From NCBI GenBank assembly GCA_016872855.1, contig VGYV01000004.1, positions 1 to 36,963 on the forward strand: a stretch of 36,963 nucleotides of DNA. Reading direction: 5' to 3'. Positions 1 through 36,963 of the stretch are shown piece after piece. The stretch is from Planctomycetota bacterium. Its GTDB lineage: Bacteria > Planctomycetota > PUPC01 > DSUN01. The position numbers and the translations under genes were made by a program. Positions within the stretch are counted from its first letter, which is position 1. Every line of letters begins with the position of its first letter. The notes beneath the pieces are model-generated. The model did no database searches and was not told the origin of the DNA. It saw only the letters and a list, made by a program, of their open reading frames with translations.

Positions 1-17
1 CGGTACTTCTTGTTCAT
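1..17 (-). CDS. 5' end of a gene running off the window (MNKKY...)
   Basis: ATG (minus) at 17-15 preceded by AGGAGG-type SD (gcaggaggagcgaATG) and a consensus promoter at 54-82. Confidence 0.55.
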
Positions 18-53
18 TCGCTCCTCCTGCGGAAGATGGCTCCCCACAGGAGG

Positions 54-82
54 AATATACTCCACGTAACCTATCATGTCAA
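54..82 (-). promoter_or_regulatory. sigma70-like promoter TTGACA-N17-TATATT
   Basis: Minus strand TTGACA (82-77), 17-nt spacer, TATATT (59-54), upstream of ATG at 17. Confidence 0.7.
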
Positions 83-411
83 GATTGACACAGTACTAGC
101 ATGAAGCGCGCGATTGGCGCCGAGCCGCCCCGCGGCTTGAACTCGCGGAAGAGCAAGGCCGAGAGGAACGCGCCGAGGACGAAGCCGATGATCTCCGGCC
201 GCATGTACTGCACGGGGGCCGCGCGGTGCAGGCCGACGGCGCCTGCCATGTCGCGCTCGAAGCAGGCCGTGCAGATGCCCATGTTCGGTGGGTTGCCCTG
301 CTGCTGAAGCAGCGAGGCAGCCACGCCGATGATCAGACCCACGACGATGATGCCCGCGCGCGACGCCAGGAATCGGCTGATGCCGCGCCGCAGGCCGCCG
401 TCCGTTGCCAT
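79..411 (-). pseudogene. YedE/YeeE-family (putative selenium/sulfur transporter) N-terminal fragment, truncated
   Basis: GNPPNMGICTACFERDMAGAVGLHRAAPVQYMRPEIIGFVLGAFLSALLFREFKPRGGSAPIARFML resembles the YedE N-terminus, then VLCQS-stop. SD (gaggagagaccgaATG) supports the start at 411. Confidence 0.65.
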
Positions 412-430
412 TCGGTCTCTCCTCACAGGG

Positions 431-463
431 AACCTCCCGCAGGTTGGGAACCTGCGGGAGGTT
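431..463. repeat. AACCTCCCGCAGGTT...AACCTGCGGGAGGTT hairpin
   Basis: aacctcccgcaggttgggaacctgcgggaggtt; related copies at 2278-2309 and 18064-18096, all at gene 3' ends. Confidence 0.8.
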
Positions 464-468
464 TGGGG

Positions 469-1908
469 TCAGAAGGTGAGCTGCCAGATGAGGTACGAGA
501 AATCAATGTCCTCGTGCGCGCCCGACTGCTTGATGAAGGAGCCAGGGAAGAAGTGGCTGTAGCCGCCGATGATCGTCTGGTGGCGGTCAATCTGGTAGCG
601 GAGCCGCAGGTCAATCTCGCCGCCGATGTTGTGCGAGGTGCCCAGGCCCCCCGCCCTGGCGACGGCCCCGCCCGCGTTGTAGACCGCGTCGCGGTTGCTC
701 GCGCGCCAGAAGTAGTGGCCGTCCAGCTTCACGAAGAGCTTCTTGGTCGGCTTCAGCTCCAGCCCCGCGCTGGCGTCCACGATGTTCTGCCGGCCGATGT
801 AGTCAATGTAGCCGAAGTAGAGGTGGCCGAGGGGGTAGAGCTGGTTGAAGGTCTCGACGTCGCCGCCTGGCCGGCGGTCGCCGCTGGCATAGTCGAAGCC
901 GAGGAAGAAGCGAGGCGAGGCGGGCGCCTTAGCGAGCGTGTAGCCGACCTGGGAGGCGAACATCCAGGCCCGGATGTCCCGCTCGGCGATGGTGCCGAAC
1001 TGGCCGGCGCCCTCGACGTCGAAGTCGAAGCCCGTGCCCGCAATCTTGCCGCTCAGGCGCGTGCCGAGCGTCCAGCGCCGCTCCGCGCCGCGCGTGCCGT
1101 TGAACGCCGCGGCCTGGTTCCTGAACCCCAGGCCGTAGAGGTCCCACGCCACGTCCTTGCTCACCTTGTGGGTCGCGTAGAGGCCGTAGACCTCGGTGTT
1201 GTGATCGTGGCGGTTGGTGCGGAAGCGGTTCACGAGCACCACGCGCCCCCAGAAGGTCGTGAGGGTCCACGTGGGGAGGGTGAGGGTGGCGGAGAGGGCG
1301 TCGAAGGTGCGGCGGGTGTTGGCCCAGTCGAGCGGGCTGACGAGGCGCTGGTTGCCGAGGCTCAGTTCCTGGCGCCCCGCGCGGAACGTGACCTTCGCCG
1401 TCTCGGACGGGAAAACGTTCCACTCGGCGAAGGCGTTCTGGATGTCCGCCTGATCGCAATCGAGCGTCCGCTTGCCGCCCGGCAGCTCGCGGTCGCTGGT
1501 GTGCGCGCTTCGCAGCTCGAAGAAGAAGCGGAAGGCCGGGGTGAAGTGGAAGTCGCCGTGGAGGCGGACGCGCGACTGGACGTAGTCGTCGGTGCCGCCG
1601 TTCTTGAGGAAGCCGAAGTCGCTCCAGCGTTCGTAGCGCTCGCGCACCTGTCCGCCGAAGCTGGCCCAGGCCGAGCCGTCGCGGTTCAGCGGCACGTATT
1701 TGAGCGGGTCGGCCCAGTCGCGCGGCGCGCCCTCGGGCCGCCGGCCCAGGGCCGACCAGTCCTCACGGTAGCGGATGTCCTGGAAGGCCGGCCACTGGAA
1801 GCCTGGGCCGGCCCCTGCGCCTTCTCCCCCCAGGCCACTGCTGGACAAGCCAGCAGTGCCACAGACCGCTGCCCATGCAGCATGCAGCACGATGGTTCTG
1901 CCAGACAT
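469..1908 (-). CDS. alginate export family outer-membrane porin-like protein
   Basis: Beta-barrel-like protein with alginate_exp-style motifs (FRAGRQELSLGNQRLVSPLDWANTRRTFDA). Start re-set from 2040 to ATG 1908 because of SD gagggg and a signal-like N-terminus. Confidence 0.75.
   Translation of the reverse strand: MSGRTIVLHAAWAAVCGTAGLSSSGLGGEGAGAGPGFQWPAFQDIRYREDWSALGRRPEGAPRDWADPLKYVPLNRDGSAWASFGGQVRERYERWSDFGFLKNGGTDDYVQSRVRLHGDFHFTPAFRFFFELRSAHTSDRELPGGKRTLDCDQADIQNAFAEWNVFPSETAKVTFRAGRQELSLGNQRLVSPLDWANTRRTFDALSATLTLPTWTLTTFWGRVVLVNRFRTNRHDHNTEVYGLYATHKVSKDVAWDLYGLGFRNQAAAFNGTRGAERRWTLGTRLSGKIAGTGFDFDVEGAGQFGTIAERDIRAWMFASQVGYTLAKAPASPRFFLGFDYASGDRRPGGDVETFNQLYPLGHLYFGYIDYIGRQNIVDASAGLELKPTKKLFVKLDGHYFWRASNRDAVYNAGGAVARAGGLGTSHNIGGEIDLRLRYQIDRHQTIIGGYSHFFPGSFIKQSGAHEDIDFSYLIWQLTF
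1836..1858. repeat. CACTGCTGG-acaag-CCAGCAGTG palindrome inside the signal-peptide region
   Basis: Perfect 9-bp arms, 5-nt loop. Confidence 0.6.
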
Positions 1909-2275
1909 GAAAGTCCCCTCGCAGTGACTCCAAGCGTGCGCCGAGTCCAGGAGGGGAAGGCGGGGGTCACGGCCGCGGGACATGGGGTCGAGGGGCCGTG
2001 GCGGAGCAGTCGCGCCGTCGGGCCTCGCTGGCATCGGCAAGTGATGGTGGACGCAACACGTGCGTCCGCGTCGCCGCCATTCAGCGGCTGGCCCGTCACG
2101 TCGCGACCAAGGCGAACGGCAAGGCTGTCGCGTAGTCAGCCACGGCTCTCACCCCCTTTCCGCGTCGCAAGGGAGGGCGGGACCATCGAAGAACGGTCCT
2201 CCATGATACCACATCCGCCGGAAGGCGTCAAGCGCGGAATGGGGCTCTAGCCGCAGTTGGGGGCCGCGCTTGCGC

Positions 2276-3985
2276 CTAACCTCCCGAAGGTGTTGGAACC
2301 TTCGGGAGGGGGTGGTAGGGTAGGAAGACCTGGGCGTAGAGGTCGCGGGGGTCCGTGAGGGCGAGGCGTGCGAAGCGTGGGTCGTTGGGGACGAGGAGGA
2401 AGGGCCAGAACTGGGGTCCGCCCAGGGCGCCGTGGCTGGCCACCTGGTCGTCGAAGCAGACGAAGCCGCGCTCGTCGTAGGCGCCGAAGAGGATGAGGTC
2501 GCCGGCGTTTTGGAAGCCGCCCATGCGTTCGAGGGCGCGGCGGCCGACGGGGCCGGCGTCGTCGTAGGGGGCCAGGGGGTTGTCGCCCTCAATGGCTGTG
2601 ACTTCGCCGTCAATGAGGCGACCGATGCCGCGGCGCGAGCGGAGGACCAGGCCGCCCTCGGGGGCCTTCGTGGCGACGAGGCCCACGCCTGGGTGCTTGA
2701 CGAGGAAGGCCAACACGTCGGGGAACTCGCGGCGGACCGCCGCGTCGTCCAGCCGCTCGGGCCAGCGGGAGAAGTAGACGTGGGCGAGCGTGCCTGAGTA
2801 GGTAACGACGAAGTCGTTGTCCGCGTCCACGTAGTACTTTTCGACAAGGTAGCTCTCGGGGTTGGTGATCTTGCGGAGGAGTCGCGCGACGCCGCGCAGG
2901 AGGCCGCGGGTGAGGAAGAAGCGGCCTTCGGCCCGGCGGGCCAGGTGGGCGGCGTAGAGGCCGCGGGTGTGGGTGGAGGGCAGCTCGTGGGCGTCGGACT
3001 CGACGCGGACGCTTCGGCCTTCAAAGTGGCGATGGAGGACCTGTCCGAGCGTGGCGCCGAAGAGGCGGAGGAAGGGGCCGCCCGCGGTCTGGCCGTGGTC
3101 GGAGAGGACGATGAGGTCGTAGTGGCGGCCTGGGAGCCGGCGGACGATCTTCTCGATTTCGAGGATGCGGCCGACGATGCCGCGGAGGTTCTTCAGGGCA
3201 GGGCGCGAGCGCGGGCCGTAGTGGTGGGCCAGCTCGTCGTAGCTGGTGTAGGTAGTGAAGATGTAGGGGACGCCGGCGTAGACGTCGGCCATGACGGCGA
3301 TGGTCTGGACCTCGCGGAGGATGACGTTTGAGAGGACGCGCATGACGGGGAACCAGCCCTCGACGACCGAGCTGTGGCGGCCTGGGCCGGTGTGGCGGTC
3401 GTAGAGCTCGAAGAAGAGCTCGCGGACCGAGGCGAGGAGGGTCATGAGCATTCGGAGTGGGTGGAGCAGCGCGAGGAGGAAGAGGCGCAGGCCGCCGAGC
3501 TGTTCGAAGAAGGAGCGCGGGACCGACGAGTTGGCGGTGAGCACGGCGCGGTCGGCGTCGCCGTCCACGAGATTCACGTAGCTTGCGCCGCCGCGGAGGA
3601 TGCCCACGCGGGCGCCGAGGCGTGGGCGGATGTACTCGGCGCTGTGGGGGCGGTTGCAGTTGACCACGCGGCGGTCGGCGCGCTCGTACCAGCGGAAGGC
3701 CGGGATGTCGGCGTTCTCGCCGTAGAACATCCCCACCTGGGCATAGGAGGTGGCGCTGGGCAGGCCGGCGGGGAAGCGATGGAGCTTGTACTCGCGGTTG
3801 CGCAGGCGGCGGCGGAGGCGCGAGAGGTAGCCGCGCTCGAGCGCGTGGGCCAGGTCGGCGTGGGCCAGCCCGTCTATCTGGATGCCCACGAAGCCGCGGT
3901 GCTCCATCGGCCCGCGGCAGCGCCACAGGCGCAGGGGCAGGTACTTGATGAAGTAGTAGAGCGCGAACAGCCGCCGCCAGACCAT
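2276..3985 (-). CDS. membrane-associated alkaline phosphatase/phosphodiesterase-superfamily protein
   Basis: GFVGIQIDGLAHADL ... YDLIVLSDHGQTAGG metal-site-like motifs, hydrophobic N-terminus. Confidence 0.7.
   Translation of the reverse strand: MVWRRLFALYYFIKYLPLRLWRCRGPMEHRGFVGIQIDGLAHADLAHALERGYLSRLRRRLRNREYKLHRFPAGLPSATSYAQVGMFYGENADIPAFRWYERADRRVVNCNRPHSAEYIRPRLGARVGILRGGASYVNLVDGDADRAVLTANSSVPRSFFEQLGGLRLFLLALLHPLRMLMTLLASVRELFFELYDRHTGPGRHSSVVEGWFPVMRVLSNVILREVQTIAVMADVYAGVPYIFTTYTSYDELAHHYGPRSRPALKNLRGIVGRILEIEKIVRRLPGRHYDLIVLSDHGQTAGGPFLRLFGATLGQVLHRHFEGRSVRVESDAHELPSTHTRGLYAAHLARRAEGRFFLTRGLLRGVARLLRKITNPESYLVEKYYVDADNDFVVTYSGTLAHVYFSRWPERLDDAAVRREFPDVLAFLVKHPGVGLVATKAPEGGLVLRSRRGIGRLIDGEVTAIEGDNPLAPYDDAGPVGRRALERMGGFQNAGDLILFGAYDERGFVCFDDQVASHGALGGPQFWPFLLVPNDPRFARLALTDPRDLYAQVFLPYHPLPKVPTPSGG
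2278..2309. repeat. AACCTCCCGAAGGT...ACCTTCGGGAGG hairpin overlapping a CDS 3' end
   Basis: aacctcccgaaggtgttggaaccttcgggagg; encodes the C-terminal KVPTPSGG of the phosphodiesterase-like gene. Confidence 0.8.
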
Positions 3986-4110
3986 CGCTCGCCCTCCGCA
4001 CCGAGGTGTTGGCCTGCATCATAGCCCTCAACGCGGGGGATTGTCAACCGCACCGGTTGATCCGGGTATGGCCCCAATCCTGGCAACCAGCCTGGGTTGC
4101 CCTATCGTGC

Positions 4111-4200
4111 TCGTCCTCGTCCTTCGTCCTCGTCCTCGACCCTCTTGGCTTGCGCGCAGCGGAATCGAGGACGAGGACGACGGACGAGGGACGAGGACGA
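4111..4200. repeat. imperfect inverted repeat of TCGTCCTCGTCC / GGACGAGGACGA
   Basis: Arms 4111-4139 and 4165-4200 in the intergenic region between divergent genes. Confidence 0.65.
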
Positions 4201-4242
4201 TCCAGGAACACGTCGAGCGCAGGGATCAGGGGCCGTACTCGG

Positions 4243-4271
4243 TTGATCCCACGGCGTTTCCGGGCTACAAT
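4243..4271 (+). promoter_or_regulatory. sigma70-like promoter TTGATC-N17-TACAAT
   Basis: -10 lies 28 nt upstream of ATG 4299. Confidence 0.55.
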
Positions 4272-4298
4272 TGGGTTGAGGGAGATGGGAGTCTGGGG

Positions 4299-4631
4299 AT
4301 GCGTGAGACGATTGAGCGGTTCCGCGACCTGCTGGTCGCGCGGATGGGCGTGCTGGAGGAGGAAATCCGCCTCGCCGAGGCGCTCTACAAGGAACGGCAC
4401 GGCGATTACAGCCAGGTGACGCTTGAGAATGTGGCGATCTTCGAGCGACAGGCGAGGGACGTGCACCACGTGAGGTCGCTCTTCCACTCCCTCGACCTCG
4501 AGCAGTTCGAGTCGATCGAGCAGTTCCGCGAGTTCGCCCTCGCCACGCTTCAGAAGCTCTACGACGCGCGGGTGATGTTCCGCTCCGGGCTGCGGATGCT
4601 GATGGAGTGCGTGCGCGACCTGCACTGTTGA
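4299..4631 (+). CDS. conserved hypothetical protein, alpha-helical (110 aa)
   Basis: ORF from MRETIERFRDLLVARMG..., ends TGA at 4631; promoter-like sequence directly upstream. Confidence 0.6.
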   Translation: MRETIERFRDLLVARMGVLEEEIRLAEALYKERHGDYSQVTLENVAIFERQARDVHHVRSLFHSLDLEQFESIEQFREFALATLQKLYDARVMFRSGLRMLMECVRDLHC

Positions 4632-4675
4632 TTTGCCGCCTCGCGGCAGCCTATAATGCTGGTGGGGGCGGTGGC

Positions 4676-4739
4676 GTAGCGACAAGCGTCCCGCTTGTCG
4701 AGGGGCAGAAGAAGCCGCAAGCGGGACGCTCGCGGCTAC
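4676..4739. repeat. GTAGCGACAAGCGTCCCGCTTG...CAAGCGGGACGCT..GGCTAC inverted repeat
   Basis: Palindromic; second copy at 32178-32250. Confidence 0.75.
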
Positions 4740-4771
4740 GGGTCGTTGGGGGCTGCGAGGAGCATGATCGC

Positions 4772-6079
4772 ATGAGATGGCAGCCACTGATTCTGGCGGG
4801 CCTGATGGCCCTCGCGGTGGGCAAGGCCCGGGGCGACGTGGTGCACCTGCGCTCGGGCGGCAAGGTCGAGGGCGCCATCGTGTCGCGCACGGCGTCCGAG
4901 GTCGTCGTGCAGACGGCGGCGGGCAAGGTGACGCTGAAGGCGGCCGAGGTGGCGCGGATCGAGGTGAAGGCGAGCCCGCTGGACGTTTACCGCCAGATGG
5001 CGGCGAAGGTGAAGGAGGACGACGCGGACGGCCGCTACCAGCTCGGCCTCTGGTGCCAGGACCAGAAGCTGTTCCGCGAGGCGCGCGGGGAGTTCGAGAG
5101 GGCCATCGCCCTGGACCCGAACCACAAGGGCGCGCGCGCCAAGCTGGGCTACGTGCAGCGCGACGGCCAGTGGCTCACCGCGGCCGACGCGAAGAAGGCC
5201 GACGGCTTAGTGCGCGTGGGCGACAAGTGGATGACCGAGCAGGAGCGCGTGCGGCTGGAGCAGCGCGAGGTGGTGGCCGACTGGGCCCGCCGCGTGCGCC
5301 AGCTCATCGCCCGGCGGCCCGCCACCGAGCAGGCCATCGCCGCGCGCCTGGCCGAGGCCGTGGGCGAGCGGCCCCGCGCACTGCCAAACGCCGCCTTCTG
5401 CATCGTCCTCGAAGAGCTGATGAAGGAGGCCATCGAGGCCCCCCGCGACCGCACGGACGAGGCGCGCCTCGCCCTCGTGGGCCTGCTGGCCGACCAGCGG
5501 GGCGACAACGTGGCGGAGGCCCTCCGCTACACCGCCGTGCGCGACATAGACGCGCGGGTCCGCGCCGCCGCCATCAAGGCCCTGGCCGCCCAGAAGGACG
5601 CGGAGAACACGGCCTACTTCGTCGGCCTCCTCCACCGCTTCACCAGCTCCAAGGTCCGCCTCCAGAGCGACAAGGCCGGCCGCGCCACGGCCCGCCGCGT
5701 CCTGCGCCGCGCCTCCGAGGCCCTGGCCGGCCTGGGCGACCCGCGAGCCGTGCCAGCCCTCGTCAACGCCCTCGCCGTCCGGTTCCAGCTCAAGGAGAAG
5801 GCCGACGAGTTGCCCCCGCTGAACATCAACCTCAGCACCAACTCGCTCGCGGACATGGCGATCGTGACCGATCCGCTGGGCAACCAGATCATGGTGCCGA
5901 TCACCGAGAGCTCGAACTGGGGCCTCGACCCGAACCTCGACCGGGAGACCGAGGACCCGTTCTTCTTCAACGACGCGGCCTACAACGCCCTCCGCAGCCT
6001 GACCGGGCAGAACTTCAGCCACGACAAGCGCGCCTGGCTCGCCTGGTGGTACCGCAATCGGCACAATCTGGTGGATTGA
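4772..6079 (+). CDS. secreted TPR/HEAT-repeat-like hypothetical protein
   Basis: MRWQPLILAGLMALAVGKARG signal-like N-terminus, TPR-like helix (YQLGLWCQDQKLFREARGEFERAIALDPNHKGARAKLGY) and HEAT-like segment. Start trimmed from 4607. Confidence 0.65.
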   Translation: MRWQPLILAGLMALAVGKARGDVVHLRSGGKVEGAIVSRTASEVVVQTAAGKVTLKAAEVARIEVKASPLDVYRQMAAKVKEDDADGRYQLGLWCQDQKLFREARGEFERAIALDPNHKGARAKLGYVQRDGQWLTAADAKKADGLVRVGDKWMTEQERVRLEQREVVADWARRVRQLIARRPATEQAIAARLAEAVGERPRALPNAAFCIVLEELMKEAIEAPRDRTDEARLALVGLLADQRGDNVAEALRYTAVRDIDARVRAAAIKALAAQKDAENTAYFVGLLHRFTSSKVRLQSDKAGRATARRVLRRASEALAGLGDPRAVPALVNALAVRFQLKEKADELPPLNINLSTNSLADMAIVTDPLGNQIMVPITESSNWGLDPNLDRETEDPFFFNDAAYNALRSLTGQNFSHDKRAWLAWWYRNRHNLVD

Positions 6080-6086
6080 GGGGCGC

Positions 6087-6131
6087 GGTCGGCCCGATCG
6101 GCCCGATCGGACTGATCCGACCGATCCGACA
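6087..6131. repeat. short CCGATCGG-type array/inverted repeat between convergent genes
   Basis: ggtcggcccgatcggcccgatcggactgatccgaccgatccgac. Confidence 0.65.
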
Positions 6132-6148
6132 GCTCCCCCCGATGCGGC

Positions 6149-7642
6149 TCACCCCTGGTCCGGCGGCTTGGGCTCCTCGGGCTTCTCCTCGGGCGGATGG
6201 AACTTGGCTCGCATGCGCTCGGTCTCGCGCTGGCGGCGGGCCTCGGCGGCCTTGCGGTCGCGCGTCCGGCTCAGCACGATGGCTGCTCCCAGCACCAGCG
6301 CCGTCACCCCCACGACCGCGACGAGCGTGAACGCGAGGCCCCGTCCCGGCGTTGCATCCCCGTACTCAATGATCCGCATGCGCTGCGCCACGAAGATGGG
6401 GCTGGTGACCTGGTAGCGGCCCTCGCTGGCGTACTCCCACCTCTTGAAGAAGTAGCCGTAGAGGACGATCGGGTCCCCGTGCCGTATCCCCACGGGCACG
6501 TGGATGCAGTAGAAGGTGTTCATCCGCCGCTCCTCGCCGGCGAACTGGCCGTAGAAGACGTCGGGCATGTCGAGGAGGTTCTCGGGCAGGCAGTGGCGGA
6601 TGAGGCGGCGCAGCTCGCCCCGCACGATCACGGGCCAGGCCCGGTAGCGCTCGGGCCAGAGCGTGAAGTCGTTGAACCCCAGCTCGGCGCCGGTCTGCTC
6701 CTTCAGCTCGGCGGCCCTGGCCTCGGCCTGGGCCTTCAGGTCCTCGAACGAGGTGTCGCGCGCGCGCTTCAGCAGCCAGTAGAGCGGGCGAGCCTCGGCG
6801 CGGTTGCCGTCCACAATCGGCCCCGGGATGGCCGCCTGGTCGAGGTAGTCGGGCCGCTCGAAGGCGCGGGCGACGACGACGGCGACCTGGAAGTCCGGGT
6901 CGTCCAGCTTCTGCGCCTCGCTGACCCTGGCCTTGAAGAAGCGGCCGTAGACGGAGAGCCGGTCGTAGCGGCGGGCGCCCTTGAGCTTCTCCATCGCGAA
7001 CACGTCGTAGAGGTAGCCCTTCGAGCCAGGGGGCGGGTTGTCGGCCCGGAGGCGGTAGGCGTGGAGCTTGGCAAGGCCGGTGGGGTTCCCGGGGAGCGTC
7101 ATCTCCCACATCTGCACCAGCTCGCCGCTCACGCGGAGGGCCTTGCCGCGCCACGCCTCCGCGCTGTCCCACAGCGTGGGCCACACCACCTTTGTGTCCG
7201 CTTCGGCCCGAAGCTTCTCCGGCGTGTCCTGCGACACGCGCCAGAGCATGTGCAGGAAGGGGCCGCCCTCCAGCTCTCCGTTTTGGTCCAACACCTGCTC
7301 CAGCACCTTCGGGTCAGTGATGCCCGGGAACTTCTTCTCGGGGTCCTCCTTGGGCGCGGGCAGCGGCTCGGCCTCCTTGGCCGGCGCCAGGGGCGCCACG
7401 TCCGGCGCCTCGCCCTCGGGCAGCGACGCCTTCGTCTCCGTGTCCACGGTCGGCAGGGGCTCCACCGGCTCCTTGTGCCCCGGGGACGCCTTCTCCTGTC
7501 CTGCCCCCCGCCGCTCGCAGCTCCTCAGCTCCCACATGACCACGAGAAGGGCCACGAGCAGGATGAGCATGGCGACGAGCTTGATGCGATTCGTCCGCAT
7601 CGCCTGCTCGTGCCGCTCCCGCAGCTTTCCCGAGAGGTCCAT
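6149..7642 (-). CDS. membrane-anchored hypothetical protein (N- and C-terminal TM segments)
   Basis: MDLSGKLRERHEQAMRTNRIKLVAMLILLVALLVVMWELRS...; SD aaggagg upstream of ATG 7642. The 815-aa track ORF is over-extended. Confidence 0.65.
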   Translation of the reverse strand: MDLSGKLRERHEQAMRTNRIKLVAMLILLVALLVVMWELRSCERRGAGQEKASPGHKEPVEPLPTVDTETKASLPEGEAPDVAPLAPAKEAEPLPAPKEDPEKKFPGITDPKVLEQVLDQNGELEGGPFLHMLWRVSQDTPEKLRAEADTKVVWPTLWDSAEAWRGKALRVSGELVQMWEMTLPGNPTGLAKLHAYRLRADNPPPGSKGYLYDVFAMEKLKGARRYDRLSVYGRFFKARVSEAQKLDDPDFQVAVVVARAFERPDYLDQAAIPGPIVDGNRAEARPLYWLLKRARDTSFEDLKAQAEARAAELKEQTGAELGFNDFTLWPERYRAWPVIVRGELRRLIRHCLPENLLDMPDVFYGQFAGEERRMNTFYCIHVPVGIRHGDPIVLYGYFFKRWEYASEGRYQVTSPIFVAQRMRIIEYGDATPGRGLAFTLVAVVGVTALVLGAAIVLSRTRDRKAAEARRQRETERMRAKFHPPEEKPEEPKPPDQG

Positions 7643-7659
7643 TCCGGCCGCCTCCTTCC

Positions 7660-8475
7660 TTACAGGCCAAAGCCCACGGCCTGCTTCGGGCAGGCCTTCT
7701 GGCAACTCAGGCAGCGAACGCAGGCCGACGAATCGGCGTCCTCGTAGACCCGCAGGCCCACGGGACACGTCTTCCCGCATAAGTCGCACTTCACGCACTT
7801 CGCCGTGTCCACCCGCAGGCGGAGCAGGCTGGCGCGGTTGAACATCCCGTAGATGGCCCCCAGTGGGCAGGCCACGCGGCAGAAGGGCCGCTTGCTCACC
7901 ACCATCCAGCCGAGGAACGCGACGAGGATCGCGCTCTTCAGAATCAGGTAGTAGGGCCGCGCGGGAATCCGCTCCGCCCCTACCCCCAGCAGCGGCACCG
8001 CCCCCTCCAGCGTGCCCGCGGGACACACCACCTTGCAGAACCACGGCCCCGTGCTCTGCCCTGTCCGGTCCACCCACAGCAGCGGCAGGGCGATCACCAG
8101 CACCACGAGCGTCGCGTACTTCCCCCACTCGAACACCCGCGGGATGCGCAGCTTGGGCGACGGAATCTTGTGCAGCCCGTCCTGAAGGTAGCCCAAGGGG
8201 CAGAGCCACCCGCAGGCGAAGCGCCCGCTCACCGCCCCGATCGCCCCCAGCAGCCCCACCACGTGGAGCGTGATCCAGTTGAACGGCCTCGCGCCGACGG
8301 CTGCCTGGAGCCCGCCGATGGGGCACGCCCCCGTAGCCGCCGGGCACGAATGGCAGTTCAGCACCGGCACGCACGCATTCTTCAACGGCCCCTTGTACAG
8401 CTTCCCCGTGAGGAAGTTCGGCAGCCACGGGTTGAAGACCAGCGCAGAGAGACTCTGGACGATTCGGCGGACCAT
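7660..8475 (-). CDS. 4Fe-4S polyferredoxin, NapH/YccM-like membrane protein
   Basis: CGWLCPLGYLQD, CRVACPLGAIYGMF, CVKCDLCGKTCPVG, CVRCLSCQKACP. Confidence 0.85.
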   Translation of the reverse strand: MVRRIVQSLSALVFNPWLPNFLTGKLYKGPLKNACVPVLNCHSCPAATGACPIGGLQAAVGARPFNWITLHVVGLLGAIGAVSGRFACGWLCPLGYLQDGLHKIPSPKLRIPRVFEWGKYATLVVLVIALPLLWVDRTGQSTGPWFCKVVCPAGTLEGAVPLLGVGAERIPARPYYLILKSAILVAFLGWMVVSKRPFCRVACPLGAIYGMFNRASLLRLRVDTAKCVKCDLCGKTCPVGLRVYEDADSSACVRCLSCQKACPKQAVGFGL

Positions 8476-8478
8476 GCG

Positions 8479-8613
8479 TCATCCGATCCCGATGCACTCG
8501 CGGCAGATGAGGACCGCCTTGCGGAAGATGGGCGTAAGCGACCCGAAAGCCAGCCCGAGCACGGCCAGGGTCACGAACCCCGCGAGCAGCAGCCACGGCA
8601 GAATCCGTCTCAT
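8479..8613 (-). CDS. 44-aa CxxC small membrane protein, CD1871A-family-like
   Basis: MRRILPWLLLAGFVTLAVLGLAFGSLTPIFRKAVLICRECIGIG; SD caggag; directly upstream of the NapH-like gene. Not in the supplied ORF track. Confidence 0.65.
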   Translation of the reverse strand: MRRILPWLLLAGFVTLAVLGLAFGSLTPIFRKAVLICRECIGIG

Positions 8614-8676
8614 CACGCGCTCCTGCGGCCTCCCTGCCTCACCCCATTCTACCACCCCGCGCCGCGCACGGCAACG

Positions 8677-9726
8677 CTATCGGGCAGGCAACCGCACGAC
8701 TCGGCCGGTGCGGGCGGAACGGTAGGCCGCCTCGACCACGCGGAGGTTCCACAAACCGTCCTCGACGGGAACGGCGGGCGGGACGCCCGCGACGATGGCG
8801 CGGGTGAAGTCCTCGATTTCGGCGCGGTAGGTGTTGACCTTTCGGAAGGGAATCAGCCGCTCCCTGGCGGCGGCGCGCTGCTGCCGGGCGTCGTAGCCCC
8901 CGGTCTTCACGCTCACGAGGCGCACGCTGCCCCCAGGCGTCTGGCCAATCGTGCCCTCGCAGCGGATGCCGCCGGCCGAGCCGTAGAGCTCCAGCACGTT
9001 CCGCGACGCTTCGTCGGGCACGTTGAAAAGGTTGTCCACGATCCCGACCGCGCCCGACTCGAAACGGAAGGTGACGACCGCGGTGTCCTCGCTCCTATAG
9101 TTGTGGACGACGTTGCCCACGAAGGCGTGGACTTCCGTGGTGGGGCCGAGGAACATCTCCAAGAGGTCGAAGCAGTGGTTGCCCATGTCGGCGAACGAGC
9201 CGCCGCCACCGAGGGCGGGGTCCTGTCGCCAGGCGCCGGCGATGGGCGGATACCAGCAGCTAAGTTGGGCGCGGCCCATCACGGGCGTGCCGATGACGCC
9301 GGCCTCGATGAGCTGCTTGATCTTCACGTGGGCGCCGTGGTGGCGCATCATGAAGCCGGTGCCGACGATGACACCCTTGCGCTTCGCCACGGCCGCGACG
9401 CGGCGGCCCTCGGCCACGGTCATCGCCAGCGGCTTCTCGACGAGCACGTGCTTGCCCGCCGCGATGGCCGCAAGGGCCTGCGGCGCGTGGGCAACCGTCG
9501 GCGTGGCGATGTACACCGCCTCCACGTCGTCCCGCGCCAGCAGCGGTCCGATATCGGTGAACCACGGCACTTCCCCGAATCGCTCGGAGGCGGCCTTGGC
9601 GCGGGCGGCATCAATGTCCATCACCGCGGCCAGCTTCGTCCCGCGAGCGGGCAGAATCCCCTCAGGAATCGTCCGCCGCGACGCAATGCCGCCCGCCCCA
9701 ATCACGCCCCAGCCGATTGTCGACAT
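8677..9726 (-). CDS. Gfo/Idh/MocA family oxidoreductase
   Basis: GVIGAGGIASRRT, EKPLAMTVAEGRR; SD caggagg before ATG 9726. Confidence 0.9.
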   Translation of the reverse strand: MSTIGWGVIGAGGIASRRTIPEGILPARGTKLAAVMDIDAARAKAASERFGEVPWFTDIGPLLARDDVEAVYIATPTVAHAPQALAAIAAGKHVLVEKPLAMTVAEGRRVAAVAKRKGVIVGTGFMMRHHGAHVKIKQLIEAGVIGTPVMGRAQLSCWYPPIAGAWRQDPALGGGGSFADMGNHCFDLLEMFLGPTTEVHAFVGNVVHNYRSEDTAVVTFRFESGAVGIVDNLFNVPDEASRNVLELYGSAGGIRCEGTIGQTPGGSVRLVSVKTGGYDARQQRAAARERLIPFRKVNTYRAEIEDFTRAIVAGVPPAVPVEDGLWNLRVVEAAYRSARTGRVVRLPAR

Positions 9727-9748
9727 GCAATTGCCTCCTGACAAGTCT

Positions 9749-9842
9749 CTGCCGCCCCCTGCGGGGGCTGGGCCTTCCTCCGCTCCACATCCCACGGGCT
9801 CACGCCCGTGGCTATCCCCTGCCGCCTCCTGCGGAGGCTGGG
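9749..9842. repeat. REP-like composite unit, left copy
   Basis: CTGCCGCCCCCTGCGGGGGCTG-GGCCTTC-N-CCACGGGCTCACGCCCGTGGCTAT-CCC-CTGCCGCCTCCTGCGGAGGCTG; near-identical to 10636-10730. Confidence 0.85.
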
Positions 9843-9859
9843 GCTGTCGCCGCCCTTCC

Positions 9860-9908
9860 CCACGGGCTCACGCCCGTGGCTATCTGCTTCCGCCCCCTGC
9901 GGGGGCTG
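9860..9908. repeat. additional REP-like unit
   Basis: CCACGGGCTCACGCCCGTGGCTAT (9860-9883) followed by CCGCCCCCTGCGGGGGCTG. Confidence 0.8.
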
Positions 9909-10011
9909 AGCTCTCCCTTCGCGCCCCCTGCGAGGGTCGGGCCGGTGCCTCCCGCTCTCGCCCCTGCGGTTGGCACTGCGCCCTCGCGCAAGCCCGTCAG
10001 GGCGACAGATG

Positions 10012-10148
10012 ATAGCCACGGGCGTGAGCCCGTGGATGGCGGAGTCTCCCACACCCGAACCCCCGCAGGAGGCGGCAGGGGATAGCCACGGGCGTGAGCC
10101 CGTGGACCGCCGGGACGACGCAACCCCAGCCCCCGCAGGGGGCGGCAG
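10012..10148. repeat. two inverted-orientation REP-like units
   Basis: ATAGCCACGGGCGTGAGCCCGTGG at 10012-10035 and 10082-10105, each followed by a CCCCCGCAGGRGGCGGCAG hairpin. Confidence 0.8.
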
Positions 10149-10157
10149 AGACCTCCA

Positions 10158-10610
10158 TCAATCGAGATAGTGCGCGCGGTCGAACTCGATCCCGTGTTTC
10201 TCGAGCAGCCGCGCCAACTCTCCCTCGAAAGGCGTGCGCCGGTGATGCGCTTCCTGCCGCTCAATGTACTCCACAACCCTCCCTCGATTCGATGCGCTCA
10301 CCGTGAACGAGGCATACCCCTGCTGCCACTCGAACAGCCCCATGCCCCGAACCGTCTCCGCCGCCCATTTCGAGGAGTTGGCCTTCACCTCGCGCACGAA
10401 GTCGGCCACCGCGACCGATGGCTTGACCGTGGCGAGAAGATGCACATGGTTCTTCGTCCCGCCAATGGTGAGGACCGCTCCGCCCACGTTTCGGGCGACG
10501 CCGCACATGTACTGGTGGAGCCTTCCCTTCACGTCGGACGTGATGGCTTCCCGGCGCTCCTTCGTGCTGAACACCACGTGATAGAGGTGGTTCGTGAACG
10601 TGTGGCCCAT
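10158..10610 (-). CDS. IS200-like / REP-associated tyrosine transposase (Y1/HUH, RAYT-type)
   Basis: MGHTFTNHLYHVVFSTKERRE..., HUH-type NHVHLL motif, C-terminal VVEYIERQEAHHRRTPFEGELARLLEKHGIEFD. SD aggagg; start re-set from 10691. Confidence 0.85.
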   Translation of the reverse strand: MGHTFTNHLYHVVFSTKERREAITSDVKGRLHQYMCGVARNVGGAVLTIGGTKNHVHLLATVKPSVAVADFVREVKANSSKWAAETVRGMGLFEWQQGYASFTVSASNRGRVVEYIERQEAHHRRTPFEGELARLLEKHGIEFDRAHYLD

Positions 10611-10635
10611 GCCCGTTCCTCCTGTCCCATGAGCT

Positions 10636-10730
10636 TCTGCCGCCCCCTGCGGGGGCTGGGCCTTCTGGCATTCCGTGATCCACGGGCTCACGCCCGTGGC
10701 TATCCCCTGCCGCCTCCTGCGGAGGCTGAG
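10636..10730. repeat. REP-like composite unit, right copy
   Basis: Same arrangement as 9749-9842, in direct orientation. Confidence 0.85.
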
Positions 10731-10785
10731 GAACCAGGCTTCGCTCTGGCATTCATCCAGTCATCCATTCCTCCATCCATCCCGC

Positions 10786-12063
10786 TCATGTCCGGAACGC
10801 GGCCAGGCATTTCGCCACCGCCTTCACCACGAGCCGCTGGTGCCGCATCGAGTAGATGGGGTGGAGGACGAAGAGGACGAGCGTGCGCTCTTCGAGCCAC
10901 GCGGCGTTGGGGCAGTGGACGCGTGAGTAGTCCGTGCTCGCGGGGTTGGCGCTGGGGTCGCCGAAGGGGTAGTTGAGGCGTCCGAAGCCGCGGCGCTCCT
11001 GGAACGCCTTCTCCTTGTAGCTCTGTGGCCAGAAGACGGGGCCGCAGGGCACCCCCTCGGCGCCCAGTGCCGCGACGAAGTCGCGGATGGTGCAACGCAG
11101 CCTCTCGATGTCCAGGACGAGCGGATAGACCCAGAAGCCGTTCTCGCGCACGCCGTCGCCGTGGGGCGGGACGGAGATGACCTCGGGGAGCTTCGTGAAC
11201 TCGCGGTTGAGGCAGGAGCCGAACTGGCGGCGGCGCTTGAGGTTCCAGCGGTCGAGCCGCCGCAGGGCGTGGATGCCGAGGATGCTCTGGACCTCGGTCA
11301 TGCGGTAGTTGTAGCCGACGCGGTTGTGGATGTAGGGGAGCTTGGCTTCGAGTTCGAGGAGGCGGAGGCGCTGCTGCACGTCGTAGCCGTGGTCGCGGAA
11401 GGAGCGGCACTCCCAGGCCACGGCCTCGTCGTCGGTCGTCACGGCGCCGCCCTCGCCGCCTGTCGTGAAGGTCTTGCTCTGGCAGAAGCTGAAGGCGTTG
11501 GCGTGGCCGATGGTGCCCACCTTGCGACCGCGCCAGGTGGCGCCGTGGGCCTGCGCGCAGTCCTCGACCACCACGAGCTTGTGGCGGCGGGCCACGCGCA
11601 GGATGCCGTCCATGTCGCACACGTTGCCGTAGAGGTGGACGGGGACGATGGCGCGCGTGCGCTTCGTGACGGCCGCCTCGATGGCCTTGGGGTCCATCGT
11701 GTGGTCGTCCCGCTTCACATCAACGAAGACCGGCACGGCCCCTGCCTGGCAGACGCAGAAGGACGAGGCGATGAAGGAGTAGGGCGTGCAGATCACCTCG
11801 TCGCCCGGCCCGATGCCAAGACCCGCGAGGGCCACGTGCAGAGCGCTCGTGCCGCTCGAGGTCGAGATGGCGAACTTCGCGCCGCACCAGGCGGCGAACT
11901 TGGCCTCGAACTCCATTCCCCGCGTGCCCGTCCAGTAGTTCACCTTGCCCGAGCGGAGAGCGTTGGCCGCGTCCTGGATGGCCGCTTCGGTGAAGCAGGG
12001 CCAGGCGGGCCACTTGAGGGTGCAGACCGGTTTTCCCCCCTCGGTTGCCAGCTTCTCGGCCAT
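10786..12063 (-). CDS. DegT/DnrJ/EryC1/StrS family PLP-dependent aminotransferase
   Basis: GTSALHVALAGLGIGPGDEVI, VVEDCAQAHGA, FSFCQSKTFTTGGEGGAVTT; SD aaaggagg. Confidence 0.92.
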   Translation of the reverse strand: MAEKLATEGGKPVCTLKWPAWPCFTEAAIQDAANALRSGKVNYWTGTRGMEFEAKFAAWCGAKFAISTSSGTSALHVALAGLGIGPGDEVICTPYSFIASSFCVCQAGAVPVFVDVKRDDHTMDPKAIEAAVTKRTRAIVPVHLYGNVCDMDGILRVARRHKLVVVEDCAQAHGATWRGRKVGTIGHANAFSFCQSKTFTTGGEGGAVTTDDEAVAWECRSFRDHGYDVQQRLRLLELEAKLPYIHNRVGYNYRMTEVQSILGIHALRRLDRWNLKRRRQFGSCLNREFTKLPEVISVPPHGDGVRENGFWVYPLVLDIERLRCTIRDFVAALGAEGVPCGPVFWPQSYKEKAFQERRGFGRLNYPFGDPSANPASTDYSRVHCPNAAWLEERTLVLFVLHPIYSMRHQRLVVKAVAKCLAAFRT

Positions 12064-12163
12064 TGCGGTCCTCCTTTGCCCCAGGGTGGGGAACCTTGCC
12101 TATCGGGAGCTTAGCGCGTCGGGGGCGGGGCGTCAAGGACGGGGGCCGCGATGGCGTGGGCTC

Positions 12164-12269
12164 TGACCCCTCTCCCTTCCAGGGAGAGGGCAGGGTGAGG
12201 GTAGGACCCCGGGATTAGGGCAGGCGCCCAACCCTCCCCTTCCCCCTCCCTGAGAGGGAGGGGGGTTGA
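12164..12269. repeat. ~107-bp GC-rich interspersed element, intergenic copy
   Basis: tgacccctctcccttccagggagaggg...ccctccctgagagggaggggggttga; reverse complement matches 19275-19381, and it matches 33896-34014 directly. Confidence 0.8.
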
Positions 12270-12287
12270 GGGCCGGCCTGGCGCCTC

Positions 12288-12316
12288 TTGCTCTCCGCCG
12301 CCGGTTCTCCTATGAT
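12288..12316 (+). promoter_or_regulatory. sigma70-like promoter TTGCTC-N17-TATGAT
   Basis: -10 lies 33 nt upstream of GTG 12349. Confidence 0.5.
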
Positions 12317-12348
12317 GCTGGCCACCCTTGGCGCGTCAGGAGGCAATC

Positions 12349-12719
12349 GTGGACGTCGAGGGGCACAATCACGAGCAGCTCGAGGCGCTGAATCAGCGGG
12401 GCGGGCGGACTCTGAGCATCGTGGACCTGATTCGGGCAAGGACGCTGAGCGTGGAGATGGCGGCCTGCGCGATGCGGGCGATGGCCGAGGGGGCGTCGCC
12501 GCGTTCCACGAGGCCGATGGCGCGGGCGGCCACCGCCTGGTGTTCCGGTGGGAGGAGCGTCACGACACGTTCGAGCAGGTGGCCCCGCTGCGCGACGAGG
12601 CGGGGCTGGCGCGCTACGCCGCGTTCATCCAGCAGTTGGTGGGGGAAGGCGAAGCCGACGCTGGAGCCATCCGCCGCCGGGCACTGGCTTTCTACAACAG
12701 CGGCGCGAGGACTGCCTGA
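12349..12719 (+). pseudogene. hypothetical protein interrupted by a -1-base frameshift near 12490
   Basis: SD aggaggcaatc before GTG. Plausible protein VDVEGHNHEQLEALNQRGGRTLSIVDLIRARTLSVEMAACAMRAMAEG continues in another frame as GVAAFHEADGAGGHRLVFRWEERHDTFEQVAPLRDEAGLARYAAF. Confidence 0.55.
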
Positions 12720-12775
12720 AGGCAGGACTCCCAACGGGTTTGCCCTTGTTCGGAGTCCTGCCTTCAGGCAGTCTT
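12708..12775. repeat. 24-bp-arm inverted repeat AGGACTGCCTGAAGGCAGGACTCC
   Basis: Arms 12708-12731 and 12752-12775, one mismatch; contains the TGA stop of the upstream gene. Confidence 0.8.
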
Positions 12776-12793
12776 GGCTTCCCGGGACGGAGA

Positions 12794-15198
12794 CTACTTC
12801 GCGGCGCGGCGGCGCCGGCGCAGGAGGGCAAGGGCGCCGAGGCCGAGGAGGCTCAGCGTCCCGGGCTCGGGGATGAGCACCAGGCTCACGTTGGCGTACG
12901 CGATGCCGTAGAAGTTGACGCTCGCGTCGAAGAGCGCGCCGAGCGACACGGCGTCGCCCGCCTCCACGGGCGACGGCAACTGGAAGATGGAGAACGGCTG
13001 GGTGCCGTCCAGAAGCACGTCGAGGCTGGTGTCGAGGAATGTCAGGTCGAGCATCCAGCCGGGCATGCCGTGCGCGGCGAGGTAGCGATCGTCGAGGAAG
13101 AGGTAGAGGAAGCCCGTCTGGCCAGCGAGGATCGAGTAGTCCACGAAGCCGTAGCCGCGGTCGTCGTTCTCTGTGCGAACGTAGTCGGCCCCGACGAGTT
13201 CGGGCGGGATATTCGTCCAGACGCCTGGGGCGTCCGCATAGGCGCGCGCGCCCTCGACGAGGCCGCGCGTGACGCCAAGAGGGTGGATGAGGTCGGGGTC
13301 CCCGCCCAGCTTCGACCAGCCGGCCGCCAGGGGTACGCCGGTCGAGAAGCCCGACTCGGCCGGGCCGGGGTTGGTCGGCGCCGCCAGGCTGTTGAGCTGG
13401 AAGATGAGGGCATCCACGTTCGCGCCGTCCTCGCGCTGGCTCACCCGCAGCGTGTAGGTGCCGGGGGTGGACACGGTCCAGACAATGGGGTTCTCAGCCG
13501 GGTCCGCCACGTTCTGCTCGGCTCCGCCGAGCCCATCCCAGGGTCCGTGGCGAAGTTCCCATCAATCCCGTGGTCAAGCTCGTACCAGTCGGCGTGGGTG
13601 CCTCCCATGCCGTCCTTGAACTGCGCCACGTCCACGAAGATCGAGTCGCTCTGGCCTGTGTTCAGTGTGTTGCCGTCCCAGCGCAGGTAGAGGCGGTACT
13701 GGCCTGGCGTGCTGATCACCACGTCGTAGGAGATTGACGGGGGCACAGCGGGGCCGCCGGCGCTCAGGTCGTCGGGGAGGGATTGAACGTACTTGCCGCC
13801 GCGGGCATTGGTGACGAGAGGGCCGGCCGGGCCACGCTCGTCGGGCACGATGAACCAGCCGTCGGCGCCGCCGGCGACCAGGGCGCGGCTACAGTAGTTC
13901 TCGGCCTCGACGACCACTTGGCCGCTCTGCTCGAGGAAGGTCTTCCCCGTGCCGAAGGGGGTGTAGGCGTGGGCGCTGGGCAGGGCGAGTTGCTCGACGG
14001 CGGCGACGCCGTAGAGGGCGTTCGCGCCCGGCGTGTTCTGCGCGAAGAGGTCCACGCTGCCCGCGGGGAAGTTGCCGCGGAAGACGTCGAACCGGGTGTT
14101 GGCCGAGCCGTCGCCGCTCTCGTCGAGCCAGATGCTCTGGCCCGTGCCCTTGAAGCCGTAGGCCGACATCCACTGGTTCATGTTGGCGAGGACCGTGCCT
14201 GTGAGGCGGCTGTCGCGGAAGAGGTAGAGGGTGGAGGGGCGAGCGAGGCCCACGTTGAGGCGCAGGTTGGCGGCGTCGCGGTCGTCGTTGGCGATCTGGA
14301 TGTAGTCGCTGCCAACCAGCTCCGGGTGGGCGGCGGGGAAAACGTTCCACTCGTGGGTGCGGTCGGCGTAGGCGAGGGCGTTCTCGGCGAGCGCGGAGTT
14401 CCTGATGACCGGCGCAACTGGGTCTGTGCCGCCTGTGCGGGTCACGCTGGTGATGAGGGGCGCTGGGGTGGCGGGGAGGGCGGCGGGCGAGCCGCCCTGG
14501 GCGAGGGCGATGATCTGGTAAGGCGTGAGCAAGTGGTCATAGATCGCCACGTCGTCCAGGCGCCCCGGGAAGTACCTCCCGCTGTCGTCCGAGCCGATGC
14601 GCAGGGGGAGGCCGTCGTCGTCAATCAGAGCGTCGGGCACGGTCAGGGTGTTCTTCAGCCCGCCGTTGAGGTAGATGCTCATCTGCTTCGCCGCGCCGTC
14701 GAACTGCGCCGCGAGGTGGTACCACGTGTTGGCCGCGAGGTTCTCCTTGAGGCCCACGACGCGGTTGGTGTTGTTCTGCTTGATGAGGAAGTTCATGCCG
14801 CCCGTGGCCAGATCTTCGAGGAAGAAGTAGGCGTCGCCCTTCTCCAGCGCGCGCCGCGTGCCGCCGCCGAGGGCGACGGTAGGGTTGAGCCACATCGAGA
14901 GGGTGAGCGCGCTGCGCACATTCGCGCCGATAGAGGCGTGATGGGGCACCTCCACATAGTCGTTGGTGCCATCGAAGGAGTAGGCTGTCCCGATGCGGCC
15001 CGCCTGGTTGACCAGCGGGTCGTTGGCATCGGGGCCGGTCGTGCTGCCGAGGCGACCGTGGTTCACCCCGGTCCAGTCGTTGGCCACCTGGCCGCTCGCC
15101 TCATCGAGGGGCCAGTACGCCATCAGTCCGCCCTTCGCGGGGCGACAGGCCACCAGCACCGCGACTGCCAGCATCACTGGGCCTAGCCGGTGTCTCAT
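12794..15198 (-). pseudogene. LamG-domain PEP-CTERM protein split by an apparent frameshift near 13545
   Basis: LamG-like N-terminal half (MAYWPLDEASGQVAND...DGTNDYVEVP) and PEP-CTERM half (VLIPEPGTLSLLGLGALALLRRRRRAAK) in two frames. Joining with one extra C gives ATDPWDGLGGAEQNVADPAENP. Confidence 0.75.
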
Positions 15199-15525
15199 GG
15201 CACTTCCCTCACTGTTTGTCAGGACTACAACACTCAACCACGGAAGCGGAGAGCAAATTCCATGCCCCCATGGCCCATCAACCACGAATCCAGAGCTGCA
15301 GCCACATGTGATGTTCTGGCAATCGGTCACGGCGGCAGACGTCTGGCGCGGCCTGCCAAGCGCGCAGCTCCGCTGTCTTGGATTCCAGACAACTACGGTC
15401 GCTCCTGCCCCGTAGCGTGTGTGTAAGAGGCCATCGTTTCTACGCTTAGGGCACCTTCGCCCTCGCTACGCTGGCTGTCAACGGATGCCGACGCCCCGTC
15501 GGCCTACCCGGCTGCGGCGACGCGA

Positions 15526-16425
15526 TCAACCGAAGTACCTGGCACGCATGGACTTGAGGAAGCGGATGGAGTTGCGCATGGACTCCATTGTGTCGCCATC
15601 TTCGACGGTGATCCAGCCTTGGTAGCGGATGTCCCGCAGGATGGTGAAGATGGCGGGGTAGTCGTTAAGGCCCTTGCCTATCTCGCCGTGGCGCAGCTTC
15701 GGCGAGTAGCCGAGCGTGCCGTCGGCCTGCCGCAGGGCGTCCAGCGATGCCCCCGGCTCCAGGAAGCGGTCGCTCGCGTGCATCGAGACCAGACGCCCCT
15801 TCACCGCGTGCAGCAACGCAATCGGGTCGTCCCCCGCCAGGATGGCGTTGGACGGGTCGAACTGCACTCCGAAGTGGGGCGAGCGGACCCGCTCGACGAT
15901 TCGGAGGAAGACATCGGCCTTCTGGGCGAACTCGGGGTAGGTCCAGAAGGCGTCCTTGTAGTGGTTCTCGATGACCAGCTTCACACCGCACTCCGCGGCG
16001 ACGGGGAGCGATGCCTCGATGCACTCGGCGACCCAGCCGACCGCTTCGTCCGTGTCGAGCCCCTCGCGGCGCTGGCCGGAGAGGGTGCGGCAAAGGGTGG
16101 CGCCCAGGCGGGCGGCGAGGCGAATCGCCTCCTGCTGCCCCTGCACCTCGCGGCGCCGGGCCGCGGGGTCGGGCTGGGTGAAGTCGGGCGCGTAGCACAG
16201 CGAAGCCACGGGGGTCCCCAGCGACTCCGCGTGGCAGCGCACGCGGTCCGCGTAGGCGGCGTCCTTCCCCTGGAAGAAGGCGGCGTGGAGCTCGTGGCCC
16301 TCGGGCTCGAGGCAGGCCGCGTCGTCGAGCCAGGCGAACAGGTCCATCCGCCCCTCCGCGATGTCGGTCAGGTAGCACCGGGGCATCAGGCCAATCTTGG
16401 GCGCCATCCCAGTCTGCTGCCTCAT
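15526..16425 (-). CDS. sugar phosphate isomerase/epimerase (AP-endonuclease-2-like TIM barrel)
   Basis: GVKLVIENHYKD, FGVQFDPSNAI, VSMHASDRF, YQGWITVEDGD. Confidence 0.85.
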   Translation of the reverse strand: MRQQTGMAPKIGLMPRCYLTDIAEGRMDLFAWLDDAACLEPEGHELHAAFFQGKDAAYADRVRCHAESLGTPVASLCYAPDFTQPDPAARRREVQGQQEAIRLAARLGATLCRTLSGQRREGLDTDEAVGWVAECIEASLPVAAECGVKLVIENHYKDAFWTYPEFAQKADVFLRIVERVRSPHFGVQFDPSNAILAGDDPIALLHAVKGRLVSMHASDRFLEPGASLDALRQADGTLGYSPKLRHGEIGKGLNDYPAIFTILRDIRYQGWITVEDGDTMESMRNSIRFLKSMRARYFG

Positions 16426-16534
16426 CGTATTCCTGCGCCCCACCATGCAGTGTCGGCCTCAGAGCATATCGCGGAGCGGGCGGGCTGTCAAGCGCGCCGG
16501 CGGCGTGTGTGTCCGGCGCGGCCGGTGGGCGAGT

Positions 16535-16560
16535 GTTCCGTAGTTGTTCAACTACGGAAC
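16535..16560. repeat. 26-bp palindrome GTTCCGTAGTTG-tt-CAACTACGGAAC
   Basis: 12-bp perfect arms; shares the GTTGTTCAAC core with 22385-22418 and 34511-34544. Confidence 0.75.
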
Positions 16561-16585
16561 CCTGTTCCCCACTGCCACGGTCGGC

Positions 16586-16614
16586 TTGCAGAGGCCCGAG
16601 CCCGCGGGTATAGT
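16586..16614 (+). promoter_or_regulatory. sigma70-like promoter TTGCAG-N17-TATAGT
   Basis: 33 nt upstream of ATG 16647. Confidence 0.5.
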
Positions 16615-16646
16615 TGGGGCGGGAGGCAGGCCAGGACGGTGCCACA

Positions 16647-18065
16647 ATGGAACCCCGCCCGCGGCACACAGGCGTCCGCCTCGCGTTCGACAAGGGGACT
16701 CTGCGCCTGGAGGGCGCGACCGAGCGCGAGGCGGCGGGTCTACGCGAGACCGGGCCCTGGGTGTGGGACGCGCGCGTCTCCGCCTGGCGCTGCGATGCCA
16801 TCCACTACCCCACCGTGCGGGAGCGCCTGGCGGCACGGTTCGGCCCGCGGCTGGCCGACGACGTGGCGAAGCCGCCGCGCGTGTCGTGGCGCCAGGTGAG
16901 CCTGCCGCCGCTCCGCCGCGAACAGCAGGAGGCCCTCGACGCCTGGCTCGCCGCCGGCGGCCGCGGCCAGGTCATCATGCCCACGGGCACCGGCAAGACC
17001 GAGATCGCCCTCGCCGCCATGCGCCACACCAGCATCGCCACCCTCGTCGTCGCACCCGTCCGCGACCTGATGTACCAGTGGCACCGCCGCATCCTCCGCG
17101 GCCTCGGCTACGACGCCGGCATCCTCGGCGACAACCGCTGCAACGTCCAGCCCGTCACCGTCACCACCTACGACAGTGCCTACGCCCACATGCCCGACCT
17201 CGGTGCCTGCTTCGGCCTCATCGTCTTCGACGAGGAGCACCACCTGCCCGGCCGCTGCCGCCGCGAGGCCGCGCTCTTCGCCGCCGCGCCCCTCCGCCTC
17301 GGCCTCTCCGCCACGCCCGAGCGCTCGGACGGCCTTCACTCTGACCTCGACTTCCTCATCGGCCCCGTCGTCTATCGCCAGGAAATCCCCCACGCCAAAG
17401 GCCGCACCCTCGCCGACTACGACGTCGTCCGCATCCCAGTCGCCCTCGCCGACGACGAGCAGGCCCGCTACGAGGACTGCGGCCGTATCCTCCGCGACTT
17501 CATCGCCGCCCGCCGCAAGGACAAGCCGGACTACGACTGGCAGGACCTCTGCGCCGACACGGGCACGGACCCCGACGCCCGCCGCGCCCAGAAAGCCTTC
17601 TACGCCCGCAAGGCCATCGAGGACCGCGCGAGGGAGAAGCTCCGAGTCCTCGAAGACCTCTTCCGCCTCCACGCAGGCGAGCGCACCCTCGTCTTCGCAG
17701 GCTCCAACGCCATGGCCCTCGACGTCTCCCGCCGCTTCCTCGTCCCCACCCTCCTCGCCCACTCGCGCAAGCGCGAGCGACTCGCCGTCCTCGAAGGCTT
17801 CGCCGCCGGCCGCTTCCCCGTCCTCGTCGCCAACCAGGTCCTCGACGAGGGGGTGGACGTCCCCGAGGCCAAGGTCGCCGTCGTCATTGGCGGCATGGCG
17901 TCGAGCCGCCAGGCCAAGCAGCGATTGGGCCGCATCCTCCGCCGCACTGGCGACGCCCGAGCCACCCTCTACGAAGTCGTGTGCCAGGACACTGGCGAGG
18001 AGACCCGCTCCCGCCGCCGCCGCTCCAGCGACGCCTACGACCACACCACCCGCCGCCGCCTGTAA
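16647..18065 (+). CDS. XPB/SSL2-like superfamily 2 DNA helicase
   Basis: Walker A PTGTGKTE, motif II DEEHH, LSATPER, QAKQRLGRILRRTG motif VI. Confidence 0.85.
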   Translation: MEPRPRHTGVRLAFDKGTLRLEGATEREAAGLRETGPWVWDARVSAWRCDAIHYPTVRERLAARFGPRLADDVAKPPRVSWRQVSLPPLRREQQEALDAWLAAGGRGQVIMPTGTGKTEIALAAMRHTSIATLVVAPVRDLMYQWHRRILRGLGYDAGILGDNRCNVQPVTVTTYDSAYAHMPDLGACFGLIVFDEEHHLPGRCRREAALFAAAPLRLGLSATPERSDGLHSDLDFLIGPVVYRQEIPHAKGRTLADYDVVRIPVALADDEQARYEDCGRILRDFIAARRKDKPDYDWQDLCADTGTDPDARRAQKAFYARKAIEDRAREKLRVLEDLFRLHAGERTLVFAGSNAMALDVSRRFLVPTLLAHSRKRERLAVLEGFAAGRFPVLVANQVLDEGVDVPEAKVAVVIGGMASSRQAKQRLGRILRRTGDARATLYEVVCQDTGEETRSRRRRSSDAYDHTTRRRL

Positions 18066-18096
18066 CCTCCCGCAGGTTCCAAACCTGCGGGGGGTT
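18064..18096. repeat. AACCTCCCGCAGGTT..AACCTGCGGG hairpin abutting the helicase stop codon
   Basis: taacctcccgcaggttccaaacctgcggggggtta. Confidence 0.75.
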
Positions 18097-18147
18097 ACCC
18101 GCCAGCGCCTGTCAACTGGTTTCACGCACCTAGGTCGAGTCCGCGCC

Positions 18148-18176
18148 TTGACATCCCGGCGCGGGCGGGTTACACT
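18148..18176 (+). promoter_or_regulatory. sigma70-like promoter TTGACA-N17-TACACT
   Basis: 20 nt upstream of ATG 18197. Confidence 0.6.
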
Positions 18177-18196
18177 GATGGTCGAAGGATCAACGA

Positions 18197-18466
18197 ATGG
18201 CCGAGGAAGGCAAGATGCAGAGCCGTGTGACAGTGAAACTCGATGGCGACCTGTTGAGGCGCGCCAGGGCGCGAGCGGAGGAACGAGGGGTGTCCCTGTC
18301 GGCCTTCGTAGAGGCGAGCGTGCGCGCGGCGGTTGGTGATGAGACCAGTGCCACATTCCGTGTGGAGGATCTGCCGCCGATCACAAGGTCGCTCTGCGGG
18401 TGCCTGAAGGGCGCACGGTTCGACGAGCGCAACTACGCGGATTACCTGGAACGGAAGTACCGCTGA
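18197..18466 (+). CDS. RHH antitoxin-like protein (DUF6364-like), no adjacent toxin
   Basis: VTVKLDGDLLRRARARAEERGVSLSAFVEASVRAAV RHH-like segment; C-terminus SLCGCLKGARFDERNYADYLERKYR. Confidence 0.65.
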   Translation: MAEEGKMQSRVTVKLDGDLLRRARARAEERGVSLSAFVEASVRAAVGDETSATFRVEDLPPITRSLCGCLKGARFDERNYADYLERKYR

Positions 18467-18491
18467 CAATCCCGGGCGCGCAGCTCCTCCC

Positions 18492-18585
18492 CCCTCTCCC
18501 TTGGGGAGAGGGCTGGGGTGAGGGTGCTTGGGCACTTCCCGATCCTGAGGCACCCTCACCCTGACCCTCTCCCCGAGGGAGAGGG
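18492..18585. repeat. 36-bp-arm inverted repeat CCCTCTCCCTTGGGGAGAGGGCTGGGGTGAGGGTGC
   Basis: Arms 18492-18527 and 18550-18585, few mismatches. Confidence 0.8.
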
Positions 18586-18615
18586 AACAGAGGGCGTTGC
18601 GGCGCACTCGGGGCG

Positions 18616-20073
18616 ATGGTGTTAGGGCCAGACTCGGTGCTCACCAGCGAGCAATCCATCATCGTCTATGACGGCGGGCGGGCGTGGCCTGACCGGTTGA
18701 CGCAGCGCGCGCACGCGCACTACCTGGACTACGCGCGGCGGATGCTGGCGGTCTACCAGCATGGGGTCGGCCAGACCCGCCGCGAACTCCACCGCTCGGT
18801 CGAGGGCATCCTCGCGAATGAGCCCGACTGCGATACGCGGCGGATTCAGGCTTTCTGCAAGCTGCTCGATGAGGCGGGGGAGTTCGATACCGACCGCCGC
18901 GGCAACGCCGCGAAGCTGCGCCTGGCAGTCTTCGACCTCGCCGCGCCGCTCCACCCCCTGGTGGAGAGCCGCGACCAGCTTTTCGAGAACACCGAGTCGG
19001 AGGCCAAGGCCCACATCGCCCAACGCCTCGGCCGCCCCTGGCCGGAAATCGAGGGGGAACTCTACGCCGACGTGATGGACTTCCATCGCCTCACGGCCTT
19101 CGAGGGCTACTCGAATGCGGCGGCGCTGCTGCGCCGCTACAACGTCGCACAGCTCCAGGCCGCGCTCTACCGCGCCGAGCGACTCGTCATCGCCGCCTCG
19201 GAGGACTTCAAGACAATCCTCCGCTACGCCAAGCTGGCGCAACTCCTCCACGACATCCGCCGGCTCCCCCCACTCCAACCCCCCTCCCTCTCAGGGAGGG
19301 GGAACGGGGAGGGTGGGGCGCCGGTCCTCGCGGCGAAGTCCCACCCTCACCCTACCCTCGCCCTGGAAGGGAGAGGGGTCAAGGCACCCTTCGCCCCTCT
19401 GCCTGGCGGGGAGAGGGAGGGCACGAACGTCCCGCTTGCCGACCGCAGCGCCCATTGCCAGCAATGGGCTCCCGACGGTTGCGGCTACGTTATCGAGCTT
19501 TCGGGGCCGGCCTCGGTGCTGCGCGAGACGCGACGCTACGGGATCAACTTCGCTCGATTCCTGCCCGCCCTCCTCGCGTGCGACGGCTGGGCGATGCAGG
19601 CGACGCTCCGCACCCCCTGGGGCGGGAAGGCGCTCCTGGCCCTCAGCAGCCGGGATGGGCTTCAGAGCACCATGCCGCCACCGGAGGAGTTCGATTCGTC
19701 GGTTGAGGAGGGCTTCGCCGCGAAGTTTGGGGCCGAGCGCGACGGCTGGCGCCTCGGCCGCGAGGGCGAGGTGCTCGTCGAGGGCCAAAGCGTCTTCGTT
19801 CCCGACTTCGCCTTCCGCCACGGCGATGGCACCGAGGTGCTTCTGGAGATCGTGGGCTTCTGGACGCCCGAGTATCTGGAGAAGAAGCGGGCGACGCTTC
19901 GGCGCTTCCGCGGCCGCCGCGTCTACCTGGCCGTCGCCGAGCGATGCCTGCCCGAGGGCGCGACCGTGTCCGAGGACGTGGTGGTCTACAAGACCGCGCT
20001 CAAAGTGGAGCCCGTCCTCGCCCTCCTCGAGCGCGCCCGAAGGCGGGAAGCACCAATGACCAATGACCAATGA
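18616..20073 (+). CDS. Bax1-like nuclease (DUF790 family) carrying in-frame repeat insertions
   Basis: YSNAAALLRRYNVAQLQAALYRAERL; YGINFARFLPALLACDGWAMQA; VPDFAFRHGDGTEVLLEIVGFWTPEYLEKKRATL; follows an XPB-like helicase. Confidence 0.8.
   Translation: MVLGPDSVLTSEQSIIVYDGGRAWPDRLTQRAHAHYLDYARRMLAVYQHGVGQTRRELHRSVEGILANEPDCDTRRIQAFCKLLDEAGEFDTDRRGNAAKLRLAVFDLAAPLHPLVESRDQLFENTESEAKAHIAQRLGRPWPEIEGELYADVMDFHRLTAFEGYSNAAALLRRYNVAQLQAALYRAERLVIAASEDFKTILRYAKLAQLLHDIRRLPPLQPPSLSGRGNGEGGAPVLAAKSHPHPTLALEGRGVKAPFAPLPGGEREGTNVPLADRSAHCQQWAPDGCGYVIELSGPASVLRETRRYGINFARFLPALLACDGWAMQATLRTPWGGKALLALSSRDGLQSTMPPPEEFDSSVEEGFAAKFGAERDGWRLGREGEVLVEGQSVFVPDFAFRHGDGTEVLLEIVGFWTPEYLEKKRATLRRFRGRRVYLAVAERCLPEGATVSEDVVVYKTALKVEPVLALLERARRREAPMTNDQ
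19275..19381. repeat. ~107-bp GC-rich interspersed element, in-frame copy in the Bax1-like gene
   Basis: Near-identical to the reverse complement of 12164-12269; translated as QPPSLSGRGNGEGGAPVLAAKSHPHPTLALEGRGVK. Confidence 0.8.
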
Positions 20074-20159
20074 GACGAGCCCTCATCACGGTCATTCCGA
20101 GCGGAGCCTGCCATCGCTTGTGCGCAGGCCAGCGGTCATTGCGCCATTGGTCATTGCGG
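20053..20159. repeat. (CCAATGA)x3 plus inverted partner GGTCATTGCGCCATTGGTCATTG
   Basis: 20053-20073 tandem; 20134-20159 inverted. Confidence 0.75.
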
Positions 20160-20167
20160 CGTACAAT
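20139..20167 (+). promoter_or_regulatory. sigma70-like promoter TTGCGC-N17-TACAAT overlapping the repeat
   Basis: -10 lies 27 nt upstream of TTG 20194. Confidence 0.45.
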
Positions 20168-20193
20168 GGGGGCTGGCATCGAGGAGACGCGCC

Positions 20194-20352
20194 TTGAGCC
20201 CCATTCTCAAGCTCGACCACGACGACCCCGAGAAGGAGCTGGCCTTCGAGCTGGACTACCAGCTTTCCCTCACCACCCGCCAGCGCTTCCAGATGATGAT
20301 CGAGCGAGGGTTCGTGAAGCCTGTCGAGATCATAAAGAGGCGCTGCGAATGA
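20194..20352 (+). CDS. 52-aa conserved-looking small protein
   Basis: (M)SPILKLDHDDPEKELAFELDYQLSLTTRQRFQMMIERGFVKPVEIIKRRCE; SD gaggag; ATGA overlap with the next CDS. Not in the ORF track. Confidence 0.65.
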   Translation: MSPILKLDHDDPEKELAFELDYQLSLTTRQRFQMMIERGFVKPVEIIKRRCE

Positions 20353-21002
20353 CCACGGCGATGGCGTGGGTGAGGCGGACGGAGGATTTCGAGGTGGCGG
20401 GCGACGGGTCCGGGGCGGGGTGGGCGCGGGCCGAGTGGCTGCCGCTGACGCCCGTGGGCGGAACCGCCGCCTATCCCTCGCGGGCGAAGGTGCTTTATTC
20501 CTACACGGGGATGTACTTCCTGTTCGACTGCGAGGACCGCCGCCTGACCTGCACGATGACACGGGATGGCGACGACATTTTCCGTGAGGACGTGGTGGAG
20601 GTGTTCCTGTGGCCCGACCCGCGGCAGGTGCTGTACTTCGAGTACGAGATTTCCCCGCTCGGGGTCGAGCTGCCGCTGCTCATCCCGAACCAGGGCGGTA
20701 TCTTCATGGGCTGGCAGCCCTGGCACTACGAGGGCGGACGGAGGATTCGGCGGGCCACGGTGGTCCGCGGCGGCGAGAAGGCTTCGATGGCTGCCGTCGC
20801 GGGCTGGAGCGCCGAGTTCTTCATCCCCTTCGCCCTGCTGCGGGGCCTGGGCGGCGTGCCGCCGGCGCGCGGTGTCCTCTGGCACGGAAACCTCTATCGG
20901 ATTGACTACGACGAATCGCCCGCCACGCACTGGGCCTGGTCGCCCGCCTCCGGCCCCAACTTCCACAACTATCGTGGTTTCGGCACCTTACGCTTCGAGT
21001 GA
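20349..21002 (+). CDS. carbohydrate-binding family 9-like (CBM9/DOMON-like) protein
   Basis: YSYTGMYFLFDCEDRRLTCTMTRDGDDIFREDVVEVFLWPD; WSAEFFIPFALL. Confidence 0.7.
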   Translation: MTTAMAWVRRTEDFEVAGDGSGAGWARAEWLPLTPVGGTAAYPSRAKVLYSYTGMYFLFDCEDRRLTCTMTRDGDDIFREDVVEVFLWPDPRQVLYFEYEISPLGVELPLLIPNQGGIFMGWQPWHYEGGRRIRRATVVRGGEKASMAAVAGWSAEFFIPFALLRGLGGVPPARGVLWHGNLYRIDYDESPATHWAWSPASGPNFHNYRGFGTLRFE

Positions 21003-21047
21003 GCCCTTTCGGGCCACCTTCCCGACTACCTCGTGCCGAGATCGAGC

Positions 21048-21076
21048 TTGACAAATAGCAGCGTATAGTTTATATT
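21048..21076 (+). promoter_or_regulatory. consensus sigma70 promoter TTGACA-N17-TATATT
   Basis: -35 at 21048-21053, -10 at 21071-21076. Confidence 0.75.
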
Positions 21077-21103
21077 TGCGCCGTGAATGAAAGGGGCCAT
21101 CTC

Positions 21104-22354
21104 ATGTATGACAGGTGGCTGGCGCAGGAGATCGAAGGGAACCGGGCCAACCCGTATGCCCTAGTTTTGTTCGGCGCTCGGCAGACCGGCAAGTCCACGC
21201 TCCTGCGGCAGCTCTTCCCGAAGCCGGCGCTATTCGTCAATCTGGTGGACCCCTTGGACCACGCCCGGTACGCGCTGCGCGCGGAGACGTTCGTGGCCGA
21301 GTGCAATGCACTGCCCCGCGGGGGCGCGCCGGCCGAGGTCGTGGTAGACGAGATCCAGCGCGCCCCAACGCTGCTCAACGCCGTGCAATCGCTGTATGAC
21401 CGGGAGCCGGGCCGGTGGAAGTTCGTGCTCTCGGGCAGTTCGGCCCGCAGGCTGCGAATGGCCGGGGCCAACCTGCTGCCTGGGCGCGCGCTCCTGATGC
21501 GTCTGTACGGCCTGAGCCTGTGTGAGTGCCCGCCCAGCGGAGTCGAGGGGGACGTGGCCGCGGCGCCCTCGCCACTGGCGTTCGGCTGGCAGGGGGAGAG
21601 CGGCCAGCGGCGACTCTTCCCGGGGATGGACCTGGTATCCCGGCTGTTGTATGGACAGCTTCCGGGCATTGTGGCGGCCCCCGAGGGCAGCCGCGGCGGC
21701 CTGCTCCGCGCCTACGCGGCCATCTATCTCGAGGAGGAGGTGCGGCGCGAGGCGGCCGTGCGCGACCTCGCGGCCTTCGCCCGCTTCCTGCGCCTGGCCG
21801 CGCTCGAGTGCGGCCAGGCCATCAACTGCCGCAAGCTCTCGCAGGAGATCGGCCTCGCGGCACCCACGATCAAGTCCTACTACCAGATCCTGGAAGACAT
21901 GTTCGTCGGCTTCCGCGTCGAGGCCTTCAGCGGACGCGCCCGGAGCCGGCTCGTCTCCAGCCCGCGGTTCTACTTCTTCGACACCGGGGTGCGCCACGCG
22001 GCGGCGGACCTGCCGCTCGACGCCGGCACCGTGCTGGGCAACCCGGGCGCCGTCCTTGAACAGTGGGTGGCCGTAGAGCTTTGGAAGCGGCTCCAGTACC
22101 TGCATGGGGGTCAGCTCTACTACTGGCGCACGCGCGGGGGGGCGGAGGTGGACTTCGTGCTCGAGAGGGCGGGACGCTACACGCCTGTGCAGGTGAAGTG
22201 GACCGAGCGCCCGAGCGGCTCCGATGCCCGGCACATCCTCACCTTCCTGGCGGAGCACTCTGAGCGGGCCGAGCGCGGCTACATCATCTGCCGCTGCCCG
22301 CGCCCGATGCAGCTCCACGAGCGCGTCGTGGCGCTGCCCTGGTGGGCGCTCTGA
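21104..22354 (+). CDS. AAA ATPase with DUF4143-like C-terminal domain
   Basis: LFGARQTGKSTLLRQLF, VVVDEIQRAPTLLNAVQSLYD, YYWRTRGGAEVDFVLER. Start 21104 preferred over GTG 21083 given promoter position. Confidence 0.85.
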   Translation: MYDRWLAQEIEGNRANPYALVLFGARQTGKSTLLRQLFPKPALFVNLVDPLDHARYALRAETFVAECNALPRGGAPAEVVVDEIQRAPTLLNAVQSLYDREPGRWKFVLSGSSARRLRMAGANLLPGRALLMRLYGLSLCECPPSGVEGDVAAAPSPLAFGWQGESGQRRLFPGMDLVSRLLYGQLPGIVAAPEGSRGGLLRAYAAIYLEEEVRREAAVRDLAAFARFLRLAALECGQAINCRKLSQEIGLAAPTIKSYYQILEDMFVGFRVEAFSGRARSRLVSSPRFYFFDTGVRHAAADLPLDAGTVLGNPGAVLEQWVAVELWKRLQYLHGGQLYYWRTRGGAEVDFVLERAGRYTPVQVKWTERPSGSDARHILTFLAEHSERAERGYIICRCPRPMQLHERVVALPWWAL

Positions 22355-22384
22355 GCCTTGCCGCCGCCTTTGCGCTGGGCGCAG

Positions 22385-22418
22385 GAACATTGCAGAGTTG
22401 TTCAACTCCGCAATGTTC
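22385..22418. repeat. AT-rich 34-nt palindrome GAACATTGCAGAGTTGTTCAACTCCGCAATGTTC
   Basis: Identical copy at 34511-34544. Confidence 0.85.
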
Positions 22419-22471
22419 TTGCACGGACCCGCACGCCAGCCGAGGGTCGGGGCGGGCACCGCGTCCGGGGC

Positions 22472-25400
22472 TCAGCCAAGGCTCTTGAGCAGGTCGGCGG
22501 CGCGGGACTTGAGGTCGGCGGCGGCCGTGGAGGCGGGCGGGCGGCCCGGGGGCTGGCGGAATCCGGGCTCGCCCGGCTGGTTCTCGGTCGCGGCGGCAGT
22601 GAGGAGGCGGCGGGCCGCATCCTCGTCGCCCGCATCGAGGGCGCACCAGCCGGCCCAGTAGAGCGCGTCGGCGTCGTCGGTGAGGGTGGGCTTGCCGACG
22701 GCGAGGTGGTGCGGGTAGTCGGCGGCAGACTCGAAGTGCTGACGGGCCGTCGCCAGTTCGCCGGCGTCCTTCGCGCGGTGGCCGAGGGCCATGTGGGCGT
22801 CCTTCCAGAGCGCGCGCGGGCGGGCCTCGCCTTCCCAGGGCTTGAAACGGCAGGTCGAGAGGAGCTGCACGGTGCGCTCGGGCGCGCCGGTGCGCAGGCA
22901 GGCGTCCGCCCAGCGGGCAAGGACCTGCCACTTGGCCTTCACAGCGTCGGGCGCACCGTCGAGGGCAGCCACGCGCTCGGCGTGGCGGCCGGAGGCCGAG
23001 AGGATGTGGTCGCGCTCGAGCCAGAGCCGCCACGAGGCGGTTTCGAGTTTCGAGTTCCGCGTTTCGAGTGAGGAGAGGGCGTTGGTGTAGGCATCGAGGG
23101 CTTCGGGGGCGTTGTGCTGCTTGCGCCAGCGATGGAGGCCGAGGTTGCGCCAGGCGAGGACGGCGACCTCGCCGCAGCCAGAGAGAGCGGTGGCGCGGGT
23201 CCAGTGGTCGGCCGCCTCGTCCCAGCGGGCGAGCGAGGCGAGGCAGTTACCGAGGAGGAGGTGGGCGAGGGGGTCATCGGGGCAGAGCAGGAGGGCGGCG
23301 CGAAGGGCCTCGGCGTCCTCGACGCGGTGGGGGTTGACGAAGAGGGGCGATTGCTGGGCGGCCTCGCGGGCGGCGGCGAGGGCCTCGGTCGCCTGGCCTT
23401 GCCGCCAGTGGCAGAGGGCCAGGTGGTAGAGGAGCATCGCCTTGCGGGCCGGGTCGGCCCGGCGGCAGGCAACGTCCCGCAGCCAGGCGGCGGCATCGTC
23501 CCAGGCGCCCAAGCGTTCGTAGTCGCAGGCCACTTCCAGGTACGCCTGCGGGTCGCAGCCGAAGACCTCGCGAACAGCGGCGTCAACTGCTCTGGGCGGC
23601 GTGTCCCCTGTGGGCGGCGTGTCCCCACGTCGCGATGCGTGGGGCAGGGTGACATTCGCGCTTTCGCGCGAAAGCGCGAATGACCCCGGCCCCAAGGCGC
23701 GGGGCGGAGACGCCCCGCCCACAGCAGACAGGAAGTGGCGCTCGGTCCACAGGAGGGGTTCGAGCGGGGACTCCTTCTCGCATTCGTCGAGGAGGGTGCG
23801 GGCGCTGTCGAGTGCGCCGGCCTTGCGCGCGGCGAAGGCGGCGAGGGCCACAATGCGGCTCTCGTGGGGGCTGCGCTCGGAGGCCAAGCCGAAGAGGTCG
23901 AGAGCGGAGAGCGCATCGCCCCCGCGCAAGGCCATCTCGCCAAGGAGCGCGGCGGCCGACGCCCTGTAGCGGGGGCTGCGAAGCAGGGCGTGGAGCTGGG
24001 CAATCGGCTCGCCCCCCTCCTGGGCCATCGCCACGCTGAGCAACCAGAGGGCGTCCTCGCTCTGCGGGTCGGCGGCAAGGGCCTTGCCCGCCCACTCCTT
24101 CGCGGCCTCAGTCTGGCCCCGCTTGAGGTGAATCTGGGCCAGGCCGTTCATCGCCGCGAGGCAGGCGGGGTCGAGGTCCAGCGCCTTGCGGTAGCATTCG
24201 GCGGCGGCGGAGAGGTCGTTGTACTGCTCGTGGCCCCTGGCCTTGAGGAGCCAGCCCTGGAGCGTCGTCGGCGTGTCCTCGAGCGATGCATCGGGCAGGC
24301 CAATGTGGGGCGGCGCGCCGTCGAGCGCCGGTTGAACGGCGTCGCCCTCAAGACGGAGCAACACCTTCTCCTCGTTGAGCTCGACCGTGACCGGCCCGTC
24401 GCCATGGAGCGGGACGCGGAGGGAGCGCTTCTGGCCGGGAGCGAAGGCGGCGCGCGTGGACTTCAGAATCCGTTCGCCCTGCCGCACGATGATGGCCGTC
24501 TCCTCGATGCGTGCGAGGGCAAGGAGGCGCAGGACGAGTTCGCGCCTGTGGGCGGGGCCTCCGCGCCCCGCGCGGGGCAGAGACGCCCCGCCCACAACGC
24601 GCCCCGCGCGGGGCAGAGACGCCCCGCCCACAACGGCATTCAGGACGAGGCCGCCCGCGGCGTGGACGGCGCCGCCGAGGCCCCAGATGGGCGCCCAACT
24701 CTCGTCCCACTCCTCGACCGCGCCCGGCGCCAGGAGGCGGTGGACGCCCTGGTGGACGAAGCGGCCGCTCTGAAGCTCCACATAGGGCTCGCCCCGGGCG
24801 TTGAGGAGCTCCGCCCACATCTTGCCATGGCCGCCAGGCCCCCAGGAGAACATCTTGCGGCCCGGCACCTCGAAGCGCGATGCCTGGTGCACCACTCCGC
24901 AGTCGAGGTCCTCGTAGTAGCCGCCGAACCAGTCGGCCCGCAGGTCCTTCGCAAAGATGTCGCCGCCGCGGGTGAGGTTGGCGAAGCGGCTGAGGTCCCG
25001 GCCCTCGCTCATCGGGAAGCTTGCGTCGCGGTCGGCCCCGTACCACCAGGAGAAGACCTTGGTGGCGGGCAGGAGGAGGCGAAGGTCGTGGCGGGCCGGC
25101 ACGGCGCTGTTCGACCAGAAGTAGATGCGGTGGTGGAAGGGCGTGCGGTTGTGGAGGCGGATGCGGACGTGGAGCCGCCAGTCGTCGGGCCACAGCGTGA
25201 GGGCCACCTGCCAGGCCATGCGCGTGAGGTGCTCGATGCCGCCGACGAGAATGGTTGCAGCGCCGTCCTTCTCCTCGCTGGTGTGCCACGACACGCGGTC
25301 GCTCGTCGTGACCATGTGGCCGACGTGTGGGAAGTTCCACTCGATCCCCCCCGCCCACCAGGCGCCGCGCATGGCCACGAGGCCGAGCTTGAGCGGCACA

Positions 25401-25639
25401 TTGTGGTAGAAGACCTCGCGCTCGTGCACCAGGTCGCGCAGCGACAGCACGTGGCCGCCCAGCTCGGGCAGCACGGTGAGCCGCAGGAGGCCGTTGTCGA
25501 GCACCACCGCCTGGAACTCCCGCTCCTCCATCTCATCCGTCAGGTCGTCCTGCATCGGATAGGGATAAACGGGCCGCCAGTTGCCCCGCGGCAGGGGCGG
25601 GAAGGGGTCCTCGTGGAAGCGGGAGACAGAGAGGGTCAT
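22472..25639 (-). CDS. DUF5107-domain, TPR-containing protein with in-frame repeat insertions
   Basis: VLDNGLLRLTVLPELGGHVLSLRDLVHEREVFYHN and TPR-like helices. Start re-set to ATG 25639 (MTLSVSRFHEDPFP) because the upstream extension is repeat-derived. Confidence 0.8.
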   Translation of the reverse strand: MTLSVSRFHEDPFPPLPRGNWRPVYPYPMQDDLTDEMEEREFQAVVLDNGLLRLTVLPELGGHVLSLRDLVHEREVFYHNVPLKLGLVAMRGAWWAGGIEWNFPHVGHMVTTSDRVSWHTSEEKDGAATILVGGIEHLTRMAWQVALTLWPDDWRLHVRIRLHNRTPFHHRIYFWSNSAVPARHDLRLLLPATKVFSWWYGADRDASFPMSEGRDLSRFANLTRGGDIFAKDLRADWFGGYYEDLDCGVVHQASRFEVPGRKMFSWGPGGHGKMWAELLNARGEPYVELQSGRFVHQGVHRLLAPGAVEEWDESWAPIWGLGGAVHAAGGLVLNAVVGGASLPRAGRVVGGASLPRAGRGGPAHRRELVLRLLALARIEETAIIVRQGERILKSTRAAFAPGQKRSLRVPLHGDGPVTVELNEEKVLLRLEGDAVQPALDGAPPHIGLPDASLEDTPTTLQGWLLKARGHEQYNDLSAAAECYRKALDLDPACLAAMNGLAQIHLKRGQTEAAKEWAGKALAADPQSEDALWLLSVAMAQEGGEPIAQLHALLRSPRYRASAAALLGEMALRGGDALSALDLFGLASERSPHESRIVALAAFAARKAGALDSARTLLDECEKESPLEPLLWTERHFLSAVGGASPPRALGPGSFALSRESANVTLPHASRRGDTPPTGDTPPRAVDAAVREVFGCDPQAYLEVACDYERLGAWDDAAAWLRDVACRRADPARKAMLLYHLALCHWRQGQATEALAAAREAAQQSPLFVNPHRVEDAEALRAALLLCPDDPLAHLLLGNCLASLARWDEAADHWTRATALSGCGEVAVLAWRNLGLHRWRKQHNAPEALDAYTNALSSLETRNSKLETASWRLWLERDHILSASGRHAERVAALDGAPDAVKAKWQVLARWADACLRTGAPERTVQLLSTCRFKPWEGEARPRALWKDAHMALGHRAKDAGELATARQHFESAADYPHHLAVGKPTLTDDADALYWAGWCALDAGDEDAARRLLTAAATENQPGEPGFRQPPGRPPASTAAADLKSRAADLLKSLG
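23585..23725. repeat. cluster of GGGCGGCGTGTCCCC repeats and a 30-bp perfect palindrome within the CDS
   Basis: 23653-23682 cattcgcgctttcgcgcgaaagcgcgaatg is a perfect palindrome; flanked by gggcggcgtgtcccc twice and ggcgcggggcggagacgccccgccc. Confidence 0.8.
24563..24634. repeat. two exact tandem 36-bp units within the CDS
   Basis: gcgccccgcgcggggcagagacgccccgcccacaac x2; encodes VVGGASLPRAGR twice. Confidence 0.9.
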
Positions 25640-25734
25640 GGGCACGACCCGAGCGGACACACGCTGCGGCACGAACAAGCTCCTGGAAAGAGTTGCGGTT
25701 GTCTCTTCCACGCGACGAACAAGTCCCGAAGGGA

Positions 25735-25891
25735 CGATAGGGTTTTGCCGGCGGCGTAAGCCGCCGGATCGCGGAGCGGCCAGAACCAAGCCCCGGAGGG
25801 GCGAAAGGACCCGGCGTTCCTTTCGCCCCGTCGGGGCTGCGCCTCTGGCATCACCCTTCCGGCGGCTCACGCCGCCGGCAAAACCCTATCG
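25735..25891. mobile_element. MITE-like nested palindrome with 33-bp terminal inverted repeats
   Basis: Outer arms 25735-25767 and 25859-25891 differ at one position; inner arms 25789-25809 and 25818-25838. Confidence 0.65.
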
Positions 25892-28800
25892 CTCCTTCGG
25901 AGCTGGGCTGGGGATGTTCCCCGCCCAGGCGGCCACTTCGGGCTGATGAACCATTGCGAACGAGCAGCGAATGGGGTAGTTGCACACGCAGCCCACCGTG
26001 TAATTGGGCACGCTCACGATGCCGTCGGCCGCGACCAGGCTGTTGCTGCACCCCGAGCGGATATTCCGCAGGTAGTAGCGCGCGCGGGACTGCGCGTCTA
26101 CGTAGCAGGCCGTCGTGTCGCGCATGAGGAAGAGGTGCTGGCTGCCGACGGCGTAGTTGCAGCCGCTCGTCTTGCGGAAGAGGGGCGTCTTGTCGAGGGG
26201 CTTGCCGGTCGCGGTGTCGAAGGGGATGCCACCCTGGTGGACGAACGTGTCCCCGCGGAGGATCAGCGGCTGGGCGCCGAGGGCCTGCTCCCAGACGAGT
26301 TCGCCGGTCGCCGCCTTGTAGGCCCGCCCACGGCTGTACTTGCCCGTGATAAGGATGTCTTGAGCCTCCGAATACGCGAGCCAGTCGTCGTGGGCCATCT
26401 GCGCGGTCCAGCCGCCGATGGCGTAGACGCGATAGGCATTCTCGACGTTTGCGCTCCAGCGGACGGCGCCCGTGCGGGCGTCGAGGGCGAGGATTTCGCA
26501 GGGCATGGTCTTCGGCACCGCCTTGGGGTCCTCCAGCGCCTTGGTCTGGACGGCGGAGGGCGAATCAATGGCGAACACAGTGCCCCGACCGATGGCGAGG
26601 GCGTTGTTGTTGAAGCGCTGCTTCGCCTGCCGCGTCCAGAGGGTCGCGCCCGTCTTGCGGTCGAGGGCGACGAGGAGCGTGCTGTCCCAGAGCCCCTTCT
26701 CGATGATCCGTACCTTCTCGAAGGCCACGGCGACGACGATCACGTCGTCGCCCACGCGGATGTCAGAGACGAGGGGCTTGCGCTGGGCAGGTGGTGGCAC
26801 AGGCATCTTGCCTGTGTCCCCCACAGGCGGGACGCCTGTGCCACCCTGCTCTGCCGCCTGGTAGGTGAACTTCGCCTTCTCGGCGCCCGTGGCGGGGTCG
26901 AGGATGGTGCAGGCATCGTTCGCGGCCACATATATGCCGTCGGGTTGCGCGGCGAAGCGGGTGAATGCCTCGGTCTTGGCCCGCCACAGGTGGCGGCCGG
27001 TATAGGCATCGTAGGCGAAGAGCGCCCGCATCGGCAGTGAGTAGGCAAAGACGCGGCCCCCCACCACCTGCGGCTTCACGCCGATGCCATAGTCGTTGTT
27101 CGTCCAGAACTCGTTCTCCCCCTCCTGCCCGTACCAGAGGATGCCCAGCGGCGCCTTGACCAGTTGGTCCTTCGAGAAGAACGAGCGCGCGGCGTCGCCG
27201 CACTCGTGGGTCCACGAGGCCGAGCCGGCCAGCGGCCCCTTCAGCTTCACCATCGTGGTCTTGTCTCCCTCGACCGAGCAGATCGCGCCGCCGTAGGGGT
27301 GGAGGACGTCGCGGAGCTTCTCCATCGCCTCCCGGCTCGGGAAGCCTGTCTCCGAGACGATCAGGCTGGCGAGGTAGGACGGGAAGTGGGACGCGAAGGG
27401 GTCGCCCACGAACAGCTCGGCCTTCGTGCCGTAGACGCCGGCGGCTACCAGCTTCTCGTGGAATGCCCGCACCTTCGCCGCATCCGCATCCACGCCAATC
27501 ACCCGCAGGTTCGGCTGCGCAACCAGATGGTACAGGAACCGTCCATCGTTGAGGCCGAGGACCAGGGCATAGCCTTCCGACCGTTCGATGGGAACCTGGG
27601 GGAGCTTGGGCAGCGGAACGGTGGCAAGAGGCCATGTCTGCGCCTCCGCCTTGTCGCCGCTGAAGCAGAAGAGGCCGCCCTCTTTCGTGGCGACGAAGAG
27701 CTTGCCGTCGGCGGCGGCCATCGAGGAGGGCGTGCCGTCGAGGGCGTGGTGCCAGACGACACGCGGTTGGCGGCCCTCCGCCGGAAGCTCGACGGCGAGG
27801 AGGGTCTTCCCCGCGTGGCCGTAGAGGCGGTTGCCCGCCTTGATCAGCGCGTCGCTGGCGGGCTTGGACTTCGCGTGCTCGGTCTCGAGCTTCCACAGTT
27901 CGGGCAGGTCCCACCGCCAGGGGCGGGCATCGTGCGTGCCGTGCAGCTTCGTCTCGTATTCCGACACGGCGGGGCGCGCGAGGTCGTAGGCGTAGAAGAC
28001 ACCTTGCTGCGAGCCATAGGCGACGCCACGTTCGAGCGCGGACCAGGCGGAGAGGCCAGGCTGCATCTTGTAGGGGAAGATAGGCGCCTCGAACAGGTGC
28101 ACCTTCTTGACGTCGAAGCGCTTCGGCGCGGCGTCGCCCGCCTCGGCCCAGCGGCTGCCCACCTCGCGGCCCGTCGTGATGTCCACCGCCCCGGCCCGCC
28201 CGACGAAGGCGAGGTTGCCCATCGCCGCCAGGCGGCACTCGCCGTGGCGATAGCCCTGCACGTAGCGGAGCACCTTGCCCGACTTGCGGTCGAGCACGGC
28301 CGGCATCGAGCGGCCGTTGGGCACGAGCAACATGTCGCCCGCGACGGCCAGGTGGCCCTGGGGCGAGAGGCCCGTGTCGAACAGCTCGTTGTGGTCAATC
28401 CGTACCTTCTCGATCAGGTTCGCCTCGCCGTTGCGCCACAGCACGCGGCCCGTCTCGGCCTCGACCGCGGCCACGAACACCCCAAGCGTCGGCCACACGC
28501 CCGCGCCGAAGTAGAGCACGCCATCGGCGAGCACCGGGCCGCCGCGGACCGGCCAGTAGGAGATGAGCCGCGCGTTGCCCAGGTGGTAGCGTTGGGGCCG
28601 GTCGTCGGGCGCGCCCCGCACCTTCCAACGCAGCGTGCCCCTCGCCGCGTCGAGGCAGTAGAGCCAGCCGTCGTCCGAGCCGAAGCATACGCGGTCCTTC
28701 CACGCCACGGGCGCCAGCCGCACCGGGCCGTTGGCGAGGAACCACCAGAGCCGCTCCCCCGTCTCCGTGCTGTAGGCCGTCAACGTGCCGTCGTTCGCCG

Positions 28801-29047
28801 AGGCGAGGAACACCCTCTTGCCAAGCACTACCGGCTCATGCGATGCGTCGAAGTGGAGCCGCGGCTCGTTCGGCCAGGCGGGCCGGGGCGGGGGCAACTT
28901 GCGCATCCAGCGGACGTATAGCTCGGCCGGCAGCGCCTCCGCCGTCGCGCCCGTGCGGCTGGCGTCGCCGCGCCACATCGGCCAGTCGGCGCCCACGGCG
29001 CACGCCCCAAGCATCCCCAACGCGACTCCCATTGCCAGGCGTCTCAT
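25886..29047 (-). CDS. PQQ-binding-like beta-propeller protein with an embedded Rossmann/methyltransferase-like segment
   Basis: ADWPMWRGDASRTG, repeated W/G propeller motifs; internal YALVLGLNDGRFLYHLVAQPNLRVIGVDADAAKVRAFHEKL; ATG 29047. Confidence 0.75.
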   Translation of the reverse strand: MRRLAMGVALGMLGACAVGADWPMWRGDASRTGATAEALPAELYVRWMRKLPPPRPAWPNEPRLHFDASHEPVVLGKRVFLASANDGTLTAYSTETGERLWWFLANGPVRLAPVAWKDRVCFGSDDGWLYCLDAARGTLRWKVRGAPDDRPQRYHLGNARLISYWPVRGGPVLADGVLYFGAGVWPTLGVFVAAVEAETGRVLWRNGEANLIEKVRIDHNELFDTGLSPQGHLAVAGDMLLVPNGRSMPAVLDRKSGKVLRYVQGYRHGECRLAAMGNLAFVGRAGAVDITTGREVGSRWAEAGDAAPKRFDVKKVHLFEAPIFPYKMQPGLSAWSALERGVAYGSQQGVFYAYDLARPAVSEYETKLHGTHDARPWRWDLPELWKLETEHAKSKPASDALIKAGNRLYGHAGKTLLAVELPAEGRQPRVVWHHALDGTPSSMAAADGKLFVATKEGGLFCFSGDKAEAQTWPLATVPLPKLPQVPIERSEGYALVLGLNDGRFLYHLVAQPNLRVIGVDADAAKVRAFHEKLVAAGVYGTKAELFVGDPFASHFPSYLASLIVSETGFPSREAMEKLRDVLHPYGGAICSVEGDKTTMVKLKGPLAGSASWTHECGDAARSFFSKDQLVKAPLGILWYGQEGENEFWTNNDYGIGVKPQVVGGRVFAYSLPMRALFAYDAYTGRHLWRAKTEAFTRFAAQPDGIYVAANDACTILDPATGAEKAKFTYQAAEQGGTGVPPVGDTGKMPVPPPAQRKPLVSDIRVGDDVIVVAVAFEKVRIIEKGLWDSTLLVALDRKTGATLWTRQAKQRFNNNALAIGRGTVFAIDSPSAVQTKALEDPKAVPKTMPCEILALDARTGAVRWSANVENAYRVYAIGGWTAQMAHDDWLAYSEAQDILITGKYSRGRAYKAATGELVWEQALGAQPLILRGDTFVHQGGIPFDTATGKPLDKTPLFRKTSGCNYAVGSQHLFLMRDTTACYVDAQSRARYYLRNIRSGCSNSLVAADGIVSVPNYTVGCVCNYPIRCSFAMVHQPEVAAWAGNIPSPAPKER
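26793..26845. repeat. GGTGGCACAGGCATCTTGCCTGTG..CACAGGCGGGACGCCTGTGCCACC palindrome within the CDS
   Basis: Encodes GGTGVPPVGDTGKMPVPP in frame. Confidence 0.85.
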
Positions 29048-29195
29048 CGGCTGCTCCACAGACTCCCCGGCCGCCCCTCCGCCGCGACCGTTCATCCTAC
29101 CAAGTCTCCGCTCCCGTGCAAGTGGGAGCGAGCGATGGCACTTGCAATGCGCGGCCCGCCGGAGTAGCCTCAGTGCGAAGGAGGCCACCACCGCC

Positions 29196-32024
29196 ATGAG
29201 AACGATCCGCCCCGCCGCGTCCCTCGCGATCTTCGCAATCGTCAGCATGTCGCCCTTCGCCCTCGCTGCGGAACGCGTCGCGCCGCTCGACCTCACGCGG
29301 CACGACCCCGCCGACAAGGTGGAGCTGGCGAAGACCGAGGAGGGGGTGTTCGAGTGGAGCCTGCCGACGGGCGACGCGCAGACGCTGCGCCTCGACTTGG
29401 CGAAGCTGGGGATCGAGCCACAGGACTTCGATGAGTTGCGCTTCGACATCCAGCCCCTCGGCTCGCAGGTCGGGCTTCAGACCACCATCGCGGGCCTGCC
29501 CACGGCGGACGAGGGGAGCCGCTGGTATCTCAAGTTCAAGGCCCTCGCGGGGCAGTGGGCCTCGGGGCGCTACGACCTGCGGGTGGACGACGATGGCTTC
29601 ACTGGCCGTCCGAAGGCTGCGCCCGGCACGCTCGAGCTGCGGCTCTACCGCCGCATCGTGGGCTTCCCAGGTGAGCCGAAGTGGCGCAAGGCGCAGATTC
29701 GCCGCCCACGCTTCGTCCGACGGGTCGTGTCGGTGGACTTCGATCTGTTGGAGACTGAGCTCGTCGCCGACGCGGGCGAGGTGGCCGCGGTCTACCGCCT
29801 ACGGGTAGAGAACCGGACGGACGCGCCGCAGAAGGCGAAGCTGGAGGCGGATTCGGCCCGCACGCTCAAGTGGTTCCGGGCCGAGGCGCCGGCCGAGGTG
29901 GCTCTCGCGCCCCGCGAGAAGAAGGTCGTGCCCATCCGCATCGCCATCCCGCGCGCAATCGCAATGAGGCTGCCGCCCCTCTACGCCGAGCCCGCGGTCC
30001 CGCGGGTGAGCATCGAGGGCGTGGCGGACTCCGACTCCGTGCCGCTGATGGGCTATCGCCCCTGGCCGATGTGGGGCGTGGTGCCGGTGTTCAATCCCGT
30101 GCGGTGGACGCCCGCGACGTTTCAGGCGTTCCTGGACGCCCGCGGGAAGGCGCTCCCCGGTGTCGCCGAGTGGCGGGCACGCGTACTCCGCGAGGCGGAA
30201 GCTGCGGCCAAGCTCGACTGGCCCGTCCCGCCGCTCGAATTGCTGCCCGCGGGCTTCGACCAGTCGTACCGCTGCAACGACTGCCGCGTGTGGCTCCAGC
30301 CCGCCGCACACGCGAGCTTCCGCAAGCACGTCTGCCCCAAGTGCAAGAAGGCCGTCGAGGGGAAGGAGGGGATTGACAAGGCATTCGTCTCCCGCTACAT
30401 CGGCCAGGCGTTCCACGCCGTGCGGACGCTCGCCCTCGGCTGGCCGCTCTCTGGGGACGAGGCGTATGCCAAGAAGGCGGCGGGCGTGATGCTCGCCTTC
30501 GCCGAGGCGATGCCGAAGGTGACGCCTGCCGGCCCGCGCTCGACCGCGGGCGGCGCGCGGCTGGCCTACAGCACGCTCCACACGAGCTACAAGCTCCCCG
30601 ACTTGGCCGAGGCCTGGGCGCTTCTTGCCGAGGCGTCGTGCATCGGCGAGGCGGAGCGCGCGAAGATCGAGCGGTTCCTCAACGACGAGGCGTTCCGTGT
30701 CGCACGCCACAGCGTCGAATACTCCAACCAATCGGCCGAGCACTTCCGCGCCTACGGCTCGGTCGGCCTCGCCACGGGCTTCTGGCCCCTCGCCGCCGAG
30801 GCCGTCTGGGGCGAGTTCGGCTACCACGAGCTCGTCGAGTTCGCCTTCACCGAGGAAGGCATCGGCCACGAGGCGGGCGCCTACCACCGTGCGGTCTTCG
30901 GCGCGATGGCCGAGTTCGCCGAGTTCGCCCACGACCAGGGCGTGAACCTGCTGACGGCCCGCTTCAAGCGGGTTTTCGACGGCTCGCTTCTCACCCTCGG
31001 CGGCGCGGAGGTCTCATACGAGCTGGCCTATCGCGTCTACCGCGACCCCGCCTACCTCCAGGCGCTCGAGCGCGCCCGCCAGCACCCCGGCGAGAGCGCG
31101 GCCCTGCGAGGCGTCCTCGGCATCCCGCGCGCGAGCGAGATGCCCGTCCGCTCCGTCCTCTTTCCCGGCACGGGCTACGTCTTCCTCCGCACGGGCAACG
31201 TCGCCGATTCCCGCGAGATTCGCCTCAACTACATCAAGACCTTCGACCGCCACGAGCGGGACAAGTTCACCACCTTCTTCTTCCGCGGCGGCCAGCAGGT
31301 GGACGCGACGGTCGGGCGCATCACCTACAGCTCGCCCCATTGCGCCTGGATGGAATCCACGGCGGCGCACAACGCCATTGTCGTGGACGGCGAGGACGAA
31401 CGGGAGCAGGACGGCGTGCTGGTGGCGAGCGACCTGGCGGGCCAGTGCCCCATCGCCGCGGTGGCAAGCGACCCGAAGGCGCCGCTCTACGACGGCGTCG
31501 CCCAACTCCGCGGCATCGCCCTCATCGAGGGGGCCTACATCGTCTTCGACCGCGTGACGTGCGAGAAGGCCCGCACCTTCGACCGCTACCAGTATGGCCA
31601 GGGCAAGGCGACGCTGCGGTTCGACGCGAAGAAGCTCGCCGACCTTCCCCGCCTGCCGAAGCGTGGAGCCTTCACCGAAATCGAGGGCGGGCCGTGCGGC
31701 AAGGAACTGCGCGTGGACTTTGCGAACGGCCTCAAGATGCGCCTCGTCTCTGACCGCGAGCTTGCGGCCTACAAGGCCCTCACCGTCGGCGGCTACCAGG
31801 CCGGACCGATGGAGGCCACCTTCGCCCGCCTTGCCGACGCGACCGAGGCCACCTTCCTCGCCGCCTTCACCCTCGGCAAGGACGCCGAGCCCCCTGCCCT
31901 CCGCATCCGCCAAAGCACAGCGGATGCCATCGTCTTCGAGGTCGGCACGCCGGTGGCCAGGCACACCATCGCCGTCCACCCGCGGGCCGGGAAGGCCGAG
32001 GTGAGGGCGGCCACAGGGCAGTGA
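29196..32024 (+). CDS. heparinase II/III-like polysaccharide lyase family protein
   Basis: MRTIRPAASLAIFAIVSMSPFALAAE signal; alginate-lyase/heparinase-type sequence with HTSYKLPDLAEAWALL, EGIGHEAGAYHRAVFGAM, SSPHCAWMESTAAHNAIVVDGEDE. Confidence 0.75.
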   Translation: MRTIRPAASLAIFAIVSMSPFALAAERVAPLDLTRHDPADKVELAKTEEGVFEWSLPTGDAQTLRLDLAKLGIEPQDFDELRFDIQPLGSQVGLQTTIAGLPTADEGSRWYLKFKALAGQWASGRYDLRVDDDGFTGRPKAAPGTLELRLYRRIVGFPGEPKWRKAQIRRPRFVRRVVSVDFDLLETELVADAGEVAAVYRLRVENRTDAPQKAKLEADSARTLKWFRAEAPAEVALAPREKKVVPIRIAIPRAIAMRLPPLYAEPAVPRVSIEGVADSDSVPLMGYRPWPMWGVVPVFNPVRWTPATFQAFLDARGKALPGVAEWRARVLREAEAAAKLDWPVPPLELLPAGFDQSYRCNDCRVWLQPAAHASFRKHVCPKCKKAVEGKEGIDKAFVSRYIGQAFHAVRTLALGWPLSGDEAYAKKAAGVMLAFAEAMPKVTPAGPRSTAGGARLAYSTLHTSYKLPDLAEAWALLAEASCIGEAERAKIERFLNDEAFRVARHSVEYSNQSAEHFRAYGSVGLATGFWPLAAEAVWGEFGYHELVEFAFTEEGIGHEAGAYHRAVFGAMAEFAEFAHDQGVNLLTARFKRVFDGSLLTLGGAEVSYELAYRVYRDPAYLQALERARQHPGESAALRGVLGIPRASEMPVRSVLFPGTGYVFLRTGNVADSREIRLNYIKTFDRHERDKFTTFFFRGGQQVDATVGRITYSSPHCAWMESTAAHNAIVVDGEDEREQDGVLVASDLAGQCPIAAVASDPKAPLYDGVAQLRGIALIEGAYIVFDRVTCEKARTFDRYQYGQGKATLRFDAKKLADLPRLPKRGAFTEIEGGPCGKELRVDFANGLKMRLVSDRELAAYKALTVGGYQAGPMEATFARLADATEATFLAAFTLGKDAEPPALRIRQSTADAIVFEVGTPVARHTIAVHPRAGKAEVRAATGQ

Positions 32025-32177
32025 GCGCCGAGCCACCGTTCCCCGAGTCCCTTTCCTCTCCCCATTCGTGCCCATGCCTCCGTCCGCCCAGCGCCGTCAA
32101 CGCTCGAGCTCCGCGGCCCTCTATACAACTCGCCACGATTCTCGTTTGGTCATGCGCGCGCCAGCGCCTCGCCAGTC

Positions 32178-32250
32178 GTAGCGGCAAGCGTCCCGCTTGC
32201 CGATCAGGGGCTGCGCGCCCCGTTTCCACAAGCGGGACGCTTGTGGCTAC
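32178..32250. repeat. GTAGCGGCAAGCGTCCCGCTTG...CAAGCGGGACGCTTGTGGCTAC inverted repeat
   Basis: Second copy of the 4676-4739 family. Confidence 0.8.
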
Positions 32251-32303
32251 ACCGAGCGAGAATCGTGGTGAGTGATACAGCCGGCGTGCCATGTGCGCTT
32301 GGC

Positions 32304-32339
32304 CGTTATTCAATCATTCTATAGAATGATTGAATAACG
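32304..32339. repeat. 36-bp perfect AT-rich palindrome between convergent genes
   Basis: cgttattcaatcattctatagaatgattgaataacg. Confidence 0.85.
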
Positions 32340-32444
32340 CCCCTGGAGTCACCGGCACCAGGTCGGTGGGGGGGGCGGGCACTTCATCAGGCTGAGGTGT
32401 TACGCGCCCATCTTTCGGTCCGAGGCCGGCGGATGGCGGGCAGT

Positions 32445-34442
32445 TCACTCCAGGCCCGAGGGAACGCTGACCGTCTGCCCGATGGCTGGTGGAGTGAAGG
32501 GCACGAAGGCGCCGCGGCGGCAGGCGAACCAGCGAAGGGAAGGGTCTTCGAGCAGGACGCGGAAGCGGAAGGCGGCCTCGGCGGGCCGGCCGTCGGGCGT
32601 GAGGGCCGTTATCTCCACGGTCGCCGCCGTCAACTCCACCTTCTCGCCCAGGCGCATCGGGTGGTCGGGGCCGCGGAAGAGGATGTCGAAGAAGCGGACC
32701 ATGTGGGCGAAGGAGAACGCGGCGGGCGGCCGGCCAGGGTCGGGCGAGCCGCCCAGGGGCAACAGGTAGCCGGCCGCCGGCCGCACGACGAGCGTGCGCT
32801 CGTCCGACCGCGTGATGGCGACGGGTGCCGAGGACGGCCCGAGGCTGAGGCAGCGCTCGGGCACGGGCCGGCCGTCCCTCATCCGCGTGAGCATCCAGAG
32901 CATGTGGCTGCACGCGGCGGGGTTGACGAAGACGAACGTCTGCCCCGGCGCCTCAGGGCCGGGGTCCAGCGCGGCATAGTGGGTCTCCACCAGCTTGCCC
33001 ACGAACCAGATGCCCGCCGTCCGCACGGGAAAGAGCAGCGGGGCAAGGACAAGGTGGAGGGCGACGAAGAGCGCGGCGAGCGCGCGGGCGAGGCCCCGCC
33101 ACGCCCTGGCCTTTGGCAGCCACTCGGCCTTGGCCCGCACGCCGCCGAGCCACATGGCGAGGAGGCCCATCGCCCCCAGGCCAGGGAACATCAGGAGGCG
33201 ATTCATCGGGAACGCCGCGCACACGGGCGCCACCGAGAGCGCCATCCCCAGCGCCCAGAAGCGGGCCACGCGGCCGCGGCGGACGAGTGGCGCCAGCAGG
33301 ACTCCCAGGAGAATCAGGAAGGCGACCGCCCAGACCCACAGCCCGCGGAAGGCAGCCGCCGAGAGCATCGAGCTGATGTCGGCCTCGGGAAAGCCCCACT
33401 GAGCCGCCAGCAGCACAGGCGCGTTTCGGACGACTCGCCCGGCGAAGGCAAGCGGGGCGTGGCCGGGGTCAACGTACATCGCCGAGCCCACGACGCCTAG
33501 GCCGAGGGCCTTGTAGGCGGCGCACCAGGCGATGCCCACGAGAGCACAGGGCGCGAGCGCCGCCAGGCGCCGGCGCCACGGCGCGGGGTCGAGGAAGGCG
33601 GCGTAGGCGAGGAGATAGGCCCCGACGCCCACGGCCTCCTCCTTGGCCAGGAGCGCCGCGGCGAGGGCGAGCGGAGCCAGGAGCGCGCCGGGGCGCCAGC
33701 CGTCGCGCCGCCAGCGATCATGGGCGAGGATAGCCAGGAAGCCAAACACACCGGCGATCAGCGCATTGCGGTTCGACAGCCAGCCCGCGGGCCACGCGTG
33801 GCCGTTGTCGAGTGTGAATAGCAGCGCCGCCAGCACGGCCGGCACAGGCGGGATGCCTGTGCTACCCTCGACCCCTGCGAGGGAGCGGGGTGCCTTGACC
33901 CCTCTCCCTTCCAGGGAGAGGCCGCCTCGGCCGCGAGGCGGGTGAGGGTTGGGCCCTGGGGCGGCACAGGCCCCAACCCTCCCCCTTCCCCCTCCCTGAG
34001 AGGGAGGGGGGTTGTGGCCCATGAGCCGCCGATAGAGCGTCGCCGCCGTCCAGAGCAGCGCGGCGAACCAGAGCAGGCTATGGACGTGCATGAGGGCGGG
34101 GCAGTCGTCGAGCACGCGGAAGTCGAGCAGGTGCGTCAACGCGGCCAATGGGCGGAAGAAGGCGGCCCGGGCCCGCGGATACATCCACCAGGGCACGTAG
34201 CCCTTATCCATCAGCGCGTGGTTCTGCGCGGGGTCGCCGTTGAAGAAGGTGAACGGCTCCCACGGCCCGCGGCGGACCCCCTCGGCGGGGGAGAGGCGGA
34301 GCGCTGCCCCGCGAATCATCAGGTCATCGGTCTGGAGGCCGATGAAGAGCGAGGGCGAGGCGAGCAGCAGCCCGAGCGCGACCAGGAGCCCCCGGTAGCG
34401 CCGGCCCGCCATCCATTCGCACAATCGCGCGAGCCTGCTCAT
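32445..34442 (-). CDS. polytopic membrane protein (GT39/PMT-like) with in-frame repeat insertion
   Basis: Many TM segments; ATG 34442 (MSRLARLCEWMAGRRYRG); internal NPPPSQGGGRGRVG...SLEGRGVKAPRS...STGIPPVPA is repeat-derived. Confidence 0.6.
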   Translation of the reverse strand: MSRLARLCEWMAGRRYRGLLVALGLLLASPSLFIGLQTDDLMIRGAALRLSPAEGVRRGPWEPFTFFNGDPAQNHALMDKGYVPWWMYPRARAAFFRPLAALTHLLDFRVLDDCPALMHVHSLLWFAALLWTAATLYRRLMGHNPPPSQGGGRGRVGACAAPGPNPHPPRGRGGLSLEGRGVKAPRSLAGVEGSTGIPPVPAVLAALLFTLDNGHAWPAGWLSNRNALIAGVFGFLAILAHDRWRRDGWRPGALLAPLALAAALLAKEEAVGVGAYLLAYAAFLDPAPWRRRLAALAPCALVGIAWCAAYKALGLGVVGSAMYVDPGHAPLAFAGRVVRNAPVLLAAQWGFPEADISSMLSAAAFRGLWVWAVAFLILLGVLLAPLVRRGRVARFWALGMALSVAPVCAAFPMNRLLMFPGLGAMGLLAMWLGGVRAKAEWLPKARAWRGLARALAALFVALHLVLAPLLFPVRTAGIWFVGKLVETHYAALDPGPEAPGQTFVFVNPAACSHMLWMLTRMRDGRPVPERCLSLGPSSAPVAITRSDERTLVVRPAAGYLLPLGGSPDPGRPPAAFSFAHMVRFFDILFRGPDHPMRLGEKVELTAATVEITALTPDGRPAEAAFRFRVLLEDPSLRWFACRRGAFVPFTPPAIGQTVSVPSGLE
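33896..34014. repeat. ~119-bp GC-rich interspersed element, in-frame copy in the membrane-protein gene
   Basis: tgacccctctcccttccagggagagg...ccctccctgagagggaggggggttg; same ends as 12164-12269. Confidence 0.8.
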
Positions 34443-34510
34443 TTCACTTCGGCCTAGTCCATTTCGGACGCTCCCGCTGGGCACCCGGACGTGTGCGCCA
34501 GTGGCAGGAG

Positions 34511-34544
34511 GAACATTGCAGAGTTGTTCAACTCCGCAATGTTC
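34511..34544. repeat. AT-rich 34-nt palindrome, identical to 22385-22418
   Basis: gaacattgcagagttgttcaactccgcaatgttc. Confidence 0.85.
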
Positions 34545-34684
34545 GTTCCGCCCCTACCGGTGCCCGCCAGACAGCCATTTCTCACGCAGCACACTGCGGC
34601 AGCGCGCGGTTCTCCGACACAGGGGCGGCCTGCGCCAAGAGTATGGCCCCCGATTCTGGTGAGCTTGCTGGAAGCTCCTGAGCC

Positions 34685-34773
34685 CGACCCTCTCCCTACC
34701 CTCTCCCTACAAGGGAGAGGGGTCCTAACCCCCTCCCTACCAGGGAGGGGGTAGGGGGAGGGTTGGAGCTTGC
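34685..34773. repeat. rearranged CCCTCTCCCT/AGGGAGAGGG repeat cluster
   Basis: gaccctctccctaccctctccctacaagggagaggggtcctaaccccctccctaccagggagggggtagggggagggtt. Confidence 0.7.
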
Positions 34774-34813
34774 CAATACCCCAGAGCGCCAGGAATGGGG
34801 GCCACACTCCTGC

Positions 34814-34967
34814 GCTACTACTCTGGCCACAAATCATGTAGCACCTCAGGCACGGTGCCCGAAGGGAGAGTCCTGTTTGGAGTGCGGCCTTCAGGCCGTA
34901 TCTGGGCGTACAGGCTGAAGCCCGCACTCCGAACGCGCGCTACGTGATTTGTGGCCAGAGTAGTAAG
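34814..34967. mobile_element. MITE-like nested palindrome with ~29-bp terminal inverted repeats
   Basis: Outer arms gctactactctggccacaaatcatgtagc (34814-34842) and gctacgtgatttgtggccagagtagtaag (34939-34967); inner arms around gtttggagtgcggccttcaggcc / ggctgaagcccgcactccgaac. Confidence 0.65.
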
Positions 34968-35013
34968 TGCCACGTTAGCCGAGCTTGTGTCCGAGGCGGA
35001 CCACATGCCCATT

Positions 35014-36495
35014 TCACTTGAGGTCGAAGGCGAAAAGCCGGGCGTTGCGCAGGGCGAACGCCAGGCGAATGGTCCTCCCCCGGACTGTGCTGAGGGACAG
35101 CTTCCAGGCCACCGGGGCGGCCAGGGAGTCGTCGGCGATGGGCGAGCAGTCCTGCGTCGCGAAGCCGGGGATCGCCTTGCCCGCTTCGTCGAGGATCTCG
35201 ACCCTCGCCTCGCCGCCCTCGACCGCGACGTTGAGGGTGATTGCCTCGGCGTCCAGGATGAGGGGCGGGGTGACGAGGCGCCCGGGCTTGTCTCCCGCCT
35301 CGCGGGCGACGTAGCGGTCGCGGCGCATCCTCACGAGGCCGATCTGCCGCTCCTCGAAGCGGTTGACCTTGTGGCCACGCTTGTAGCCGCCGTAGTAGAG
35401 GTAGACCTGGTCGCCGACGGGGAGCTGCTCGTCAACCCAGGCGTGGGCGTGGTCCCAGGCGCCCTTGCGCGGGTCGCGGTCGAAGAAAGGCGTGCGGTCG
35501 CGCACCCAGGTCTCGCCGTCGCGTGTCCAGGCGAGGGTGGTGTAGCCGATGCCGTATTGGTCGGGCGGGTCGGGCGGCGTGTCGGCCTTCAGGTCGTCGC
35601 GGAGCACCTTGACCATGCCAATGAGCAGGCTGCCGCGCGCCAGATAGCCGTCCATCGCGTAGAACTGCGTCTCCCCCTCGTCAAGCTTCGGGTCGGGCAC
35701 CAGGATGTGGTGCGGCGTGGTCCAGGTGAGGAGGTCCTGGCTCGTGCTCTGCATTGTCACGCGACGGCGGCCCTTCCAGGGGCCTCCGATGTAGACGGAG
35801 GCCGTGGCGAAGTAGCGGTTGCGGATGGGGTCGCGGGCGATGCCCGTGATGTCGTGGTTGTGGGGGAGGACCACGCCTGGGGCAAGCGGCGTCCACGCCA
35901 GGCCATCGGGCGAGGCGGCCGCGCAGAGGCCCCCGCCGTGCCACCAGCCGAGCTTGAAGCGCTTAGGGAGGTCGGCGTAGCCCGGCCCCTCGTCAATCAC
36001 GCTCGCCCCGAACTGGATTGGGGCGGGGTCGCGCAGCACGCGGTGGGGACGGAGCCAGCGTATGCCGTCGGGCGATTCCAGGTAGCCGACGTGGGATGCC
36101 CCCATGTTCCGGTCCTCGCGTCGGCAGCCGTACCAGATGCGGAAGCGGCCCGTCGCTGCGTCACGCAGCACCGTCATATAGGGCTGGAAGCAGCCGTCCT
36201 CCTTCCCCGTCACGAGCGGGCTGGGGATCGCGGGGTCGCGCTCCGGCACGTTGACCTTGCGCGTGACACCTTCGCTGGATTCGATGAGGTAGTCGTCGAG
36301 GAACAGGTGCGGCCCGCTGGCCAGGCGAATCGGCGCCTTCGGGGCGCCTTGCTTCTGCACGCCATAGATGGCCGCGTGCTCTGTTGACAAGGCGACTTGT
36401 TCGGCAGGCAGTGGCGGGCGGCGCTCTGCCGCGCCCGCCGCCAGGCACACGACGCCGAACAACATCGCGAATGCCGCTAGATCGTGCGCAATCAT
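35014..36495 (-). CDS. secreted glycosyl-hydrolase-like (GH32/43-type propeller) hypothetical protein
   Basis: Signal MIAHDLAAFAMLFGVVCLAAGAAE; HLFLDDYLIESSEGVTRKVN, RFRIWYGCRRE, GYLESPDGIRWLRP. Confidence 0.7.
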   Translation of the reverse strand: MIAHDLAAFAMLFGVVCLAAGAAERRPPLPAEQVALSTEHAAIYGVQKQGAPKAPIRLASGPHLFLDDYLIESSEGVTRKVNVPERDPAIPSPLVTGKEDGCFQPYMTVLRDAATGRFRIWYGCRREDRNMGASHVGYLESPDGIRWLRPHRVLRDPAPIQFGASVIDEGPGYADLPKRFKLGWWHGGGLCAAASPDGLAWTPLAPGVVLPHNHDITGIARDPIRNRYFATASVYIGGPWKGRRRVTMQSTSQDLLTWTTPHHILVPDPKLDEGETQFYAMDGYLARGSLLIGMVKVLRDDLKADTPPDPPDQYGIGYTTLAWTRDGETWVRDRTPFFDRDPRKGAWDHAHAWVDEQLPVGDQVYLYYGGYKRGHKVNRFEERQIGLVRMRRDRYVAREAGDKPGRLVTPPLILDAEAITLNVAVEGGEARVEILDEAGKAIPGFATQDCSPIADDSLAAPVAWKLSLSTVRGRTIRLAFALRNARLFAFDLK

Positions 36496-36564
36496 CTCTC
36501 ACCCCGGTTGCTCGATGTGGTCCGCATAGTGTAGCAGCGGCGAGCCCTCTTCGCCAGCGCCGCC

Positions 36565-36593
36565 TTGACTTCCCGGCGGGATGCGGGCATACT
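36565..36593 (+). promoter_or_regulatory. sigma70-like promoter TTGACT-N17-CATACT
   Basis: 31 nt upstream of ATG 36625. Confidence 0.55.
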
Positions 36594-36624
36594 CGTCCCG
36601 TGTCCGCGCCTCCAGGAGCCTCGC

Positions 36625-36963
36625 ATGCATTCCTGTGGCGCCCGGCTCGTGATGGACTTCGGGCCGGCTCTGGTTTCCCTTCTCATCACCCCAGTGTTCT
36701 CGGGAGAGAAGCGCATGGACGACGACGTTGCGTTGGCCCCCTCGCCGCTGAACACCACGCCCGGCGCGGAGTACGCCGCCGGCGTGCGGATGTTCCAGGG
36801 CATCCCGACCCTCGAGCGCTCGCCCAAGGGCCGGCTCTGGGCCGCCTGGTACGGCGGCGGAGTGACCGAGGACCGCCACAACTACGTAATGCTCGCCACC
36901 AGCGGCGACGACGGGCGGACCTGGTCGCCGCTGAAGCTGGTGATTGACCCCGACCGCGACGGG
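36625..36963 (+). CDS. sialidase/BNR-repeat family protein, 5' part (runs off window)
   Basis: SD ccaggagcctcgcATG; MHSCGARLVMDFGPALVSLLITPVFSGEKRMDDDVALAPSPLNTTPGAEYAAGVRMFQGIPTLERSPKGRLWAAWYGGGVTEDRHNYVMLATSGDDGRTWSPLKLVIDPD. Not in the ORF track because the frame is still open at the window end. Confidence 0.8.
   Translation, partial: MHSCGARLVMDFGPALVSLLITPVFSGEKRMDDDVALAPSPLNTTPGAEYAAGVRMFQGIPTLERSPKGRLWAAWYGGGVTEDRHNYVMLATSGDDGRTWSPLKLVIDPDRDG

Follow-up and report, generated by a model that had tools for sequence, protein, structure and literature searches.

The gene for a Bax1-type repair nuclease in a planctomycete carries an in-frame cluster of palindromic repeats, which are very probably mobile and tolerated by the gene. 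It lies in contig VGYV01000004.1 (assembly GCA_016872855.1), in a stretch of 36,963 nucleotides that was analysed as a whole and is called the window here. An earlier note had described the insert (19262-19480) as a single interspersed element of ~107 bp. The insert peptide and its coordinates were as given there. The reading as a single element was ruled out by the presence of three distinct repeat families: judged by its sequence, the insert is a nested stack of three short palindromic repeat families, called A, B and C below. This mosaic of three or more repeats adds about 207-213 nt (69-71 aa) relative to the homologues.

The host gene encodes the nuclease partner of XPB

The open reading frame at 18616-20073 (+ strand) specifies a protein of 485 aa. 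In a profile search Pfam PF05626 (DUF790) spanned residues 9-471 with an E-value of 8.9e-84, which agrees with the earlier assignment to Bax1/DUF790 and with a frame that is kept across the insert; the NCBIfam Bax1 models scored below their cut-off on this product. The best Foldseek match of the predicted model was the Bax1 chain 6p4w_B (E 3e-24), and the nearest solved folds were all archaeal Bax1. The gene is located downstream of an XPB-like helicase gene (16614-18065, + strand; Pfam ResIII, ERCC3_RAD25_C and XPB_DRD), the usual partner of Bax1. Together, the DUF790 match, the adjacent XPB gene and the archaeal Bax1 folds indicate that the host gene supplies the nuclease of an XPB-Bax1 repair pair. 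The acidic residues of the AfBax1 nuclease are E275, D305 and E318 (PMC7293015). These appear to correspond to E364, D397 and E411 of the window protein, which are invariant in 23 homologues; the equivalence with E275 is suggested by the alignment context. Only one Bax1 gene was found when the genome containing the window was searched. Its product is ~60% identical to Phycisphaerae homologues as opposed to ~30-37% in the sample of its own class and phylum, which might point to a horizontal acquisition. Immediately 5' of it, at 18484-18592, a diverged inverted REP pair resembling family A is present.

The insert expands a single loop

Alignment with DUF790 homologues confined the insert to one loop (19264-19488, + strand), and the segment RRLPPLQPP...DGCG had no counterpart in nearly all of the 21 aligned homologues. 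When 84 homologues were measured, the loop linking the KLARLLH helix to the Y-I-SGPAS strand usually comprised 2-6 aa; it is 72 aa long in the window, 14 aa in haloarchaea and 30-47 aa in two Methanosarcina species. The expansions in the latter (L138 and L147) are low-complexity and charged. Not one of the 84 homologues contained the insert as conserved sequence, and it was also missing from the solved Bax1 chains; the finding of such a conserved segment in unrelated genomes had been named as a possible refutation. In an AF2 model, pLDDT stays below 50 over residues 221-282 and is about 25-37 over most of this stretch, with confident structure on either side (strands 211-216 and 291-296). The inserted ~70 aa are thus predicted to form a disordered loop between two strands. 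In the alignment the position of the insert falls between AfBax1 residues 194 and 200, inside the Cas2-like domain (residues 168-260; PMC7293015). A search for an empty site, proposed in the earlier note, yielded none for Bax1 at the DNA level.

Family A avoids genes but does not spare them

The first component is a family A copy of about 105 bp at 19276-19381 (+ strand). It matches the reverse complement of an intergenic copy at 12164-12268 (- strand) with 87% identity (E 5e-29), as had been noticed before. With the query 19268-19490, 62 matches were obtained in the window's own genome, many of 82-90% identity over about 105 bp and far beyond chance; family A thus occurs in dozens of copies. 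The copies are genuine structured interspersed repeats and not low-complexity matches, the other possibility that had been raised against the element. Aligned copies have two terminal hairpins that are inverted with respect to each other (fold z = -5.0) and also match themselves on the opposite strand. The outer ends carry no GTAG/CGTC tag, and the only GTAG is located just within one of the hairpins. Additional REP units follow family A at L003, L016 and L024. In 58 relatives the full-length element was not detected, only short partial matches.

A further copy in the window (33888-34014, - strand; locus L030) is in frame within the open reading frame 32445-34484 (- strand). In the histidine kinase L002, family A accounts for 52 extra aa, placed precisely between residues 49 and 50 of the 9jfj chain, in the turn of the HisKA helical hairpin. 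Among the fetched loci, on which the census of families A and C rests, family A was in frame at 6 of 26 further loci versus 47% of random blocks of equal size (Fisher p 0.02). Family A therefore avoids genes yet does not spare them.

In Bax1, family A is joined to family B by a fragment of a REP-like hairpin of the type CCCCTCT..GGGGAGAGGG (19382-19427, + strand). Family B (19428-19488, + strand) ends in GGCTAC at 19488, a GTAG/CTAC end, and its 5' end is truncated in the window. Comparison with related, fuller units in L171 and L241 identifies it as part of a GTAG-type REPIN, of which it is a remnant with a family C unit nested inside. The 61 nt of 19428-19488 are 98% identical to G000:C86:13907-13967, which is likewise in an open coding frame. 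Because the C86 copy has the same nested unit, B and C probably moved as one.

Family C adds exactly seven residues in four genes

The small palindrome that had been seen at ~19451 (GCCCATTGCCAGCAATGGGC) is present at 19450-19469. These 20 bp are the centre of a conserved 27-bp unit (19448-19474, + strand), with the consensus CGGG-N-GCCC(A/G)TTGCCGGCAA(T/C)GGGC-GC in 53 aligned copies. With at most 3 mismatches the palindrome gave 46 forward and 53 reverse matches, and the reversed-pattern control gave 0. A looser pattern returned mostly identical sites (control 5 and 5). Compensatory pairs were found at position 5 (A:T in 29 and G:C in 23 copies) and at position 7 (T:A in 46 and C:G in 6). 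The unit is free of stop codons in all six frames. It was absent from all 198 other genomes of the phylum, and viral contigs contained no exact match.

Comparison of host proteins with solved relatives revealed exactly seven extra residues in glycine dehydrogenase subunit 1 (GcvPA; L240 against 1wyt), a D-aminoacylase (L221 against 1rjp) and a histidine kinase (L192 against 9jfj and 3d36). A radical SAM protein (L209), for which there was no PDB alignment match, was compared with its relatives instead; it has 7 residues more than the orthologue L275 of a genome of the same family. L275 represents an empty site, 21 nt shorter than L209. The length of the insert was ambiguous in a GDSL esterase (L237, 4-aa gap) and a PIG-L protein (L196, large gap). 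As 21 nt are added and 27 nt conserved, about 6 conserved nucleotides belong to the target, for which the CGGG foot is the natural candidate. At the loci fetched, 28 of the 50 testable copies were in frame in coding DNA, as compared with 65% of random positions at the same loci (Fisher p 0.22), and in-frame copies occurred in all three phases. The codon score used for this count is imperfect, as 16 of 190 wrong frames of known genes pass 0.1. Hence, no avoidance of coding DNA by family C is detectable.

It is an even bet that family C is a frame-neutral, stop-free mobile sequence of 21 nt. It would insert on the 3' side of a conserved CGGG, leave the target unduplicated and have spread through coding and non-coding DNA with no discernible bias, giving dozens of proteins of one lineage 7 additional residues each. 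The 21-nt length itself may have been selected for tolerance in genes.

Alternative explanations

A perfect 20-bp palindrome with conserved flanks that is spread through genes resembles the site of a dimeric protein. Family C might therefore have arisen in situ as a DNA motif for binding or structure, without any insertion. This is unlikely, since at four sites the homologues are shorter by exactly 7 residues, which implies that DNA was added; family C might still serve as a binding site once inserted. As to the Bax1 insert, a function of its own, for instance as a regulatory or DNA-binding tail, could be envisaged, because the Cas2-like domain in which the loop resides is proposed to place Bax1 at forked DNA (PMC7293015) and because the loop is also longer in haloarchaea and Methanosarcina. 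Those extensions are, however, unrelated in sequence, and in the window the loop consists of repeat DNA that is read through and predicted to be disordered, so that such a function seems decidedly improbable.

Slightly less probable still is that the gene is a decaying pseudogene whose frame has by chance stayed open through the repeats, the genome being rich in GC. GC-rich repeats are often free of stops by chance, and the insert is indeed open in all three forward frames. Against this, the DUF790 match continues in one frame on both sides of the insert, E364, D397 and E411 are kept, and codon usage is gene-like on both flanks (0.72/0.22). Finally, interspersed repeats are classic misjoin points, and the source is a fragmented metagenome assembly of 1143 contigs with 5.8% contamination. 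Nevertheless, a false join produced by the repeat is extremely improbable: the flanks are halves of one protein in the same frame, the genome holds a single Bax1 gene, and comparable in-frame copies exist in other genes. The presence of tolerated mobile palindromes in a coding Bax1 gene is the reading followed below.

The same loop has been hit in other Bax1 genes

In the Bax1 gene of a Phycisphaerae MAG (L069), a GTAG...CTAC double hairpin is present in frame in the same loop; the first half of this hairpin gave 75 matches in that genome and 0 in the control. Another Bax1 gene (L071), likewise from a MAG, has at this place, also in frame, a 72-nt tandem REP-like unit; a hairpin within this unit gave 66 matches in the genome concerned. 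Both repeats are unrelated in sequence to those of the window. The Bax1 loop tolerates insertions and has been struck on independent occasions, one repair-nuclease loop having received unrelated palindromes in three genomes. In the 21-aa loop of L070 no hairpin or repeat was apparent by eye.

A possible route of insertion

The mobility of the repeats is something that we infer from their copies and from the one empty site. Non-autonomous palindromic repeats would have accumulated as a nested cluster in a surface beta-turn of the nuclease. An HUH (Y1) transposase would have acted on each of them in trans and inserted a copy in the form of a single-stranded hairpin. Within genes, only those copies would persist that change the net length by a multiple of three, bring no stop codon into the frame and sit in a loop able to accommodate them. 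Family C complies automatically with the requirements for length and absence of stops, which would explain why it does not detectably avoid genes. The effect of the insert on the nuclease would probably be neutral.

Insertions of the IS200/IS605 type take place beside a short target and without duplication, the target role proposed above for the CGGG foot of family C. The genome has 19 matches to Y1 transposases, and whether these mobilise the palindromic repeats is about equally likely either way. Neither family A nor family C was found as a flanking repeat at the 17 Y1 loci examined, so that the step from hairpin to insertion is one that we infer. A link of family A or C with a particular Y1 transposase was accordingly rejected; the Y1 gene of the window is flanked by a different REP. 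This Y1/IS200-type gene (about 10254-10598, - strand) is surrounded, in the region 9745-10731, by several REP copies of the form CCACGGGC(TCAC/GTGA)GCCCGTGG, and the region is likely a unit of a REP and its cognate transposase. At L270 (about 1863-1950) and L036 (about 1265-1350), other Y1 genes of the genome have repeated hairpins of their own close by (CCTCCCGAAGGT..ACCTTCGGGAGG and TAGCCCACGGCGTAAGCCGTGGG).

Relation to known repeats

The analogy with Rickettsia palindromic elements (RPEs) drawn in the earlier note stands in kind, that of an in-frame, coding-tolerated palindromic repeat. In their architecture, the components of the insert come closer to REPs and REPINs. In the sources that recount them, RPEs are palindromic repeats of 105-146 bp forming in-frame fusions to unrelated protein genes (Ogata et al., 2000, via PMC2229807 and PMC10969869). 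RPEs and the window repeats have in-frame insertion in protein genes in common; RPEs belong to another lineage and family C is far shorter, and the likeness drawn here is one of description.

Closer precedents are the intragenic GTAG/CGTC REPs. The relevant passages of Di Nocera et al. (2013; PMC3733652) describe such repeats within genes in frame, often as dimers or clusters; the clusters encode 43-82 aa, many are situated in the repair genes uvrA, uvrB and recB, and in one case about the same site is occupied in two species. Bax1 is not named in those passages. In-frame REPs in repair genes have thus been published already, and the Bax1 insert is a further such case. Family A differs from these repeats in lacking a clear terminal GTAG/CGTC tag. 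It shares with REPINs and RAYTs (PMC3116915, PMC8266576) the two inverted REP units, the multiple copies and a genome with Y1 transposases, but not a transposase flanked by the repeat. Coding MITEs (Delihas, 2007; PMC2759123, PMC2229807) likewise are short mobile sequences through which proteins gain peptide segments in frame; most of them are bounded by terminal inverted repeats, and target duplications are frequent, whereas none were seen for family C. Family C is a multicopy palindrome within the 20-40 bp of a REP but bears no GTAG or CGTC tag, and REPs are mostly intergenic, which family C is not. What sets it apart from the known cases is the constant length of 21 nt, the CGGG flank and the lack of detected coding avoidance, and a published description of it was not found in the open-access literature.

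Intragenic repeats are usually assumed to be purged. The genome offers a graded natural experiment on this, the 105-bp element being depleted in genes and the 21-nt element not measurably avoided. Two questions thereby become testable: by what means a tiny hairpin moves when no transposase flanks it, and whether functioning enzymes acquire new peptide segments from mobile repeats.

Some further repeats were noticed in the window. Four matches to the Rfam 'sRNA' Acido-Lenti-1 (RF01687), at 9860-9907, 9991-10035, 25722-25767 and 25859-25904, coincide with REP-type palindromes and two of them adjoin the Y1 transposase gene; RF01687 may thus represent a REP and not a gene for an RNA. A 43-nt repeat, GGAACATTGCAGAGTTGTTCAACTCCGCAATGTTC, is present at 22376-22418 and 34502-34544 with 93% identity and forms an AT-richer hairpin unlike the other families.
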